This document shows, in pieces, positions 1-64,000 of a DNA stretch of 64,000 bases. The translations under genes and the position numbers were made by a program. The notes under the pieces were generated by a model. That model did not search any database and was not told the origin of the DNA. It saw nothing but the letters and a program-made list of their open reading frames with translations. This DNA comes from Microvirga solisilvae (lineage in GTDB: Bacteria; Pseudomonadota; Alphaproteobacteria; Rhizobiales; Beijerinckiaceae). Position 1 is the first letter of the stretch. Each line of letters starts with the position of its first letter. The DNA lies in NCBI RefSeq assembly GCF_022808595.1, contig NZ_JAKUCN010000003.1:62001-126000 (forward strand), written 5' to 3'.

Positions 1-66
1 GCGGAGCGGATGAACAAGGTCTTCTACCGGTTCAATCTCTCGACCGATGTCCTGACCGGCGATTGA
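1..66 (+). CDS. C-terminal end of an unidentified protein (partial)
   Basis: Frame 1 is open from the window edge to a TGA at 64-66 and gives 21 residues ending in LSTDVLTGD. The start lies outside the window and the visible tail has no recognisable motif, so no function is assigned. It is on the same strand as asd but 271 bases upstream of it, with a structured segment between, so the two need not be co-transcribed. The frame could be fortuitous, but its codon use suits a high-GC genome. Confidence 0.45.
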   Translation, partial: AERMNKVFYRFNLSTDVLTGD

Positions 67-183
67 ATGCCCGGATCAGCAAGAGAATGCTTGACGCGAG
101 CGAACCTTTGGTGTGTTGGTGAAGTTATCGAGGTCCGAGCTGGACCTGCGAATGGACGAAGGCAAATGGCGCTGCTCACTTAC

Positions 184-247
184 ACGACGAGCAAAACGAA
201 AACCGCCACGACGACCGTCAAAACGACGGTCGAATAAGCCTCGTCGT
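184..247 (+). promoter_or_regulatory. Nested hairpin in the asd leader
   Basis: An 8-bp stem 184-191/240-247 (ACGACGAG with CTCGTCGT) encloses a second perfect 8-bp hairpin, 212-219/225-232 (CGACCGTC, loop AAAAC, GACGGTCG). No T-run follows, so it does not look like a terminator. It lies about 90 bases before asd in the 67-337 gene-less stretch and could be a leader structure. I do not recognise it as the lysine riboswitch, which is larger and has different conserved cores. The rest of 67-337 holds no gene that I can support. Confidence 0.35.
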
Positions 248-337
248 CCCCGGTTCTCTCTCCCCACGGGGCGAGAGGCGACACCCGAATAGGGTTTTAG
301 AAGTTTTCCCGGGGAGAACGACAACAGGAGAAGTCCA

Positions 338-1369
338 ATGGGTTACAAGATCGCCGTCGTGGGTGCGACCGGCAATGTGGGCCGCGAGATGCTGAGCATC
401 CTGGCCGAGCGCGCTTTCCCGGCCGATGAGGTGGTGGCGCTGGCCTCCCGCCGCAGCCAAGGCTCGGAAGTGTCCTATGGCGACAAGACCCTGAAGACGA
501 AGACGCTCGATACGTATGATTTCTCCGACGTCGATCTCTGCCTCATGTCGGCTGGTGGCGAGGTATCGAAGGAATGGTCGCCCAAGATCGCGGCGCAAGG
601 CGCGGTGGTGATCGATAATTCCTCCGCCTGGCGCTACGATGCAGACGTGCCGCTGGTGGTGCCGGAGGTGAATGCCGAGGCGCTCCGCGAGATCAAGAAG
701 GGCATCGTCGCGAACCCCAATTGCTCCACCGCGCAGCTCGTCGTGGCTTTGAAGCCGCTCCATGACGCCGCCACCATCAAGCGCGTGGTCGTCGCCACCT
801 ACCAGTCGGTTTCCGGCGCGGGCAAGGACGGCATGGACGAGCTCGACCGCCAGACCAAGGCGCTCTACTCCCTGCAGGACGTGCAGGAAAAGAAGTTCCC
901 CAAGCGCATCGCCTTCAACCTGATTCCGCAGATCGACGTGTTCATGGAAGACGGGTTCACGAAGGAAGAGTGGAAGATGACGGCCGAGACGAAGAAGATT
1001 CTCGACCCGAAGATCAAGCTCACCGCAACTTGCGTGCGCGTGCCGGTTTTCATCAGCCATTCGGAAGCGGTGAACGTGGAATTCGAGAAGCCGATCACGG
1101 CGGACGAGGCCCGCAACATCCTGCGTTCGTCGCCCGGCATCATGGTGGTCGATAAGCGCGAGCCCGGCGGCTATATCACGCCCCACGAGGCGGCTGGCGA
1201 GGACGCCACCTACATCTCCCGCATCCGCGAGGACATCACCGTCGAGAACGGCCTGTCCTTCTGGTGCGTCTCCGACAACCTGCGCAAGGGCGCGGCGCTC
1301 AACGCGATCCAGATCGCCGAGGCTATGATCAACCGTGGCCTGCTGAAGGCGAAGAAGCAGGCGGCATAA
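338..1369 (+). CDS. asd: Aspartate-semialdehyde dehydrogenase
   Basis: The product makes L-aspartate-4-semialdehyde from aspartyl phosphate with NADPH, the branch point to lysine/diaminopimelate, threonine and methionine. The 343 residues are a normal length. The N-terminal nucleotide-binding loop GATGNVG is at about 9-15, and the catalytic cysteine sits in NPNCSTAQ at about residue 129. A GGAGAAGTCC Shine-Dalgarno stretch precedes the ATG. A strong terminator follows at 1395-1420, so asd ends its own transcription unit. A nested hairpin lies upstream. The family assignment is secure. Confidence 0.97.
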   Translation: MGYKIAVVGATGNVGREMLSILAERAFPADEVVALASRRSQGSEVSYGDKTLKTKTLDTYDFSDVDLCLMSAGGEVSKEWSPKIAAQGAVVIDNSSAWRYDADVPLVVPEVNAEALREIKKGIVANPNCSTAQLVVALKPLHDAATIKRVVVATYQSVSGAGKDGMDELDRQTKALYSLQDVQEKKFPKRIAFNLIPQIDVFMEDGFTKEEWKMTAETKKILDPKIKLTATCVRVPVFISHSEAVNVEFEKPITADEARNILRSSPGIMVVDKREPGGYITPHEAAGEDATYISRIREDITVENGLSFWCVSDNLRKGAALNAIQIAEAMINRGLLKAKKQAA

Positions 1370-1394
1370 GTTTTATCGGTCTCTCTCTTCGGAA

Positions 1395-1420
1395 AGGCGG
1401 CTCTCAAGCCGCCTTTTTTA
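1395..1420 (+). terminator. Intrinsic terminator of asd
   Basis: A perfect 8-bp stem AGGCGGCT / AGCCGCCT with a CTCA loop (1395-1414) is followed by a run of T. It sits 25 bases after the asd stop codon. Confidence 0.88.
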
Positions 1421-1484
1421 TTGCCAAGTTCCACCAAAAGGCGCACAGGCGATCTTGAGAACATTGTTTCATCGAGATACGCCC

Positions 1485-2375
1485 ATGGCCATCCGCACCC
1501 TCCGCATCGCAGCCCTTTCCCTCATCCTCGGTCTTGCCGCACCGCTCGCGGCCCAAGCCCAGCAGAATACCTCCATCGTCGAGCAGCAGCAGGCGGCCTG
1601 GGCCAAGGCGCAGAAGGTGGCCAAGGAAGGCCCTGTCTCGGTGCCGCTGGCAGGCCAGGTCGATTTCAAGCTGCCCGCCGAGTTCGTTTTCATTCCGCAG
1701 CCCGAGGCCGGGGAGCTTCTGCGCTCGTTCGGCAATACGCCGGGCTCCGACATGCTCGGCATGGTCGTGCCTGCGGGCGACGAGAATTGGATCGCCACGA
1801 TCCGCTTCGTGAAGTCGGGCTTCATCAAGGACGACGATGCCAAGAACTGGAACGTGGACGAGCTGCTCGAGAGCCTGCGCCAGGGCACCGAAGAGGATAA
1901 CAAGGATCGCGCCGCCCGCGGCTTCGCGGAGATGGAAGTGAAGGGCTGGGTGGAGAAGCCGAGCTATCAGGCCGATACCCATCGCCTCGTCTGGTCGGCG
2001 CTCGCCATGGACAAGGGCGGTAAGGAAGAAGACGCCAGCGTCAACTACAACACTTATGTGCTGGGCCGCGAAGGCTATGTGAGCCTCAACTTCATCACCA
2101 CGCCGGGCCAGATCGAAGCCGAGAAGAAACTCGCGCAGCAACTCCTGGCGTCGGTTTCCTATGTGAGCGGCAAGGCATATGCCGATTTCAATCCCTCCAC
2201 CGACCACGTGGCGGAATACGGCCTCGCGGCCCTCGTCGCAGGTGCTGCGGCCAAGAAGTTCGGCCTCTTCGCGGTGATCGCAGCCTTCTTCGCGAAATTC
2301 GCCAAAGTGATCCTGGTCGGTGTCGTCGCTCTCGGCGGCGCGGTGTTCAACCTGTTCCGGCGCAAAACGTCTTAA
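1485..2375 (+). CDS. DUF2167-family membrane-anchored exported protein
   Basis: The N-terminus from the ATG at 1485 is a clear Sec signal (MAIRTLRIAALSLIL to AAQAQ), so that start is preferred over an in-frame TTG at 1455. The mature part matches the DUF2167 pattern as I remember it, including a YNTYVLGREGYVSLNF stretch. The C-terminus has a hydrophobic segment at about 255-285 and ends in a basic FRRK tail, which predicts a periplasmic domain anchored by one C-terminal helix. The biochemical function of the family is unknown. The M50-type protease gene starts 11 bases after the stop, so the two are probably co-transcribed. Whether this protein is its substrate is speculation. Confidence 0.8.
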   Translation: MAIRTLRIAALSLILGLAAPLAAQAQQNTSIVEQQQAAWAKAQKVAKEGPVSVPLAGQVDFKLPAEFVFIPQPEAGELLRSFGNTPGSDMLGMVVPAGDENWIATIRFVKSGFIKDDDAKNWNVDELLESLRQGTEEDNKDRAARGFAEMEVKGWVEKPSYQADTHRLVWSALAMDKGGKEEDASVNYNTYVLGREGYVSLNFITTPGQIEAEKKLAQQLLASVSYVSGKAYADFNPSTDHVAEYGLAALVAGAAAKKFGLFAVIAAFFAKFAKVILVGVVALGGAVFNLFRRKTS

Positions 2376-2386
2376 GGCTCTTCATC

Positions 2387-3106
2387 ATGAAGCTGCTCCT
2401 TCTCCTTTTCGCGGGCCTCAAGTTCGGCAAGCTCTTCACCACTGGCGGCACCATGTTGGTGTCGGTGGTGGCCTATGCCTGGATCTTCGGCTGGTGGTAC
2501 GCGGTCGGCTTCGTCGGTCTCCTCTTCATCCATGAGATGGGCCACTACGCCGCCGCGCGGCAGCGGGGGCTCGATGTCGGCGCGCCGACCTTCATTCCGT
2601 TCCTCGGTGCCTGGATCACCATGAAGGACATGCCCGCCGATGTGGAGACGGAAGCGCATGTGGCCATCGCCGGTCCGTTCCTGGGTTCGATCGCGGCTTT
2701 CGGCGTCTATTTCTGGGCGCTCCAGACCGACAGCCGGTTGCTGCTCGCGATCTCCTATTCCGGCTTCTTCCTGAACCTGTTCAACCTGCTCCCCGTCTCG
2801 CCGCTCGACGGCGGACGCATCACGGCGATCATTTCTCCGCGCGTCTGGCTGCTTGGTGCACCGCTGATGGTGGCTCTGCTCTTCTATCGCCCGAGCCCGG
2901 CCTTGTTCATCGTCGCGCTTCTGGCAGCACCCCAGGTGTGGAAGGCCTGGAATTACGATCCGAACGCGGAAGAAAACCGCGCGTATTACGATGTGCCCAA
3001 CAAGGTGCGGGTGGAATACGGCCTGATTTATCTCGGCCTCACGGCCGTTCTCGCGATCATGACCTATCATGTTCACGAGATGCTGACGTCCGGACGTCCG
3101 TTCTAA
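2387..3106 (+). CDS. Site-2 protease family (M50) membrane metalloprotease
   Basis: This is an intramembrane zinc protease-like protein of 239 residues. The zinc motif HEMGH is at 49-53 (His49, Glu50, His53), and the third-ligand segment NLLPVSPLDGGR is at about 133-144, with Asp141 the expected ligand. Several hydrophobic segments surround both motifs. There is no PDZ or CBS domain, so it is a minimal peptidase of the SpoIVFB/rhomboid-associated type rather than RseP. It directly follows a DUF2167 gene, and a perfect hairpin follows it at 3109-3137. The substrate is unknown. Confidence 0.9.
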   Translation: MKLLLLLFAGLKFGKLFTTGGTMLVSVVAYAWIFGWWYAVGFVGLLFIHEMGHYAAARQRGLDVGAPTFIPFLGAWITMKDMPADVETEAHVAIAGPFLGSIAAFGVYFWALQTDSRLLLAISYSGFFLNLFNLLPVSPLDGGRITAIISPRVWLLGAPLMVALLFYRPSPALFIVALLAAPQVWKAWNYDPNAEENRAYYDVPNKVRVEYGLIYLGLTAVLAIMTYHVHEMLTSGRPF

Positions 3107-3108
3107 GA

Positions 3109-3137
3109 GACAAGGCCGGCGTCACGCCGGCCTTGTC
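3109..3137. terminator. Perfect 13-bp hairpin between convergent genes
   Basis: The stem GACAAGGCCGGCG (3109-3121) pairs with 3125-3137 around a TCA loop. It starts just past the stop of the M50 gene and covers the last codons and stop of the opposing kinase gene (stop at 3122-3124). It has no strong T-run on the + side. A terminator shared by the two convergent genes is likely. Confidence 0.65.
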
Positions 3138-4648
3138 GGCTGCGATGAGACAACGCGTTCTTCGGCCGTTGCCTTCAGCGGCGCGTCGATGGTGCATACG
3201 ACACCGGTCGGCGCGAAATCGATCTTCGCTTCTCCTGCCAGAGGTCCCTGGGCGAGACTGCGCTCGATGAGGCGAGTCCCGAACCCGCGACGGGTCGGTG
3301 GCGTGACGGGAGGCCCGCCTTTTTCTTCCCACTTCAGAAGGATATGAGGCGCTCCCCGCGTATGATCCACGCGCCAGCTGATTTCGACCTTGCCTGTCTC
3401 TTTCGATAAAGCTCCATACTTCACCGCATTGGTTGCAAGTTCCTGGAGCGCCATGGCCAAAGCAAGTGTCGTGTTGGGCGGAAGTCTCACATTCTCTCCC
3501 TCGCAATGAATGCGAGAATGGCCGGAAGCCTGGAACGGCTGCATGGCATGCGCGACGACTTCGTCGATCCATGCTCCTTCCCAATTCTCCCGCGTCAGCA
3601 CGTCGTGGGCCCGTGAGAGGGCGAACAGACGGGACTCGATGGCTTCCTGGGCGGCTTGTGTCGATGCCGCCGTGCGCAGAGTCTGAGAGGCGATGGATTG
3701 CACGGTCGCCAGCGTATTCTTGACCCGATGGTTCAGCTCATTGACCAGAAGGCGCTGGTGCTCCTCCGAACGCACTCGTTCGGTGACATCGCTGCCCTCG
3801 GCGAAGATGCCTGTAACCTGTCCGTGCCCATCTTTGATCGGCTGGAAGACAAAGTCGAGGAAGCGTTGCTCCGGCTCCCTTGAGGGATCGCGCTGGAGAT
3901 AAACCGAGATGCCGCGACCGACGTAAGTCTCCTGTGTCCGGTAGACATGATCGAGCAGCTTGTCGAAGCCCTGGGAACCAATCTCGGGCAGGGCTTCGAC
4001 AAGCGGCTTGCCGATGATCTCGCGGCGACCGACCAACTGGTAATAGGCCTCATTCACGAGCTCGAACACATGATCGAGGCCATTCCAGAGCACCATGAAG
4101 CCCGGAGCCTGGTGGAAGAGTTCGCGCAGTCGGTCCTTTTCCGCGACGATCCGGCGCTCCGCCTGAACGCGCTCCGTCGTTTCCACAACGATGGCGAGCA
4201 CGCCGCCCGGTTTTCCTGTCTCGTCGATGACGGGGCTGTAATCCAGGTTCATCCAGACCTGTTCGGGAACGTTGTTGCGGTAGAGCGTGAGTTCCTGATC
4301 CTGGTAGGAGAGGGTACCTCCCGCCATGCCGACGCGCATCACGTTGGCGTTGAAATCGGCGACCTCCGCCCAGCCTTCCAGAACCTTCGAGCCGAGGAGG
4401 CGCGGATGCCGGCCCCCGGCAAACACGGTGTAGGCATCGTTGTAGATCATGATGCCGTCAGGTCCCCACAGAAGAACCATGGGAATCGGCGAGCGAAGCA
4501 TGATGCTGATGGTGGTCCTCAAACTTTGAGGCCAAAAATCCATGGGTCCGATGGACGTACTGCCCCAGTCGAAGCTCTTCATGAGCGTCGACATCTCCCC
4601 GCCGCCTGCAAGAAAATCGGCAGGTGCGGTTCTGAGGTTATCGTGCAT
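3122..4648 (-). CDS. PAS-domain HWE-family sensor histidine kinase
   Basis: This is a cytoplasmic sensor kinase of 508 residues. Two PAS/PAC modules are visible at about 45-165 and 175-298, the first ending in VVETTERVQAERR and the second in GSDVTERVRSEEH. The phosphoacceptor region NELNHRVKNTLATVQSIA has His307, and a WE pair (LLKWEEKGG, about 448) together with GFGTRLIERSL marks the HWE/HisKA_2-type ATPase. No transmembrane segments are seen. No response regulator or sigma/anti-sigma gene is adjacent, so it is an orphan. Members of this family often sense light or general stress. The ligand cannot be read here, and the conserved LOV cysteine motif is absent. Confidence 0.92.
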   Translation of the reverse strand: MHDNLRTAPADFLAGGGEMSTLMKSFDWGSTSIGPMDFWPQSLRTTISIMLRSPIPMVLLWGPDGIMIYNDAYTVFAGGRHPRLLGSKVLEGWAEVADFNANVMRVGMAGGTLSYQDQELTLYRNNVPEQVWMNLDYSPVIDETGKPGGVLAIVVETTERVQAERRIVAEKDRLRELFHQAPGFMVLWNGLDHVFELVNEAYYQLVGRREIIGKPLVEALPEIGSQGFDKLLDHVYRTQETYVGRGISVYLQRDPSREPEQRFLDFVFQPIKDGHGQVTGIFAEGSDVTERVRSEEHQRLLVNELNHRVKNTLATVQSIASQTLRTAASTQAAQEAIESRLFALSRAHDVLTRENWEGAWIDEVVAHAMQPFQASGHSRIHCEGENVRLPPNTTLALAMALQELATNAVKYGALSKETGKVEISWRVDHTRGAPHILLKWEEKGGPPVTPPTRRGFGTRLIERSLAQGPLAGEAKIDFAPTGVVCTIDAPLKATAEERVVSSQPTRPA

Positions 4649-4900
4649 GGGCGCCAGCCCATGCAGGCGAGACGTTCTTGTGTAATTCGAAATCGAGATG
4701 CTCCGGCGGCAGGTTCGGGATGATCATCAATGTCATGTCGTTGCGCGTCGGTGACGGCATCGACCTGAGAAGCCCCGGATCGGCTGCCTGAAGATAAGTT
4801 CGGATATAGACAACACGCTTACCACGACAATTGTCTCCTCAGCTGTCACTTTTAGTCGAACGCGGGAGACAGCAGCGGGTTCTCGGCAGCATGTCGGTTG
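4649..4900. other. Gene-less stretch upstream of the HWE kinase
   Basis: These 252 bases separate the start of the HWE kinase from the stop of the next minus-strand gene. The stretch should hold the kinase promoter. I see no convincing -35/-10 pair, no EcfG-type GGAAC/CGTT pair, and no open frame with good coding character. Confidence 0.4.
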
Positions 4901-6334
4901 TCAGACTTTCCCGATCTCCCTGGGCCACAGGCTCGGAGCTTTCTTTCGGTTCGGGGGAACCGCCGGGTCGGAGGATTGGCTGGAGGATTCCTGACCAAGA
5001 GGGATCTCGAAGGAAATGTGGCAATGCCCGTTCCCATCGAAATGGATGCGCGTGCCGTACTCGGCCAGAATATCCTGGACGATGCTGAGGCCGAGCCCGC
5101 TCGAGGCCGGGTCGTTTCGCGATGGAACGCCCCTTTCGGGCAAACCGCCTTCGGTGTTTCCCGAAAAGCCGGGACCATCGTCCTCGACGATGATGCGGGC
5201 CATGCCGCCCACCCGTTCAACGCGAATGGTGACGGAAGACCGGGCCCATTTCCTGGCATTGTCGAGAAGATTGCCCATGACCTCTCCGAAATCATGGGGG
5301 TCCATGGCGATTCCCAGATCGGCGGGAAGCTCCGTGCGCCAGATGAGCTGATCGCCCCTGGGCATGTGCTGCATCAATCTTAAGATGCGGGCGATGGTCT
5401 CGTCCGCATGCGCATGATCGCCATGACCGACCGAGGCGCCGCTGGTTCGTGCGCGGGCCACCTCACGCTCGATATGGGCCGACAGCAGCTCGAGCTGTTC
5501 CTGCATCCGCGCAGCCGCATCCTTCAAGCCCGCCTGTTCGAGACGCCGGACTTCTCCTCCCAGAATGGTCAGGGGAGTCTTCAGCCCATGGGCGAGAGCG
5601 CCGGCGCGGTCTCGCGCCTTGCGCACGAGGTTTTCCTGGCGGTCGAGAAGCTTGTTGATGCTGTCGACGAGTGGCGCGACTTCGTCGGGAAAGCGTTTGG
5701 TCATGCGCCGGATCTGCCCGGTCTGCACCGCGTTCAATTCCTGTCCCACCGCTCGCAGCGGACGAAGACCGAGCCAGAGCTGCAGCCATGCGAACAGCAC
5801 GAGCACAATCGCAATGGGAATGAGAACGCGGGTTACGTCCCATCCGAAGGCCTGCCGCAGTTCGACGATCTGCTTGTGATCGAGAGCGACCGCAAGGCTT
5901 AAGGTGCGGGAATCGTCCGCCCCGCCGATGGTGACGTTTCGCTCGACGACATAAAGCTCCGCGCCATCAGGTCCTTCGACTTCATAGGCCTTCTCGCCAT
6001 CGGAATTCTGACGCGGGTCGGCCGCAGGCAGATCGGTGTCCCAGAGCGAGCGCGACCGCATGATGGGACGCCCCTGTTCCGAGACCTGCCAATACGCGCC
6101 TCCGTAAGGCTGATGATAGCGCGGGTCGGTCAGCCTGTGGCTGAGACCGGCTTCGCCTTCCGCTCCGAGCGCTGCGGCAAGCGCCGTCCAGCGGATATTG
6201 AGATCCTGCTCCACGTAGCGCAGCACCTGCCGCTCGAAGAACACCACGAGCGATGCCCCGGCGACTCCGATCGTTGCGACGATGGACATGATGGCGACAG
6301 CCAGCAGCCGCAGACGGATGGAGTTTCCTGTCAT
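4901..6334 (-). CDS. Transmembrane sensor histidine kinase (PhoQ/FeuQ-like)
   Basis: This is the inner-membrane kinase of the PepSY-regulator-kinase operon, 477 residues. The first membrane helix is at about 9-33, a periplasmic sensor loop runs to about 165, the second helix is at about 168-188, and a HAMP-like linker follows. The HisKA motif ALAHGLKTPL has His249. The ATPase N box (NLLDNARKWA) and G boxes (DDGPGFSG, GLGLSIV) are present. Its ATG overlaps the regulator stop by four bases (ATGA), so translation is coupled. Gene order and periplasmic loop resemble FeuQ/PhoQ systems; the signal is not evident from sequence. Confidence 0.93.
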   Translation of the reverse strand: MTGNSIRLRLLAVAIMSIVATIGVAGASLVVFFERQVLRYVEQDLNIRWTALAAALGAEGEAGLSHRLTDPRYHQPYGGAYWQVSEQGRPIMRSRSLWDTDLPAADPRQNSDGEKAYEVEGPDGAELYVVERNVTIGGADDSRTLSLAVALDHKQIVELRQAFGWDVTRVLIPIAIVLVLFAWLQLWLGLRPLRAVGQELNAVQTGQIRRMTKRFPDEVAPLVDSINKLLDRQENLVRKARDRAGALAHGLKTPLTILGGEVRRLEQAGLKDAAARMQEQLELLSAHIEREVARARTSGASVGHGDHAHADETIARILRLMQHMPRGDQLIWRTELPADLGIAMDPHDFGEVMGNLLDNARKWARSSVTIRVERVGGMARIIVEDDGPGFSGNTEGGLPERGVPSRNDPASSGLGLSIVQDILAEYGTRIHFDGNGHCHISFEIPLGQESSSQSSDPAVPPNRKKAPSLWPREIGKV

Positions 6335-6993
6335 GATGACGATGACTCCATGATGTAGCCGTGGCCGCGGCGGGTTCCGATCGTGTCCGAACCGATCTTG
6401 CGCCGGAGACGGGCGACAAGGGCCTCGACGGCATTGCTCTCGGGTTCGGCCGTTCCGTAGACGTGCTCCACGAGTTCGCTTTGCGGCACGACGCGATTGC
6501 GGTTATGCGCCAGGTACCGCAGCAGCCGGAATTCCAGGGGCGAGAGTTCGACGGCCCTGCCGTTGATCATCACCCTGAGGCTTCGCGTGTCGATGCGCAG
6601 CGCCCCGATCTCGATGAGCGGCGTGACATGACGTCCGACGCGGCGCAGCAGGGCAGCGAGACGCGCAAGAAGCTCCTCCATCTCGAAGGGCTTGGTCAGG
6701 TAATCGTCGGCGCCCGCATCGATCCCCTCGACCCGCTGGAGCCAGGAGCCCCGCGCCGTCAGAACCAGGATGGGGACGATGCTGTCCTCTTCCCGCAAGC
6801 GCCGCACGATGGACAGGCCGTCAAGCTTGGGCAGGCCGAGATCGAGGATGACGGCGTCGTAATCCTCGGTCGAGGCGCGAAACCAGCCTTCTTCTCCATC
6901 ATGGGCGATGTCCACCACATAGCCGGTTCGGGACAGGGCGCTCTCGATATCCGCGGCAATGGCCCGTTCGTCCTCGATGAGAAGAACTCGCAT
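6331..6993 (-). CDS. OmpR/PhoP-type response regulator
   Basis: The product is a DNA-binding response regulator of 220 residues. The receiver carries the phospho-acceptor Asp51 (VILDLGLPKLDG) and Lys101 (DYLTKPF). The C-terminal winged helix contains LSPLEFRLLRYLAHN and ends in RRGHGYIMESSSS. The start at 6993 is preferred because AGGAGG lies just upstream, MRVLLIEDE is the canonical N-terminus, and TGATG overlaps the PepSY stop. It is expected to be phosphorylated by the downstream kinase. The inverted repeat at 7584-7600 in front of the operon is a candidate site for it or for another factor. Confidence 0.95.
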   Translation of the reverse strand: MRVLLIEDERAIAADIESALSRTGYVVDIAHDGEEGWFRASTEDYDAVILDLGLPKLDGLSIVRRLREEDSIVPILVLTARGSWLQRVEGIDAGADDYLTKPFEMEELLARLAALLRRVGRHVTPLIEIGALRIDTRSLRVMINGRAVELSPLEFRLLRYLAHNRNRVVPQSELVEHVYGTAEPESNAVEALVARLRRKIGSDTIGTRRGHGYIMESSSS

Positions 6994-7535
6994 CAGCGCC
7001 TCCTGATCTGAAGGATGCGGTTGGCGCGGGCATCGACGACAACCTCGAAGTAGCGCCGATCCCGGGTCAGGACGAGAAATTCGTATTGCCATCCGCCGCT
7101 CCGGGTTCGATGCAGATCGACCTCCAGAACCTGTCCCGGCACTGCCTTGGAAACGGTTGGGAGAACGACGCCTAAGCCCAGGGCCCAACCATGGGACACG
7201 GCATCGCGGGCGCTCTCGGAGGAGGTGCTGCCCCAGCCGGACCAGCCTTGCGCATCATCGCCGCCTCGGCCTCGTCCCCGTCCGCTCTCGCCGTCGTCAC
7301 CTCCGCGCCCCCGGCCTCTGCCGCCATCATCGTTTCTGTCGTCGGAATCCCGGCCATCGCCGCGATTGTCGCCGCGCCCGCCGTCATCGCCGCCGCCCCG
7401 GCCGCTGTTGTCGCCACCTCCACCGCCGCTGTCGCCACCGCCGTCCTTGGCGAATGCAACGCTCGGCCAGGAGCCCGTCACGGTTGCCGAGACCAGCAGG
7501 CAGGAGAACAGAACAATGACATAACGCCGGATCAT
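6993..7535 (-). CDS. Exported PepSY-domain protein with Gly/Asp/Arg-rich linker (FeuN-like position)
   Basis: From the ATG at 7535, with GGAAGG upstream, the protein has a signal peptide ending in SVAFA. A low-complexity stretch of Gly, Asp and Arg follows (about residues 28-95; DGGRGRGRGGDD is typical). The last 60 residues form a PepSY-like fold (VLEVDLHRTRSGGWQYEFLVLTRDRRYFEVVVDARANRIL). The frame stays open upstream of 7535, but that part reads antisense through the divergent repeat gene and is not real. As first gene of a PepSY-regulator-kinase operon it may modulate the kinase from the periplasm, as described for rhizobial FeuN. That role is inference. Confidence 0.85.
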   Translation of the reverse strand: MIRRYVIVLFSCLLVSATVTGSWPSVAFAKDGGGDSGGGGGDNSGRGGGDDGGRGDNRGDGRDSDDRNDDGGRGRGRGGDDGESGRGRGRGGDDAQGWSGWGSTSSESARDAVSHGWALGLGVVLPTVSKAVPGQVLEVDLHRTRSGGWQYEFLVLTRDRRYFEVVVDARANRILQIRRR

Positions 7536-7583
7536 GAGCCCTTCCAAAGCTCTCCAGCATAGCACGCCCAGGCTGATATTTCG

Positions 7584-7600
7584 CTGACGGCCCCCGTCAG
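7584..7600. promoter_or_regulatory. Perfect inverted repeat in a divergent promoter region (candidate operator)
   Basis: CTGACGG (7584-7590) and CCGTCAG (7594-7600) are exact reverse complements around a CCC centre. The site lies in the 142-base gap between the divergent starts at 7535 and 7678, where it could serve both promoters. No T-run follows, so it is unlikely to be a terminator. Confidence 0.45.
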
Positions 7601-7677
7601 GTTCGCATGCCGCATCCTGGCTAGTCTTCCTCCGCATCGGCGCAGCTCCACCGCGCCATGGATGAAGGAGAGAGACG

Positions 7678-8283
7678 ATGTTGAAGCAGCTCAAGAACGG
7701 ATCAAGCCTTTTGGTGCTCAGTGCGGTCCTGATGTCGTTGGCGGCGAGCGTTCCTGCCGTGATCGCCGATGCGGCCCTGTCGCCGGCCATGGCAAGGGGC
7801 GGGGATAGCGACAATGACGGGGGCCGTGGAGGCCGCGGAGGTGACGACCGTGGTGGCGACGACCGAGGTGGTGACAGCCGGGGTGGTCGTGGCGGCGATG
7901 ATCGCGGTGGTGACAGCCGGGGTGGCCGGGGCAGCGATGATCGAGGCGGTGATGACCGGGGCGGTCGCGGAGGCGATGACCGTGGCGGCGACAACAGGGG
8001 CGGACGTGGCAGTGACGACAGGAGCGGGCGCTCGTCCGATGACGATGGCGGCCGGGGTCGTGGCAGGGGTCGCGGCGGCGATGACCGGACCCAGGTCGGG
8101 ACTCAGACTGACGACCGCACGAGAACCCAAACCCAGAGCCGGACACGGACGCGCGGTGCCGACGATGTCGCCGTCAGGCGTCTCCGCGCCGGCGCGGATG
8201 CGGCCTTCGACGATAATGGGGGGCGGGTTCCCCGCGACAGGCGCTTCGAGCCCGGTGACGACCGCAGGCTGAACGGCCAGTAA
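7678..8283 (+). CDS. Secreted low-complexity protein rich in GGDDRGG repeats
   Basis: The 201-residue product begins with a signal peptide (basic MLKQLKNG, hydrophobic core to about residue 30, cleavage near AMARG). It is followed by about 80 residues of imperfect GGDDRGG/GGDSRGG/GRGSDDRGG repeats, then a Thr/Gln/Arg stretch (TQTDDRTRTQTQSRTRTR). The C-terminus is more ordered, with RRLRAGADAAFDDNGG and DRRFEPGDDRRLNGQ. It is polyampholytic and probably disordered. Codon-third-position variation between repeats argues that it is translated. GAAGGAGAGAG precedes the ATG. It is divergent from the PepSY operon, whose first protein has a similar repeat. I do not know its function; cell-envelope, metal-binding or matrix roles are all possible. 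Confidence 0.75.
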   Translation: MLKQLKNGSSLLVLSAVLMSLAASVPAVIADAALSPAMARGGDSDNDGGRGGRGGDDRGGDDRGGDSRGGRGGDDRGGDSRGGRGSDDRGGDDRGGRGGDDRGGDNRGGRGSDDRSGRSSDDDGGRGRGRGRGGDDRTQVGTQTDDRTRTQTQSRTRTRGADDVAVRRLRAGADAAFDDNGGRVPRDRRFEPGDDRRLNGQ

Positions 8284-8298
8284 AAGAGGCTCATGACG

Positions 8299-8331
8299 CT
8301 CAGCTGCGGAGATCTTCACTCCGCAGCTGAG
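8299..8331. terminator. Perfect 13-bp hairpin between convergent genes
   Basis: CTCAGCTGCGGAG (8299-8311) pairs with CTCCGCAGCTGAG (8319-8331) around a 7-base loop, and is followed by GCTTT. It lies between the stop of the repeat protein and the stop of carbonic anhydrase, so it probably terminates both. Confidence 0.7.
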
Positions 8332-8345
8332 GCTTTGATGTCGGC

Positions 8346-9023
8346 TTATGGCTCGACTTGACGCGCGGCAAACATCGACACGCGTTCGGGCATGTCGTCG
8401 ACCACCGGCTTGAACTCGCCGGTTTCGGGATCACGCACCAGCAGCACGCCGGTCGCGACGCCGAAATAAGCGCCGTGCAGCTGCAGCTTGCCGCGCTCCA
8501 CCAGAATGCGCACGCAAGGAAACGTCATCAGGTTCTTCAGGCTGTTCTCGATGGCGGCGAGTTCGAGACGCGGCAGATATTCTTCCAGATTGCCGCCGTG
8601 AGGGCCGAGGCGCTCGCCCGCCGGCTTGATCAGGTTCATCCAGCGGCCGATGAAATCGCCCGGCGAGAGCGGCGCGGTATCGTCGGCAAAGGCGCGCACG
8701 CCGCCGCAGCGGGCATGGCCCAGCACGACGATGTGCTTCACGCGAAGCGCCTGCACGGCGAATTCGAGCGCCGCCGAGGTGCCGTGGTAATCACCGCCGG
8801 TCTCGAAGGGCGGCACGAGGTTCGCCACGTTGCGCACCACGAACAATTCGCCCGGGCTCGCATCGAAAATCACTTCCGGCGAGACGCGGCTGTCACAGCA
8901 GCCGATCACCATTGTTTCAGGCGATTGGCCTTTCTCGGCCAGGGCCTCGAAGCGGCTCTTCTCGCGCGGGAGACGATCGTTGACGAAGGAGCGATAGCCA
9001 TCGGTCAGGCGCTGGGGAAACAT
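8346..9023 (-). CDS. Beta-class carbonic anhydrase
   Basis: This is a cytoplasmic zinc enzyme that interconverts CO2 and bicarbonate, 225 residues. The family signature CCDSRVSPE is at about 42-50, with Cys42 the first zinc ligand and the Asp44/Arg46 dyad. His103 and Cys106 lie in GHARCGG. EGSLFVVRN-type and DYHGTSAALEFAV segments match plant/type-II beta enzymes. The start at 9023 follows a GGAACCACCC stretch. It is 16 bases downstream of the DUF429-dehydratase frame and may be co-transcribed with it. A shared role is not obvious beyond general C/N metabolism. Confidence 0.95.
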   Translation of the reverse strand: MFPQRLTDGYRSFVNDRLPREKSRFEALAEKGQSPETMVIGCCDSRVSPEVIFDASPGELFVVRNVANLVPPFETGGDYHGTSAALEFAVQALRVKHIVVLGHARCGGVRAFADDTAPLSPGDFIGRWMNLIKPAGERLGPHGGNLEEYLPRLELAAIENSLKNLMTFPCVRILVERGKLQLHGAYFGVATGVLLVRDPETGEFKPVVDDMPERVSMFAARQVEP

Positions 9024-9039
9024 GGGTGGTTCCTCGTTG

Positions 9040-10734
9040 TCAGTGCGTCAGTTCAGTGAGCTTCTGGAGTTCGACATTGGCTCCGCAGAGGAGCACGCCG
9101 ATCCGCTCGTTGGGTTCAGGCTTATAAGCCCCTGAGAGCAAAGCCGCCAGAGCCGCCGCGCCACCGGGCTCGGAGGCAATGCGGTGCTCGCGCCAGAGCA
9201 TTCTCTGCGCCTCGCGGATGGCCTCGTCGGTAACCAGGGCCACGTGGTCGACGGTTTTCGAGCAGATCGAATGGACGAGCTCGCCCGTATTCCGGGCACC
9301 GAGGGAATCGGCTGCCACCGAATCCACGTCCACATCGACCGATTTTCCGGCCTGGAGGGCGGCATGCAGGGCCCGCGAGCCCTCCGGCTCCACGCCCACC
9401 ACCTTCACGCGGCCCGCCCACCAGCTCGCAATGCCGCTGATGAGCCCGCCGCCGCCCACAGCCACGAGCACGGTGTCGAGATCGGGCGCGTCCTGCTCCC
9501 ATTCGAGCCCCACCGTGCCCTGGCCCGTGATGGTGCTCTCGGCGGCGAAGGGGTGGATGCGCAGCGCGCCGGTCTCGGCCACATAGCGGTCGCAAGCCTC
9601 TTGAGCATCCGCATAGCGCGCGCCGCCGATCACCACCTCCGCCCCATGGGAGCGGATGACGGCGACCTTCGCCGGGCTCGAGATTTCGGGAACGAAGATG
9701 CGGGCCTTCACGCCGACCTGCTTTGCCGCATAGGCCACCGCCGCGCCGTGATTGCCGCCGGAAGCCGCCGCCACGCCCGCATCGGGAAAGGCGTTCGACA
9801 GAAGCGTGTTGAAGGCGCCGCGTGTCTTGAAGGAGCCCGCATGCTGCAGGAATTCGAGTTTCAGGCTGACCAGGCCTGGATGGCCGAAGGCCCCGGCCAG
9901 GTTCATCACCGGCGTGCGGCGGATATGGGGGGCGATCCGGACATGGGCCTCTTCGATGGCAGCGCGAGTGATGGTCATGGGGGATCTTTCAGGCGTTCTT
10001 TTGAGCGTCCAGATGGCGACCGGCAGGTCGTGGGCGTCGCGGCCTGGCGGGTCGGGAAAGGATTGGCCCCCACCTGTCGCGAGATCGAGCGCCACGGTCA
10101 ACCCCGCAAGCGCATCGAGCAGGTCGTCCGCCGCTGCTCCCCGCGGGGGCCGGGAGTCGATGAGATGGGTGGCCAGGAGCCCCGACTGCTTCAGAAGGCC
10201 TCGGCGCAGACGCATGCCGGGTTCGTAGGGGACGCTCTTCACCTTCTTGGGTTGGTCGAGCGCTCGGGAACCGTTCAGCGCCCAGAAGGCGAGTTCGGGG
10301 TGAACCTCGAACACCTTGTCCGCCAGTTCGGGGCGCGCCAGCAGCAGCGCATCGATCTCGCGGATCTTCGGGAAGATGCCGAAGCCCTGGCGCGAGACCT
10401 TGCGCGGCGGGTCGGAGGTGGCGAGCGCAAGTTTACAGGCCTCGCCGTAATCCTCCGCATAGACCGCCTGGCGCGAGGGGATGGAGAAAATGGAGGATTG
10501 GCGCTGGCCGAGGAGCGGGCGGATGAGCTGTTCGGGCACGCGGCCCGAGCCTTCAATGCGCTCCGGCAGGCCGATCGGCATATCGACGGCAATGATCGCG
10601 GGCTTTTCCGGCGCATCGGCGATGGCGGCGAGTGTCGGGGCGACGACGATCCGCGCGGATGCAGGATTGCCGACTTCCATCAGCGCCGCGATCCACCCAG
10701 CCCGGCAGCCATCCACGCCCGCAACCCACGTCAT
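9040..10734 (-). CDS. Fused frame: DUF429 nuclease-like domain plus threonine/serine ammonia-lyase
   Basis: One uninterrupted 564-codon frame encodes two families. Residues 1 to about 245 are DUF429-like (WVAGVDGCRAGW at the N-terminus, IPSRQAVYAEDY, a predicted RNase H-like fold). Residues 253-564 are a PLP fold-type II threonine/serine dehydratase, with the Schiff-base lysine in HAGSFKTRGAF (Lys303), ASGGNHG and the phosphate-binding GGGGLISG. The lyase would deaminate threonine or serine to the 2-oxoacid. An internal ATG at 9978 (residue 253, MTITRAAIEEAH) is where stand-alone lyases begin, but no good Shine-Dalgarno precedes it. It may be a real fusion, two cistrons from one frame, or a lost stop codon. 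Confidence 0.85.
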   Translation of the reverse strand: MTWVAGVDGCRAGWIAALMEVGNPASARIVVAPTLAAIADAPEKPAIIAVDMPIGLPERIEGSGRVPEQLIRPLLGQRQSSIFSIPSRQAVYAEDYGEACKLALATSDPPRKVSRQGFGIFPKIREIDALLLARPELADKVFEVHPELAFWALNGSRALDQPKKVKSVPYEPGMRLRRGLLKQSGLLATHLIDSRPPRGAAADDLLDALAGLTVALDLATGGGQSFPDPPGRDAHDLPVAIWTLKRTPERSPMTITRAAIEEAHVRIAPHIRRTPVMNLAGAFGHPGLVSLKLEFLQHAGSFKTRGAFNTLLSNAFPDAGVAAASGGNHGAAVAYAAKQVGVKARIFVPEISSPAKVAVIRSHGAEVVIGGARYADAQEACDRYVAETGALRIHPFAAESTITGQGTVGLEWEQDAPDLDTVLVAVGGGGLISGIASWWAGRVKVVGVEPEGSRALHAALQAGKSVDVDVDSVAADSLGARNTGELVHSICSKTVDHVALVTDEAIREAQRMLWREHRIASEPGGAAALAALLSGAYKPEPNERIGVLLCGANVELQKLTELTH

Positions 10735-10798
10735 TCGCTTCTCCTTTGCACGATCCCAGGGGGCTGATTAAAACCGAATGCGTGTCTGAGGAACCATC

Positions 10799-11680
10799 AT
10801 GATCGCAATCCGTCCCCGCCGCAGCGCCCTCTATATGCCGGGTTCCAATGCCCGCGCATTGGAGAAGGCGAAGACGCTTTCCGCCGACGTGGTGATCCTC
10901 GATCTCGAGGACGCGGTCGCACCCGATCTGAAGGCCGAGGCGCGGGATGCGGTCTGCGCCGCCGTGAAGACCGGCGGCTACGGCGGGCGGGAACTCGTGA
11001 TCCGCATCAACGGCCTCAACACAACCTGGGGCGAGGCTGATCTTGAGGCAGCGGCCTCGGCTGGCCCCGATGCGATCCTTCTTCCCAAAGTCTCGTCACC
11101 CGACGATGTACTGGCAGCGGGCCAGCGCCTCCATGCGCTCGGCGCGCCGGAGATGATGCGCGTGTGGGCGATGATCGAGACGCCGCTCGCGATTTTGCAG
11201 GCGAAAGAGATTGCCGCCGTGGCGCAGGACGCAACCTCGCGCTTGGCCTGCTTCGTCATGGGCACGAATGATCTCGCGAAGGATACGCGTGCTCGTCTTA
11301 AGCAAGGACGTGTAGCGATGATGCCCTGGCTCATGACGGCGCTTGCGGCTGCGCGTGCTTACGGCATCGACATTCTCGACGGTGTCTATAACGAGCTTTC
11401 GGACGAAGCAGGTTTTCACGCCGAATGCCTTCAGGGCCGCGATTGCGGCTTCGACGGCAAGACGCTGATTCATCCGAACCAGATCGCGGTTGCGAATGAG
11501 GTATTCGCGCCGTCACGCGACGAGATCGAGAAAGCACGCGACATCGCCGCGCTCTTCGATCTGCCGGAGAACGCGGGCAAAGGCGCGATCAGCCACAACG
11601 GCCGCATGGTCGAGCGGCTTCATGCGGAGATGGCGAAGCACACATTGGCGCTGGCCGAGGCGATTGAAAATCGCTCGTGA
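10799..11680 (+). CDS. HpcH/HpaI-family CoA-ester lyase
   Basis: This 293-residue TIM-barrel enzyme belongs to the citrate lyase beta/malyl-CoA lyase family. Characteristic segments are RRSALYMPGSN at the start, ILDLEDAV (substrate/metal site), LPKVSSPDDV, the metal ligand Glu in WAMIETP, and GKTLIHPNQI near the end. The substrate could be malyl-CoA, beta-methylmalyl-CoA or citramalyl-CoA and cannot be fixed from sequence. It is divergent from the DUF429-dehydratase frame across 64 bases that should hold both promoters. A repeat cluster follows. The genes next to it do not form a recognisable CoA-lyase pathway. Confidence 0.9.
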   Translation: MIAIRPRRSALYMPGSNARALEKAKTLSADVVILDLEDAVAPDLKAEARDAVCAAVKTGGYGGRELVIRINGLNTTWGEADLEAAASAGPDAILLPKVSSPDDVLAAGQRLHALGAPEMMRVWAMIETPLAILQAKEIAAVAQDATSRLACFVMGTNDLAKDTRARLKQGRVAMMPWLMTALAAARAYGIDILDGVYNELSDEAGFHAECLQGRDCGFDGKTLIHPNQIAVANEVFAPSRDEIEKARDIAALFDLPENAGKGAISHNGRMVERLHAEMAKHTLALAEAIENRS

Positions 11681-11690
11681 TGTCTAGGTG

Positions 11691-11940
11691 GTCATCCCGG
11701 ACGGCGTAAGCCGAGCCGGGATCGCGAGCAGAATGAAGTTGAGAGCCTCAGGATGTCATCCCCGCGCAGGCGGGGATCCATAACCACGGCGGTTGGATGG
11801 AATGCCACTGCGGCAATCGCCTGCTTCGTTCTGTAAGCCGAGCGGATATGGATTCCCGCCTTCGCGGGAATGACAGTGGTGGCTCATGCGCCAGTCTCGT
11901 TCAACGATCCCGGGTTCTGCTGCGCAGCCCCGGGATGACG
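11691..11940. repeat. Nested palindromic intergenic repeats
   Basis: Two head-to-head units of about 36 bases of a GTCATCCCGG...CCGGGATCG type (11691-11726, and inverted 11904-11940) bracket a second repeat. The inner repeat has ends TCATCCCCGCGCAGGCGGGG (from 11756) and TTCCCGCCTTCGCGGGAATG (to about 11872). The whole fills the gap between the CoA lyase and the Trm112-like gene. Relatives of the outer unit occur at 42665-42903 and 59787-59826. No open frame is supported here. Confidence 0.75.
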
Positions 11941-11952
11941 CCATTCTTTTCC

Positions 11953-12183
11953 TCAATCCGTCAGCTGGCGCGCCTCTTCCGGCAGCATGATCGGGATGCC
12001 GTCGCGGATCGGGTAGGCGAGTTTCGCGCGGCGGCTGACGAGTTCCTGGCGGGCGGAATCGTATTCCAGCGTTTCCTTGGTGAGTGGGCAGACGAGAAGC
12101 TCCAGGAGCTTCGGGTCGATGCGCGTGGCTTCCACGGGCTGGGGCGCGTCCGACGGGATGGACGGGGTCGTCTCTGGGGTCAT
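11953..12183 (-). CDS. Trm112-family protein
   Basis: This small protein of 76 residues carries [17 protein letters not shown], then [18 protein letters not shown], the Trm112/YcaR signature. In eukaryotes Trm112 activates methyltransferases; the bacterial role is undefined. Only one cysteine is present, so a zinc site is unlikely. It is the last gene of a minus-strand run (ProXp-type deacylase, thioredoxin-TPR, Lon-substrate-domain, Trm112), 12 bases after the preceding gene. Confidence 0.9.
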
Positions 12184-12195
12184 GTTTTACAAATC

Positions 12196-12867
12196 CTATT
12201 GCAACGTCGAGTCGGAGCTGACACCGCCACGGGCCAGCTCGATTTCGGTGAGCGCGATGAGAACTTCCGCGCGGGTTTTCAAATCGGGTGCTTCGAGCAG
12301 CGCCTGCTTCTCGCGCACGCCGAAGGGGCTCATCATGCAAAGTGCGTTCACGAGCGCCTCGTTCGGCGCTTCCTCGATGCCGCGCCAATCCACCTTCACA
12401 TGCGCCGCATCCACGAAATCGCGCAGGGCCTTCACGACGCCTTCGCGGTCGACGTCATTCTCGCCCGCCCGGGCGATGAAGTCGCTCGTGAAAGGCTCGA
12501 AACTCACGCGGCAGCGACGGAAGAGATCGATGGCCGGAAGCTCCTCCTCCACGCGAAAGCGCGAGATGCCGATGAGTGTGATGAGATAGCGCCCGTCGCC
12601 GGTTTCCGCGAATTGTGTGATGCGTCCCACGCAGCCGACGGAATAGATCTTGGGAATGGTCGTATCCGGATCGCTGTCGGCGTCCGTCTGGATCATGCCG
12701 ATCACGCGGTCGGTCTTCAGCGCATGATCCACCATGGCGAGATAGCGCGGCTCGAAGATGTTGAGCGGAATCTGCCCGCGCGGCAGAAGAAGCGCGCCGG
12801 GGAGAGGAAAGACGGGGATGACCGATGGGCAATCCTCAGGCCCCCGGTATGCCGCGTTCATTCCCAT
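12196..12867 (-). CDS. Lon N-terminal-domain (substrate-binding) protein
   Basis: The 223-residue protein consists of the Lon protease N-terminal/PUA-like domain only. It begins VIPVFPLPGALLLPRGQIPLNIFEPRYLAMV in pieces typical of the family and contains GCVGRITQFAETGDGRYL. No AAA+ or peptidase domain is present, so it is not a protease. Such stand-alone domains are widespread next to thioredoxin and Trm112 genes in alphaproteobacteria, as here. A role in protein quality control is inferred from the domain and neighbours only. Confidence 0.92.
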   Translation of the reverse strand: MGMNAAYRGPEDCPSVIPVFPLPGALLLPRGQIPLNIFEPRYLAMVDHALKTDRVIGMIQTDADSDPDTTIPKIYSVGCVGRITQFAETGDGRYLITLIGISRFRVEEELPAIDLFRRCRVSFEPFTSDFIARAGENDVDREGVVKALRDFVDAAHVKVDWRGIEEAPNEALVNALCMMSPFGVREKQALLEAPDLKTRAEVLIALTEIELARGGVSSDSTLQ

Positions 12868-12912
12868 TCCGATCTCCCGCCCATTCCTATCTCCCCGCTG
12901 CGTCGCGACGGA

Positions 12913-13818
12913 TCAGGCGAACAAGAGCGAGGAAAGCTTCCGCCGCCCCGCAATCGTCATCTCGTCCATCGGACCCCAGGCCTCGAAAAACTGGACGAGC
13001 TGCTTGCGCGCGCCGTCGTCGTTCCAATTGCGGTCGCGGCGAACGATTTCAAGGAGGTGAGCCACCGCTTCCTCGCGGTTTCCGCGTGCATTGAGGGCAA
13101 TTGCGAGATCGAAGCGTGCCTGATGATCGAGCGGATCGGTTTCGACCTTGCGCTGAAGCTCGACTGTGTCGCCGAGCGAGCCCGCCTGCTCTGCGAGTTC
13201 CACGGCAGCGCGCGCGCCAGCCATCGCCGGATCGTTCGCCTTCGCCTCGGGCGCCATGGCGAGGAAGCGCTTCGCGCCTTCGAGATCGCCCACTTCCACG
13301 TGAAGCTTCACGAGGGCGGCGAGCGCCACGGTGTTCTCGGGCTCCTGCGAGAGGACAGCGGCATAGAGTTCCGCCGCGCCGCCCATGTCGCCCGCAGCCA
13401 AAAGCTGATCGGCCTCCGCCAGAATCTCTTCCGTCGCGCCGGGACCGAGCGGGCCGACAAGGCGCTCGATGAAGCCTTTCAGCTGGCTTTCCGGCAGCGC
13501 GCCCATGAAGCCGTCCACCGGCTGGCCGCGCTGGAAGGCGAAGACGGCGGGGATCGACTGCACGCCGAGCTGGCCCGCGATCTGCGGATGCTCGTCGATG
13601 TTCATCTTCACGAGCTTCACCTTGCCGCCGGCGGCCTTCACCACCTTTTCGAGAACGGGGGTGAGCTGCTTGCAGGGACCGCACCAGGGCGCCCAGAAAT
13701 CGACCAGCACCGGCTGATTCATCGACTCGGCCAGCACGTCCTGGCGGAAATCGGCCGTCGTGGTGTCCTTTATCAGATTATCGGACGCCATTCCGGGGGT
13801 GGGGGTATCGGTCAACAT
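12913..13818 (-). CDS. Thioredoxin-TPR protein (CnoX/YbbN-like co-chaperone)
   Basis: The 301-residue product has a thioredoxin fold at about 20-125 with an intact WCGPC motif (Cys46 and Cys49) and the cis-proline segment QSIPAVFAF. A helical TPR-like C-terminal half contains repeated AAELYAAVLSQEPEN and FDLAIALNARGNREEAV units. This is the layout of YbbN/CnoX, which protects substrates of chaperones from over-oxidation. Having both active cysteines differs from the E. coli protein and suggests redox activity. It lies 45 bases upstream of the Lon-domain gene and is probably co-transcribed with it. Confidence 0.93.
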   Translation of the reverse strand: MLTDTPTPGMASDNLIKDTTTADFRQDVLAESMNQPVLVDFWAPWCGPCKQLTPVLEKVVKAAGGKVKLVKMNIDEHPQIAGQLGVQSIPAVFAFQRGQPVDGFMGALPESQLKGFIERLVGPLGPGATEEILAEADQLLAAGDMGGAAELYAAVLSQEPENTVALAALVKLHVEVGDLEGAKRFLAMAPEAKANDPAMAGARAAVELAEQAGSLGDTVELQRKVETDPLDHQARFDLAIALNARGNREEAVAHLLEIVRRDRNWNDDGARKQLVQFFEAWGPMDEMTIAGRRKLSSLLFA

Positions 13819-13869
13819 GCGATCCTCGAAGGGTGATCGTGGGAAGGGGCTTTTCGCCTAGATGGGAGC

Positions 13870-14397
13870 TCAACCGTTATCCGGCAATTCCGCAGGCGGC
13901 TCCGGCAGGCGAAGAATCAGCGGATCATGGCCTGTGGCGCGCAGGAATTTCACCAGATCCTCCCGGGAGACGCCGGTGGTCATGGAATTGACCAGCGGAT
14001 GGAAGTTCACCCGCTCGTGCTCCATGAGATTGGCGTCGAGCACCATGGTCACCCGGCCTTCCGTGTCATTCACCACGGCAAAGGCCGTCACCGAGCCCGG
14101 CTCGACCCCGAGCATTTCCTTCAGCTGCTCGGCGGAGCCGAAGGAGAGGCGGCCCGAGGCTCCGAGAACCTCGTGCGTCCGCTTCAGATCGATGGCGGTG
14201 TCGTGCTTGGCGGAAATCAGGAAGTAGCGCCCCTTCTTGTCCTTCACGAAGAGATTCTTGGAATGGGCGCCGGGAACGCTTTCCTTGACCGATTTCGATT
14301 CGGCCACCGTGAAGACCGGCTCGTGCTCCACGGTCTCGGAGGGAATGCCGAGCGCATCCAGGCGCTCCAGGAGTTCTTTCGGGGAGAGATGGGGCAA
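13870..14397 (-). CDS. ProXp/YbaK-type aminoacyl-tRNA editing protein
   Basis: The 175-residue product is a free-standing prolyl-tRNA-synthetase-associated domain. These enzymes hydrolyse mischarged tRNA, for example Ala-tRNA(Pro). Recognisable segments are KNLFVKDKKGRYFLI, ASGRLSFGSAEQLKEMLGVEPGSVTAFA and the MEHERVNFHPLVNSMT loop near the C-terminus. The last two match the ProXp-ala group best, but specificity is inference. It heads the minus-strand run towards thioredoxin and faces tRNA-Gly across about 155 bases. Confidence 0.92.
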   Translation of the reverse strand: MPHLSPKELLERLDALGIPSETVEHEPVFTVAESKSVKESVPGAHSKNLFVKDKKGRYFLISAKHDTAIDLKRTHEVLGASGRLSFGSAEQLKEMLGVEPGSVTAFAVVNDTEGRVTMVLDANLMEHERVNFHPLVNSMTTGVSREDLVKFLRATGHDPLILRLPEPPAELPDNG

Positions 14398-14552
14398 GGT
14401 GCGGGGACTCCAGCGTGCCCCAGGCTTCTACCCAGCCCGGCAACGGGGCTCAAGCGCCGCGTCAAAAAGATTGGCGAAGACCCCTTGCAATGTGAGTCGT
14501 TTTGGGGCAAATCAGCGGCCTCGAAACGATGCCTAGCGCATCGCGGAGCGGT

Positions 14553-14627
14553 GCGGGTGTAGCTCAGGGGTAGAGCACAACCTTGCCAAGGTTGGGGTCG
14601 AGGGTTCGAATCCCTTCGCCCGCTCCA
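14553..14627 (+). tRNA. tRNA-Gly (anticodon GCC)
   Basis: A complete cloverleaf is visible: the acceptor stem GCGGGTG/CGCCCGC (14553-14559/14617-14623), a D arm with AGCTCAGGGGTAGAGC, an anticodon stem CAACC/GGTTG around TTGCCAA, and a T arm GAGGGTTCGAATCCCTT. The discriminator is T and the terminal CCA is encoded (14625-14627). Confidence 0.97.
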
Positions 14628-14658
14628 ATTTCTCTCAAAATTCGAGAGCCTTACGAAG

Positions 14659-14687
14659 GCCCGCCGTCAGGCGGGCTTTTCGTTTTT
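14659..14687 (+). terminator. Intrinsic terminator after tRNA-Gly
   Basis: GCCCGCC (14659-14665) pairs with GGCGGGC (14670-14676) around GTCA, followed by TTTTCGTTTTT. It lies about 30 bases downstream of the tRNA. Confidence 0.85.
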
Positions 14688-14748
14688 GCGGCCATCGCTC
14701 GGAGCGGATAAGGTCACAACCTTCCTCCGGTCCCGATCCGCTCAACCC

Positions 14749-15912
14749 ATGCTCGTCATCAAAGAAGTCTTCGCTGCAGGCTACCGCTCCTTGAGGCATA
14801 TCCGCTTCCCGGTCGAGCCCCTGTCCGTGTTCGTGGGCGCCAATGGTACGGGCAAGACGAACCTCTACCGCTCGCTTCAGCTCCTACAATCGGCCGCCGC
14901 CGGCACGCTCGCGCACGACCTTGCCGCCGAGGGTGGTTTCGATTCCGTCTTTTGGGCGGGCACGCGCAATCCGAAGGAGCCGGTCAGGGTCAAGCTGGGC
15001 GTTCGCCTGTCGGGAGAGGGCGCTGGCGGTTACAACCTCGAATACGCGGTCGAGACGGGGCTGGTGAAGTCGGCCGGCGGCGTCATTTGGGGAGCAGGTT
15101 TTCTCCTGGAGCCGCAGATCAAGGCTGAGACGCTCGTCTACGAGGCTCCTCGGCGCTCGAAAAAACTCCTCGACCGGCAGGGCCCGCATGGTCATTGCCT
15201 CGACGAGGAGGGATTGAAACGTCCGCTGGGCGGCGAGATCCTGCCCTCGGAGACCGCTTTGAATTCCTTACAGGATGCAGCCGCTTTTCCCGATCTGCAT
15301 CTGGCCCGGCGCACCATGCTGGAATGGCGGTTCTTTCACGATTTCCGCACCGATGCCCGCTCGTCCCTGCGCCAGCCCTGCCTTGCGGTGACATCGCCGA
15401 CGCTCGCCTCCGACGGTTCGAACCTGGCGGCGGTCTTCGCGACATTGGCCCATATCCGTCAGGACACCGTCGATCTCGACCAAGCCTTCGACGATGCGTT
15501 TCCCGGCGCGCGGCTCGTCATTCCCGAACCCGACCGTTTCGCCAGTTTCGGCGTGGTCTTTCCCGATTACCCGAAGCGCATCTTCCAGCCCTCCGAGTTG
15601 TCGGACGGCACGTTGCATTTCCTGGCGCTCGCCGGTGCGCTCCTGTCCTATCGTCTTCCGCCCTTCATTGCCCTGAACGAACCTGAGGCGAGCCTGCATC
15701 CCGATCTGCTCGAACCGCTCGCGCGCATGATCGTCTCCGCGTCCAGGCGAACGCAGGTCTGGCTCGTGACCCATTCCGAGCCGCTGGCCGAGGCGATCAC
15801 GCGGAATAGCGGCGTCTCGCCGCGGCGGGTCATCAAGCGAAAGGGCGAAACCTGGATCGACGGCCTTCGCCTGAGCGGGGATTTCGCGGAAGAGGAAGAT
15901 GAGGACGCATGA
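14749..15912 (+). CDS. ABC/SMC-type AAA ATPase (AAA_21-like)
   Basis: From the ATG at 14749 the protein has 387 residues. Earlier in-frame starts overlap the tRNA terminator and are less likely. Walker A GANGTGKTN is at about 30-38. A signature-like LSDGTLHFLALAGALLSY, a Walker B with ALNEPEASLHPDLL and a switch histidine in LVTHSEPL follow. This is the RecF/OLD-type core without a TOPRIM domain. Such ATPases often work with a nuclease partner, but no partner gene is adjacent. Base composition matches the surroundings, so recent transfer is not evident. The function is unassigned. Confidence 0.88.
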   Translation: MLVIKEVFAAGYRSLRHIRFPVEPLSVFVGANGTGKTNLYRSLQLLQSAAAGTLAHDLAAEGGFDSVFWAGTRNPKEPVRVKLGVRLSGEGAGGYNLEYAVETGLVKSAGGVIWGAGFLLEPQIKAETLVYEAPRRSKKLLDRQGPHGHCLDEEGLKRPLGGEILPSETALNSLQDAAAFPDLHLARRTMLEWRFFHDFRTDARSSLRQPCLAVTSPTLASDGSNLAAVFATLAHIRQDTVDLDQAFDDAFPGARLVIPEPDRFASFGVVFPDYPKRIFQPSELSDGTLHFLALAGALLSYRLPPFIALNEPEASLHPDLLEPLARMIVSASRRTQVWLVTHSEPLAEAITRNSGVSPRRVIKRKGETWIDGLRLSGDFAEEEDEDA

Positions 15913-16023
15913 GCGCTTATGCGCCTTCCGTCTCATGGCACCGGCTTGTACCCTCTGATAACGCTTGAACGCTGTTAGCCCGGCGCCACTCTGTAACGAC
16001 ACGGGCGAATTTGGGAGGATACG

Positions 16024-18420
16024 ATGGTCGATGCACGGCATCTTGCAACCTTGCAGGAACTCGAACGCAAGGTGCTCTGGCTTGCGACCTGGACGATCCA
16101 CAACGCCAATCACCTGCGCCCCAACGAGGACGGGTTGAAGATCGGCGGCCATCAGGCGTCCTCGGCCTCGCTCTCCACCATTCTCACCGCACTCTATTTC
16201 TCGGCCCTGCGGCCGGAGGATCGCGTGGCGGTGAAGCCTCATGCGAGCCCGATCTTCCACGCGATCCAGTATCTCTTCGGCAACCAGACCCGCGAGAAGC
16301 TGGAAAACTTCCGTGGCTACAAGGGCGCGCAATCCTATCCCTCCCGCACCAAGGACGTGGACGACGTGGATTTCTCCACGGGCTCGGTCGGCCTCGGCGT
16401 TGCGCAGACGCTGTTCTCGAGCCTCGTGCAGGATTACGTGAAGGCCCATGGTTGGGCAAAGGATCTGCCCGAAGGCCGCATGATCTCGCTCGTGGGCGAT
16501 GCGGAGATGGACGAGGGCAACATCTTCGAGGCCCTGCTCGAAGGCTGGAAACACGGCGTGCGCAACACGTGGTGGATCGTCGATTACAATCGCCAGAGCC
16601 TCGACGCCGTGATCCGCGAAGGCTTGTGGGAGCGCTTCGAGGCCCTGTTCCGCAATTTCGGCTGGGAGGTGGTGATCCTGAAATACGGATCGCTCATGCA
16701 GGAGGCATTCGCCGAGCCCGGCGGCGAGAAGCTTAAAAATTGGATCGATACCTGTCCGAACCAACTCTATTCCGCGCTCACCTTCCAGGGCGGTGCTGCC
16801 TGGCGTAAGCGCCTGCTCGACGATCTCGGCGATCAGGGCCCCGTCACGCGCCTCATCGAGAAGCGTTCGGATGAAGAACTGGCGCGGCTCATGTCGAATC
16901 TCGGAGGACACGACCTACCGAGCCTGCTCGACGCCTTCGAGAAGGCGCGCCAGCACGACAAGCCGGTCTGCTTCATCGCCTATACCATCAAGGGCTTCGG
17001 CCTGCCGCTCGCCGGCCACAAGGACAACCATTCCGGCCTGTTGACGCCGACGCAGATGGAGGCGTGGCGCGCCACCCAAGGCGTACGCACGGGTCATGAA
17101 TGGGACAAGTTCGAAGGCGTGAAAATCGCGCAGAGCGAGCTTGAGGATTTCCTGCAAAAGGTGCCCTTCGTGCAGAAGGGGCGCCGTCGTTATTTGGCGC
17201 CGACCGTGCCGGTGCCCGAAAAGCTTTCGTTCCCGGCCAATCCCTCCATGTCCACGCAGCAGGGCTTCGGGCTCATCCTCAACGAATTGGCGCGCTCCGA
17301 TCAGGCGTTGGCAGATCGCATCGTGACGACCGCGCCGGACGTGACGGTCTCCACCAATCTCGGCGCCTGGGTGAACCGGCGCGGATTGTTCGCGCGCAAC
17401 AGCATGGTCGATACCTTCAAGAAAGAGCGCATTCCCTCGACCTATAATTGGGAGTTCTCGCCGAAGGGTCAGCATCTCGAACTCGGCATCGCGGAGATGA
17501 ATCTGTTCATCGTGCTCTCCGCGCTCGGCCTCTCGCATTCGATCTTCGGCGAGCGGCTGCTTCCCATCGGCACGCTCTACGATCCGTTCATCTATCGCGG
17601 CGCGGATGCGCTCAATTACGCCTGCTATCAGGATGCGCGTTTCATGATCGTCGCCACGCCTTCCGGCGTGACGCTGGCTCCCGAAGGCGGCGCGCATCAA
17701 TCCATCGGCACGCCGCTTGTAGGCCTAGCGCAGGATGGCCTGGCATCCTTCGAGCCTGCCTTCGTCGACGAGCTTGCCGTCATCATGCGCTGGGCCTTCG
17801 ATTACATGCAGCGCAATGGCGAAGGCGAGCCCAACGAACGCACGTGGCTGCGCGACGAAACCGGCGGATCGGTTTATCTGCGTCTCTCGACCCGCAGCCT
17901 GGAACAGCCGCAGCGCGAAATGACGCCTGAGCTGGCCGACGAGATCATGGCGGGTGCTTATTGGCTGCGCAAGCCCGGCCCGAACGCCCAGGTCGTCGTC
18001 GCCTATACGGGTGCTGTCGCGCCGGAAGCCATCGAGGCGGTGGGCCTCATGGCCGAGGACCGGCGCGATATCGGCCTGCTCGCCATCACCTCGGCGGACC
18101 GTCTCAATGCGGGCTGGACGGCGGCGCAGCGCGCCCGCGAACGCGGCCTCGTCCATGCGCGCTCGCATGTGGAGCGTTTGCTCGGCGACGTGCCGCCTCA
18201 TTGCGGACTGGTGACGGTGATCGACGGCCATCCGGCGACGCTGGCCTGGATGGGCTCCGTCATGGGCCATCGCACCCGATCGCTCGGCGTGGAGCATTTC
18301 GGCCAGACCGGCACGATCAAGGATCTCTACCGGCATTTCGGCATCGATGCGCAGGGCATCATCGCGGCTGCCGAGATGATCGCGCCCGGCAAGCCCATGC
18401 GGTATTTGAAGGCGGTGTGA
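16024..18420 (+). CDS. Transketolase-like / homodimeric pyruvate dehydrogenase E1-type TPP enzyme
   Basis: This large thiamine-diphosphate enzyme has 798 residues. The TPP/Mg motif is LVGDAEMDEGNIFEALLEGW followed by WWIVDYNRQSLD. The N-terminal ANHLRPNEDGLKIGGHQASSAS and the C-terminal LGVEHFGQTGTIKDLYRHFGID resemble AceE-type E1 and transketolase. It is about 90 residues shorter than enterobacterial AceE. No E2 (lipoyl acyltransferase) or E3 gene is nearby, so whether it feeds a pyruvate dehydrogenase complex is open. GGGAGG precedes the ATG. A palindromic repeat follows. Confidence 0.85.
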   Translation: MVDARHLATLQELERKVLWLATWTIHNANHLRPNEDGLKIGGHQASSASLSTILTALYFSALRPEDRVAVKPHASPIFHAIQYLFGNQTREKLENFRGYKGAQSYPSRTKDVDDVDFSTGSVGLGVAQTLFSSLVQDYVKAHGWAKDLPEGRMISLVGDAEMDEGNIFEALLEGWKHGVRNTWWIVDYNRQSLDAVIREGLWERFEALFRNFGWEVVILKYGSLMQEAFAEPGGEKLKNWIDTCPNQLYSALTFQGGAAWRKRLLDDLGDQGPVTRLIEKRSDEELARLMSNLGGHDLPSLLDAFEKARQHDKPVCFIAYTIKGFGLPLAGHKDNHSGLLTPTQMEAWRATQGVRTGHEWDKFEGVKIAQSELEDFLQKVPFVQKGRRRYLAPTVPVPEKLSFPANPSMSTQQGFGLILNELARSDQALADRIVTTAPDVTVSTNLGAWVNRRGLFARNSMVDTFKKERIPSTYNWEFSPKGQHLELGIAEMNLFIVLSALGLSHSIFGERLLPIGTLYDPFIYRGADALNYACYQDARFMIVATPSGVTLAPEGGAHQSIGTPLVGLAQDGLASFEPAFVDELAVIMRWAFDYMQRNGEGEPNERTWLRDETGGSVYLRLSTRSLEQPQREMTPELADEIMAGAYWLRKPGPNAQVVVAYTGAVAPEAIEAVGLMAEDRRDIGLLAITSADRLNAGWTAAQRARERGLVHARSHVERLLGDVPPHCGLVTVIDGHPATLAWMGSVMGHRTRSLGVEHFGQTGTIKDLYRHFGIDAQGIIAAAEMIAPGKPMRYLKAV

Positions 18421-18455
18421 CGTCTCCGGCTCGAGAAGGACTTGTCACCCTCTGG

Positions 18456-18557
18456 CCTCATCCTGAGGAGCCTGCGCAGCAGGCGTCTCGAAGGAGGATC
18501 CAGTGTTCTCTGGAGACGCCCTCGCCCTTCGAGACGCTACCCTCCTCAGGATTAGGG
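18456..18557. repeat. Palindromic intergenic repeat, copy 1
   Basis: About 100 bases start CTCATCCTGAGGAG and end CCTCCTCAGGAT, with internal CGTCTCGAAGGAGG and CCCTTCGAGACGC arms, so the unit folds into a long stem. A diverged copy in the opposite orientation is at 21164-21270. It fills the gap between the TPP enzyme and the LysE gene and leaves little room for any other feature. Confidence 0.8.
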
Positions 18558-18568
18558 CTTTGGTGGTC

Positions 18569-19195
18569 TTAAGCCTGCCCCGCCTTCAGTGCCACGGTGG
18601 CGACGCCTGCGCCGATCAGCAGGCTGCCGCCGGCCTTGTTGATGAGGCCGATGGTGCGCGGGTTGCGGATGGCGTCCCGCGCCCGCGAGGCGATGAGCGC
18701 GTAGGTGAGGACGTTCGCGAAGGCCAGGACCAGGAAGGTCGCGGCGCAGACGCTCACCTGCGGCAGGAAGGGCAGTTTCGGGTCGATGAATTGCGGCAGG
18801 AAAGCCACGAAGAACACGAGGCCCTTCGGGTTGAGCGCCGTCACGAGCCAGGCATGGCCGAGCATCTTCAAGGCGGATGCGGCATCCTTGCGGGGCGTAA
18901 CGTCGAGTGAACCGCCCGCGCGCCAGAGCTTGATGCCGAGCCAGACGATATAGGCGGCGCCAACCCATTTGAGGATCGTGAAGATTGTCGCCGAGGCGGC
19001 GAGCAGGGCGCCGAGGCCCACCAGGGAGAGGGTCATGGCGGTGAAATCGCCGAGAGCCACGCCGATGGCCATGGGCAGGGCTGTACGCCAACCCTGGCCG
19101 AGCGCGTAGGACACGACCAGCAGAATGGTCGGTCCCGGAATGATGAGCAGCACGGCAGCGGCAGCGGTAAAGGCGAGCCAAGTTTCGAACGGCAT
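18569..19195 (-). CDS. LysE/RhtB-family exporter
   Basis: The 208-residue inner-membrane protein has the family opening PFETWLAFTAAAAVLLIIPGPTILLVVSYALGQG in outline (the IPGP motif). It also has the TALNPKGLVFFVAFLPQFID segment and about six hydrophobic helices. LysE/RhtB proteins export amino acids such as lysine, homoserine or threonine; the substrate is unknown here. The ATG at 19195 (MPFETW) has GGGAGG upstream and is preferred to 19231. It is divergent from the ABC exporter gene at 19368. A second LysE-type gene is at 34233-34874. Confidence 0.92.
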   Translation of the reverse strand: MPFETWLAFTAAAAVLLIIPGPTILLVVSYALGQGWRTALPMAIGVALGDFTAMTLSLVGLGALLAASATIFTILKWVGAAYIVWLGIKLWRAGGSLDVTPRKDAASALKMLGHAWLVTALNPKGLVFFVAFLPQFIDPKLPFLPQVSVCAATFLVLAFANVLTYALIASRARDAIRNPRTIGLINKAGGSLLIGAGVATVALKAGQA

Positions 19196-19367
19196 GGCTG
19201 TTTTCCTCCCAGGAGATGGGAACTCAGCCACAGAAACTCGGGCCTGTCGAGTATACGGCCGAGCTTGCCGGAAGCGGTGGGGCAGGGCCGTTTTGCCGGA
19301 AGAGTTTGCCGCTGGCGGGCCTTGCGTGGTAACTCGCGGCCATCACGACGAGAGTTTTAAGCACGAC

Positions 19368-21152
19368 ATGGCCCGCAAAAGCCTTTTCACAGGCGATACC
19401 CTTCCCTTGATCAAGCGCCTCTGGCGCGACTGGATGCGCCCGCATGCCAGGACGCTGATGGCCGTGCTCGTGCTCGTGGCCCTGGTCGCCGGTGCGACGG
19501 GACTTTATCCGGTTCTGATCAAGGCGGCGTTCGATGCCTTCGACACGAAGGACGTGACGGCGATCTATCTCGCGCCGCTCTTCGTGATCGCTGTGACCTC
19601 CGTGAAGGGCTTCTCCCTGCTGGCGCTGACGGTTCTCACCAACAAGGTGGTGACGCGCATCGAAGCCGACATGCAGACGAAGCTCTACGGTCATCTGATC
19701 GAAGCCGATCTCGCCCAGATCGGGCGTGAGAGCCCTGCCGCGCTGACGCAACGTTTCACCACCGATTTCACCTTCATCAAGGAGGCGCTGACCCGTCTCT
19801 CCACCGTTTTCCTGCGCGAGATCACCACCGTGATCGCGCTGGTGGCGGCGATGATCTGGATCGATCCGATGATGGCCCTGGTGGCGGGCATCACCGTGCC
19901 GTTCTTCGCCTATCCGGTGGAAAAGATCGGCCGCAAGCTGCGCCGCGTCGCGTCCTCCATGCAGGAGCAGACGGGCCAGATGGCTGGCCTCATCACGGAG
20001 AGTCTTGCCGGCACGCGCATCGCCAAGACCTATCGGCTGGAAGGTTATCTCAAGGCCAAGGCGGCGAGCACGTTCGATGAGATCCGTAAGCTTCGCATGA
20101 AGGGCGCGAATGCGCGCGGTCGACTCGATCCGCTGCTCGAAGTCGGCGGCGGCATCGCGGTCGCCGCCGTGCTCGTGCTGATCGGTCAGCGCATTCTCTC
20201 GCAGAGCAGCACGGTGGGCGATTTCACCGGCTTCGTCAGCGCGTTGCTGCTCGCGGCCCAGCCCATCCGCGCGCTCGGCAATCTGCACGCCATCGTGCAG
20301 GAGGCGGCGGCCGCCTTGCAGCGCACCTTCGCCATCATGGACGAGGCGCCGAAGATCCAGGACAAGCCCGACGCCAAACCGCTCGCGCTCAAGGGCGGCG
20401 AGGTGCGCTTTGCCGATCTCACCTTCTCCTACAATGGCGAAGGCGTGGCGGTGAGCCATATCGACCTCGTGGCGGAAGCCGGCCGCACCACGGCGCTTGT
20501 CGGCCGCTCCGGTTCGGGCAAATCGACGCTGCTCTCCCTCGTGCCGCGTCTCTACGACGTGACCGGCGGCGCGATCCTCATCGACGGACAGGACATCCGC
20601 GACGTGACGCTCTCAAGCCTGCGCCAAGCCATTGCGGTGGTGAGCCAGGACGTGGTGCTCTTCGACGACACGATCCGCGCCAACATCGCCTTCGGCCGCT
20701 CAGGTGCATCGGATGCAGAGATCGTGGAAGCGGCAAAGGCCGCTGCCGCGCATGATTTCATCATGAAGCAGCCGGAAGGCTACGACACCATCGTCGGACC
20801 TGCCGGCGGGCGTCTGTCGGGTGGCGAGCGCCAGCGCGTGTCGCTGGCCCGCGCCTTCCTGAAGAACGCGCCGATCCTGCTGCTGGATGAGGCGACCAGC
20901 GCCCTCGATTCGGAATCCGAGCGTCTGGTGCAGGATGCGATCCGCAAACTCATGAAGGGCCGCACGACTCTCGTGATCGCGCATCGCCTCTCGACGGTGC
21001 GCGACGCGGACACGATCGTGGTGATGGAGACTGGCCGCATCGTGGAGATGGGTTCGCACGAGGCATTGATCGCGAAGGCGGGCGCTTATGCGCGGCTACA
21101 CCGTTTGCAGCTGTCGGATGACTCGGAGCCCAGCCTTTCCGTTTTACCTTAA
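19368..21152 (+). CDS. MsbA-like ABC exporter (fused permease and ATPase)
   Basis: The 594-residue half-transporter has about six transmembrane helices in residues 28-310 and a nucleotide-binding domain from about 345. Walker A GRSGSGKST is at 379-387. The ABC signature LSGGERQRVSLARAF, Walker B ILLLDEATSALD and switch IAHRLSTV are intact. The layout matches MsbA/lipid or multidrug exporters and would function as a homodimer. The start at 19368 is used because the protein then begins just before the first helices; upstream in-frame codons run through the LysE promoter region. The substrate is not determined. Confidence 0.93.
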   Translation: MARKSLFTGDTLPLIKRLWRDWMRPHARTLMAVLVLVALVAGATGLYPVLIKAAFDAFDTKDVTAIYLAPLFVIAVTSVKGFSLLALTVLTNKVVTRIEADMQTKLYGHLIEADLAQIGRESPAALTQRFTTDFTFIKEALTRLSTVFLREITTVIALVAAMIWIDPMMALVAGITVPFFAYPVEKIGRKLRRVASSMQEQTGQMAGLITESLAGTRIAKTYRLEGYLKAKAASTFDEIRKLRMKGANARGRLDPLLEVGGGIAVAAVLVLIGQRILSQSSTVGDFTGFVSALLLAAQPIRALGNLHAIVQEAAAALQRTFAIMDEAPKIQDKPDAKPLALKGGEVRFADLTFSYNGEGVAVSHIDLVAEAGRTTALVGRSGSGKSTLLSLVPRLYDVTGGAILIDGQDIRDVTLSSLRQAIAVVSQDVVLFDDTIRANIAFGRSGASDAEIVEAAKAAAAHDFIMKQPEGYDTIVGPAGGRLSGGERQRVSLARAFLKNAPILLLDEATSALDSESERLVQDAIRKLMKGRTTLVIAHRLSTVRDADTIVVMETGRIVEMGSHEALIAKAGAYARLHRLQLSDDSEPSLSVLP

Positions 21153-21163
21153 GCTCCCCGCAG

Positions 21164-21270
21164 CCTCACCCTGAGGAGCGAGCTTGCTCGCGTCTCGAAG
21201 GGCGAGGCGTCTCCAGAGAGCACTGGAACCTCCTTCGAGACGCCGCTTCGCGGCTCCTCAGGATGAGGGC
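21164..21270. repeat. Palindromic intergenic repeat, copy 2 (inverted)
   Basis: The reverse complement begins CCCTCATCCTGAGGAG and contains CGTCTCGAAGGAGG, CTCTGGAGACGCC and CTTCGAGACGC in the same order as 18456-18557. It lies between the ABC exporter stop and the GIY-YIG gene. Confidence 0.8.
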
Positions 21271-21276
21271 AGAGGG

Positions 21277-21582
21277 TTACGATTCTTCTGAAGAGGAATG
21301 TCTTTTCGATAATCTTTGAAGCGCATCGAAGTCGCCGTTGATCAGTGCTTCTTTCTTCGCTCGAGACCAGCCTTTGACCTGTTGTTCATAGGCAATCGCA
21401 TCTGTGATGTTTTCAAAGTGAGCTGAATAAACAAGTTCTATAGGGCGGCGCCTGGCTGTGTAGCCACCAAAGAGGCCTTGGTTGTGCTGGCTGATCCGTG
21501 TTTCCAGATCGTCGGATCGGCTTATCCCTGTATAGTAACTGCCATCCGCGCAGTGAAGAATGTAGAACCAGCAACCCGTCAT
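21277..21582 (-). CDS. GIY-YIG nuclease-domain small protein (UPF0213 type)
   Basis: This 101-residue single-domain protein has the variant motif FYILHCADGSYYTGIS (Y-x-L ... YYTG) at about 6-21. The conserved Arg is in LETRISQHNQG and the Glu in AYEQQVKGWSR, as in the UPF0213/YhbQ group. These proteins are predicted nucleases with no firmly established role. The gene is less GC-rich than its neighbours and is packed against the palindromic repeat, both common for this group. It lies just downstream of the phosphatase gene. Confidence 0.92.
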   Translation of the reverse strand: MTGCWFYILHCADGSYYTGISRSDDLETRISQHNQGLFGGYTARRRPIELVYSAHFENITDAIAYEQQVKGWSRAKKEALINGDFDALQRLSKRHSSSEES

Positions 21583-21598
21583 AACGAAGCGATTGAGC

Positions 21599-22321
21599 CT
21601 ACTCCCGCCGCATGATCCGATCGACGAGCAGGTTCGACCAGAAGCCGGGACGGAATTCCTGCTCCAGGGTCTTGGAATCGTAAGAAGTTTCGAGCCAGGT
21701 CAGAAAGGGAACGCCCTTCGCCTCGCCCTCGCGGCGATACATGTCGAAGAAGGCGTCCAGGATGCCCGTCTTCGAGAAGCGGAAATGGCCGTAGCGCATG
21801 TGGAGCTGTTTCTGCGCCTCGTCCATGCTCTCGCCCTCATGGACGATGAGGTAGAGGGCCGCCATGAAGCCGGCCCGGTCCGCGCCCGACTTGCAATGCA
21901 TCACGGCCGGATATTCCACGTTCTCGAAGAAGTCCTTGGCCTTGAGCAGCGTCTTGCGATCCGGCGCGCCGCGGGAGCGGACGATGAATTCGGTGAGATG
22001 GATGCCGAGCCGCTCGCAGGTTTCCTTCTGAAGCTGCCAGGAGCCATGCTCGCGCCCGCCGCGCAGGTTGATGATGGTGCGGACACCTTCCTTGGCGAGC
22101 GCCTCGATCTGGTGCGGTGCGGGCTGGGCCGCGCGCCAGAGACGCTCGGACACCCTGTGCTTGTTCAGATAGATGAGCCGGAACACCCCATGGTCGACCA
22201 GCAGCATGTTGGCCCAGGCGCGCAGGCGGCCGAACGCTCCCTCGATGGGCCTGTTCCATCGGGCGATACGGGCCATGCGGCGGGCCCGGCGGACGGCAGG
22301 TTTGCGGAACCTGTTGAGCAC
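21599..22321 (-). CDS. Dual-specificity/tyrosine phosphatase-like protein
   Basis: The 240-residue product contains the CX5R phosphatase loop HCKSGADRAG (Cys143, Arg149). Upstream is RTIINLRGGREHGSW, the usual DSP/DUF442-like beta strand and loop. The basic N-terminus (RFRKPAVRRARRMARIAR) could aid membrane or nucleic-acid association. Targets may be phosphoprotein, phospholipid or phosphosugar and are unknown. It reads towards GIY-YIG, 16 bases apart, and away from the acpXL cluster. Confidence 0.88.
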   Translation of the reverse strand: MLNRFRKPAVRRARRMARIARWNRPIEGAFGRLRAWANMLLVDHGVFRLIYLNKHRVSERLWRAAQPAPHQIEALAKEGVRTIINLRGGREHGSWQLQKETCERLGIHLTEFIVRSRGAPDRKTLLKAKDFFENVEYPAVMHCKSGADRAGFMAALYLIVHEGESMDEAQKQLHMRYGHFRFSKTGILDAFFDMYRREGEAKGVPFLTWLETSYDSKTLEQEFRPGFWSNLLVDRIMRRE

Positions 22322-22631
22322 GGCGATCCAGTCTTAAGAAGCGTCTGAAAGCAATATCCCAAGTCCCGGGGGCTTGAGGCCGGCTCTTATTGACCATGGA
22401 AGCCGATTAATCAATCAGCCTGCTCTTAACCTTTGCCGCAGGTTCCGCACCTGTGCGACACCCGCGAGATGGCTGAAATGCAACCAATCGGTTGCCGCTG
22501 CGGTCCCTGTCGTGTAAGGGGAGCGTTCCAATACAACCCTCCTTGACGATAAGAGCGGCTGGGATCTGGGCCTGAGAGGCTCCGGCGGCTGCGGAATCGT
22601 TAAGATCCAAGCATTTCAGGAGAGCGGCGTC
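22322..22631. other. Gene-less divergent promoter region before acpXL
   Basis: This 310-base gap separates the phosphatase start (minus) from acpXL (plus). A TTGACG at 22543-22548 is a possible -35 for acpXL, but I do not see a convincing -10 at the right spacing. GGAGAGCGGCGTC precedes the acpXL ATG. No coding frame here is convincing. Confidence 0.4.
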
Positions 22632-22913
22632 ATGTCGTCCACCTTCGAGACCGTCGCCGGCATCATTTCGGAAACCGCCGACATCCCGCGCGACCAGATC
22701 ACCCCCGAGAGCCACGCCATCGAGGATCTGGGCATCGACTCGCTCGCCTTCCTCGACATCGCGTTTGCCATCGACAAGGCCTTCGGGATCAAGCTGCCCC
22801 TCGAGCAGTGGACCCAGGAAGTGAACGAGGGCAAGGCTCCGGCCGAGGAATACTTCGTTCTGAAGAACCTCGTTTCGCGCATCGACGCGCTCGTGGCCGC
22901 AAAGCAGGCCTAA
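22632..22913 (+). CDS. acpXL: Specialised acyl carrier protein AcpXL (very-long-chain fatty acids)
   Basis: The 93-residue acidic ACP has the phosphopantetheine attachment Ser37 in [13 protein letters not shown]. It is longer than housekeeping ACP, and the [17 protein letters not shown] insert is characteristic of AcpXL, which carries the C28 acyl chain for rhizobial lipid A. It leads a cluster of fabZ, two ketosynthases, a dehydrogenase and an lpxXL acyltransferase, the order known from Rhizobium. A stem-loop at 22932-22957 separates it from fabZ and could let acpXL be expressed at a higher level. Confidence 0.94.
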
Positions 22914-22931
22914 AAACAACAACTTACCCGG

Positions 22932-22957
22932 CGGACAGGCTTGATTAAGCCTGTCCG
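22932..22957 (+). other. Stem-loop between acpXL and fabZ
   Basis: An 11-bp perfect stem (22932-22942 with 22947-22957; CGGACAGGCTT, loop GATT) has no following T-run. It could stabilise the acpXL transcript end or attenuate read-through into the cluster. Confidence 0.5.
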
Positions 22958-23036
22958 GAGAGGCGATCCATCAAGCCCCGCCTCATGGATTTCCTTCCTG
23001 TTCCGTCCGCCGGGGGCCACATGGTACGGGACCAGG

Positions 23037-23501
23037 ATGCGCCTCGAATATTTTGAAATGATCGATCAGGTGACGAGCTTCGACCGCGAGACCAAGCGGA
23101 TCGAGGTTCGCTCCGTTGTGCCCCAGGAAAGCCCCGTCTTCGAGGGCCATTTCCCCGGCCACCCCCTCGTCCCCGGCGTTCTTCTCACCGAGACCATGGC
23201 CCAGGCTTCCGGCTATCTGGTGCTGGGCCTCATGGGCTTCACCCACATGCCGTTCCTGATGGCTGTCGACAAGGCGCGCTTCCGCACCTTCGTGGGCCCC
23301 GGCACGGTTCTCACGGTCCAGGCGCAGCTGGAACACGAAGGCTCGGGCTATGCGGTGACGAAGGCCAAGATCCTGGCCGAGGGCAAGCCGATCTGCGATG
23401 CTGAGCTGCGGTTCAGGATCATGCCCTTCCCGGAAGGCATGGACGGCCAGATGCGCGCGCAGGCCAAGCGCATCGGCCTGGAGGAGGCGCTCAATGCGTG
23501 A
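23037..23501 (+). CDS. 3-hydroxyacyl-ACP dehydratase FabZ-type (lipid A VLCFA)
   Basis: The product is a hot-dog-fold dehydratase of 154 residues for the very-long-chain elongation cycle. Its active-site segment FEGHFPGHPLVPGVLLTETM supplies His38 and Glu52. The ATG at 23037 (MRLEYFEMID) fits the family N-terminus; in-frame codons upstream are not conserved-looking. The stop overlaps the next ketosynthase start by eight bases, so translation is probably coupled. It is distinct from the housekeeping fabZ normally found with lpxA/lpxD. Confidence 0.93.
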   Translation: MRLEYFEMIDQVTSFDRETKRIEVRSVVPQESPVFEGHFPGHPLVPGVLLTETMAQASGYLVLGLMGFTHMPFLMAVDKARFRTFVGPGTVLTVQAQLEHEGSGYAVTKAKILAEGKPICDAELRFRIMPFPEGMDGQMRAQAKRIGLEEALNA

Positions 23502-24612
23502 CGTCGTCATCACCGGAATCGGCATCGTCTCCTGCGCGGGAGAGGGGCTGGACGTGCATCTCTCCGCACTCTCCGGCGCTCCCAATACGGATTCTGAGAC
23601 CTTCGCACCGTTCCCCGTTCATCCGGTCGCGGCGCTTGAATGGGACCGCCAGATTCCGAAGAAATCCGACCAGCGGCAGATGGAAGCCTGGCAGAAGCTC
23701 GGTTGCTATGCGGCGGGCCTTGCTCTCGACTCGGCAGGCGTGAAAGAGGATGCGGAACTCAAAGGCCGCATGCAGCTCATCGTGTCGGCAGGCGGCGGCG
23801 AGCGCGATTACGCGGTCGACGGACAGATCCTCTCGGGCCTTCGCAATGCTGAGAACCCGGGCGTGTTTTTGAACGAGCGGCTGATGGGGGACTTACGCCC
23901 CACGCTCTTCCTCGCGCAGCTCTCCAATCTGCTCGCAGGCAACATCTCCATCGTGCATGGCGTCACGGGCGGTTCGCGCACCTTCATGGGCGAAGAATCG
24001 AGCGGCGTGGATGCGATCCGCATCGCACGTGAGCGCATCGCGTCCGGCCAGGACGACATCTTCCTCGTCGGCGGCGCTTATAACGCCGAGCGTCCCGACG
24101 TGCTCTTGATCTACGAAATGGGCGGCTTCCTCTGGAAGAAGCCCTATCAGCCTGTTGGATCGCGCGCCTCTGACGGCGGCGGCATGATCCTCGGCTCTGC
24201 TGCGTGCTTCCTCGTTCTCGAATCCCGCGAGCATGCGGAGAAGCGCGGCGCAAAGGCGCTTGCCGCGATTGCAGGCGTTGCATCCGATCGTTCGCGCCGC
24301 GAGCCCGGCAGCATCGAGAAGGCGCTGCATGGTCTGTCCAAGGATCTCAGCGGCAAGCCCGACGTAGTGATCTCCGGCGCTACCGGCGTGAAGGGCATCA
24401 CGGATGAAGAACAGGCCGCGCTGAAGGACATTGCACCCGGTGCTCCCGTTCATGCGACCGGCGACGTGATCGGCCATGCCATGGAAGCACAGGCGCCCGC
24501 CGGCGTCGCGCTGGCAGCGGGCCTGATCGCCAGCAACAAAGCATCGGATGCGCTTGTCACCTCCGTCGGCCATTGGCGCGGCGAAGGCGCATTGCGCATC
24601 ATCAAGGCTTGA
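23494..24612 (+). CDS. Ketosynthase-like protein without the catalytic cysteine (VLCFA cluster)
   Basis: This is a 372-residue thiolase-fold beta-ketoacyl-ACP synthase homologue. At the nucleophile position it reads HGVTGGSRTFMGEE instead of a TACSSG-type motif, so the active Cys is missing, and the usual HGTGT histidine segment reads HATGDVIGH. The N-terminal VVITGIGIVSCAGEG is normal. It resembles the non-catalytic chain-length partner (FabF2-like) paired with an intact ketosynthase in rhizobial AcpXL clusters. It overlaps fabZ by eight bases and is followed directly by the intact synthase. A non-catalytic partner role is inference. Confidence 0.9.
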   Translation: MRDVVITGIGIVSCAGEGLDVHLSALSGAPNTDSETFAPFPVHPVAALEWDRQIPKKSDQRQMEAWQKLGCYAAGLALDSAGVKEDAELKGRMQLIVSAGGGERDYAVDGQILSGLRNAENPGVFLNERLMGDLRPTLFLAQLSNLLAGNISIVHGVTGGSRTFMGEESSGVDAIRIARERIASGQDDIFLVGGAYNAERPDVLLIYEMGGFLWKKPYQPVGSRASDGGGMILGSAACFLVLESREHAEKRGAKALAAIAGVASDRSRREPGSIEKALHGLSKDLSGKPDVVISGATGVKGITDEEQAALKDIAPGAPVHATGDVIGHAMEAQAPAGVALAAGLIASNKASDALVTSVGHWRGEGALRIIKA

Positions 24613-24622
24613 GGAGAACGGC

Positions 24623-25903
24623 ATGGCGCTTCGCGACAAACAGGGCCGTCCGCTCGTTGCCGTCACCGGCATGGGCGTGGTCACCTCTCTCGGTCAGGGC
24701 AAGGATGCCACTTGGGCCGCTTTGACGGCGGGCAAATCCGGCATTCACCGCATCAACCGCTTCCCGACGGAAGGCCTGCGCACCACGATTGCGGGCACCA
24801 TCGACTTCATCGACGTGGAGCCCTTCTGCGCGCCGATGCTCTCCGAGCGTCTGGCGATGCTGGCTGCAGAAGAAGCGGTCGGCCAGTCGGGTCTCGCGCA
24901 GACCGCATTTCCCGGCGCGCTCTTCATCGCCGTGCCGCCGGTCGAGATGGAATGGCCGCAGCGCGAAGCGCTCGCCAAAGCTTCCGGCCAGGATGGCGAC
25001 GTCACCTACAAGGACTTGCTGAAGGCTGCGGCCACGGGCGAGTTCAAGAAATGGCACGATCTCTTCATCTTCGGCACGGTTGCTGATCGCGTCGCCGACA
25101 AGTTCGGCACGAAGGGCTCGCCGATTTCGCTCTCCACCGCCTGCTCGTCGGGCGCCACCGCGATCCAGCTCGGCGTCGAGGCGATCCGGCGTGGCGAGAC
25201 GGATGCGGCGCTCTGCATCGGCACCGACGGCTCGGTGAATCCGGAATCGCTCATCCGCTTCTCGCTGCTCTCGGCGCTCTCGACGCAGAACGAGAATCCG
25301 GAAGGCGCATCGAAGCCGTTCTCGAAGAACCGCGATGGTTTCGTGATGGGCGAGGGTGGTGCCGCACTCGTGCTCGAAAATGCCGAGAGCGCGAAGGCGC
25401 GCGGCGCAAAGATCCTCGGCTATGTGCTCGGCTGCGGCGAGAAGGGCGACAACTTCCACCGCACGCGCTCCTCACCCGATGGTTCGCCCGCGATCGCGGC
25501 GCTTAAAGAAGCCCTCGACGACGCGGGCGTGACGCCCGACGATATCGACTACATCAATGCGCACGGCACCTCGACGCCCGAGAACGACAAGATGGAAGCC
25601 ATGAGCTGCACCGCCGTGCTCGGCGAGCGCATGGCGACACTTCCGATCTCGTCGAACAAGTCGATGATCGGCCACACGCTCACGGCTGCCGGCGCAGTGG
25701 AGGCGGTGATGTCGCTGCTCACGCTCTCGACGGGCCGCATTCCGCCGACGATCAATTATCAGGTGCCCGATCCCGCGATCCCGCTCGATGTGGTGCCGAA
25801 TGTCGCGCGCGATGCGGATGTGAAATACGTGCTCTCGAATTCCTTCGGTTTCGGCGGCCAGAACACCTGCCTCGTCTTCGGGGCCGAGCCCAAGGGGGCT
25901 TAA
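24623..25903 (+). CDS. Beta-ketoacyl-ACP synthase FabF-type (lipid A VLCFA)
   Basis: The product is a 426-residue condensing enzyme that extends acyl-AcpXL with malonyl units. The full Cys-His-His triad is visible: Cys174 in STACSSGATA, His in NAHGTSTPEND, and His in NKSMIGHTLTAAGAVE. A GAGGAG Shine-Dalgarno precedes the ATG at 24623, ten bases after the upstream cysteine-less homologue. The two together look like an active/inactive ketosynthase pair dedicated to the C26-C28 lipid A chain. Confidence 0.94.
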   Translation: MALRDKQGRPLVAVTGMGVVTSLGQGKDATWAALTAGKSGIHRINRFPTEGLRTTIAGTIDFIDVEPFCAPMLSERLAMLAAEEAVGQSGLAQTAFPGALFIAVPPVEMEWPQREALAKASGQDGDVTYKDLLKAAATGEFKKWHDLFIFGTVADRVADKFGTKGSPISLSTACSSGATAIQLGVEAIRRGETDAALCIGTDGSVNPESLIRFSLLSALSTQNENPEGASKPFSKNRDGFVMGEGGAALVLENAESAKARGAKILGYVLGCGEKGDNFHRTRSSPDGSPAIAALKEALDDAGVTPDDIDYINAHGTSTPENDKMEAMSCTAVLGERMATLPISSNKSMIGHTLTAAGAVEAVMSLLTLSTGRIPPTINYQVPDPAIPLDVVPNVARDADVKYVLSNSFGFGGQNTCLVFGAEPKGA

Positions 25904-25907
25904 AATC

Positions 25908-26579
25908 ATGACACGCGTGTTGGTGACGGGCGGCGGCAAGGGCGTCGGCGCGGCAATCGTCCGGGCTCTGGTGGCTGCAGGCCACGACGTGGACTTCACC
26001 TATCGCTCGTCCGGCGATGCCGCGAAGGCTCTCGCCGATGATCTGATGCAGGCGAACCCGGGCCGCACCATCAAGGCGCATGAGATCGACCTTGCCGACA
26101 AGGCGGCGCTGGATTCCTTCTGCGAGATGCTGGAGGGCGAGAGCTTCTTTGGCTTCGTTCATAATGCGGGCCAGCCCTACGACGCGCTCGCCGCCATGAT
26201 GCAGCAGGACAAGGCCGAAGCCGCCATGCAGGTGAACTTCTGGTCGCTCACGCGCATCGCGAAGTCGCTCATGCGCGGCATGGTCCGCGCCAAGGCGGGC
26301 CGCATCGTCGCCATCGGCTCGGTGGCGGCGCTCCAGGGCAATCCCGGCAACGCGGCCTATGCCGCGTCGAAAGGCGCTCTCATCTCCTATTGCCGCACGC
26401 TTTCCGTCGAGACCGCCAAGCGCAACGTCACCGTCAACGTGATCGCGCCGGGCTTTATCGACACCGACATGATGGCACCCTACGCCGCCTTCCTGCTCAG
26501 CGAACCCGCCGCCTACATCACCGGCGCGGTGCTGCCCATCGATGGTGGCCTCACATCCATGCTGGGCGTGCATCGGTAG
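25908..26579 (+). CDS. FabG-like SDR lacking the substrate-lid segment
   Basis: This is a 3-oxoacyl-ACP reductase-like short-chain dehydrogenase of 223 residues. The cofactor loop TGGGKGVGAA is present, as are Ser138, Tyr151 and Lys155 (YAASK). After PGFIDTDM it passes directly to APYAAFLLSEPAAYITG. Typical FabG proteins have about 24 more residues here, which form the mobile lid over the substrate. The frame is intact, so this is a clean in-frame loss, not a frameshift. It starts four bases after the ketosynthase stop and would supply the reduction step of the elongation cycle, if active. The known Rhizobium cluster lacks this gene as far as I recall. Confidence 0.88.
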   Translation: MTRVLVTGGGKGVGAAIVRALVAAGHDVDFTYRSSGDAAKALADDLMQANPGRTIKAHEIDLADKAALDSFCEMLEGESFFGFVHNAGQPYDALAAMMQQDKAEAAMQVNFWSLTRIAKSLMRGMVRAKAGRIVAIGSVAALQGNPGNAAYAASKGALISYCRTLSVETAKRNVTVNVIAPGFIDTDMMAPYAAFLLSEPAAYITGAVLPIDGGLTSMLGVHR

Positions 26580-26731
26580 ACTTAAAAGATATACGACAAT
26601 TGGTATCGAAGGGTTGAGAGCCGCAATCAATCACAAATCATTGCTTCCTATTGAAGATACAGTGGTTGTGGATTGCTGCGTGATGAGTCCGAAATGCTCA
26701 CTCAGAATGGGCTGACGACTCGCAATAATGA
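26580..26731. other. AT-rich segment before the AlbA/ATPase gene
   Basis: These 152 bases are visibly poorer in G+C than the flanking cluster and mark the left side of the probable insertion. I see no inverted repeat pair, tRNA remnant or direct repeat that would identify the mechanism. A promoter is likely but not clear. Confidence 0.4.
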
Positions 26732-28174
26732 ATGCTAGATTCGCCCAAAAGTTGCAGTGCCTGGGGGCGAAATTTGAGAACCAGTAAGATTTCTGAAGCT
26801 GACGCACTCACGCTGTCGAATCGTTCAGAGGATCACTTTTTTGATCGGAAAGCGGCCAAGATTTCAGGTAAGAAGCTGCAAAAAATCGTTGTAGCTTTTG
26901 CTAACGCTGACGGCGGCGAAGTCGTAGTTGGCATTGCTGATGACGGAGATGAACCGAATCCGGCAAACCGCTGGCAGGGTCTTGGGACAGTTGAAGATTA
27001 CAACGGGCTTCTACAGGCTTTATTCAGCCTCAACCCAGCCGTCGACGTCCGTTACGAGTTCCTAGAGTGCGATACCAAGCCGGGTTATGTACTTCGAATG
27101 TTTGTTGAGCGCGGAGCTGACGTAAATAAGACAGATGACGGCAGTGTCTACCAACGTTTTGGGGCTCAATCATTACCTTTGAATACCCCTCAGAAAGTTA
27201 ACGAACTTGCGTTCGCTAAAGGTGCTCAGTCATTCGAGAATATGAAAGTTTCTGGCCTTCCACCAGAAGTCGTCGTCGATTCTAATGAAATTAGAGAATT
27301 TTTGCGGGGGTATTCTCCAGCAACAGATCCTCTCGACTTTGTTGTTAATCAACATTTAGTAGATTTGCGTGATTGGACGCCCTCAGTTGCTGGTATTCTG
27401 CTCTTTGCAAACAACCCGCCCGTAGTAATGCCTCGAAAGTGTAGCGTTCGCATTTCGCGGTATGAAACCCGTGAGGATGAGCCAGAACGCGATCACCTAA
27501 AAGAGTCCTACATCATTGAAGGGCCTCTATATAAGCTCATCCATGCATCCGTTGATAAGATTACTGAAATTCTATCAGGTCTGAAACAATGGACTGAAGA
27601 AGGTATGAAAGAAATTAAGTATCCTCCTGAGGCTATATGGGAGGTATTTGTTAATGCTGTCATTCATCGTGATTATTCTATTTCTGATGATGTTCAGGTT
27701 TTAATATTCAATGACCGGGTTGAAATCTCAAGTCCCGGGCGACTTCCTGGATATGTAAAGGTCGACAATATTTTAGATGCTCGATTTTCACGTAATTCAA
27801 AAATCGTCCGATGTCTTGCACGTTATCCAGTGCCTCCAAACAAAGATATGGGCGAGGGATTGAACACCGTTTTCCAAAAAATGAAGGAGTGGAAGCTTAA
27901 ACCCCCTCAGATTCAAGAAGATGGGAACTACGTCAAGGTTGTAATTCGTCATGCCCCTCTTGCTCTGCCAACTGAGGCGATCATGAACTTCCTTGCTCAT
28001 CATGAAGAAATCACAAATGCGCAGGCGCGGGAGCTAACCGGCATCAAATCTGAGAACTTGGTCAAGGTCGAGTTCTATAAGCTCCGCGATCAGGGGCTAA
28101 TTGAGCGCGTACCTGGTAAACAGGCATCAGCCTCTGCTTGGCGAAAGGTCGCAGCGAAGCCAGAAGGTGTGTAG
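26732..28174 (+). CDS. AlbA_2 (Schlafen-type) plus HATPase DNA-binding/ATP-binding protein, probably acquired
   Basis: The 480-residue product has an N-terminal AlbA_2 domain (EDHFFDRKAAKISG, then VVAFANADGGEVVVGI). A central-to-C-terminal ATPase of the HATPase_c_4 type follows (IWEVFVNAVIHRDYS, ISSPGRLPG), with a winged-helix-like tail (ITNAQARELTGI...KVEFYKLRDQGLIER). These proteins are usually labelled putative transcriptional regulators, and some sit in defence loci. GC content and codon use are far below the neighbours. The start is uncertain: ATG 26732 lacks a Shine-Dalgarno, whereas TTG 26774 has GGGGG upstream. It sits inside the lipid A cluster between the SDR and dehydrogenase genes. 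Confidence 0.85.
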   Translation: MLDSPKSCSAWGRNLRTSKISEADALTLSNRSEDHFFDRKAAKISGKKLQKIVVAFANADGGEVVVGIADDGDEPNPANRWQGLGTVEDYNGLLQALFSLNPAVDVRYEFLECDTKPGYVLRMFVERGADVNKTDDGSVYQRFGAQSLPLNTPQKVNELAFAKGAQSFENMKVSGLPPEVVVDSNEIREFLRGYSPATDPLDFVVNQHLVDLRDWTPSVAGILLFANNPPVVMPRKCSVRISRYETREDEPERDHLKESYIIEGPLYKLIHASVDKITEILSGLKQWTEEGMKEIKYPPEAIWEVFVNAVIHRDYSISDDVQVLIFNDRVEISSPGRLPGYVKVDNILDARFSRNSKIVRCLARYPVPPNKDMGEGLNTVFQKMKEWKLKPPQIQEDGNYVKVVIRHAPLALPTEAIMNFLAHHEEITNAQARELTGIKSENLVKVEFYKLRDQGLIERVPGKQASASAWRKVAAKPEGV

Positions 28175-28338
28175 GTAGCGTAAGTCTTCTCAAAGGCTCA
28201 TTTGTTTTACTCTCCGCTCTTAGACATGGCCTTGGATCTTGCCATTCCCTGGCTTGCCCTTTAACTCGCCGAAACCAAATTTCTCCGTTGCTGCCGCGCC
28301 TTATGCTGTCGGCGGTGACGTCATCAGGATTGTTGTCC

Positions 28339-29361
28339 ATGCGCTCCCTTCAGCTTTTCGGCGACCGTGACATTCGCATCACCGAGATCGATGCTCCCCC
28401 GCCGCCCGCCGCGGGCGAAGTGCAGGTGCGGATCAAGGCGCTGGGGCTGAACTATCTCGATGTCTGGGGCTTTCGCGGCATGGCGTTTGCCAAGCGCAAG
28501 ATGCCGCAGGCGGTGGGTGTCGAGGCTGCGGGCGAGATCGCGGCGGTGGGCGAGGGCGTGTCCCGGTTCAAGGTCGGCGATCCGGTGACCATGTACGGGG
28601 CCGAGACCTGCGGCCATTGCAGCGCCTGCCGCAAGGGCTGGGACAATCTCTGCGAGAACGTCGCCGGCATCATGGGCTTCCATATCGACGGCTTCGCCCG
28701 CGAGTTGATCAACCGTCCCGAGCGCCTCGTGATCCCGGTGCCGAAGGGTGTCTCCTTCGAGCAGGCGGCCTGCGCGCCCATCGGTTTCGGCACGGTGCAG
28801 CACATGCTCTTCGACAACGCGAAGCTGGAGCCCGGTGAGTCGATCCTCGTCCATGCGGGCGGCTCCGGCATCGGCACGGCGGCGATCAAGATGGCGAAGG
28901 CCATCGGCTGCACGGTCTATACGACGGTGGGCGACGACGAGAAGGGCGAGAAGGCGAAGGCCCTCGGCGCCGATTACGTCGTCAACTACCGCAAGGAGCG
29001 CTTCGAGGGCGAGGTGCGCCTGCTCACCAAGCGCAAGGGCGTGGACGTGGTGTTCGAGCATGTGGGCGCGGAGACCTGGAACGGCAGCTTGCTCTGCCTC
29101 AAGCGCGGCGGACGCCTTGTCACCTGCGGCTCCACCTCGGGCGTTTCCACCACCATGAACCTGATGCAGCTCTTCCAGCAGCAATACCGGATCTTCGGCT
29201 CCTTCGGCTGCCGGATCGAGAATATCAGCCAGTCCCTGGAGAAGATGGCGGGCGGCATGAGCCCGGTCATCGACTCGGTGTTCCCGCTCGACGACTTCCA
29301 GAAGGGTCTGGAGCGGCTGGAGGGCCGCAAGGTCTTCGGCAAGGTCATCGTGACCTTCTAA
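28339..29361 (+). CDS. Zinc-type medium-chain dehydrogenase (lipid A VLCFA cluster)
   Basis: The 340-residue MDR-family oxidoreductase has a GroES-like N-terminus, a structural-zinc cysteine cluster in CGHCSACRKGWDNLC, and a Rossmann motif HAGGSGIGTAAI. The same position in the Rhizobium acpXL-lpxXL cluster is held by an alcohol-dehydrogenase-like gene (adh2), so it is assigned to that pathway. Its exact step (enoyl reduction or a side reaction) is not established. The start at 28339 is the first codon after the AT-rich insert with typical codon use. It lies 106 bases before lpxXL. Confidence 0.9.
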   Translation: MRSLQLFGDRDIRITEIDAPPPPAAGEVQVRIKALGLNYLDVWGFRGMAFAKRKMPQAVGVEAAGEIAAVGEGVSRFKVGDPVTMYGAETCGHCSACRKGWDNLCENVAGIMGFHIDGFARELINRPERLVIPVPKGVSFEQAACAPIGFGTVQHMLFDNAKLEPGESILVHAGGSGIGTAAIKMAKAIGCTVYTTVGDDEKGEKAKALGADYVVNYRKERFEGEVRLLTKRKGVDVVFEHVGAETWNGSLLCLKRGGRLVTCGSTSGVSTTMNLMQLFQQQYRIFGSFGCRIENISQSLEKMAGGMSPVIDSVFPLDDFQKGLERLEGRKVFGKVIVTF

Positions 29362-29466
29362 GCCCCCTGATACGGGCCACCTTTCAACCATAGGTCTTGA
29401 CGAAACGGGCTCCACGCGAAAAACACGCGGGAAGCCCTTTTCCTTTTCCATCCGGATTTCCTGAAC

Positions 29467-30426
29467 GTGCAGCAGACCAACCGCCCCCGCAGCCTTCTTT
29501 CGCGTCTGTCCGAGACGGTGATGGTCGGCGTCGTGCGTGGCGTGTTCGCCTTCTCGCGGACCCTCGGTCCGGAGCGCTCGGGTGCATTCGGCGCTGCACT
29601 TGCCCGCACCTTCGGGCCGCTGCTCAAGGCGCATAAGACGGCGCTTGCCAATATCCGCGCTGCCTATCCTGAAAAGTCGGAAGCCGAAGTGAAGGCCATT
29701 GCGCGCGGGGCCTGGGACAATCTCGGCCGCACGGGCGGGGAATATCCGCATCTTGGCCGCCTGTTCGATTTCGACCCCGACAGCACCGTTCCCGGCCGTA
29801 CGGAGGTCGACGGCATCGACCACTTCCTGGCCCTGCGCGACGACGGCAAGCCCGGCATCGTGTTCTCCGCCCATCTCGCCAATTGGGAATTGCCCGCCAT
29901 CTGCGCGGCGCGGTTCGGTCTAGATACCACGGCGGTGTTCCGCGCGCCCAACGATCCGGCGATCGCCCGCGTGCTGCATGAGATCCGCAGCGAGACCATG
30001 GGCAATCTCGAAGCCGCCCGCCAGGGCGCGGCCTTCGCCATGCAGGGTGCGCTGGAAAAGAACGGGCATCTCGGCATGCTCATCGACCAGCATTTCACCC
30101 GGGGTGTGCTGGTGGATTTCATGGGCCGCAAGGCGCTGGTGAACCCGATCCTCGGCAAGTTCGCCCGGAATTTCGACTGCCCGGTCCATGGCGTGCGGGT
30201 GATCCGCCTGCCCAACCACCGCTTCCGGCTCCAGCTGACGCCCGCGCTCGACCTTCCGCGTGATCCCGACGGGCAGATCAACGTCCAGGGTGCCATGCAG
30301 GCCATGACCTCGGTCGTGGAGGAATGGGTGCGCGAATATCCGGAGCAATGGCTCTGGATGCACCGTCGATGGCGTGTTCCCGCCGGAGCCCAGACGAACG
30401 TTCAAGGTAAAGTGAGTTCCCATTGA
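29467..30426 (+). CDS. lpxXL: Lipid A very-long-chain acyltransferase LpxXL
   Basis: The 319-residue LpxL/HtrB-family acyltransferase carries the catalytic HX4E motif in SAHLANWELP (His136, Glu141). It ends with the conserved WVREYPEQWLWMHRRWR region. Its place after AcpXL, the ketosynthases and the dehydrogenase identifies it as the enzyme that moves the C28 chain from AcpXL to Kdo2-lipid A precursor. It starts with GTG at 29467; no nearer ATG gives the conserved N-terminus. The inner-membrane location is inferred from the family. Confidence 0.94.
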   Translation: MQQTNRPRSLLSRLSETVMVGVVRGVFAFSRTLGPERSGAFGAALARTFGPLLKAHKTALANIRAAYPEKSEAEVKAIARGAWDNLGRTGGEYPHLGRLFDFDPDSTVPGRTEVDGIDHFLALRDDGKPGIVFSAHLANWELPAICAARFGLDTTAVFRAPNDPAIARVLHEIRSETMGNLEAARQGAAFAMQGALEKNGHLGMLIDQHFTRGVLVDFMGRKALVNPILGKFARNFDCPVHGVRVIRLPNHRFRLQLTPALDLPRDPDGQINVQGAMQAMTSVVEEWVREYPEQWLWMHRRWRVPAGAQTNVQGKVSSH

Positions 30427-30455
30427 GCCGCCCCTGGTGTTTCATGGCAGGCATC

Positions 30456-31193
30456 ATGGCGTCTCGATTGAAACTTCTTCTGGCGGCCACGGGCTTTGCC
30501 GTTTTCATGCAACCTGCTCTGGCGGAGCCGCCGCGCGCGGTGGTGGAGCTCTTCACCAGCCAAGGCTGCTCCAACTGCCCGCCCGCCGATGCGCTGCTGG
30601 TCGAGTATTCGAAGCAACCCGATATCGTGGCGCTCTCCTTCCCCGTGAATTACTGGGATTATCTCGGCTGGAAGGATACGCTGGCCCATGCCGATTTCAC
30701 GACGCGGCAGAAGGAATACGCCCACGGTCGCAACGACCGTCAGGTCTTCACGCCGCAGATGATCGTGAACGGCAAGAAATCATGCATCGGCTCTGACAAG
30801 GCGCAGATCGAAAACGCCATTCAGATGACCTTGAAGGGCCGCACCAAGCTGCCCGTGGACATCGCCGTCAGCGAAGAGAACGGCAAGGTCGCCATCTCCG
30901 TGACGGAAGTGGCCGAGCCTGTGCGGCGCGACGCGCTCGTGTGGGTTCTGCCAGTGATGCGCTCCCAGACCGTCCCCATCGAGCGCGGCGAGAACAAGGG
31001 CAAGACGGTGACCTACGCCAATGTGGTGCGCGGCCTCAAGCGCGTCGGCGAATGGACCGGCGGCTCCGCCCGCTTCGAGGTGCCGGTGGAAACCGCCCGC
31101 AGTGGCGCTGACGGTTATGTGGTGCTGCTTCAGACCGCGCAGGACGACAGGCCGAGCGTGATCCTGGGCGCCGCCAAGAGCAGCGGCCTTTAA
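30456..31193 (+). CDS. DUF1223 exported thioredoxin-like protein
   Basis: The product has a signal peptide (MASRLKLLLAATGFAVFMQPALA) followed by VVELFTSQGCSNCPPADALL, where CSNC is a CxxC-like pair in a thioredoxin-fold context. NYWDYLGWKD and TPQMIVNG are further family marks. DUF1223 proteins are common in alphaproteobacteria and have no known reaction; a periplasmic thiol role is only suggested by the CxxC. The ATG at 30456 has GGCAGG upstream. An ATG at 30444 and a TTG at 30423 are alternatives, the last overlapping lpxXL by four bases. It converges with the TPM gene three bases away. Confidence 0.88.
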   Translation: MASRLKLLLAATGFAVFMQPALAEPPRAVVELFTSQGCSNCPPADALLVEYSKQPDIVALSFPVNYWDYLGWKDTLAHADFTTRQKEYAHGRNDRQVFTPQMIVNGKKSCIGSDKAQIENAIQMTLKGRTKLPVDIAVSEENGKVAISVTEVAEPVRRDALVWVLPVMRSQTVPIERGENKGKTVTYANVVRGLKRVGEWTGGSARFEVPVETARSGADGYVVLLQTAQDDRPSVILGAAKSSGL

Positions 31194-31196
31194 GCC

Positions 31197-31805
31197 TTAC
31201 AAAAGTACGACCTTGTTCGGCAGCTCGTTGCTGTCGTTGGCCTGCGGCGGCGCGTGCTCGGCCAGGATGGCGCCCGCGCGCTGCACGGCCTGGACCAGCC
31301 CGTCGCCGGCCTTGTCCTGACGGATCGCGTCGATCAGCTCCGCGATGATGGCTTCCCACGCAGCCGGGCCTGCCCGGTCGGCGATGCCGATATCAGCGAT
31401 GATCTCGGCATAATGTTCGGCCGCCGCCACGTAGATCAGCACGCCTGTACGTCCTTGGGTGCGCGAGAGGCCGTGGCTCGCGAATTCCCGCAAGGCTGCT
31501 TCATGCGCCCGCGCTCGCTTGATGCCGCCCGGAATGAGGGCGAGATGAATCGCGGGCCAAGCGAGGACGGCGTTGAGCACGACGGCAACAGTGAGCTGGA
31601 TCAGGAAGATCCGCGTCGGTCCGAGCTCCGTGAACCAGATCAGCGGCCATGCCGTCAGAAGGGCCACGAAGAGGCCCAAGGCGACCGGGATGGCGTGATA
31701 GGTATCCGCCTGGCGCGCGACAACGACGACGATCTCGCCTGCGGTCGTCTTTTCCGCCTCGTGAATGGCCGTTGAGAGCCGGTTTTGGTCCTGTTCCGAA
31801 ATCAT
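31197..31805 (-). CDS. TPM-domain protein without signal peptide or Gly tail
   Basis: The 202-residue protein has a cytoplasmic-looking N-terminus (ISEQDQNRLSTAIHEAEKTTAGEIVVVVARQADTY in outline). Two membrane helices follow at about 42-85, then a TPM-type domain with FASHGLSRTQGRTGVLIYVAAAEHYAEII. It is the last gene of lemA-TPM-TPM-TPM. Its ATG directly abuts the TAG of the preceding TPM gene. It lacks the terminal Gly/Ser tail of its two upstream paralogues. The function is unknown. Confidence 0.88.
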   Translation of the reverse strand: MISEQDQNRLSTAIHEAEKTTAGEIVVVVARQADTYHAIPVALGLFVALLTAWPLIWFTELGPTRIFLIQLTVAVVLNAVLAWPAIHLALIPGGIKRARAHEAALREFASHGLSRTQGRTGVLIYVAAAEHYAEIIADIGIADRAGPAAWEAIIAELIDAIRQDKAGDGLVQAVQRAGAILAEHAPPQANDSNELPNKVVLL

Positions 31806-32609
31806 CTACCAGCTCCCCGATGCCCCGCCGCCGCCGGACGATCCGCCGCCGCCCGAAAAACCTCCGCCCGAGCTTCTGCCGCTCGACCAACCGCTGCTTC
31901 TTCCAGATCCGCTGCCTGTGGATATGATCCAAGGACTGGAGCCGCGCTGGCTCCGGACGCCTGACCCGCCACCGCGCAGGCCGCGATAAACCTGAAAGAT
32001 GACGAAGGCGATGATCAGGAAGGTGATGACCGCATCCATGTTCGACGATGGATCCTCCCGCACCTCGGCCTTGCGCTGCCATTGCTCCGCATCGCCCGTG
32101 AGGATCGAGAGAATGGCATCGACACCCGCATCGATGCCGCCGACGAAGTTGCCCTTCTGGAATTGCGGTGCGATGGCCGTGGTGATGATCACCTTCGAGA
32201 GCGCATCGGTGAGTGCGCCCTCCAATCCATAACCGACCTCGATGCGCAGCTTGCGATCGTTGGGCGCGACGAGCAGCAGCACGCCGTTGTTGTTCTTCTT
32301 CTGCCCGAGCTGCCAAGCGCGGAACAAGCGGTTGGCGTAATCCTCGACGCTCGTTCCTTCGAGGGAGGAAACGGTTGCGACCACCACCTGATCGGACGTC
32401 TTGTCCTCATAAGCCTTCAGCTTCGCGTCGAGCGCAGCGCGCTCTTCGGGCTTGAGGATATTCGCCTGGTCGACGACGCGGCCAGTGAGGGCGGGGAAAG
32501 TTTGAGCAAGAACAGGAGTGAAGAATAGGCTCGCAGCAAGCAGAGCGAGGAAACCCCACGTGAGCCGAGGCTGCGCGACAGCTGCCCCTTTATTCCAGGC
32601 CATCACCAT
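31806..32609 (-). CDS. TPM-domain (YgcG-like) exported protein
   Basis: The product has a signal peptide to about VLAQ, then a TPM domain (LTGRVVDQANILKPEERAAL...NNNGVLLLVAPNDRKLRIEVGYGLEG in outline), one membrane helix at about residues 195-212 and a Gly/Ser-rich tail ending GGGGASGSW. The start is one of three closely spaced ATGs (32615, 32609, 32603). 32609 is used because TAATG overlaps the previous stop and GGGAG lies six bases before it. It is a tandem paralogue of the upstream gene. The TPM role is not firmly known; membrane-protein maintenance is suggested for plant and bacterial relatives. Confidence 0.9.
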   Translation of the reverse strand: MVMAWNKGAAVAQPRLTWGFLALLAASLFFTPVLAQTFPALTGRVVDQANILKPEERAALDAKLKAYEDKTSDQVVVATVSSLEGTSVEDYANRLFRAWQLGQKKNNNGVLLLVAPNDRKLRIEVGYGLEGALTDALSKVIITTAIAPQFQKGNFVGGIDAGVDAILSILTGDAEQWQRKAEVREDPSSNMDAVITFLIIAFVIFQVYRGLRGGGSGVRSQRGSSPWIISTGSGSGRSSGWSSGRSSGGGFSGGGGSSGGGGASGSW

Positions 32610-33478
32610 TACCATCTCCCAGAAGCTCCGCCGCCGCCGGAGGAGCCACCGCCGCCGGAGAAGCTGCTTCTGCTGCTTCCAAAGCTGCCGCCGCCCGATC
32701 CTCTGCGGCCGCTGCGGCTGACCGACTTGAGCAACCAATGTTTGGGTCCGAAGATCGCGGTCAGCAGAACGAAGATGCCATTGATGCAGATCGCGCCGAA
32801 GATGATGACGAAGAAGGGGTCGAAGCCGAACCAGAGCTTCTTGGGAGCAGGGCGAAAGATGCCTTGCTCCGTCACCTGCTCGACGACAGTGGGATCGCGC
32901 AGGACCGGGCGCACCCCATCCGGTGTGATGATATGCGCGCTGATGTCGGCTTTGCCCGTCAGGACATCCAGGATGGAGCTAAGGCCTCCATCGATGCCGT
33001 CCGCGTAGCGCCCCTGCTTGAACCTGGGCGTGATCACATTCGCGATGATGAGCTTGGCGAAGGCATCCGTCAGGGTTCCTTCCAGGCCGTACCCCACCTC
33101 GATGCGTATCTCGCGTTCCTTGGGCGCAATCAGCAGCAGCACACCGTTGTTTTTATCCTGCTGCCCGAGCTTCCAGCTTCGAAAAAGCCGGTTGGCGTAA
33201 TCCTCGATGCTGACGCCTTCCAGAGACGGTACCGTGGCTAGCACAACCTGATTGGTGGTGCTCTCCTCATGCGCCTTGAGCCTTGCCTCAAACGTGGCTC
33301 GCTTATTCGGCGTCAGCAGGTTGGCCGCATCGACCACGCGCCCTGTAAGCGGTGGGAAGTTTTGGGCATGGGCGGCAAGGGGGGCAGCGACCACCAGAAA
33401 GGTCAGGAGCAGCGCCGCTATAGAGGCGAGCTTCCTCCACCCTCCGCAAAAGGAGGGAATGCGCGCTGCCCCCGTCAT
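32609..33478 (-). CDS. TPM-domain (YgcG-like) exported protein
   Basis: The 289-residue product has a signal peptide ending AAHAQ, a TPM domain with VVDAANLLTP, NNGVLLLIAPKEREIRIEVGYGLEG in outline, a C-terminal membrane helix (IIFGAICINGIFVLLTAIF) and the family tail SFSGGGGSSGGGGASGRW (FSGGGGSSGGGGASG is shared by the two paralogues). It lies four bases after lemA and overlaps the next TPM gene, so the set is one operon. LemA-TPM linkage is widespread in bacteria and suggests a joint envelope function. Confidence 0.9.
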   Translation of the reverse strand: MTGAARIPSFCGGWRKLASIAALLLTFLVVAAPLAAHAQNFPPLTGRVVDAANLLTPNKRATFEARLKAHEESTTNQVVLATVPSLEGVSIEDYANRLFRSWKLGQQDKNNGVLLLIAPKEREIRIEVGYGLEGTLTDAFAKLIIANVITPRFKQGRYADGIDGGLSSILDVLTGKADISAHIITPDGVRPVLRDPTVVEQVTEQGIFRPAPKKLWFGFDPFFVIIFGAICINGIFVLLTAIFGPKHWLLKSVSRSGRRGSGGGSFGSSRSSFSGGGGSSGGGGASGRW

Positions 33479-33482
33479 GCGC

Positions 33483-34088
33483 TTAGAACTTCACTGCGGG
33501 CGGTTTGTCGGAGCCGGCAGTGGCGGTGAACGTTTCCATGGGCTTGGCGTCAGGATAAACGACGGCCGCGATCCAGCGGCCCGGGATCGTGCGCAGCTCC
33601 GTATTGTAGGCCTGAACGGAGGCGATGTAGTCGCGACGCGCCACGGCGATGCGGTTTTCCGTGCCCTCCAGCTGCGATTGCAGCGCCAGGAAGTTGGCGT
33701 TGGACTTCAGCTCGGGATAGCGCTCCACGGTGGCGAGCAGGCGGCCGAGCGCGCCGGAGAGCTGGCCCTGCGCTTCCTGAAACTGGCGGAATTTTTCGGG
33801 GTCGTTCACCGTGGAGGCATCCACCTGCACCTGCGTGGCGCGGGCACGGGCTTCCGTGACTTGGATAAGGACCTCGCGCTCCTGCTGGGCGAAGCCCTTC
33901 ACGGTCTCGACGAGGTTGGGGATCAGGTCGGTGCGGCGCTGGTACTGGTTCTGCACCTCGCTCCAGGCGGCCTTGGCCTGCTCCTCGAGGGTCGGCACGT
34001 TGTTGATCCCGCAGGCGGATAGGCCGACGGCGAGAGCCATTCCAGTCAGGGCGATGCGGATCCGATTCCGCAGGAGCGAAGCCTTCAT
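33483..34088 (-). CDS. lemA: LemA-family protein
   Basis: From the ATG at 34088 (AAGGA upstream) the product has 201 residues. A hydrophobic N-terminus ends in LSACG, which could be a lipoprotein signal with Cys near 26. The remainder is the long helical LemA domain, with NQYQRRTDLIPNLVETVKGFAQQEREVL as the hallmark in outline and TENRIAVARRDYIASVQAYN. LemA proteins are helical-bundle membrane-associated proteins of unclear role. It is the first gene of the lemA-TPM operon and divergent from a LysE gene. Confidence 0.93.
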   Translation of the reverse strand: MKASLLRNRIRIALTGMALAVGLSACGINNVPTLEEQAKAAWSEVQNQYQRRTDLIPNLVETVKGFAQQEREVLIQVTEARARATQVQVDASTVNDPEKFRQFQEAQGQLSGALGRLLATVERYPELKSNANFLALQSQLEGTENRIAVARRDYIASVQAYNTELRTIPGRWIAAVVYPDAKPMETFTATAGSDKPPAVKF

Positions 34089-34232
34089 GTCTGTCCTTCT
34101 CGCGAATCTCATGGCCGTAAACTTGGCCGGTTCAACAGATGGGGCAAGAACCTTGTTTCAACAAGACTTTTTCGACTGGTCGTAAACAGGCGATTGGGGC
34201 ATGATCCGGCAGCCGATTCCGAGGTTAAGTCC

Positions 34233-34874
34233 ATGACTTTTCTGCCAAGCTTAAGCATTCTGCTGACCTATTCGCTTGCCTGCTTCGTGCTTTTCATCAC
34301 ACCGGGCCCGGATATGAGCCTGTTTCTGGCCAAAACCATGTCGGGCGGCCGAAAAGCGGGCATGGCCTCGATGTTGGGCGCCATGGCGGGCTGCTGCGTC
34401 CATACCCTGCTTGCCGCTCTCGGGCTCTCGGCTCTGCTGGCGGCCTCGGTCACGGCCTTCACGATCCTGAAGGTGGTCGGCGCGCTCTACCTTCTCTGGA
34501 TGGCCTTCGACGCGGTGCGCAACGGCTCGGCGCTCTCGCTCAAGGAAGAGGGCCGCGTCGAAGTCTCGTTCTGGAAGACCTTCCTCATGGGCGTCGGCAT
34601 CAATCTCACGAATCCGAAGATCGTGCTGTTCTTCGTGACCTTCCTGCCGCAATTCGTGGATGCGGCCGACCCTCACGCCGCCGACAAGCTGCTCTTCCTC
34701 GGCCTCTTCTTCATCGTGCTCAGCACACCCTTGAGCGCGATCATGATCCTGGGCGCCGAGAAGATGATCGCGCTGCTGCGCAACCATCCCAAGCTGATGC
34801 GCGGTATCGATTATTCCTTTGCCGGCCTCTTCGGCGCTTTCGCGCTCAAGATCCTGACGACGGCGTCGCGTTAG
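34233..34874 (+). CDS. LysE/RhtB-family exporter
   Basis: The 213-residue membrane protein has the motif FVLFITPGPDMSLFLAKTMSGG, NLTNPKIVLFFVTFLPQFVD and about six helices. It is a probable amino-acid or metabolite exporter of unknown substrate. The ATG at 34233 has GAGG upstream and is preferred to the TTG at 34194. Its last 29 bases overlap the 3' end of the opposing membrane-protein gene (34846). It is a paralogue of the LysE gene at 18569-19195. Confidence 0.92.
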   Translation: MTFLPSLSILLTYSLACFVLFITPGPDMSLFLAKTMSGGRKAGMASMLGAMAGCCVHTLLAALGLSALLAASVTAFTILKVVGALYLLWMAFDAVRNGSALSLKEEGRVEVSFWKTFLMGVGINLTNPKIVLFFVTFLPQFVDAADPHAADKLLFLGLFFIVLSTPLSAIMILGAEKMIALLRNHPKLMRGIDYSFAGLFGAFALKILTTASR

Positions 34875-35346
34875 GCGACGGGTTGCGGCCGCCGGCATCG
34901 CGCCCGGCGATGGCCCAATAGATGAATCCTGCCACCGCGCCGGTGAGCGCGAGAATGGCGCTCACATGCAGTTCGGCGGGGTTTGCGACGCGAGCGTCGC
35001 CGCGCAGGATCCACGGCACGGAAGCCGTGAGAACGCCGGGAGCGAGCGCGTGCCAGAGCAGGCTTCGCATCTTCAAAACCTCGCTGATGATCGCGATGAC
35101 CAGGGGCGGCAGCACGAGCAGTGTGAACATGATCCGCCCGACGCTCAGCATCGCATCGGCGACAATGGGTCCGGGATCATCGGACGAGAACACCGCATCC
35201 ACGAGATTCCAGAAACCCACGAACAGCGTCTCGCCTGTGAGCGTTGCCATGAGCGGATCGATCATCGACGCGAGAAGGAAGAACAGGCTGCTCACGCCGA
35301 TGGCGATGAGAAGCGCGAAGGGGATGAGGAGAAGCCAGCGGATCAT
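34846..35346 (-). CDS. Hypothetical membrane protein
   Basis: The 166-residue protein is mostly hydrophobic, with helices at about 3-30, 65-90 and 125-146. It ends in the polar tail GRDAGGRNPSPNATPSSGS. I do not recognise a family. The segment GAVAGFIYWAIAG resembles GAICGWIYWRIA in the upstream gene, and the two overlap by four bases, so they look like a diverged tandem pair. The 3' end overlaps the opposing LysE gene. Confidence 0.72.
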   Translation of the reverse strand: MIRWLLLIPFALLIAIGVSSLFFLLASMIDPLMATLTGETLFVGFWNLVDAVFSSDDPGPIVADAMLSVGRIMFTLLVLPPLVIAIISEVLKMRSLLWHALAPGVLTASVPWILRGDARVANPAELHVSAILALTGAVAGFIYWAIAGRDAGGRNPSPNATPSSGS

Positions 35347-35762
35347 GCGGTGGTTATAGGGTCGGGATCTTTACATTTCTGTCGAATGGCAATGCGCCAA
35401 TAGATCCACCCGCAGATGGCGCCCGAAAGCGAGAGAAGGATCATCAGCTCGATATTGGCTGAACCCAGGAAGGCTCCAAAGCACAGCCCAATGATCATGC
35501 CGACGGCAATGGGACCTGCCGGCGATCTGAGCTTCAGCATATTCAGGATTCCGGCGGCGATCAGAGACAGGAACAGCGTTGGAAGAGCGGACCACAACAA
35601 TCCCATTGTGCCGAGCGCGAAAAGATCCTCATAGAACTGCCATTGAAGGAGGTCGCTCGGATCCTTGTTTCCCGTCAGGATCAAACTCAGGGATGCCAGG
35701 AGGAGAACGGTATAGGGAGCGGCAATGGTAGTGCCGACAATCCCTTTGATTTGGCGATCCAT
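35343..35762 (-). CDS. Hypothetical membrane protein
   Basis: The 139-residue protein has four predicted helices (about 12-30, 50-75, 82-102, 104-124). Its family is not recognised. The start ATGGATCGCCAAATC is followed by a hydrophobic IVGTTIAAPYTVLLLASLSL segment. It overlaps the next gene by ATGA, which indicates co-translation with the similar protein downstream. It lies 94 bases downstream of rlmN and could still be read from its own promoter there. Confidence 0.7.
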   Translation of the reverse strand: MDRQIKGIVGTTIAAPYTVLLLASLSLILTGNKDPSDLLQWQFYEDLFALGTMGLLWSALPTLFLSLIAAGILNMLKLRSPAGPIAVGMIIGLCFGAFLGSANIELMILLSLSGAICGWIYWRIAIRQKCKDPDPITTA

Positions 35763-35855
35763 CGATCTCTCCCAGCCGCATCCGGCTGAGAGTTATCATA
35801 TCACATCATGAGCCGCAGCAAATCTATTGCTTAGGGAAAGATGCCGAGGCTGGCT

Positions 35856-37181
35856 CTACTCCCCATCCCCCAGCGCATAGACGCCTTCGGCTCCGATGCC
35901 CTGTTCGGCCATCATGCGGGCGCGGGCGCGCAGCTTTTCGGTCTCGCTCTTGAGCTGGCCGCAGGCCGCGAGGATGTCGCGACCGCGCGGGGTGCGCACG
36001 GGCGAGGCGTAGCCAGCGCGATAGACAATCTCGGAGAAGCGCTCGATGCGCTCCCAATCCGAGCATTCGTATTTCGAGCCGGGCCAGGGATTGAACGGGA
36101 TCAGGTTGATCTTCGCCGGAATACCTTTCAGCAGGCGCACGAGTTCGCGCGCGTCGGCATCCGAATCGTTCACGTCTTTCAGCATCACGTATTCGAACGT
36201 GATGCGGCGCGCGTTCGACAGGCCGGGATAGGCGCGGCAGGCATCGAGCAGCTGCTTGATGTCGTATTTGCGGTTGATCGGCACCAGCACGTCGCGAAGA
36301 TCGTCGCGCACGGCATGGAGCGAGATCGCGAGCATGGTGTTGGCTTCCGCGCCGAGACGCTCCATCTGCGGCACGACGCCGGAGGTGGAGACGGTAATGC
36401 GGCGGCGCGAGAGGCCCAGCCCCTCGTTGTCCGACATGACGCTGATCGCATCGACCACGTTGTCGGTGTTGTAGAGCGGCTCGCCCATGCCCATGAACAC
36501 GATGTTGGACACAAAGCGTCCGCCGTCGCTCGGAACGAACGCGCCTTCCGGCGGTGTTGCATGAGGCCAATCGCCGATGGAATCGCGCGCCACAATGAGC
36601 TGCGCCACGATTTCCGCCGAGGTCAGGTTGCGCACGAGGCGCTGCGTGCCCGTATGGCAGAAGGAGCAGGTGAGCGTGCAGCCGACCTGGCTCGACACGC
36701 AAAGCGTGCCGCGATCGACTTCCGGAATATAGACGCACTCGATCTCCGCGCCCTTGTCGAGCGGGCCAGTGGAGGCCATGCGGATCAACCACTTGCGGGT
36801 GCCGTCTTTTGAAACCTGCTCGGAGACCACCTGCGGGCGTGCGAGGGTATAAGCGTCAGCGAGCTTCGCGCGCAGCTCCTTGCCCACATTGGTCATCTCG
36901 GCGAAGTTTTTCGCGCCGCGAAAATAGATCCAATGCCACAGCTGGGCCACGCGCATCTTCTGCTCGCGCTCGGGTACGCCGATGGCAGCCAGCGAATCCT
37001 TCAGCTGGTCGCGAGTGAGGCCGACGAGGGAGGCTCCGCCGGGGGCGGCGCCTGCCGCCACGTTCATCTCGGCGGTTTTTTCGATGGACAAAGCGTTGGC
37101 ACCCGCCGCGCGTGCGGCATCGCTCACGGCCACCGGGGCCGCATTGGGGTTACGCTTGGCGATGTCGAGCACCGTCGCCAT
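35856..37181 (-). CDS. rlmN: Dual-specificity RNA methyltransferase RlmN
   Basis: The product is a radical-SAM enzyme that adds a C2 methyl to A2503 of 23S rRNA and A37 of some tRNAs. The CX3CX2C cluster is in [16 protein letters not shown], followed by [10 protein letters not shown] and the [18 protein letters not shown] region. A C-terminal CGQLKSE contributes the conserved Cys. The ATG at 37181 (GAGG upstream) is preferred to 37196. The first 50 or so residues are an Ala-rich extension before the usual domain. It shares an exact 21-base stretch with the neighbouring ialB gene. Confidence 0.95.
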
Positions 37182-37316
37182 GGGATCGAGCCTCATTATT
37201 GGAAAGTCGCGTGCCTATAACACGATTGCGCCGAAACCGTGAGCCGAAAAGCAAAATTCCGGGCGCGAGGCCCGGAAAATGCGTACTCACAGTGCAATTT
37301 GCAAGGTGGGAGGCGT

Positions 37317-38012
37317 TCAGACGCCGCATTCCTTGCGGGCATGGTCCAGGGCCTTGCTGAAGCCGCTGAGCGAATAGCGGTCGGTGAGGCTGGAGCCGCG
37401 AGCCGATTGCATCTTCACGGTCAGGCTTCCGCTCTTTGCCATGGTGGCGATGGCCTGGGTTTCCTCGGCGGGGTTCTTCAGCCAGGCATTGGAGGCCTTG
37501 GCGATGAGGGCATAGGACGCGCTGCCCATGCTGGCCTCGGCCGGGGCATTTTCCTTGGCAGCGAAGCCGAGCACGAGGGCGACCTCGTTCTTCACGTTCT
37601 CTGCCGGGCGGAAGGACACGAAGAGATAGGCCGGATCGCGGTTGAGGTTCTTGGGCATGCGGTCCTGAGGCTGGCTCAAGGCATAGCAGATCTTCGAGCG
37701 GCCGGTCTGGGCCGTGTAGACGCCCCAATCGCCGTAGGACGTGACGAGGGAGGCTCCGCCGGGACCGGTGGCCGCCGGGGCGGGCTTGGCTGCCACGGCC
37801 GCAGCGCCAGCCGCTGCCGCAGGCTTGGCAGCCGAGGCGGGCTTGTTCGCGGCAGGCTTTGCAGGAGCGGGTTTGGCTGGGGCAGGCTTTGTCGCGGCAG
37901 GCTTCTGCGCCGGGCGCGAAGACTGAGCCAGAGCGGCCGAGCCAGTGCCAAAGCTGAGGACGGCGGAAAGGATGCCTGCGGCAAGGCCGCGCTGGAAAAA
38001 TGCTGTCGTCAT
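37317..38012 (-). CDS. Invasion-associated locus B (IalB) family protein
   Basis: The product has a signal peptide (MTTAFFQRGLAAGILSAVL to ALAQ), a low-complexity Ala/Pro/Lys linker (KPAPAKPAPAKPAANKP), and then the IalB domain from VTSYGDWGVYTAQTG, with ICYALSQPQDRMP and MQSARGSSLTDRYSLSGFSKAL. IalB relatives are periplasmic in alphaproteobacteria; the name comes from Bartonella, but a role in invasion is not implied here. The ATG at 38012 is preferred to an upstream TTG. It lies 135 bases upstream of rlmN. Confidence 0.92.
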   Translation of the reverse strand: MTTAFFQRGLAAGILSAVLSFGTGSAALAQSSRPAQKPAATKPAPAKPAPAKPAANKPASAAKPAAAAGAAAVAAKPAPAATGPGGASLVTSYGDWGVYTAQTGRSKICYALSQPQDRMPKNLNRDPAYLFVSFRPAENVKNEVALVLGFAAKENAPAEASMGSASYALIAKASNAWLKNPAEETQAIATMAKSGSLTVKMQSARGSSLTDRYSLSGFSKALDHARKECGV

Positions 38013-38139
38013 GAGGGCGGACAATAAGAGGGGAGGGTTAATAACTCTTCACCATGCCGTAGCCTTGCCCGGGCAAGTTGGCGATGCGTCGAAACGCGCA
38101 TTACCAGCGTCAGAAACCTTGCGGAACGGCAAAATAAAA

Positions 38140-38158
38140 GGGCCGCAAAAAGCGGCCC
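38140..38158. terminator. GC-rich hairpin in an AT-rich gene-less stretch
   Basis: GGGCCGC (38140-38146) and GCGGCCC (38152-38158) flank AAAAA. No T-run follows on the + strand; AAAATAAAA precedes it, so the minus strand would give hairpin then TTTTATTTT. It may therefore terminate minus-strand transcription coming from the right. The remainder of 38013-38309 is AT-rich and holds no gene that I can support. Confidence 0.5.
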
Positions 38159-38309
38159 GGAAGAGTTGTGATTCTCAAAAGTGTTCGTTCTTCAAAGGGA
38201 GGATTTGAAATAACTTCTGATGAACAATCCCTGTATAGATGAAAAACTATAATGTTGCAATAAGTACATATTCTTTGTTCTGAATATAATCTTAAATAAG
38301 CTTGGCCAT

Positions 38310-38699
38310 TTAGGCTTTATCGATTGAGACTTCCCCTAGGGTGTCTCGGGCCTTTTTCCTGTGTTCTTCCGTAATGGAGCCCGCAACCTGCGTGATGGCG
38401 GCTGCCAGCACGGCCGCATCGTCGGCGAAGCCGATGAGGGGCAGCAGGTCGCTCACCGCATCCATCGGGAAGACGAAATAGGCGATGGCCCCGAGGAGAA
38501 TCAGCTTCACGCGGCTCGGCGTCTTCGAATCCGTGGCGCAATAGAAGGCGGCCACAAGATCCTCCGCGAAGGGAATTTTCCCCGCGACACGCCTGAACTT
38601 CTCCCAGAAGCGGCGCTTCAGGCTTTCCTCGTCCCGGGTGGCCGCGCGCATGGCGTCCATCTCGGCCTTGGTGAAAGGCTTCGTGACAGGTTCGCTCAT
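38310..38699 (-). CDS. YkvA/DUF1232 family protein
   Basis: From the ATG at 38699 the protein has 129 residues. The DUF1232 core VKLILLGAIAYFVFPMDAVSDLLPLIGFADDAAVLAAAI (in outline) is clear: a helix, the PxDAVxD motif and a second hydrophobic helix. The N-terminus (SEPVTKPFTKAEMDAMRAATRDEESLKRRFW in outline) is polar. The function is unknown. It is divergent from the SDR gene at 38795, and the 95-base gap should carry both promoters. Confidence 0.9.
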   Translation of the reverse strand: MSEPVTKPFTKAEMDAMRAATRDEESLKRRFWEKFRRVAGKIPFAEDLVAAFYCATDSKTPSRVKLILLGAIAYFVFPMDAVSDLLPLIGFADDAAVLAAAITQVAGSITEEHRKKARDTLGEVSIDKA

Positions 38700-38794
38700 G
38701 CTTTTCCGCTCCTTCGACAGCTCAGGGATCGACGCAATGGTATCGACTTCATGTAAGGATTGCCTACAAGCATCCTCAAGGGAGGAGACAACCA

Positions 38795-39580
38795 ATGAAG
38801 CTCGACAAATTGATGGCGGCCGTCGTGACCGGCGCCGCTTCGGGACTGGGAGAGGCCACCGCGCGTATGCTCGCTGCACAGGGTGTGAAGGTCGCCATCT
38901 TCGATATGAACGCTGAGCGCGGCGAGGCGGTTGCCCGCGACATCGGCGGCTTGTTCTGCCAGGTCGATGTGACGGATGAAGCCTCCATCGATGCAGGCCT
39001 CGTGAAGGCGCGCGAAAAGCATGGTGTCGAGCGCATTCTCGTCAATTGCGCGGGCGTCGCGCCAGGCCGTCGCACGGTAACCAAGAAGCGCGAAACGGGC
39101 GAGCTGATCGCCCATGACCTCGCCAGCTTCCGCAAGACGGTGGAGATCAACCTCATCGGCACCTATGCCATGATTTCCAAATGCGCCGCCGCGATGGCCG
39201 CGCTCGAACCCATAACGCCGGATGGCGGACGCGGCGTCATCGTCAACACCTCGTCGGTGGCGGCGCAGGACGGGCAGATCGGGCAGGCGGCTTATTCCGC
39301 CTCCAAAGGCGGCGTGCTGGCGCTTACCCTGCCCGTGGCGCGCGATCTCTCAGGCTTCGGCATCCGCGTGATGACGATCATGCCGGGCTTGTTCCATACG
39401 CCGCTCTTCGAGGGCATCGCGGAAGATTACCGCAAATCGTTGGAAGCCAACGTGCCGTTCCCCTCGCGCCTCGGACGGCCCGAGGAATATGCGCAGCTGG
39501 TAAAGAGCATTCTCGAAAACGACATGCTCAATGGCGAAGGCATCCGCCTCGACGGCGCGCTGCGGATGCAGCCGAAATAA
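38795..39580 (+). CDS. Short-chain dehydrogenase (3-hydroxyacyl-CoA dehydrogenase type-2-like)
   Basis: The 261-residue SDR has the cofactor loop TGAASGLGEA, LVNCAGVAPG and the active-site SSVAAQDGQIGQAAYSASKGG (Ser, Tyr, Lys). The sequence resembles HSD10/FadB2-type dehydrogenases acting on 3-hydroxyacyl-CoA (NAD-dependent). GGGAGGAG precedes the ATG. No thiolase or acyl-CoA dehydrogenase lies next to it, so the substrate assignment rests on similarity alone. Confidence 0.9.
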   Translation: MKLDKLMAAVVTGAASGLGEATARMLAAQGVKVAIFDMNAERGEAVARDIGGLFCQVDVTDEASIDAGLVKAREKHGVERILVNCAGVAPGRRTVTKKRETGELIAHDLASFRKTVEINLIGTYAMISKCAAAMAALEPITPDGGRGVIVNTSSVAAQDGQIGQAAYSASKGGVLALTLPVARDLSGFGIRVMTIMPGLFHTPLFEGIAEDYRKSLEANVPFPSRLGRPEEYAQLVKSILENDMLNGEGIRLDGALRMQPK

Positions 39581-39582
39581 GC

Positions 39583-39990
39583 CTATGACGTGATCTCGCC
39601 CCAGTTCTCAGAATAGCTGATGAGATCCGGGGTGCAGAGCCAGGATTCGCGGCGCGTGGTCCAGGCCTCGTAGGTGGGCTTGAAGAGATCCGTCTGGTCG
39701 AAGCTGCCGAGCATGATCTCGATCTCGTCGCTGCTGTCCGAATAGAACACCAGCGAACCGCAGGTGGGACAGAAGCGGCGCTGCCCTCCGGGGGCGGTCT
39801 CCCAGACCTTGCTCTCGCCCGAGACCGTCACCTGATCCGCGGGAAAGATCGCAAAGGCGTTGAAAACGCTGCCGGTCTCTTTGCGGCAGGTCATGCAATG
39901 ACACAGGCCCACGCGATTGGGCTGGCCCTGCACCGTGTATCTCAGTTGTCCGCAGGCGCATCCGCCGGTGAGAACATTCTGTTTCGCCAT
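39583..39990 (-). CDS. GFA-family (glutathione-dependent formaldehyde-activating-like) protein
   Basis: The 135-residue zinc-binding protein has GGCACGQLRYTV, GLCHCMTCRKETGS and FCPTCGSLVFY, the cysteine pattern of the CENP-V/GFA domain. Family members bind glutathione adducts or related ligands; many have no known role and the formaldehyde function is established only for a few. It lies four bases after the pterin dehydratase gene and is probably co-transcribed with it. Confidence 0.92.
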   Translation of the reverse strand: MAKQNVLTGGCACGQLRYTVQGQPNRVGLCHCMTCRKETGSVFNAFAIFPADQVTVSGESKVWETAPGGQRRFCPTCGSLVFYSDSSDEIEIMLGSFDQTDLFKPTYEAWTTRRESWLCTPDLISYSENWGEITS

Positions 39991-39994
39991 GGCA

Positions 39995-40297
39995 TCACGC
40001 CTTCGTCAGTCCGGCGGCGAGCTGATCCATGCGCTGGGCCAGCTCCACGTCGCGGCGGGTGAGGCCGTTGGCATCGTGCGTGGAAAGGGTCACGTCGACC
40101 TTGTTGTAGACGTTGAACCATTCCGGATGGTGGTTCATGGGCTCGGCCACCAGCGCCACGCGCGTCATCCAGCCGAAAGCCGCGTTGAAATCGTCGAACA
40201 CGTAGCGCTTGCGGATGGCATCCCGTCCTTCCACGAGAGTCCAGCCGTCGAGGGCGGAGAGAAATTCTTGACGCTCGGATTCGGTCAGGCGGGGCAT
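39995..40297 (-). CDS. 4a-hydroxytetrahydrobiopterin dehydratase (PCD/DCoH)
   Basis: The 100-residue protein has the family motif [21 protein letters not shown] in outline followed by [16 protein letters not shown]. The paired histidines and the later TH are the catalytic group. It recycles the 4a-hydroxy pterin formed by aromatic amino-acid hydroxylases. No phenylalanine hydroxylase gene is in the window. The ATG at 40297 (MPRLTESE) gives the usual N-terminus. Upstream codons are not conserved-looking. Confidence 0.93.
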
Positions 40298-40364
40298 GGC
40301 GGCTTCATCTTTCAAGAGAACGGGATGGCTTAGTGATGAAGCAGCGGCCGCAGCTTTCAAGCCC

Positions 40365-41375
40365 TCATGCCAATCCGAGAAGGCGAATGAGCCCCAGGCT
40401 GATCCCGATCAGCACGATCAGCGAGAGCGTCACCGCGAGCGTCACGCGCCCGCCGACCCTGGCGAGAACCTTCAGGTCTACACCTAAACCCAACGCCGCC
40501 ATTGAGATGATGGTCAAAAGGGTTGCCGTTGGCGTGACGAGACCGAGCACGGAATCGGGAATCGCACCGAAGGAGCGCAAGGCCGCGAGGGTCAGGAAGC
40601 CGATGATGAACCAGGGCACGAGGCGCGTGAACGAGAGGCTTTTCGCGGCCGCCTTCTCGCCCGCCTTCAGCGACAGCGCGATCACCACCGGCCCCAGCAT
40701 CAGCACACGCACGAGCTTCACGAGCGTGCCGATCTGCGTGCTCACCGCGCTCACCGGCAGGGTGGCGGCGAGAACCTGCGGCACCGCATAGACGGTAAGA
40801 CCCGCGAGCACGCCGTATTGCGTGAGCGAGAGGCCGAAGAGCGGCATCAGAAGCGGCAACGTCAGCACCACGATCACACCGAGAATGGCGGTGAACGCGA
40901 TGGACGAGGCAACATCTTCCGGCTTCGCGCCGATCACGGGAGCGACCGCTGCAATCGCGGAATTGCCGCAGATCGAGTTGCCGCAGGCCACCAGGATCGA
41001 CATGCGTTGAGGCAGGCCGAGCAGGCGGCAAAGGCCGTAGCTCGCGCCGATGGCAAGCGCCACCACGATTGCGATACCGAGAATGAGGCCGAGGCCGGCC
41101 TGGAGCACGGCCTGAAAGCTGATGGAGGCACCGAGCAGCATCACGGCGACTTCAAGCAGGGTCTTCGCCGAGAAGCCGATGCCGGGGACCCAACGGGCAT
41201 CGGGCGTCCAGAGCGTTCTGATTAAAGTGCCGAGCAGGATCGCAATAACCAGTGCTTCGAGCCAGGGCCGGCCGGTCCAGTGCTCCTCCAGCATCTGCAA
41301 GCCGAGAGCGGCGACGGAGATGGCGGCGCACAGAGCGATTCCGGGAATGTATCTGGCCAGGCCCGTGCCGTTCAT
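40365..41375 (-). CDS. YeiH-family putative exporter
   Basis: The 336-residue protein has about ten transmembrane helices. Conserved segments are [34 protein letters not shown] (the family signature) and [18 protein letters not shown]. YeiH homologues are often annotated as putative sulfate exporters, but few are characterised. The ATG at 41375 ([12 protein letters not shown]) is preferred. It lies 67 bases upstream of the pterin dehydratase start on the same strand. Confidence 0.9.
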
Positions 41376-41442
41376 CGGATCGCTTCGCCCCCTCGAAAAC
41401 AGTGTGGGAACGGCTAGTCCGAAGGCAGGCGCGATGCAAGGC

Positions 41443-42030
41443 TCAAACGAGAAAAGCGGCATCCTCGATATTGCGCCAATCCTGCTGCAGCGTGAACGAG
41501 CCCCGGTCGATGACGATGAAGCAGCCGCCGCCCGAATGCTGCGGACGGCTTTCATGCCCGATCTCCACCTGTTGCAGGTGAGCCGTGAGCAGACAACCGA
41601 CGCCGCCATGAGAGACGATCAGCGCGTTGCCTGTTTCCTCCGCCGCGATCCGGCGCACGGCGTTCACGATGCGCGTCTGCGCATCGATGGCGCGCTCCCA
41701 CCCACGAATGCTCTCGTGAGGGCGGCCGAAGAACTCGCGTACCACCTCCCAGAATTCCGGCGGCGCGATATAGCCCGTGGCCGAGCGGTCGTTCTCGCCG
41801 ATATCCTCGTGGGTGCGATAGGTCATGCCGAGACGCTGCGCCACGATAGCCGCGCCGTCGATGGCCTTCTGTTCCGTGCTGGCATGGATGGAGGAGAGAC
41901 GGAGGTTCGAAAGCTTCTCGGCGAAGCACTCCATTCTCTTTCGCCCCGTCTCGTTCAGCGGCCAACGCGGAACAGGCACGAGCGGATCGATCACCACCTC
42001 CGGGTGGGTGAGAAAGATGAGTGACGCCAT
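41443..42030 (-). CDS. Histidine phosphatase family protein
   Basis: The 195-residue protein begins LIFLTHPEVVIDPLVPVPRWPLNETGRKRM (in outline). The usual RHG motif is replaced by THP, though His is kept. ALIVSHGGVGCLL supplies the second conserved His. The phosphoglycerate-mutase-like fold is expected. The altered first motif leaves catalytic activity uncertain. It reads in the same direction as the upstream ThpR-like gene, 19 bases away, which suggests one unit. Confidence 0.85.
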   Translation of the reverse strand: MASLIFLTHPEVVIDPLVPVPRWPLNETGRKRMECFAEKLSNLRLSSIHASTEQKAIDGAAIVAQRLGMTYRTHEDIGENDRSATGYIAPPEFWEVVREFFGRPHESIRGWERAIDAQTRIVNAVRRIAAEETGNALIVSHGGVGCLLTAHLQQVEIGHESRPQHSGGGCFIVIDRGSFTLQQDWRNIEDAAFLV

Positions 42031-42049
42031 CGGGATTGAACCGAGAATC

Positions 42050-42586
42050 CTAGCCGAGAGGGTAGGCGGCTTCGACCACATAGGGTCCGCCGCCCGTGGA
42101 TGCTTTCGATGAATAGAGCACGAAGCGATGGGCGGTGAAAGTGAGCTTCGGGAAATGGCCGCGTGTCGCCATGTAATCTGCCACGTCGATGGGGGATACG
42201 TTCTTCAGGCGCGCGAGCGTCACATGAGGTGTGAACTTGCGCGTTTCGGGGGCCAAACCGATCTGGCGCATCATGCGCTCCTGCTCGGCCTGCAGTTCTG
42301 TGAGTTCACCGTTGCCTGAGATGCGGGCGAAGACGGTGCGGGGCTTCGATCCGCCGAAGGTGTCGAGGCCTTCGATGGTGAAGGTCATCGGGTCGCGATA
42401 GCGGCAATCGCCGAGGATCGAATACACGTCGTCCGCCATGCGATCGTCGATGTCGCCGATGAAGCGCAGGGTGAGGTGATAATTCTCGGGGTCGATCCAG
42501 CGCGCGCCCGGCAGGCCGCCGCGATAGGCGGACAGCGCCATGGCGATCTCGGCGGGGATTTCGATGCCGGTGAAAAGACGTGGCAT
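42050..42586 (-). CDS. thpR: RNA 2',3'-cyclic phosphodiesterase (ThpR/2H family)
   Basis: The 178-residue 2H phosphoesterase has both tetrapeptides: HLTL (about 37-40) and HVTL (about 120-123). The start MPRLFTGIEIP is the usual one. Upstream in-frame codons run through a palindromic repeat and are not expected to be translated. The enzyme opens 2',3'-cyclic phosphate ends in RNA; the physiological role is not settled. Confidence 0.92.
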   Translation of the reverse strand: MPRLFTGIEIPAEIAMALSAYRGGLPGARWIDPENYHLTLRFIGDIDDRMADDVYSILGDCRYRDPMTFTIEGLDTFGGSKPRTVFARISGNGELTELQAEQERMMRQIGLAPETRKFTPHVTLARLKNVSPIDVADYMATRGHFPKLTFTAHRFVLYSSKASTGGGPYVVEAAYPLG

Positions 42587-42664
42587 GCGGCACCTCCCGA
42601 GCTTGGCTTCACTCTTCGTATCAGACGAAGGACAGCCGGCTTTGGTTCCGGCCGATCTTTGGCG

Positions 42665-42903
42665 GTCATCCCGGGGCTGCGAAGCAGAACCCGGGATCGT
42701 CGGCAAAATAAGGCGCGGGATTATCACCTCTCCTTGAGGGAGAGGTCGGACCGGAGGTCCGGGTGAGGGGTTACAGGTCCATCCGGAGAGGTCTCACCCC
42801 CCTCACCCTCGCTGCGCTCGACCTCTCCCCACCGGGGAGAGGTGACCAGAGCCATTTTCGTCGAACGATCCCGGATCTTCGCTACGCTCCGTCCGGGATG
42901 ACG
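42665..42903. repeat. Nested palindromic intergenic repeats
   Basis: Outer units (42665-42700 and inverted 42865-42903) are close relatives of those at 11691-11940. Inside lies a different palindrome of about 120 bases, with ends CACCTCTCC (42725) and GGAGAGGTG (42844) and internal GGTCGGACCGGAGGTCC. The whole separates thpR and the aldo-keto reductase. No gene is supported here. Confidence 0.78.
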
Positions 42904-42910
42904 CTTTGAT

Positions 42911-43954
42911 TTACGGGCAGGGATTGCAATGCTCGATGTGGATGGCGTCGATGCGCTTCTCCAGCTCCGGCGTGATCTTCACCTCGATGGAGGCGATATC
43001 CGTCTTCAACTGCGCCATCGAGGTCGCGCCGATGATGTTGGATGTCACGAAGGGACGGGAATTCACATAGGCCAGCGCCATCTGCGCCGGATCGAGGCCG
43101 AACTCCTTGGCGAGAGCGAGGTACTTGCGAATGGCCGCCTCGGCAGTGGCGTTCTCGTAGCGCTGGCCGCGATTGAACAATGTCGTGCGCGCGCCTGCAG
43201 GCCGTGCGCCGTCGAGATATTTGCCCGTGAGATAGCCTTGCGCCAGCGGCGAATAGGCGAGCAGGCTTACCTGCTCGCGCAGGCTCACTTCCGCCAGTCC
43301 CACCTCGTAGGTGCGGTTGAGCAGGTTATAGGCGTTCTGCACCGATTGCGCTCGCGCGTGGCCCTTGGCCTCCGCGTGCTTGAGGAAACTCATGGTGCCC
43401 CAGGCGCTCTCGTTGGAGAGGCCGAAATGGCGGATCTTTCCGGCCTTCACGAGGTCCGTCATGATCTCGACGGTCTCGCCGATCGGATGCGAATCGCCTT
43501 CCTGGTGACGATAGATCGTGTGGTTCGCGCCCCACTGCATCGGGCGGTCGGGCCAGTGGATCTGGTAGAGGTCGATATAATCGGTCTGGAGCCTTTTCAG
43601 GCTCTTGTTCACCGCCTCCTCGATCTGCTTGCGCGAGAGCTCGGCCTTGGAGCCGTCGTCGCGGAACCAGGTATTGTCCGAGCGGCCCACCACCTTAGTG
43701 GCGAGAATCACCTTGTCGCGGTTGGCCCGCGACTTGAACCAGGAGCCGATGATCTTTTCCGTCGAGCCCTGTGTCTCCGCCTTGGGCGGAATCGAATAGA
43801 GCTCTGCGGTGTCGAAGAAATTGATGCCCTGATCGAGGGCATAATCCATCTGCTCATGGCCCTCGGCCTCGGTGTTCTGTTGGCCCCAGGTCATGGTGCC
43901 GAGGCAGATGAGGCTGACATTGAGATCGGTGCGGCCAAGGCGGCGATATTGCAT
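42911..43954 (-). CDS. NADP(H)-dependent aldo-keto reductase (Tas-like)
   Basis: The 347-residue AKR-fold protein begins MQYRRLGRTDLNVSLICLG. It includes FFDTAELYS (catalytic Asp/Tyr), VILATKV (Lys) and DLYQIHWPDR (His) in the order of the family. The length and the GWGQ/TEAEGHEQMDYALDQG pattern match the Tas subgroup. The physiological substrate is unknown. It stands alone between a repeat block and the arylesterase gene, which ends 64 bases downstream on the same strand's upstream side. Confidence 0.92.
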   Translation of the reverse strand: MQYRRLGRTDLNVSLICLGTMTWGQQNTEAEGHEQMDYALDQGINFFDTAELYSIPPKAETQGSTEKIIGSWFKSRANRDKVILATKVVGRSDNTWFRDDGSKAELSRKQIEEAVNKSLKRLQTDYIDLYQIHWPDRPMQWGANHTIYRHQEGDSHPIGETVEIMTDLVKAGKIRHFGLSNESAWGTMSFLKHAEAKGHARAQSVQNAYNLLNRTYEVGLAEVSLREQVSLLAYSPLAQGYLTGKYLDGARPAGARTTLFNRGQRYENATAEAAIRKYLALAKEFGLDPAQMALAYVNSRPFVTSNIIGATSMAQLKTDIASIEVKITPELEKRIDAIHIEHCNPCP

Positions 43955-44018
43955 CGTTAAGGCTCCTCGCGGCGGTAGGCCACCGCGTCTGGAAAGAATC
44001 GTGGGCGCTGAAAGACGA

Positions 44019-44681
44019 TCAGCGCTGGGTCAGGCGGGCAAGAAACCTCTCGACCGAGGGCAGAATGCGCTCGACGATGGTCTCCACGCCCTTTGCCGTC
44101 GGGTGCAGGCCGTCGGCTAGGTTGAGAGACCGCTCGCCGGCCACCCCGTCGAGGAAGAAGGGATAGAGCACAAGGTCGTGCTTCTTCGCAATGTCGGAAT
44201 AGATGGTGTCGAATTTCTGGATGTAGTCAGCGCCCAGATTGCGGGAGGCATACATGCCAGCGAGCATCACCGGGATATTGCGGGCCTTCAAGCGCTCCAC
44301 GATGGTCTCGATATTCTTGCGGGTGCCTGCCGGATCGAGGCCGCGCAGCATGTCGTTGGCCCCAAGCTCGACGATCACCCCGTCCGTGCCGTCGGGAACG
44401 GACCAGTCGAGCCGGTCGAGGCCACCGGAAGAGGTGTCGCCCGAGACGCCTGCATTGGCGATCTCCACCTTGTATCCCTTAGCCTTGAGGGCCTTCTCCA
44501 GCACGACCGGGAAGGCCGCTTCCTGCGGTAGGTTGTAGCCGGCAGTCAGGCTGTCGCCGAGGGCCACGAGCTTCAGGGTCCTGTCCTGGGCGAGGGCGGC
44601 TGAGGAGGGGGTGAAGGCAGCGGTCAAGGCGAGAGCACACGCAAATATGATCGTCATGAATGGGCCGGATTGGCGCTTCAT
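44019..44681 (-). CDS. Periplasmic GDSL-type arylesterase / lysophospholipase (TesA-like)
   Basis: From the ATG at 44681 (GGGAAG upstream) the protein has 220 residues. It has a signal peptide to about ALAQ, the nucleophile block LVALGDSLTAGYNLP, the oxyanion Asn block VELGANDMLRG and the catalytic DGLHPTAKG near the end. This is the SGNH fold of TesA. It is divergent from an ATP-binding/permease pair, the same arrangement as tesA with ybbA-ybbP in E. coli. Substrate preference is not predicted. Confidence 0.93.
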   Translation of the reverse strand: MKRQSGPFMTIIFACALALTAAFTPSSAALAQDRTLKLVALGDSLTAGYNLPQEAAFPVVLEKALKAKGYKVEIANAGVSGDTSSGGLDRLDWSVPDGTDGVIVELGANDMLRGLDPAGTRKNIETIVERLKARNIPVMLAGMYASRNLGADYIQKFDTIYSDIAKKHDLVLYPFFLDGVAGERSLNLADGLHPTAKGVETIVERILPSVERFLARLTQR

Positions 44682-44748
44682 CGATAGGCTTCCCATCTAT
44701 GTCGGACTAAACAACGTTCAGCTTTTCAGTCTCCAACAGATCGGATGT

Positions 44749-45447
44749 ATGGGCATGAAGGACAAGGCCATTGCGCTTCACGATGTCGATTTGAGCCTCG
44801 GACGCGGGGCCGCGCGGGTGCATATCCTCAAGGGGATCTCACTCGGCGTCGACAAAGGCGAGGCGGTGGGGCTGGTCGGCCCTTCGGGCTCGGGCAAGTC
44901 CACCCTGCTCATGACCATGGCCGGCCTCGAGCGGCCCGATTCCGGCAAGGTGATCGTGGACGGCACCGATCTTTCGGGGCTCGATGAGGATGCGCTCGCC
45001 CGTTTTCGAGGCAGGCGCATCGGCATCGTGTTCCAGTCCTTTCATCTCGTGCCCACCATGACGGCGCTGGAAAACGTGGCGCTGCCCCTGGAACTTGCGG
45101 GCGAGGACGAGGCGTTCGAGCGCGCCGAGGCCGAGCTTCAGGCCGTGGGTTTGGGCCATCGCCTGCATCATTATCCGGCGCAGCTCTCCGGTGGCGAGCA
45201 GCAGCGCGTGGCCATTGCCCGCGCCATCGTGCCGAACCCGGCGATCCTGGTCGCGGACGAGCCCACCGGCAATCTCGACGAGAATACGGGCACGTCCATC
45301 GTCGATCTGCTCTTTGCCTTGAAGCGCGACCGCGGCGCGACCCTGGTGCTCGTGACGCACGATCTCAACCTCGCCCGCCTCTGCGACCGCACGGTGCGCT
45401 TGCGCTCGGGCCAGGTGGAGGCCGATGCGGCCTCGGCCGTGGCTTAA
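44749..45447 (+). CDS. ABC transporter ATPase (YbbA-like)
   Basis: The 232-residue MacB/LolD-type ATPase carries Walker A GPSGSGKST, Q-loop FQSFHLVPTM, signature LSGGEQQRVAIARAI and Walker B ILVADEPTGNLD. ATGs at 44749 and 44755 are both possible. The FtsX-type permease gene starts 13 bases after its stop and would be its partner. The pair is divergent from the arylesterase, as in the E. coli tesA-ybbA-ybbP locus. Confidence 0.93.
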   Translation: MGMKDKAIALHDVDLSLGRGAARVHILKGISLGVDKGEAVGLVGPSGSGKSTLLMTMAGLERPDSGKVIVDGTDLSGLDEDALARFRGRRIGIVFQSFHLVPTMTALENVALPLELAGEDEAFERAEAELQAVGLGHRLHHYPAQLSGGEQQRVAIARAIVPNPAILVADEPTGNLDENTGTSIVDLLFALKRDRGATLVLVTHDLNLARLCDRTVRLRSGQVEADAASAVA

Positions 45448-45460
45448 AGGGAGCGGTTCC

Positions 45461-48046
45461 ATGCATGGCACCCTCTCCACGCCGCAGCGGCGTCCCGCAT
45501 CCGATTCGAAAATGCCGCTCATCCTGCGTCTCGCCTTCCGCGAGCTGCGCGGAGGCCTGAAAGGCTTCGGCATCTTTCTCGCCTGCATCGCGCTCGGCGT
45601 CGCGGCGATTGCGAGCGTCTCCTCTCTTTCCCGCGCACTCACTGAGGGCATCTCTCGCGAAGGCCGCCGGATTCTCGGCGGCGACATGGCGTTCTCGCTG
45701 ATCCAGCGCGAGGCGAGCGCTCCTGAGCGGGCCTTTCTCGATTCGAAGGGGCAGGTGAACGTCGTCGCCTCCATGCGCGCCATGGTGGTGGCAGGCGAGA
45801 AAGGCTCCGGCCTCGTCGAGATGAAGGCGGTCGATGGCGGCTATCCCAATGTCGGCACGCTGGAGACCGCTCCGCAGATGCTGCCTGCTGACCTGTTTGC
45901 AGAGCGCAACGGCGCATATGGTGCGGTGGTCGATCCGGCCTTGCTCGCGCGCCTCGATCTGAAGGTGGGTGACCGGGTGACGGTGGGCGGCGCCAATGTA
46001 GAGCTGCGCGCGAGTCTCGTGACCGAGCCCGACCAGATCGCCGACGGCATCGGCTTCGGGCCGCGCCTGCTGATCTCGCAGGATGCGCTCCAGGCGACGG
46101 GCCTCGTGCAGCCCGGCAGTCTCGTGCGCTGGACCTATCGGCTTACCGTTCCGCAAAATCTGAATACGGAAGAGGGTCTTGCGCAGGTCGAAGCAGAGGC
46201 GGGCCGTGTTCTGCCGGAAGCAGGTTGGCGCATCCGCAACCGTCTCAACGCCGATCCGCGCTTTGCCAAGAATATCGAGCGCTTCACGCAATTCCTCACC
46301 CTCGTCGGTTTGACCGCTCTGCTGGTCGGCGGCGTGGGCGTGGCCAACGCGGTGCGCGGTTTCGTGGACCGCAAGCGCGCTTCCATCGCGACGCTCAAGA
46401 GCCTCGGCGCGCCGGGCGGGCAGGTGGTTCTGCTCTATCTCACGCAGGTGATGCTGATTGCAGCCTTGGGCATCGGTATCGGCCTCATGGTTGGTGCGGC
46501 CCTGCCATTCGTCATCACGGGTGCATTCGGTCATCTGTTGCCGATTCCGATTCAGCCGGTCATTGCGTTCGCCGAACTCGGCATCGCGCTTTTGTATGGC
46601 GTGCTCACCGCCTTGGTCTTCGCCATCGCGCCGCTGGGACGGGCTCATGACGTGCCGGTCTCAGGCCTGTTCCGCGACCAGATCGATCCGGAGCGGCGCT
46701 GGCCGCGCAAGCGCTATCTCACGGCGCTGGGCGTCTCCGTCATGTCGCTCGTGTCGCTCGCGGTCGTGGCAGCCTATGACCAGCGCATCGCGCTCATGTT
46801 CGTGGCGGCGGCCGCAGGCTCGTTCCTGCTGCTGCGGATCGTGGCGATGGGCATCATGGCGCTTGCCCGCCGCCTGCCGCGCCCGCGCCGCACGGCGCCG
46901 CGTCTGGCGCTCGCCAACATCCACCGTCCCGGCGCGCTCACGCCCTCGTTGGTGCTATCGCTGGGGCTTGGCATTACGCTTCTCGTGACCCTCTCGCTCA
47001 TCGATTCGAACCTGACGAAGCAGCTCACCCAGAGCCTGCCGCAGCAGGCACCGAGCTTCTTCTTCCTCGACATCCCGAACCAGCAGGCCGATGCCTTCGA
47101 GGGCTTTTTGAAGCAGCAGGCGGGCGACGCGCAGATCGAGCGCGTTCCGATGATGCGCGGACGTCTCGTGACGCTCGGTGGACGGCCCGTCTCCGAAGTG
47201 AGGGCGCCGGAGGATATCTCCTGGGTACTCGAGGGCGATCGCGGCATCACCTATGCCAAGACGCCGCCTGAAGGTTCCAAGCTCGTGCAGGGCGAATGGT
47301 GGCCTGAGGATTATCGCGGCAAGCCCCTCGTCTCCTTCGACGGCAAGATCGCGGAAGGCTTAGGGTTGAAGATCGGTGACGACATCACCGTCAATGTGCT
47401 CGGCCGCAACATCACGGCTACCATCGCGAATCTGCGCGAGATCGAGTGGCGCTCGCTCGGCATCAATTTCGTGATGGTGTTCTCGCCCAACACCTTCGCG
47501 GGCGCGCCGCATACGCATCTGGCCACCGTCACCTTCCCGAACGGGTCGGATGCGGCCACCGACGCCAAGATCCTGCGCAATTCCGGCCTGACCTATCCCA
47601 TGGTCTCGAGCGTTCGCGTGAAGGATGCGCTGGAGGCGGTGAACGATGTGGTCTCCCAGCTCGTCATGGCGATCCGGGGCGCGAGCTCGATCGCGTTGAT
47701 CGCGAGCCTCTTGGTTCTGGCCGGCGCCCTTGCGGCGGGCCATCGGGCGCGGCTCTACGATGCGGTGGTGCTGAAGACCCTGGGGGCCACCCGCACCCGG
47801 CTGCTTTCGGCCTATGCCCTGGAATACGGGCTGCTGGGTCTGGCGAGCGCGGTGTTCGGGCTGCTCGCCGGGGGCGTTGCCTCGTACTTCATCGTGACCC
47901 GTCTCATGAACTTAAGCTTCAGCTTAGATTTGTCGGGCGCTCTCGTGGCTTGTGCCTTGGCCGTTCTGGTGACCGTAGGCTTAGGCTTGATGGGAACGTG
48001 GCGGATCCTCAGTCAAAAACCGGCGCAATACTTGAGAAACCTTTAG
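45461..48046 (+). CDS. FtsX-domain ABC permease (YbbP-like)
   Basis: The 861-residue permease has an N-terminal membrane helix, an extracytoplasmic domain, FtsX helices at about residues 275-405, further helices at about 420-460, a second extracytoplasmic domain and a final FtsX set (residues 730-850). The paired FtsX layout is that of YbbP. KRASIATLKSLGAPGGQVVLLYL and DAVVLKTLGATRTRLLSAYALEYG are the matched coupling segments. AAGGGAG precedes the ATG at 45461. The partner is the YbbA-like ATPase just upstream. The substrate is unknown; an envelope export role is inferred. Confidence 0.92.
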   Translation: MHGTLSTPQRRPASDSKMPLILRLAFRELRGGLKGFGIFLACIALGVAAIASVSSLSRALTEGISREGRRILGGDMAFSLIQREASAPERAFLDSKGQVNVVASMRAMVVAGEKGSGLVEMKAVDGGYPNVGTLETAPQMLPADLFAERNGAYGAVVDPALLARLDLKVGDRVTVGGANVELRASLVTEPDQIADGIGFGPRLLISQDALQATGLVQPGSLVRWTYRLTVPQNLNTEEGLAQVEAEAGRVLPEAGWRIRNRLNADPRFAKNIERFTQFLTLVGLTALLVGGVGVANAVRGFVDRKRASIATLKSLGAPGGQVVLLYLTQVMLIAALGIGIGLMVGAALPFVITGAFGHLLPIPIQPVIAFAELGIALLYGVLTALVFAIAPLGRAHDVPVSGLFRDQIDPERRWPRKRYLTALGVSVMSLVSLAVVAAYDQRIALMFVAAAAGSFLLLRIVAMGIMALARRLPRPRRTAPRLALANIHRPGALTPSLVLSLGLGITLLVTLSLIDSNLTKQLTQSLPQQAPSFFFLDIPNQQADAFEGFLKQQAGDAQIERVPMMRGRLVTLGGRPVSEVRAPEDISWVLEGDRGITYAKTPPEGSKLVQGEWWPEDYRGKPLVSFDGKIAEGLGLKIGDDITVNVLGRNITATIANLREIEWRSLGINFVMVFSPNTFAGAPHTHLATVTFPNGSDAATDAKILRNSGLTYPMVSSVRVKDALEAVNDVVSQLVMAIRGASSIALIASLLVLAGALAAGHRARLYDAVVLKTLGATRTRLLSAYALEYGLLGLASAVFGLLAGGVASYFIVTRLMNLSFSLDLSGALVACALAVLVTVGLGLMGTWRILSQKPAQYLRNL

Positions 48047-48201
48047 ACGCTTGGATTCGACCCGGCGTTATAGAGGAACGGCGAGAGGATAATGGGAGGC
48101 AGCTCTGCGCGGCCTCCCGAAAAACCTTTTCACAAAAAGTTGAAGCTTGGCGTTGGCTCTTGCGGAGACAGGGGCGCCCCCTCATATTTCCTGCGTCGCC
48201 A

Positions 48202-48210
48202 TGCTATAGT
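48202..48210 (+). promoter_or_regulatory. Candidate extended -10 promoter for the BI-1 gene
   Basis: TGCTATAGT matches a TGN-extended -10 element and lies 68 bases before the BI-1 start. No matching -35 was found at normal spacing. A 7-bp stem (GGGAGGC 48094-48100 / GCCTCCC 48112-48118) upstream may end transcription of the permease gene. The rest of 48047-48277 holds no gene that I can support. Confidence 0.45.
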
Positions 48211-48277
48211 GGCGGCCAAAGGCTGATCCCCAGCCTTTCGAGGGAACAACAACGGGACACCGTGAGAAAGGACTCCG

Positions 48278-49042
48278 ATGCAACCGTATGAGCAAAACCA
48301 AAACGCCTATGGCACCGGCTTTGCCCGGACGGAGGCTCAGGTCGACCAGGGCCTGCGCACCTTCATGCTCGGCGTCTACAACAACATGGTCCTGGGCCTG
48401 GCCATTTCGGCTCTGGTCGCGCTTGGCATCAACATGGCGGCCGTCACGACAAATGACGCCGGCCGCATGGCGCTGACCGAGTTCGGACGCGTTCTGTATG
48501 GCACGCCTCTGATGTGGGTTGTGGCGCTGGCGCCTCTGGCCTTCATCTTCTTCTTCTCGTTCCGTATCGACCGCATGTCGGCCGCAACGGCGCGTATGAC
48601 CTTCTTCGCCTTCGCGGCGGTGATGGGCGCTTCGCTTTCGACGCTTCTGATCCGCTACACCGGCGCGAGCGTCGTGCAGGTGTTCTTCATCACGGCTGCC
48701 GCCTTCGGCGCGCTGTCGCTGTGGGGCTACACCACCCGCCGCAGCCTGTCGGGCATGGGCTCGTTCCTGATCATGGGTCTCGTCGGCCTGATCATCGCGT
48801 CGATCGTGAACATCTTCGTCGCGTCGAGCATGCTGCAGTTCGGCATTTCCGTGATCGGCGTTCTGATCTTCGCAGGCCTCACCGCCTACGATACGCAGAA
48901 GCTGAAGGAGATGTACCTGTACGGCAACTTCGACACTGAGGCTGCCGGCAAGGTCTCCGTCATGGGCGCGCTGACGCTCTATCTCGACTTCATCAACATG
49001 TTCCAGTTCCTGCTTGCCCTCGTCGGCAACCGGAACGAGTAA
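48278..49042 (+). CDS. Bax inhibitor-1/YccA family membrane protein
   Basis: The 254-residue protein has about seven hydrophobic helices and a polar N-terminus (QPYEQNQNAYGTG). Family marks are NNMVLGLAISALVALGI at the first helix and LIFAGLTAYDTQKLKEMY near the end, where the paired Asp is expected. Bacterial relatives (YccA, YetJ) are linked to protease control or calcium leak; the role here is unknown. A strong terminator follows at 49069-49096. Confidence 0.94.
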   Translation: MQPYEQNQNAYGTGFARTEAQVDQGLRTFMLGVYNNMVLGLAISALVALGINMAAVTTNDAGRMALTEFGRVLYGTPLMWVVALAPLAFIFFFSFRIDRMSAATARMTFFAFAAVMGASLSTLLIRYTGASVVQVFFITAAAFGALSLWGYTTRRSLSGMGSFLIMGLVGLIIASIVNIFVASSMLQFGISVIGVLIFAGLTAYDTQKLKEMYLYGNFDTEAAGKVSVMGALTLYLDFINMFQFLLALVGNRNE

Positions 49043-49068
49043 GAACACACGAAGCGAATGCTTCACGA

Positions 49069-49096
49069 GCCCCGGCCGAAAGGCCGGGGCTTTTTT
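49069..49096 (+). terminator. Intrinsic terminator of the BI-1 gene
   Basis: GCCCCGGCC (49069-49077) pairs with GGCCGGGGC (49082-49090) around GAAA and is followed by six Ts. It is 27 bases after the stop. Confidence 0.92.
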
Positions 49097-49139
49097 GTTG
49101 GGATTTGCGCGTCGCAGGGCTTCGCCTTACGAAGGGCGC

Positions 49140-49679
49140 ATGAGCCCCATCGTCCGCCCCTCCGCCGATACCGATATCCCCGCCATTGCCGCCATCTATG
49201 CGCATGCGGTGCTCACCGGCACGGCCTCCTTCGAGCTCGAGCCTCCTGCGCAGGATGAAATGGCGCGCCGCCGTACAAGTCTCTTGGAGGGCGGCTATCC
49301 CTATCTCGTGGCGGAGCGCGATGGTGAAGTCCTCGGCTATGCCTATGCGGGCGCCTATCGTACGCGGCCTGCCTATCGCTCCACGGTGGAGGATTCGATC
49401 TATGTCGCGCCCTCCGCGCAGGGCCAAGGCATCGGGCGCTTGCTGCTCGAAGCGCTGATCAAGGAATGCGAGGCACTCGATTTCAGGCTTATGGTTGCCG
49501 TCATCGGCGATGAGGAGTCGAAAGGCTCCATCAGCCTGCATCGCAGTCTTGGATTCGAGCCCGTGGGAATCCTCAAAGGCATCGGCTACAAGCACGGACG
49601 CTGGCTCTCCACCGTACTCATGCAGCGTCCGCTCGGACGAGGCCCATCGGAACCGCCGACACGGCCCATTCTCTCGTAA
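49140..49679 (+). CDS. GNAT acetyltransferase (phosphinothricin acetyltransferase-like)
   Basis: The 179-residue GNAT protein has VRPSADTDIPAIAAIYAHAVLTGTASFE in outline, the CoA-binding APSAQGQGIGRLLLEALI, and LHRSLGFEPVGILKGIGYKHGRWL. This pattern is shared with Pat/YncA acetyltransferases that act on amino-acid-like compounds. The physiological substrate is unknown. The ATG at 49140 gives the usual start. The MFS gene begins five bases after its stop. Confidence 0.92.
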   Translation: MSPIVRPSADTDIPAIAAIYAHAVLTGTASFELEPPAQDEMARRRTSLLEGGYPYLVAERDGEVLGYAYAGAYRTRPAYRSTVEDSIYVAPSAQGQGIGRLLLEALIKECEALDFRLMVAVIGDEESKGSISLHRSLGFEPVGILKGIGYKHGRWLSTVLMQRPLGRGPSEPPTRPILS

Positions 49680-49684
49680 TCTCC

Positions 49685-50938
49685 ATGTTCGCTTCCATCA
49701 TCGCCAAGCCGCGCGGCGGCCTCTGGGACAATCCCGATTTCCTGCGTCTCTGGGCAGCCCAGAGCCTCTCCGCCATCGGCACCCGCTTCACCCGCGAGGG
49801 CCTGCCGATCATCGCGGCCCTGTCGCTCGGGGCCACGGCCATGGATCTCGGCCTGCTGATCGCATTGAGCGCCTTGCCGGGCGTGCTGCTCAGCCCCTTC
49901 GTCGGAGCCTGGATCGACCGCACCCGCCGGCGGCGCGTGCTCATCCTGGCGGACATGGCGCGTGCCGCCGCACTCCTGACGCTTCCTGTGGCGGCCTGGC
50001 TCGATGCGATCACCATCGGTCAGGTCATGGGCGTTGCCACTATCGTCGCGCTGTTTTCCATGGTCTTCCAGACGGCTGACAACGCCTATCTGCCGAGCGT
50101 GATTGAGAAGGATCAACTCCTCGAAGGCAATTCAAAGCTTGCGACCACCGATGCGGTGGCCGAGGTCGTGGGCCCTGCCACCGCAGGCGTTGCGATCCAG
50201 CTTCTCACGGCACCTTTCGCGATTCTCTTCGATGCCTTGTCCTATCTCTGGTCGGCTGTTCTGCTGGCGTCCATTCGTCGGCCCGAAAAGCCCGTCGAGA
50301 TGGGTGAACAAGCACCTGATCTCTGGCGCGAGACGGCGGAAGGCCTGCGTTTCGTGTTCGGGCATCCGACTTTAAGACCGCTGACGCTCTGCTTTGCGAC
50401 GCTCATGTTCTCACTGTCGGTCTTCGCGCCGCTCTACGTGCTTTTCGCCGTGCGCGAACTCGGCATTCCGCCGGGCATTCTCGGCTTCGTCATCGCGCTC
50501 GGTGGCATCAGCGCCGTGATCGGCGCGCGTCTCTCGGCGCGTGTGGGAAAAGGCATCGCGCCGCGCAAGCTGCTGATTACCGTGCTGGTGATCTATGGAT
50601 TGGGCACGAGCTTCATTCCGCTCGCTCAAGGCCCGCTCTGGCTTGCCGTGACCTTGCTGTGCATGGGACAGCTCTTCGGCGATGGGCTTTACGTGGTCCT
50701 TCACACCCATATGGCGGCTTTGCGCCAGCAGGTGACGCCCGATGCGCTTCGCGGTCGCGAAGGCGGCGTCGTGCATCTCTTGAGCGTCGGGCTCGGCCTT
50801 GTTGCAGCACTCGTGGCAGGCTTTCTCGCCGATATCATCGGCATTCGCCCGATCCTGTGGGCGGGCGCGCTCGGCATCTTCGTGTCAGCGCTGTGGCTGC
50901 TTCGCATGCCGAATGTCAGCGCTGACAAATTTTCCTGA
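49685..50938 (+). CDS. MFS transporter
   Basis: The 417-residue transporter has about 12 helices. The N-terminal NPDFLRLWAAQSLSAIGTRFTREGLPIIAAL and the loop WIDRTRRRRVLILADMARA (motif-A-like) are visible in outline. It belongs to the MFS group close to macrolide/antibiotic efflux (MFS_3) by sequence feel, but the substrate is not assigned. It follows the GNAT gene by five bases and probably shares its transcript. It converges with the DUF2794 gene 12 bases on. Confidence 0.9.
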   Translation: MFASIIAKPRGGLWDNPDFLRLWAAQSLSAIGTRFTREGLPIIAALSLGATAMDLGLLIALSALPGVLLSPFVGAWIDRTRRRRVLILADMARAAALLTLPVAAWLDAITIGQVMGVATIVALFSMVFQTADNAYLPSVIEKDQLLEGNSKLATTDAVAEVVGPATAGVAIQLLTAPFAILFDALSYLWSAVLLASIRRPEKPVEMGEQAPDLWRETAEGLRFVFGHPTLRPLTLCFATLMFSLSVFAPLYVLFAVRELGIPPGILGFVIALGGISAVIGARLSARVGKGIAPRKLLITVLVIYGLGTSFIPLAQGPLWLAVTLLCMGQLFGDGLYVVLHTHMAALRQQVTPDALRGREGGVVHLLSVGLGLVAALVAGFLADIIGIRPILWAGALGIFVSALWLLRMPNVSADKFS

Positions 50939-50950
50939 TGCGGGCCTGCC

Positions 50951-51331
50951 TCAGTTCGACACGACCTTCGGCTTGTCGAGCACGCGCAGCACACGATCGA
51001 GCTCGTGTCCGCGCTTGAGAATCAGGCCTGTGGAGACGATCACCGAATAGGCTCCCTGCCGCTTGGCGAGCTTGGGATCCTTCTCGATGCGATAAAGTGG
51101 CATTTCGGATGTGCGCCGGTAGATCGAAAAGACGGCTTTGTCGGGTGTGAAATCGATGGCGTAATCGCGCCATTCGCCTGCAGCCACCATGCGCCCGTAG
51201 AGATTGAGAATCGTCTGCAACTCGGCACGATCGAAGGCAACTTGCTTCGACGCGGTGGGAAAGGGCACGATGTGAGCCGAACTCTGCATCGCGCCGCCAC
51301 GCAGCGGCTCTGAGACGTCACCCTCGCTCAT
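50951..51331 (-). CDS. DUF2794 family protein
   Basis: The 126-residue protein carries VAFDRAELQTILNLYGRMVAAGEWRDYAIDF in outline and ASEMPLYRIEKDPKLAKRQGAYSVI-type text typical of DUF2794, a family largely restricted to alphaproteobacteria and without known function. The ATG at 51331 has GGGAG upstream. 51346 is an alternative. The protein is soluble-looking with no motif suggesting an enzyme. Confidence 0.9.
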   Translation of the reverse strand: MSEGDVSEPLRGGAMQSSAHIVPFPTASKQVAFDRAELQTILNLYGRMVAAGEWRDYAIDFTPDKAVFSIYRRTSEMPLYRIEKDPKLAKRQGAYSVIVSTGLILKRGHELDRVLRVLDKPKVVSN

Positions 51332-51494
51332 GAAAGCTCCCATCATCCGTTACCTTGAAACTGATGATGGGACCGGCCCGCGAGCGGATCAAGCCATTGA
51401 GGTGAAATGAATCACCGCTTCTTTTGCAAATCTTATTCCTGCCTCATTCGTGCCCCTAAGGTGCCTCACTGGGTATCGTAAATACTCAAGTTGC

Positions 51495-51617
51495 CTCGAC
51501 GGCCCGGCTTATCCATCGGCTTGGACACGTCAGCCCCCCAGCCCTCCAGGCCTCTGGAGAGCCGGGCCACCAACCCTCGAGACACATCAGGCCGCCTTTC
51601 AGGCGGCCTTTCTTTTT
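51495..51617 (+). ncRNA. Candidate small RNA with its own terminator
   Basis: A long stem (CTCGA 51495-51499 with TCGAG 51577-51581; GGCCCGGCT 51501-51509 with AGCCGGGCC 51560-51568) encloses a hairpin CTCCAG/CTGGAG (51544-51549/51554-51559). C-rich single strands (CCCCCC, CCCTCC) lie in the loop. An intrinsic terminator follows. No + strand gene leads into it: both flanking genes are on the minus strand. The 5' end is unknown and may be near 51460. I do not recognise a known RNA family. Confidence 0.5.
51589..51616 (+). terminator. Orphan plus-strand intrinsic terminator
   Basis: AGGCCGCC (51589-51596) pairs with GGCGGCCT (51602-51609) around TTTCA, followed by TTCTTTTTT. On the minus strand no T-run follows the hairpin. 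No + strand gene precedes it within several hundred bases. Confidence 0.85.
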
Positions 51618-52633
51618 TAGAACCCCGACAGGACGATCTTGCCCTTGGCGCGATTGCTCTCGATGAAGGCATGCGCTTTCTTGAGATTGGCCGCATTGAT
51701 CGGCCCAAGCACATCGGCGAGCGTCGACTTGATAGTGCCTGCGTCTATCAGGCGCGAGGCCTCGTTCAAAATCTCGTGCTGGCGCTCCATGTCCGCCGTC
51801 TGGAAGGTGGAGCGGGTGAACATCGATTCCCAGTGAATTGAAACAGACTTGCCTTTCAGAAGGCTGATATCGAGCGGATCCTTCGGATCGTCGATAAGCG
51901 CGAAGTGTCCCTGAGGGACAATGAGCTTCGCGATCTCGGCGAAATGCGTCTCCGTATGCGTGATCGAGAACACGAAGGCGGGTGCGCCGATCCCTAAAGC
52001 CTCCACCTGCGCGGCGAGCGGCTTGGTATGATCGATCACATGATGCGCGCCGAGCTCCTTGGCCCAACTTTGCGTTTCCGGGCGTGAAGCGGTGGCGATC
52101 ACCGTCACATTCGTGAGCTTGCGCGCGAGCTGCACGGCAATGGAGCCGACGCCGCCTGCCGCGCCGACGATCAGGATAGCATTGGCGGCCCCCTTCACCG
52201 GGCGCTTGATATCCAGGCGGTCGAACAGGGTCTCCCAGGCGGTCAGCGTCGTGAGGGGCAGGGCGGCAGCCTCCTCGAAGCTCAGATTCTTCGGTTTTAC
52301 GCCGACGATCCGCTCATCGACCACATGGAATTCCGCATTGGTGCCCGAGCGGGTGATGGCGCCCGCATAGAACACCTCGTCTCCCGCCTTGAAGAGGGAA
52401 ACCTCCGCGCCCACGGCGCGCACGATTCCCGCGGCGTCATAGCCTAAAACCTTGTGGCTGCCGGGCTCGGCCTGGGCGCGCTTACGCACCTTGGTATCGA
52501 CGGGGTTGACCGAAACCGCCTTGATTTCCACCAGAAGATCCCGCGGGCCCGGTTCCGGGCGGGGCAGCTCGATATCGATGAGGGAGGCGTCGGCCTCGAT
52601 GGGTAGGGATTGCTGATAACCAACAGCGCGCAT
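51617..52633 (-). CDS. Zinc-binding-type quinone oxidoreductase (NADPH:quinone reductase-like)
   Basis: The 338-residue MDR-family protein begins MRAVGYQQSLPIEADASLI, includes the IKAVSVNPVDTKVR segment and the dinucleotide loop GAAGGVGSIAVQLAR. The pattern matches the zinc-binding alcohol dehydrogenase/ZADH group often called quinone oxidoreductase. It is divergent from an HxlR regulator carrying a conserved Cys, a common arrangement for electrophile or quinone response. The start 52633 is preferred to 52660. Confidence 0.92.
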   Translation of the reverse strand: MRAVGYQQSLPIEADASLIDIELPRPEPGPRDLLVEIKAVSVNPVDTKVRKRAQAEPGSHKVLGYDAAGIVRAVGAEVSLFKAGDEVFYAGAITRSGTNAEFHVVDERIVGVKPKNLSFEEAAALPLTTLTAWETLFDRLDIKRPVKGAANAILIVGAAGGVGSIAVQLARKLTNVTVIATASRPETQSWAKELGAHHVIDHTKPLAAQVEALGIGAPAFVFSITHTETHFAEIAKLIVPQGHFALIDDPKDPLDISLLKGKSVSIHWESMFTRSTFQTADMERQHEILNEASRLIDAGTIKSTLADVLGPINAANLKKAHAFIESNRAKGKIVLSGF

Positions 52634-52729
52634 GACTTGTCTCCATTTCGGTAGAGACATAGTTGGCCATAGGGCTTAAGCTCGCAAGAACGCACAATTA
52701 AAGCCCATAGTGTCAAAAAGGATACCGTG

Positions 52730-53077
52730 ATGCCCCGTGCCCCAAGGCAGCAATCATGCACCGGCTGTTCCGTCGAGCGGGCGCTCAGCCTCATCGATGG
52801 CAAATGGAAGATCGTGATCCTCTACAAGCTGCTGAAGGGAACCTTGCGTTTCAACGAGTTGCGGCGCCTCATTCCCGGCGTGACCCAGCGCATGCTCACC
52901 CACCAGCTCAGGGAGCTGGAGGCCGACGGTCTCATCGTTCGCGTGGTCTATGCGCAGGTTCCGCCGCGGGTTGAATATTCCCTGTCCACGCGCGGGCAAA
53001 GCCTGGAGCCCGTGCTTCTCGCCCTCAAGCAATGGGGAGACACGAATCTGTCGTCTCAAGCAGCGAAAGCAGCATAA
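52730..53077 (+). CDS. HxlR/DUF24-family transcriptional regulator
   Basis: The 115-residue winged-helix regulator has Cys13 in GCSVERALSLIDGKWK, the position used for thiol sensing in many HxlR proteins (YodB, HypR, QorR). The DNA-binding part is LRFNELRRLIPGVTQRMLTHQLRELEADGLI. A second Cys, Cys10, precedes it. It probably controls the divergent quinone oxidoreductase across the 96-base gap. AAGGA precedes the GTG-ATG pair; ATG at 52730 is used. Sensing of quinones or disulfide stress is inference. Confidence 0.92.
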   Translation: MPRAPRQQSCTGCSVERALSLIDGKWKIVILYKLLKGTLRFNELRRLIPGVTQRMLTHQLRELEADGLIVRVVYAQVPPRVEYSLSTRGQSLEPVLLALKQWGDTNLSSQAAKAA

Positions 53078-53167
53078 AGTTGCTGGAATTGCGGAAACTT
53101 AACCCTGCCATGTGCAGAAGCGTACGCTTTCCTTGCGCGACCTGCCGCTCTGTGGCAACGCTCGCGT

Positions 53168-53186
53168 AACGATCAGAAAACGATCA
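53168..53186 (+). promoter_or_regulatory. Direct repeat AACGATCA with 11-base period before gdh
   Basis: AACGATCA occurs at 53168-53175 and again at 53179-53186, a period of one helical turn, ending 15 bases before the glutamate dehydrogenase ATG. OmpR-family factors often bind such tandem sites. The closeness to the ribosome-binding site (AAGAGG) means it could also be an RNA-level or chance feature. Confidence 0.3.
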
Positions 53187-53201
53187 TAAGAGGATACGCG
53201 C

Positions 53202-56200
53202 ATGAAGCTGGAAACGCCGACCAGCGGAAGCGAACTGACGGCCGAGGCCGTTGCGGTTCTGGAAGCCGGGCACAAAGCCATTCCACCCACCTTCGTTCGC
53301 GATCTCTATGGGCGCGTGCCGCCTGAGGATCTCGCCGCGTATTCGCCGTCCGCCCTCGCGGAACTGGCTGCGGCGGCTTACGAGCATCTCAAGGCGCCGC
53401 GCGCCGGTGGCGGCGAGGATGTCCGCCTCATCGATCTCGAAATCGAGCGCGAGGGCCGCCGCAGGGATGTGACGGTTCTCGAAATCGTCAACGACAACAT
53501 GCCGTTCCTGCTTGATTCGACCCTCGCCGAGCTGGTCGATCAGGGCTACGAGCCTTATCTCGTCGCGCATCCCATCCTGGCCGTCGAGCGCGATGCTGAG
53601 GGCGCTCTGGTGCGCCTGATCGGCGAGGCCACCGCCGTGGCGCGTCATGGCGTGAAGCGCGAGAGCTTCATCCATGTTCACCTGCCGCGCATCGACGATG
53701 CCGAAACGCGTGATCGCCTCATCGAGGCCATGCGTCGCGTCCACAAGGACGTGTCGCTTGCCGTGCACGACTGGCCGTCCATGCGCGCCCGCGTCACGGA
53801 AATCGTCCAGAATTACCGTCTCAACCCGCCGCCGCTGCCGGACGACGAGGTGCGCGAGGCCGTGGCTTTCCTCGATTGGATCGCGCGCGACAACTTCACC
53901 TTCCTCGGCCTTCGCGAATACCGCCTGCCGAAGGATGACACCGCCGCCGATCCGGTGGAGGGCTCCGGTCTCGGCCTGCTGCGCGATCCTTCCGTGCGCG
54001 TTCTGCGCCGTGGTCGCGAACTCGTGGCGATGACGCCCGAAATCCGCGCTTTCCTTGAAAAGCCGCAGGCGCTCATCATCACCAAGGCGAATGTGAAATC
54101 CCGCGTTCACCGCCGCGCGCATCTCGATTATGTGGGCGTCAAGCTTTTCGATGCCGATGGCAGGCTTCGCGGCGAACTGCGTATCGTCGGCCTGTTCACG
54201 GCGAGCGCCTATACCAACACCACGGCGGAAGTGCCTTATCTGCGTCACAAAGTGGCGAAGGTGGTAGCCCGCGCGGGCTTCGATCCGTCGAGCTATGCGA
54301 GCCGCGCCCTTCTCAACGTTCTCGAGAATTATCCGCGCGACGAGCTGTTCCAGATCGACGAAGAGACGCTTTATCACTTCGCCATCGATATCATGAACCT
54401 GTCGGAGCGTCCGCGTGTTCGGGCGCTTCCGCGCGTCGACGAGTTCGACCGCTTCGTCTCGGTTCTCGTCTTCGTGCCGAAGGACCGCTACGACACCAGC
54501 GTGCGCCACCGCATCGGCCAGTTCCTCGCGGGCATCTATGAAGGCCGCGTTTCCGCATCCTATCCGGATTATCCGCAAGGTCCCCTGGCGCGCACTCACT
54601 ACATCATCGGCCGCGACGAGGGCGAAACGCCGGACGTTTCCCGCGACACCCTGGAGAAGGGCATCGCCGCCATCGTGCGCACCTGGAGCGATTCCCTTCG
54701 CGACCAGCTCGACGAGACCATGGGCGGCGCCCGTGCGCGTGGCCTTGCCACGCGTTACGCCGAAGCCTTCAGCGCGGCCTATCGCGAGGCCTTCGGCGCC
54801 GAGCAGGCGATCAAGGACATCGCGCTCCTGGAGCAGCTCTCCGAGGCGCGCCCGCGCGCCGTCGATCTCTATCGCCGCGAAGGCGATGACGACACGCGCG
54901 TTAACCTGAAGGTGTTTTCGCGCAATGCGGCTTTGCCGCTCTCCGACCGCGTGCCGCTGCTCGAGAATCTCGGCTTCCGCGTGGTGAACGAGCGAACCTA
55001 CCGCGTGATTTCCACCGGCGTGTCGGGCATGGACCGTGTGTGGCTCCACGACATGGCGCTGGAGCGCGCAGCTGGTGGTGCTATCGATATTGACGAGATC
55101 CAGACGCTGATCGAGGCGGCCCTGCTCGCTCTCTTCCGTGGCCTTGCGGAGTCGGATGGTTTCAACCGTCTGGTGCTCGAAGCGGGCCTCGGCTGGCGCG
55201 ATGTCGCCATGGTGCGCACGCTGGGCCGCTATCTGCGTCAGATCCAGGTCGCCTACGCGCAGGATTACCTTGCCGACACGCTGGCCCGCCATTCAGAGAT
55301 CACGAAGAACATCGTGAAGCTGTTCTATGCGCGCTTCGATCCGCGCCATGCCGGCAATGCCGAGGCTGAAGCGGCTGTCCGTGCGGCCATCGAGGAGCAG
55401 CTGAAGAACGTCACGAGCCTCGACGACGACCGCATCCTGCGCCGTTTCATCAACCTGATCGAAGCGGCTGTGCGCACCAACTTCTTCCAGCTGGAAGGCA
55501 ACGGCCTGCCGCGCCAGACCATCGCATTCAAGTTCGAATGCGCGAAGGTGGAAGGCCTGCCGCTGCCCAAGCCCCTCTACGAGATCTTCGTTTATTCGCC
55601 ACGCGTCGAAGGCGTGCATCTGCGCTACGGCAAGGTGGCGCGCGGCGGCCTTCGCTGGTCCGACCGTCCGCAGGATTTCCGCACCGAGGTGCTGGGCCTC
55701 GTGAAGGCGCAGCAGGTGAAGAACGCGGTGATCGTGCCGGTCGGCGCCAAGGGCGGCTTCGTGCCCAAGCACCTGCCGCCCGCGAGCGACCGTCAGGCCT
55801 GGCTCAACGAGGGCACCGAGAGCTACCGCATCTTCGTGCGCACGCTCCTGCAGCTCACCGACAATATCGAGGGCGATCGCCTCGTGCCGCCTGCCGACAC
55901 GGTGCGCCACGATGGGGACGATCCCTATCTCGTGGTCGCCGCTGACAAGGGCACGGCCACTTTCTCCGACACGGCGAATGCGCTCTCCATCGAAAAGGGC
56001 CATTGGCTCGGCGATGCCTTCGCCTCCGGCGGCAGCCAGGGCTACGATCACAAGAAGATGGGCATCACCGCACGCGGTGCCTGGGAAGCGGTGAAGCGCC
56101 ACTTCCGCGAGATGGACATCGATATCCAGACGCAGCCCGTGACGGTGGCGGGCGTGGGCGACATGTCCGGCGACGTGTTCGGCAACGGCATGCTGCTCTC

Positions 56201-58031
56201 GCGCGCCCTGAAGCTCGTGGCGGCCTTCGACCATCGCGACATCTTCCTTGATCCGAATCCGGATCCGGAAACCTCGTTCAAGGAGCGCGAGCGTCTGTTC
56301 GCCCTGCCGCGTTCGAGCTGGCAGGATTACGACAAGTCGCTCATCTCACAGGGCGGCGGCGTGTTCCCGCGTAATGCGAAGTCGATTCCGCTCTCGACAG
56401 AGGTGCAGGCACTCCTGGGCCTCCCCCAGGCTCAGGCAACGCCCGCCGAGGTGATGACGGCGATTCTGAAGGCGCAGGTGGGTCTGCTCTGGTTCGGCGG
56501 CATCGGCACCTACATCCGTTCGTCCTCCGAAACCGACGAGCAGGTGGGCGATCGCGCCAACGACGCGATCCGTATTGCGGGTGTGGATGTCCGCGCCAAG
56601 GTGATCGGCGAGGGCGCCAATCTCGGCATGACCCAACGCGGCCGCATCGAAGCCGGACAGAATGGCGTGCGCCTCAACACTGATGCCATCGACAATTCGG
56701 CGGGCGTGAATACTTCTGACGTGGAAGTGAATATCAAGATCGCACTCACCACCCCTGAGCGCGATGGACGTCTGCCGGAAGAGGCGCGCAACACGCTTCT
56801 CGCCGACATGACCGACGAGGTTGCGGGCCTGGTGCTGCGCAACAACTATCTGCAGACCCTGGCGCTCTCGCTCTCCGAGCAGCGCGGCCTCGCCGATCTT
56901 GGTTTCGCGCGCCGTCTCATGCAGATGCTGGAATCGCAAGGTCGTCTCAACCGCAAGGTGGAGTACCTGCCCGACGACGCAACGCTCACCGAGCGCGCCC
57001 GTCGTGGCGAGGCGCTCACGCGCCCCGAACTCGCGGTGCTGCTCGCATACGCCAAACTCTCGCTGCATGACGAATTGCTTGAGAGCGCGGTGCCCGATGA
57101 TCCGTATCTCGGCAAGGAGCTGGACCGGTACTTCCCGGCCGCCATGCGCGAGCGTTTCCCGGATGCGATTGCAACACATCGCCTGCGCCGCGAGATCATC
57201 GCGACGCAGCTCGCCAACGCCATCATAAATCGCGGCGGCCCCACCATGGTGGCGCGCCTCGTGGATCAGACCGGTGCCGACGCACCGACGATCGCGGCAG
57301 CCTATGCGGCGACCCGCGATGCTTTCGGCCTGACCGACATGAACCTCGCCATCGATGCCCTCGACGGCGTGGTGCCGGGCGCGCTGCAGCTGCGTCTCTA
57401 TGGCGAGTTGCAGGACCTGCTCATGAACCGGATCGTCTGGTTCATCCGCAACGTGGATTTCAGCACGCATTCCCTCGACACGATCATCGGCGCCTATCAG
57501 GCCGGTATCGCGGACGTGGAGCGCGGCCTGCCGACAACCCTGTCGCCTGAGGCTCTCGAAGCCCTGAATGCCCGCGCGAAGGCGCTGATCGATCAGGGCA
57601 CGCCTGAGGCGCTCGCGCGCCGCATCGCGGCTCTGCCCGATCTCGTCGCGGCGCCCGATATCGTGCTGACCGCACAGAAGACGGGCAAACCCGTGAGCGA
57701 CATCGCGCGCACGCATTTCGCGCTCGAGGCCGCGTTCCGTCTCGGCGCGCTCATCGGCGCGGCGCATGAGATCAGCGTCAGCGATTACTTCGACCGCCTG
57801 GCGCTCGACCGTGCCGTCGACAGCATCGCCTATGCCCATCGCGGCCTGACGGCGGAGGTCGCCGCAGGCGATCTCTCCGGCACGGAAGCGGTCCAGGCCT
57901 GGAGCGAAAAGCGCGGCGCGGATGTGAGCCGCATCCGCGGTGCAGTCGACAGCATCGTGTCATCGGGCCTCACGCTCTCCAAGATCACCGTGGCGGCGAG
58001 CCTCCTCGGCGATCTGGCGCGGACATCGTGA
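53202..58031 (+). CDS. gdhB: NAD-dependent glutamate dehydrogenase, large (180-kDa class)
   Basis: At 1609 residues this matches the L-GDH180 class, which deaminates glutamate to 2-oxoglutarate with NAD+. The catalytic core contains GGLRWSDRPQDFRTEVLGLVKAQQVKNAVIVPVGAKGGFV (in outline, about residues 812-852), with the reactive Lys in VGAKGGF. The N-terminal about 650 residues carry regulatory ACT/PAS-like domains and the C-terminal third is helical. A complete reading frame without interruptions is seen. It is transcribed from its own promoter (gap 53078-53201). Gene symbols differ by organism; gdhB or gdh2 are used. Confidence 0.95.
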   Translation: MKLETPTSGSELTAEAVAVLEAGHKAIPPTFVRDLYGRVPPEDLAAYSPSALAELAAAAYEHLKAPRAGGGEDVRLIDLEIEREGRRRDVTVLEIVNDNMPFLLDSTLAELVDQGYEPYLVAHPILAVERDAEGALVRLIGEATAVARHGVKRESFIHVHLPRIDDAETRDRLIEAMRRVHKDVSLAVHDWPSMRARVTEIVQNYRLNPPPLPDDEVREAVAFLDWIARDNFTFLGLREYRLPKDDTAADPVEGSGLGLLRDPSVRVLRRGRELVAMTPEIRAFLEKPQALIITKANVKSRVHRRAHLDYVGVKLFDADGRLRGELRIVGLFTASAYTNTTAEVPYLRHKVAKVVARAGFDPSSYASRALLNVLENYPRDELFQIDEETLYHFAIDIMNLSERPRVRALPRVDEFDRFVSVLVFVPKDRYDTSVRHRIGQFLAGIYEGRVSASYPDYPQGPLARTHYIIGRDEGETPDVSRDTLEKGIAAIVRTWSDSLRDQLDETMGGARARGLATRYAEAFSAAYREAFGAEQAIKDIALLEQLSEARPRAVDLYRREGDDDTRVNLKVFSRNAALPLSDRVPLLENLGFRVVNERTYRVISTGVSGMDRVWLHDMALERAAGGAIDIDEIQTLIEAALLALFRGLAESDGFNRLVLEAGLGWRDVAMVRTLGRYLRQIQVAYAQDYLADTLARHSEITKNIVKLFYARFDPRHAGNAEAEAAVRAAIEEQLKNVTSLDDDRILRRFINLIEAAVRTNFFQLEGNGLPRQTIAFKFECAKVEGLPLPKPLYEIFVYSPRVEGVHLRYGKVARGGLRWSDRPQDFRTEVLGLVKAQQVKNAVIVPVGAKGGFVPKHLPPASDRQAWLNEGTESYRIFVRTLLQLTDNIEGDRLVPPADTVRHDGDDPYLVVAADKGTATFSDTANALSIEKGHWLGDAFASGGSQGYDHKKMGITARGAWEAVKRHFREMDIDIQTQPVTVAGVGDMSGDVFGNGMLLSRALKLVAAFDHRDIFLDPNPDPETSFKERERLFALPRSSWQDYDKSLISQGGGVFPRNAKSIPLSTEVQALLGLPQAQATPAEVMTAILKAQVGLLWFGGIGTYIRSSSETDEQVGDRANDAIRIAGVDVRAKVIGEGANLGMTQRGRIEAGQNGVRLNTDAIDNSAGVNTSDVEVNIKIALTTPERDGRLPEEARNTLLADMTDEVAGLVLRNNYLQTLALSLSEQRGLADLGFARRLMQMLESQGRLNRKVEYLPDDATLTERARRGEALTRPELAVLLAYAKLSLHDELLESAVPDDPYLGKELDRYFPAAMRERFPDAIATHRLRREIIATQLANAIINRGGPTMVARLVDQTGADAPTIAAAYAATRDAFGLTDMNLAIDALDGVVPGALQLRLYGELQDLLMNRIVWFIRNVDFSTHSLDTIIGAYQAGIADVERGLPTTLSPEALEALNARAKALIDQGTPEALARRIAALPDLVAAPDIVLTAQKTGKPVSDIARTHFALEAAFRLGALIGAAHEISVSDYFDRLALDRAVDSIAYAHRGLTAEVAAGDLSGTEAVQAWSEKRGADVSRIRGAVDSIVSSGLTLSKITVAASLLGDLARTS

Positions 58032-58044
58032 TGGGATCATCGAG

Positions 58045-59418
58045 GTGAGCGGGGGCGAAGTGCAGGAAAAGCCTGCTTTCGCCTCGCGCCCCGCGATCCT
58101 GGGCTGGCTGCTCTTCGATTGGGCCTGCCAGCCCTTTTTCACCCTCGTCACCACTTTCGTCTTCGCGCCCTATTTCGCGGCATCCCTCGCGCCCGATCCG
58201 GTGACGGGCCAGAGCCTCTGGGGCTATGCGACGGCGGCAGCGGGCTTCGCGCTCGCCATCCTCTCGCCGGTTCTCGGCTCCGTCGCCGATGCGACGGGCC
58301 CGAAGAAGCCGTGGATTTCGGCTTGCGGCCTCGTGCTATTCATCGCTTCCTTCGCGCTCTGGTATGCCGCGCCGGGCCAGCCGAACGCGATTCCAATCGC
58401 CCTCATCGGTTTCGCCTTCGCGACAATCGCGGTCGAAGTGGCAGCGGTGTTCAACAACGCCATGATCCCGCATCTCGTGCCGCCGGAGCGTTTCGGGCGC
58501 CTCTCCGGCGCCGGCTGGGCGATGGGCTATCTCGGCGGCTTGGTGTCGCTCGTGATCGTGCTGGGTTTCCTCGCGGCGGATGCGGGTAGCGGCAAGACAG
58601 TGCTTGGCTTTGCGCCGCTCTTTGGACTCGATCCTGCGGCGCGCGAAGGCGACCGCATTACAGGCCCATTTTCGGCCCTGTGGTTTCTCATCTTCGTGAT
58701 GCCGCTCTTCCTGTTTACGCCCGACATCGCGCGTTCAAAGTTGAAACTGGGTGAGGCTGTGCGCCATGGATTGGCGCAGGTGAAAAACACGCTCACCGAC
58801 GCGCGGCGGCATGAGGGCGTGCTGCGCTTCCTCATCGCCAACATGGTCTATCAGGATGCGCTCGTCGCACTCTTCGCCTTTGGCGGAATCTACGGAGCAG
58901 GCGTCTTCGGCTGGCAGGCGACGGAGCTCGGACTCTTCGGCATCCTACTCACCATCACCGGAACCATCGGCGCGCTGATCGGCGGCCGCCTCGACGACCG
59001 CTTCGGCGCAAAGCCCGTGATCATGGGCGCGATCCTCGTGCTCGCGCTCGTCTGCCTCGGCGTGCTGTCCTTGGGGCGGGAGCACATTCTCTTCGTCATC
59101 CCGACCGTGCCGGCAGGCGAGGGGCTTTATGCGAGCACGCCGGAAAAGCTCTTCGTCCTGCTCGGCCTCGTCATCGGCTCCGTCGCTGGTCCCTTGCAGG
59201 CTTCCTCTCGCAGTCTACTCGCGCGGCTCGTTCCACCGCGCGAGGCCGGGCGCTACTTCGGATTGCTCGCCTTGTCCGGAAAGGTCACGTCCTTCCTCGC
59301 GCCGCTCGCGGTGGCGGTGGCGACCGCGATCTTCCAAACGCAAGCCGCAGGACCAGCGGTGCTGATCCTGTTTCTTTTCGCGGGCTTTATTCTGCTGAGC
59401 GGCGTGAAGCGGGCGTGA
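58045..59418 (+). CDS. UMF1-type (Atg22-like) MFS transporter
   Basis: The 457-residue transporter has 12 helices. ILGWLLFDWACQPFFTLVTTFVFAPYF at the start and SRSLLARLVPPREAGRYFGLLALSGKVTSFLAPL near the end are typical of the UMF1/Atg22-like family. The start is probably GTG at 58045 (or GTG 58060 with GGGGGC upstream); no in-frame ATG is well placed, and the ATG at 58031 is out of frame. It is 13 bases after the gdh stop, so co-transcription is likely. Substrate could be amino acids, given yeast relatives and the gdh context, but this is inference. Confidence 0.88.
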   Translation: MSGGEVQEKPAFASRPAILGWLLFDWACQPFFTLVTTFVFAPYFAASLAPDPVTGQSLWGYATAAAGFALAILSPVLGSVADATGPKKPWISACGLVLFIASFALWYAAPGQPNAIPIALIGFAFATIAVEVAAVFNNAMIPHLVPPERFGRLSGAGWAMGYLGGLVSLVIVLGFLAADAGSGKTVLGFAPLFGLDPAAREGDRITGPFSALWFLIFVMPLFLFTPDIARSKLKLGEAVRHGLAQVKNTLTDARRHEGVLRFLIANMVYQDALVALFAFGGIYGAGVFGWQATELGLFGILLTITGTIGALIGGRLDDRFGAKPVIMGAILVLALVCLGVLSLGREHILFVIPTVPAGEGLYASTPEKLFVLLGLVIGSVAGPLQASSRSLLARLVPPREAGRYFGLLALSGKVTSFLAPLAVAVATAIFQTQAAGPAVLILFLFAGFILLSGVKRA

Positions 59419-59419
59419 A

Positions 59420-59740
59420 CTATTCCAGCGTCACGGCGGTGCCGCTGACGGTGACCATCATCATGCCTTCGTTCTTGCCGATCGCGCCGTAATCCATGTG
59501 CACGCCCACGATGGCATGAGCCCCGAGACGCTGCGCTTCCTCGATCATCTCGTTCAAGGCGGTATCGCGCCCGTCGCGCAGCACGCGCTCATACGAACCC
59601 GAGCGCCCGCCCACCACATCGCGGATAGAGGCGAAGAAATCGCGAAAGACATTCGCACCGAGAATGGCCTCGCCCGAGACGATGCCGCGATAAGCGGCAA
59701 TGCGGCGGCCTTCGATGGAGGGCGTGGTGGTGACGATCAT
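59420..59740 (-). CDS. YbjQ/UPF0145 family protein
   Basis: The 106-residue protein has [28 protein letters not shown] and [25 protein letters not shown] in outline, the YbjQ fold. Sometimes called heavy-metal-binding domain, but no metal role is established. It converges with the MFS gene two bases away. The start at 59740 gives the usual MIVTTTPS. Confidence 0.93.
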
Positions 59741-59786
59741 CAGGGTCTCCTTTTGATGTCGCATATATGGGAAGCGAAAGGAGAAA

Positions 59787-59826
59787 CGTCATCCCGGACG
59801 GAGCGAAGCGCAGATCCGGGATGACG
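59787..59826. repeat. Single palindromic repeat unit
   Basis: CGTCATCCCGGACGG ... ATCCGGGATGACG forms one complete 40-base palindrome of the same family as the outer units at 11691-11940 and 42665-42903, between YbjQ and the 3' end of purH. Confidence 0.8.
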
Positions 59827-59834
59827 CCATTAGC

Positions 59835-61427
59835 TTAGTGACGGAAGTGCCTGTGGCCGGTGAAGACCATGGCGAGGCCGGCCTCGTCTGCGGCCTTGAT
59901 CACCTCGTCGTCGCGCATGGAGCCGCCGGGCTGGATCACGGCGGTAGCGCCGGCTTCCGCGGCAGCGAGAAGGCCGTCCGCGAAGGGGAAGAAAGCGTCG
60001 GAGGCGACGACCGAGCCCTTGGCGAGGGTCTCCGGCAGGCCTGCTGCTTTCGCGGCTTCCGCGGCCTTCCAGGCTGCGATGCGGGAGGAATCGACGCGGC
60101 TCATCTGGCCGGCGCCGATGCCGACGGTCGCGAGATCCTTCGCATAGACGATGGCGTTCGACTTCACGTGCTTGGCGACGCGGAAGGCGAAGCGCAGGTC
60201 CGCGAGCTCACGCTCCGTGGGAGCGCGCTTCGTCACCACCTTCAGGTCCATGGCATCGACCACGGCGTTGTCGCGCGACTGAGCGAGGAATCCGCCCGCC
60301 ACGGTGCGCAGCGTCAGGCCGGCCTGGCGCGGATCGGGCAGGGCGCCTGCAAGCAACAGGCGCAGGTTCTTCTTCGCGGCGACGATGGCGATGGCCTCTT
60401 CGCTGGCGTCGGGCGCGATGATCACTTCCGTGAAGATCTCGGTGATGGCTTTTGCTGCTTCCGCATCGAGGGTGCGGTTCATGGCGACGATGCCGCCGAA
60501 GGCCGAGACCGGATCGCAGCGCAGGGCCTTCTCGTAAGCCTCCACGAGGTTTGCGCCTTCAGCCACGCCACAGGGATTGGCGTGCTTCACGATCACGATG
60601 GCCGCCGAGCGCTCGGGCGCGAATTCCGCAACCGCTTCGTAGGCGGCGTCGGTGTCGTTGATGTTGTTATAGGAGAGCTGCTTGCCCTGCACCTGACGCG
60701 CGGTGGAGACGCCGGGGCGCTGCTCGGGCGTGCGGTAGAAAGCGGCGCTCTGGTGCGGGTTCTCGCCGTAGCGCATGACTTCCGCGATGGAGCCGCCGAG
60801 CGCGCGGAAGGGCGGGGTGGCGTCACCGAGTTCGCTGGCGAACCAGTTGGAGATCGCCGCGTCGTAAGCTGCGGTGCGGGAATAGGCCTTCTGCGCGAGG
60901 CGGCGGCGGAGCGTGTAGGTCACTGCGCCGTCATATTGCTTCAGGTCGTCGAGAACGGCAGCGTAGTCGGCGCCGTCCACCACCACCGCTACGTCGCCGT
61001 GGTTCTTGGCGGCAGCGCGGATCATGGCAGGGCCGCCGATATCGATGTTCTCGATGCAGTCGTCGTAGGGGCGACCCGCGGCGACGGTGGCCTCGAAGGG
61101 ATAGAGGTTCACCACCAAGAGATCGATAGGCTGGATGCCGTGGGCCAGCATGGCGGCCTGGTGCTCAGGATTGGCGCGGATGCCAAGAAGGCCGCCATGG
61201 ACGGACGGATGAAGCGTCTTCACGCGCCCGTCCATCATCTCGGGAAAGCCCGTGAGATCGCTTACGTCCTTCACGGGCAGACCCGCCTCGCTCAGCGCCT
61301 TGTGCGTGCCGCCGGTGGAGACCAGCTCGATGCCGCGCGCGGACAAAGCACGGGCGAAGTCCACGAGGCCCGTCTTGTCGGATACGGAAAGCAGAGCGCG
61401 GGAAACGCGCTTCAGATCGCTCGGCAT
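59835..61427 (-). CDS. purH: Bifunctional AICAR transformylase / IMP cyclohydrolase PurH
   Basis: The 530-residue protein performs the last two steps of purine synthesis. The N-terminal cyclohydrolase part starts [20 protein letters not shown] and contains GRVKTLHP. The transformylase part contains [13 protein letters not shown] with the catalytic Lys-His pair, and [11 protein letters not shown]. The ATG at 61427 (MPSDLKR) is used. It is the last long gene of the minus-strand end block, downstream of the heparinase-like gene with small genes in between. Confidence 0.96.
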
Positions 61428-61533
61428 GGCGGCCGCTCCATGAAGGGGTAAAGGATGCGGGCGCGATAGCACGGGAGGTCCCGGATGGGAACCGCGAAGG
61501 GTGGCGTTCCAGGCTTTTGAGGATGGATGACGC

Positions 61534-61884
61534 TCAGAGATCGATGCCGATCCTGGGCAGAATCCAGAGGGTGACGAGATAAAGTCCCATGGTCAGAAGG
61601 CAGGACAGCGCCAGGGAAAGCCAGAACCCGAGTCCATGCCGGAGCATCATCGGAAAGGCGAGAAACATCGGGAGGGACGGGAGGACGAACCAAAAGGTCG
61701 CTTGCGAATGGCTGGCGATGCGCTCCAGGTCGGAAGTGTCGCGCCACAGCCAGATGATGCCGAGCACGGAGACCAGGGGGAGCGAAGCAATGAGCCCACC
61801 GAGCCCAGGGCTGCGCCGTGCGACCTCCGAGATGATCATGACGAGGACGCCTGAAACGGCTGCTTTGATGATCAGGTAGGTCAT
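61534..61884 (-). CDS. DUF3147 family small membrane protein
   Basis: The 116-residue protein has about four helices: [58 protein letters not shown] and [21 protein letters not shown]3147 proteins are small integral membrane proteins of unknown function. The start at 61884 gives MTYLIIKA. It sits 106 bases upstream of purH and reads the same way. Confidence 0.88.
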
Positions 61885-61972
61885 GGTTGCATCGCTTCTC
61901 AATTGGCGTCGGAAGCGCAAATAGCTCAGGAGGTGGAGCATTCCATGAGGAGCAAGGGGCCGAGCCAGGAAT

Positions 61973-62389
61973 TCAGCCCCAGCGTTTCGCCATCCAGACG
62001 CGGTCGTGTCCCGGCGGGCGATCCTTCAGGCGGCCGATCTCCGCATAGCCCTGCTTCTCGTAGAAGCCGATTGCCTGGAAGGTCGACGTCGTCAGCTGCG
62101 AACCGATCGCGCCATGAGAACGGGCTGCATCCTCGGCGAGATCCAGCAGGCGCGAGCCGTAGCCTTGACCGCGCAGGGCTTCATCCACCCAGAAGTGATC
62201 AATCTGAAGCCAGCAGAGAACGATGTTCCCTCGAATGCCGCCGCGGACGCGGTTGCTGGCATCGCGTATCATGAGGGTCAGAGGAACACGCGGCAAGTTG
62301 CCGGTCTGCTCGATCATGTGAGCCCGCAACCCGGCTGTGATGTCGTCCGCTCCCGGAGGATCGGCTTCCTTAAGTATATCGATTCGCAT
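61973..62389 (-). CDS. GNAT family N-acetyltransferase
   Basis: The 138-residue single GNAT domain has CoA-binding WVDEALRGQGYGSRLLDLAEDAARSHG in outline and FYEKQGYAEIGRL near the end. The substrate is unknown. The ATG at 62389 has AAGGA upstream. It is one of two GNAT genes in the window (the other at 49140) and they are not close in sequence. Confidence 0.9.
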   Translation of the reverse strand: MRIDILKEADPPGADDITAGLRAHMIEQTGNLPRVPLTLMIRDASNRVRGGIRGNIVLCWLQIDHFWVDEALRGQGYGSRLLDLAEDAARSHGAIGSQLTTSTFQAIGFYEKQGYAEIGRLKDRPPGHDRVWMAKRWG

Positions 62390-62560
62390 GGTATTCCTTG
62401 GTTCGAAGGAGCGCATGACAGACTTCTGCCGCCCGCTCCTGATCGCACCCTCTGCCTGGAGAATTGCTTATAGTTTAAATCGCTAAGGCTATCTCGATAG
62501 CATTCTCAACGCTCTATGCGCTGGGCGAGATCTCACAACGGCTTGCACGGACGGGGTATC

Positions 62561-62941
62561 TCAACCTTGGGCCTTTCGCCTCAACTTGCGAAGCTGACGG
62601 ATTAAGAAGCTGAGCGCTAAGAGAAGGGAGGCAAACCACAATACGGTGAAGCCGATGCCGAGAATCTTCTTTGGTGCTGCCACCATCATTGAGATCAGGA
62701 TCGGGCTTTCAAAAGTCCAGTAGAGAGCCCAAGACAGGAGTCCGCCGATGATCCTATCATTCCATGTCCCATTGCACATCACGTGGAAAATCAGATCGGA
62801 CGCGAAGAAGCACCCATCAGGACCTGGATATTGATTGCTTTCCGGAGCGAAGATCAGCATCAGTCCTATCGCCGTGAGAGCGAAGGCCCACCAAGTCGCC
62901 GAGAGTATCTCCAGCCAACGTATTGCTATTTTGATTAACAT
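62561..62941 (-). CDS. Hypothetical membrane protein
   Basis: The 126-residue protein has three or four hydrophobic stretches (about 10-30, 58-75, 80-115) and ends with a basic tail RQLRKLRRKAQG. A loop of about 25 residues contains two cysteines (DGCFFASDLIFHVMCNG), which could form a disulfide. No family recognised. Its GC content is somewhat lower than its neighbours. Because it has a coherent frame between two genes of the same strand, it is kept, with moderate certainty. Confidence 0.6.
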   Translation of the reverse strand: MLIKIAIRWLEILSATWWAFALTAIGLMLIFAPESNQYPGPDGCFFASDLIFHVMCNGTWNDRIIGGLLSWALYWTFESPILISMMVAAPKKILGIGFTVLWFASLLLALSFLIRQLRKLRRKAQG

Positions 62942-63000
62942 GCGAAACTGAGTAGCATGCTTCGTGGCCGGCTTAAACTGATCAGCCCACTATTCTATGC

Positions 63001-63264
63001 CTACTGCCCCGACCCTGCCGACGACCGTTGCCTGGCGCGCAATCTTACATAGCCGATGATCGTCAGGATCAGCCAGGCCGTCTGGGTGATGAAGGAGGGC
63101 AGGTTGAAGTCGTAGATCAGGGAATAGAGGATCAGGAGAGCGCCCGTTCCGTTGAGCAGGGCATAGCGTCCGTCCTCGACCTTCAGGATGCCGAGCTGCA
63201 GCAGGCCATAGGCCGAGAGATAGGCTGCGACTCCGAACAGTCCGACGATATCGGCGATGCTCAT
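63001..63264 (-). CDS. Small membrane protein (CBU_0592-like)
   Basis: The 87-residue protein has three hydrophobic segments, with ADIVGLFGVAAYLSAYGLLQLG and FITQTAWLILTIIGYVRLRAR. It matches the CBU_0592-type small membrane proteins as I recall them; their function is unknown. The ATG at 63264 follows the heparinase stop by 13 bases, so it is probably translated from the same transcript. Confidence 0.82.
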   Translation of the reverse strand: MSIADIVGLFGVAAYLSAYGLLQLGILKVEDGRYALLNGTGALLILYSLIYDFNLPSFITQTAWLILTIIGYVRLRARQRSSAGSGQ

Positions 63265-63277
63265 GATGCTTGAAGCC

Positions 63278-64000
63278 TCACAGCAGGTCACCCGTCGTGC
63301 CCGCAGGCTGGCTTGGGTTGAAATTGCGGGCGAGGCGCTCGAAGCGCCAGCGGACGGAAGGGGTCTCGCTGGGACGAAGGCTTAGCACGATCTGTTCCGT
63401 GCGGCGCATGCCATCGGAGGCGGCGAGGAACACGCTGTCCTCCACCTGCGCTTCGACGGGAATGGCCGTGAACTGCCAGGCTTCCTGGTTCGGCAGAACC
63501 AACATCACCACGCGCCCGCCTTGAGCGCGGCTCGCTTTGACGCCGGGAGCGAGATGGAAGCGGATGACAGCCTCCGCCGAGGCCGTCGCGGTGCCTTCAC
63601 CCCAGAAGACATCCTCGCCCTCCAGGCTGTTGCCTTTCGGCGTAAGCAGCAGCCGCCGCTCATGCGTCAGGCCGAAGCGACGGCGATAGCCGTCATGGCT
63701 TGCGGTGAGAACCTGCGCGTGCTCCCGCTCGCTTCTCTCCGCCGTGACCTTTTCAGGGCCTGAAAGCACGACGGGGCCGATGCGGCGAAGAAGCCAGCGG
63801 GCGATCCGGCGATTGAACCAGCCGCCCCTGTCGCCCACCATCTGGCAGGACGAGATATCGTTGACGGAGGCTGTCGAATGGGCCGCCGTGGAGCGCGAGG
63901 CCTGGATGATCGTGTCATTGGCAATGCGCGGCGTGCCGCAATTGACCACGATGCGCTGCGAGGCCGACGAGAACTCGAAGGAAAGGCTGCCTGCGCCCGC
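63278..64000 (-). CDS. Heparinase II/III-family protein (partial, C-terminal part)
   Basis: The frame is open from the window edge (64000) to the stop at 63278-63280, 240 codons. The visible part contains IVVNCGTP, SRSTAAHSTASVNDISSCQ and HDGYRRRFGLTHERRLLLTPKGNSLEGEDVF in outline, typical of the beta-sandwich domain of heparinase II/III-like proteins that follows the catalytic helical domain. The N-terminal domain lies outside the window. In alphaproteobacteria such a gene is usually found near purH, as here. The polysaccharide substrate is not known. Confidence 0.9.
   Translation of the reverse strand, partial: AGAGSLSFEFSSASQRIVVNCGTPRIANDTIIQASRSTAAHSTASVNDISSCQMVGDRGGWFNRRIARWLLRRIGPVVLSGPEKVTAERSEREHAQVLTASHDGYRRRFGLTHERRLLLTPKGNSLEGEDVFWGEGTATASAEAVIRFHLAPGVKASRAQGGRVVMLVLPNQEAWQFTAIPVEAQVEDSVFLAASDGMRRTEQIVLSLRPSETPSVRWRFERLARNFNPSQPAGTTGDLL

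Follow-up and report, generated by a model that had tools for sequence, protein, structure and literature searches.

A PepSY-like two-component operon of Microvirga and its linked divergent gene for a disordered Gly/Asp/Arg repeat protein

Introduction

PepSY genes occur near two-component genes more than 60-fold above chance (PMC12714742). In Vibrio cholerae, DbfQ binds the sensory domain of DbfS with a Kd of 30 nM (PMC12714742), and DbfQRS-like modules are those in which the PepSY protein binds the sensory domain of the kinase and favours its phosphatase state. BqsRS of Pseudomonas aeruginosa has two small PepSY proteins, PA2658 and PA2659 (PMC4682146, PMC12714742); BqsR is responsive to ferrous iron, and its operator is TTAAG-N6-TTAAG, one pentamer of which overlaps the -35 element (PMC4682146). 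The motif TTCA-N7-TTCA was proposed for FeuP of Sinorhizobium meliloti (PMC3616915), and UipA and lanpepsy are metal-binding PepSY proteins (PMC8963506, PMC11845868).

Here we describe a locus in a 64,000-nucleotide stretch of the Microvirga solisilvae genome (the window). It consists of a PepSY-regulator-kinase operon and a divergent gene for a disordered protein, linked in 13/13 genomes, with a conserved OmpR-type direct repeat between them. As in DbfQRS, a small PepSY-type protein, probably exported here, is encoded directly upstream of a two-component pair with which it is predicted to be co-transcribed, and the operon would feed back on its own promoter (PMC12714742). DbfQRS-like modules are recognised by a kinase and a regulator gene no more than four genes away from a small PepSY gene, an arrangement present here, though the PF03413 match is weak; by analogy, the module in the window is of the DbfQRS kind. 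It differs in that DbfQ has 135 aa, and the accessible sections of that report speak of neither a low-complexity linker nor a disordered partner encoded divergently (PMC12714742).

FeuN-FeuPQ is similar in that a small modulator gene is predicted to be cotranscribed with the two-component pair (PMC3616915), a likeness of gene layout and motif geometry. The FeuPQ comparison made in the original prediction of this locus from its DNA alone fits in that TTCA-N7-TTCA has the same geometry as GTCA-N7-RTCA in our spacer, with a common 11-bp period and a different first base (PMC3616915). The BqsRS system resembles the locus in its pentamer-N6-pentamer operator and, with regard to the loci of the order described below, in having two small PepSY proteins per two-component system; it differs in its TTAAG pentamers and in that both PepSY genes are reported to precede the two-component genes, PA2659 at a distance of two genes, and its accessible descriptions do not mention a disordered partner (PMC4682146, PMC12714742).

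Layout of the locus

The features of the locus are as follows (positions in the window).

4901-6334, minus strand: sensor histidine kinase gene; its start overlaps the end of the regulator gene
6331-6993, minus strand: OmpR/PhoB-family response regulator gene; its start overlaps the PepSY stop (TGATG)
6993-7535, minus strand: PepSY-like gene, 180 aa; signal-like start, linker and C-terminal domain; probably exported
7536-7677: intergenic spacer between the PepSY-like and repeat genes, 142 bp
7556-7561, minus strand: TATGCT, a -10-like hexamer that follows the box by 11 bp and is unchanged in all 13 genomes
7573-7588, minus strand: GTCAG-N6-ATCAG direct repeat, putative response-regulator box of the PepSY operon
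7596-7600, plus strand: RTCAG half-site oriented towards the repeat gene; its start precedes the box by 12 bp in 13/13 genomes
7678-8283, plus strand: divergent Gly/Asp/Arg repeat gene, 201 aa; probably exported, disordered polyampholyte
8299-8331, plus strand: terminator-like hairpin 3' of the repeat gene; 1 found vs 0.3 in shuffles

The gene positions, the translational coupling (TGATG and the overlapping kinase start) and the divergent Gly/Asp/Arg gene across 142 bp from the PepSY operon were all reproduced as originally described. Signal peptides were called by a hydrophobicity rule and not by a dedicated signal-peptide program. A profile search assigned a receiver domain (PF00072, 97 bits) and a winged-helix output domain (PF00486, 68 bits) to the regulator, and the top NCBIfam model for the kinase was PhoQ, at 101.5 bits far under its cut-off of 497.

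The PepSY protein of the window matches PF03413 at 21.2 bits (E 3.7e-4), which is under the Pfam gathering cut-off of 24, and we therefore call it PepSY-like. The same profile was matched at E ≤0.01 by 13/13 Microvirga orthologues (best 1.1e-4). Its C-terminal domain extends over residues ~104-180, of which ~111-180 were modelled confidently by AlphaFold2 (block means 91-97) as two helices followed by four strands, and the preceding Gly/Asp/Arg low-complexity linker (~30-100) has pLDDT below 50 over most of its length. A fold search with this model found no solved structure at E 0.001; the top solved structure was YpmB (2gu3), with a probability of 1.00 but an E-value of 0.033. The net charge of the linker is negative in 13/13 Microvirga genomes.

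In the repeat protein, a signal-like segment and a Gly/Asp/Arg tract are accompanied by a C-terminal motif, GGR..R..RFE.GDDRR, that is conserved. Its AlphaFold2 model has no fold (mean pLDDT 46), and neither Pfam nor NCBIfam gave a match at E 1, the Pfam scan for PF13670 (PepSY_2) included. It is the sole match to itself in its own genome at E 0.001. The "dozens" of repeat units first reported were too many: we counted 9 D(D/S/N)RGG and 13 D(D/S/N)R. The protein has 55-80 charged residues and a net charge between -1 and +5 in 13/13 genomes; the positive and negative residues past residue 40 number 36/36, 28/27, 40/40, 35/35, 40/40, 33/28 and 35/31 in the first seven genomes and 29/29, 30/29, 33/33, 36/37, 36/33 and 36/34 in the other six. 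The mean net charge magnitude of the 13 proteins was 1.3 vs 6.5 for independent signs, and 0/20000 draws were as low, a statistic that is overstated because the 13 proteins are related. Calcium repeats of the RTX type were ruled out: GGxGxD occurs 1-5 times per protein, always without the hydrophobic position, so that GGxGxDx(hydrophobic)x motifs number 0 in 13/13.

Linkage of the repeat gene in Microvirga

Linkage was surveyed in 61 genomes, 37 of them of the genus Microvirga, including that of the window. A close relative of the PepSY-like protein (E ≤1.8e-36) was present in 13/61 genomes, every one of them Microvirga (13/37 of the genus), and the repeat protein (E ≤4.3e-13) was found in the identical 13 genomes. 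The divergent orientation and the overlap of PepSY stop and regulator start are kept in 13/13, and the spacers measure 138-145 bp. Thus the divergent arrangement that was to be sought elsewhere was found in all 13 Microvirga genomes with a close PepSY relative, and among the 37 Microvirga genomes there was no case of a kept operon whose repeat gene was absent or unlinked. Named records matching the PepSY alignment were from Microvirga at 11/11 loci.

Weaker PepSY matches include paralogous operons in six genomes (G007, G008, G028, G031, G032, and G034), where another gene is divergent; weaker repeat-protein matches (E 1.6e-5 to 1.7e-4) were mostly other low-similarity frames, and one was the PepSY gene of G019. 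Outside the 13 genomes, a close relative of the kinase (≥65% identity) was found in one genome, G017, in which a transposase gene (PF13610, E 1.6e-36) adjoins the truncated kinase gene; there, tblastn found the kinase alone within 5.5 kb, and the PepSY and repeat proteins were absent genome-wide at E 0.001. From these data, the repeat gene very probably belongs to the PepSY/two-component module.

The divergent slot in the order

The order was surveyed in 397 genomes, 233 of which had a PepSY match at E 1e-6, giving at least 150 matches. From the 150 matches listed, 110 loci were taken, namely the first 30 loci and then most by E-value with some omitted; the last batch was partly picked for a long open frame, with the divergent gene unseen at the time of choice. 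The regulator starts just downstream of PepSY in 86/110 loci, and the PepSY protein has a length of 95-130 aa in 81/110. By our rule, 27/110 loci were without a complete divergent secreted candidate, some of them at contig ends. Among the 83 loci with a complete candidate, the gap between the two genes is 100-175 bp in 72.

Thirteen of these 83 loci had been chosen as a low-complexity set. In the other 70, the divergent frame was PepSY_2 in 57, and the usual layout is therefore PepSY_2, box, and PepSY-regulator-kinase; the rest included PRA isomerase (three), Ni_hydr_CYTB (one) and a dihaem cytochrome c (one), the nearest frame by the rule being sometimes not a true exported protein, as in the case of PRA isomerase. 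PepSY_2 was found in 0/13 divergent proteins of the low-complexity set, one of which had a weak Pentapeptide_2 match (E 0.0014). The divergent gene of one locus (L110) encodes an RTX protein (PF00353, E 6.7e-39). The PepSY_2 loci have the box and the divergent layout in common with the window locus, whereas they differ in that their divergent protein is PepSY_2 (57/70) and their PepSY protein is mostly without a linker, the window having a disordered repeat protein and a linker instead.

Both layouts can be present in one genome. G032 has, besides a low-complexity pair (L012), an operon (L031) with a short PepSY and a divergent PepSY_2 (E 6.7e-17); likewise, G266 has a matched pair (L211) and such an operon (L126, E 2.7e-23), and G047 an Arg-rich pair (L125) and such an operon (L220, E 3.6e-21). 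Two loci (L301 and L308) added by searching the families f11 (20 genomes) and f28 (15 genomes) have a short PepSY and, by eye, no clear secreted partner.

A conserved box in the spacer

Alignment of the spacers of the 13 genomes revealed a conserved core, GTCAG-N6-RTCAG, which lies 52-53 bp upstream of the PepSY start. The TATGCT hexamer follows it by 11 bp in all 13 spacers, and CTGA[CT], which is the RTCAG half-site read towards the repeat gene, begins 12 bp ahead of the box start in 13/13. OmpR-family regulators commonly activate from direct repeats of 11-bp period placed immediately upstream of the -10 element. A sigma-70 consensus scan gave no match.

In the order, the box (at most one mismatch) is present within 150 bp upstream of 74/108 PepSY loci, two loci with short upstream sequence (L185 and L216) having been dropped from the 110; the reversed control gave 1, and 2.0 were expected from shuffles. 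Its position has a mode of 39-40 bp before the PepSY start, and 96% of the boxes have an A at position 13 downstream, which fits a -10 element. We also drew a class-wide sample of 385 genomes with 68 loci besides our own; it includes a genome of the same family (G078) and four loci with a stop inside the domain stretch, which were retained. The box was found there at 11/68 loci, against 0 reversed and 0.9 in shuffles.

A 17-mer search with at most two mismatches gave 19 sites in the 13 Microvirga genomes, of which 13 belong to the locus and 1 to a paralogous PepSY operon, with 3 in the reversed control. A wider regulon was sought in the window's own genome with at most three mismatches (7 sites vs 1 in the reversed control); the six other sites were unconvincing as promoters, being judged by eye to lie within open frames or at odd positions relative to them, and we therefore claim no regulon. 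The 16-mer GTCAGCGAAWTRTCAG has 18 sites in the 397 genomes of the order vs 2 for the control, among them the window's own locus (L105) and the PepSY loci L107, L110, L115, L117, and L119; the remaining sites had no adjoining PepSY gene in the sequence inspected. We infer binding of the neighbouring regulator to the box, and the direct repeat with its inverted half-site, kept in 13/13 genomes, makes it probable that the PepSY operon and the repeat gene are co-regulated.

Matched low complexity in the pairs

Low complexity was scored as the top-three-residue fraction of a 40-aa stretch, with a main threshold of 0.7; thresholds were set after the first pairs had been seen. With the 27 candidate-less loci excluded (n = 83), both proteins were of low complexity at 8 loci, PepSY only at 4, the divergent protein only at 3 and neither at 68 (Fisher 1.8e-6). 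With these loci counted as negatives (n = 110), the numbers were 8, 11, 3, and 88, that is, 8/19 vs 3/91 (Fisher 2.2e-5), and the 11 low-complexity PepSY loci without a low-complexity divergent protein comprised 7 with no complete candidate and 4 below the threshold. Counting each distinct state of a genus once, at 0.65, weakened the association (6, 4, 5, and 37; p = 0.003). At one low-complexity PepSY locus without a complete candidate (L136), the opposite frame looks AsmA-like by eye.

The tracts of PepSY and divergent protein are GGD and GGD in G042, poly-D with GR in G191, GSG and SGSGN in G106 and G142, GSN and GSN in G266, GRH-DER and GRD in G131, and Arg-rich and Arg-His-rich in G047 and G164. 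In two further genomes, G192 and G098, the tract of PepSY lies at the C-terminus as a tail and not a linker, and the divergent protein is of low complexity too. Such pairs recur at locus GC 0.47-0.75. For 12 pairs picked by eye and score, five of which (L176, L214, L222, L228, and L278) are below 0.7 on one side, the composition cosine was 0.80 for own partners vs 0.66 for permuted ones (p ~2e-5); L210 and L128 were omitted as near-duplicates. The match was also found for nine pairs, one per family (p 2e-5), and for seven Gly-rich pairs (p = 0.008), but four Arg-rich pairs were no better than permuted (p = 0.21).

In the class sample, 32/68 loci were without a divergent candidate. The counts for the others (both, PepSY only, divergent only, neither) were 3, 1, 6, and 26 at 0.6 (p = 0.04), the three concordant loci (L275, L277, and L278) being of a single genus with Arg-rich tracts; 1, 0, 6, and 29 at 0.65 (p = 0.19); and 0, 0, 4, and 32 at 0.7, where no low-complexity PepSY had a candidate. 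L242 was discordant at 0.6, and L256 and L285 have a low-complexity PepSY without a divergent candidate. There was no clear replication in other orders among the 68 class loci, and the association therefore rests on our own order.

The shared phrase

A near-identical phrase in both proteins had been pointed out, and it is present: 13/15 residues of the PepSY linker and the repeat protein are identical. It lies within what dipeptide-preserving shuffles give, however, and reflects common composition only. The longest common substring of 10 was matched by 87/1000 dipeptide-preserving and 9/1000 plain shuffles, and the best common 15-mer (13 identities) by 13/150 and 1/150, respectively. The same codon is used at 5/13 identical residues, and the phrase is therefore not a recent DNA copy. 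Recent gene conversion between the repeat tracts was likewise rejected, the four longest inverted arms (26-52 nt) being 71-77% complementary and the codons the same at 5/13; two shorter arms (18-20 nt), one of which extends into the spacer, are 85-89% complementary. Matching at the species level was also rejected, the longest common substring being 8.7 for own partners vs 8.5 permuted (p = 0.31). The proposed contact of repeat and PepSY proteins by charge is thus unsupported as far as this phrase is concerned, as likeness within species does not exceed that between species (p = 0.31) and the repeat protein is charge-balanced. What is beyond chance is the linkage (13/13), the promoter box and the recurrence within the order of composition-matched pairs.

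Discussion

The DbfQRS-type module was already known, and the new element here is a disordered divergent partner occupying the slot of a second PepSY protein. No report of a PepSY sensor with such a partner was found in the literature searched, outside which most subscription journals lie. The original suggestion that the repeat protein is a sensor, ligand or target of the kinase holds as far as membership of the module is concerned, given its presence in the identical 13 genomes, but not as regards contact via the shared phrase.

We judge it an even call whether the locus is an autoregulated, DbfQ/FeuN-like envelope-sensing module whose second modulator has been replaced by the disordered partner. 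In such a module, the phosphorylated regulator would bind GTCAG-N6-RTCAG at the -35 position and switch on the PepSY operon, and via the inverted half-site it would also activate the repeat gene. In the periplasm, PepSY would restrain the kinase as DbfQ restrains DbfS, and the divergent protein, in the slot filled by PepSY_2 in most operons of the order, would tune this restraint. The disordered segments may act in one place, by weak multivalent mutual binding or on the same envelope ligand, and a divergent protein in excess would pull PepSY off the kinase, or keep it there, and so set the feedback. Because several lineages have low-complexity tracts of similar composition in both proteins, joint action of the segments would be the most economical mechanism, and the like pairing with different repeats in some unrelated bacteria suggests that the two disordered segments may work together. 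That the repeat protein acts directly on PepSY or the kinase is plausible, though less than likely. More speculative still, and in our opinion doubtful, is that matched disorder serves as a recognition code, in which tracts of like composition (GDR, GGD, GSN, poly-D, and poly-R), gained independently in several lineages, would make like-with-like multivalent contacts in the periplasm and replace the folded second PepSY as an adjustable brake.

The repeat protein may instead be an output, that is, an exported hydrophilin-like polyampholyte induced by the two-component system and guarding the envelope against drying or ionic stress, with the PepSY linker alike merely because exported linkers are rich in Gly and charge. 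This is possible, though less than likely. The divergent genes are as varied as regulated outputs would be (PepSY_2, RTX in L110, and His/Arg-rich), and net charge stays at -1 to +5 in 13/13 related sequences while charged residues vary between 55 and 80; on the other hand, the composition of the pairs co-varies between lineages, and the slot usually holds a second PepSY (57/70), which is modulator-like. We consider it unlikely that the tracts arose by neutral drift, slippage expanding them in some lineages in two exported proteins that tolerate them without joint function. Gly, Arg and Ala codons are favoured by high-GC genomes, the shared phrase lies within dipeptide shuffles with likeness within species no greater than that between them, and the association is not clearly repeated in the class sample, all of which would agree with drift. 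Against this, locus GC spans 0.47-0.75 among the pairs, the phrase is encoded by differing synonymous codons, the paralogous operons of G032, G266, and G047 are without tracts, and, the genes being on opposite strands, a strand-wise base bias would act oppositely on them.

Metal binding, with acidic tracts of both proteins chelating a cation that the kinase would sense (Ca, Fe, lanthanide or uranyl), is the least probable reading and a very unlikely one. UipA and lanpepsy bind metals (PMC8963506, PMC11845868), BqsR responds to ferrous iron (PMC4682146), and one divergent gene encodes an RTX protein, but the Microvirga repeat protein is charge-balanced, its RTX motifs with the hydrophobic position number 0 in 13/13, and other pairs are strongly basic.

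Returning to the module with a disordered second modulator, DbfQ sets the precedent of a PepSY protein that directly modulates the kinase encoded next to it, and the conserved divergent gene is a candidate for the adjuster of such a brake, which the predicted regulator box makes testable. If the composition match is functional, disordered segments would act as partners in bacterial envelope signalling, and natural repeat swaps exist with which this could be tested.

Divergent Partners of the PepSY Operons

At locus L110 of genome G112, the gene facing the PepSY operon, which carries a perfect copy of the box (the RTCAG-N6-RTCAG direct repeat proposed to bind the regulator), encodes an RTX protein:

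L110, 1623-2588, + strand: RTX Ca-binding-repeat protein, 321 aa (PF00353, E 6.7e-39)

The divergent proteins at L206 (G095) and L215 (G098) were judged by eye to be low-complexity in one part and PepSY_2-like in another, and they are possible intermediates linking these two kinds of partner. Beyond a small divergent gene, a cytochrome b561-like gene, likewise assigned by eye, was observed at the PepSY-two-component loci L151, L164, L166, L184, L143, L144, L115, and L117. A second match to the Gly/Asp/Arg repeat protein in genome G009 (C56:35526-35750; to the protein's C-terminal part, 60% over residues 131-201, E 4.8e-5) sits apart from the PepSY operon.

Neighboring Genes in the Window

2387-3106, + strand: gene for a metallopeptidase of the M50 family, a neighbor of the sensor operon by position
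9040-10734, - strand: single open frame, 564 aa, DUF429 (residues 6-230) and PLP-dependent enzyme domain (267-551)

The latter frame may be a fusion or else overlapping genes.

Box Position and Expected Transcript Start

Among the survey loci, the box is most commonly found 39-40 bp upstream of the PepSY start, so that transcription is predicted to begin close to the start codon, and the PepSY mRNA at these loci is possibly leaderless or almost so.
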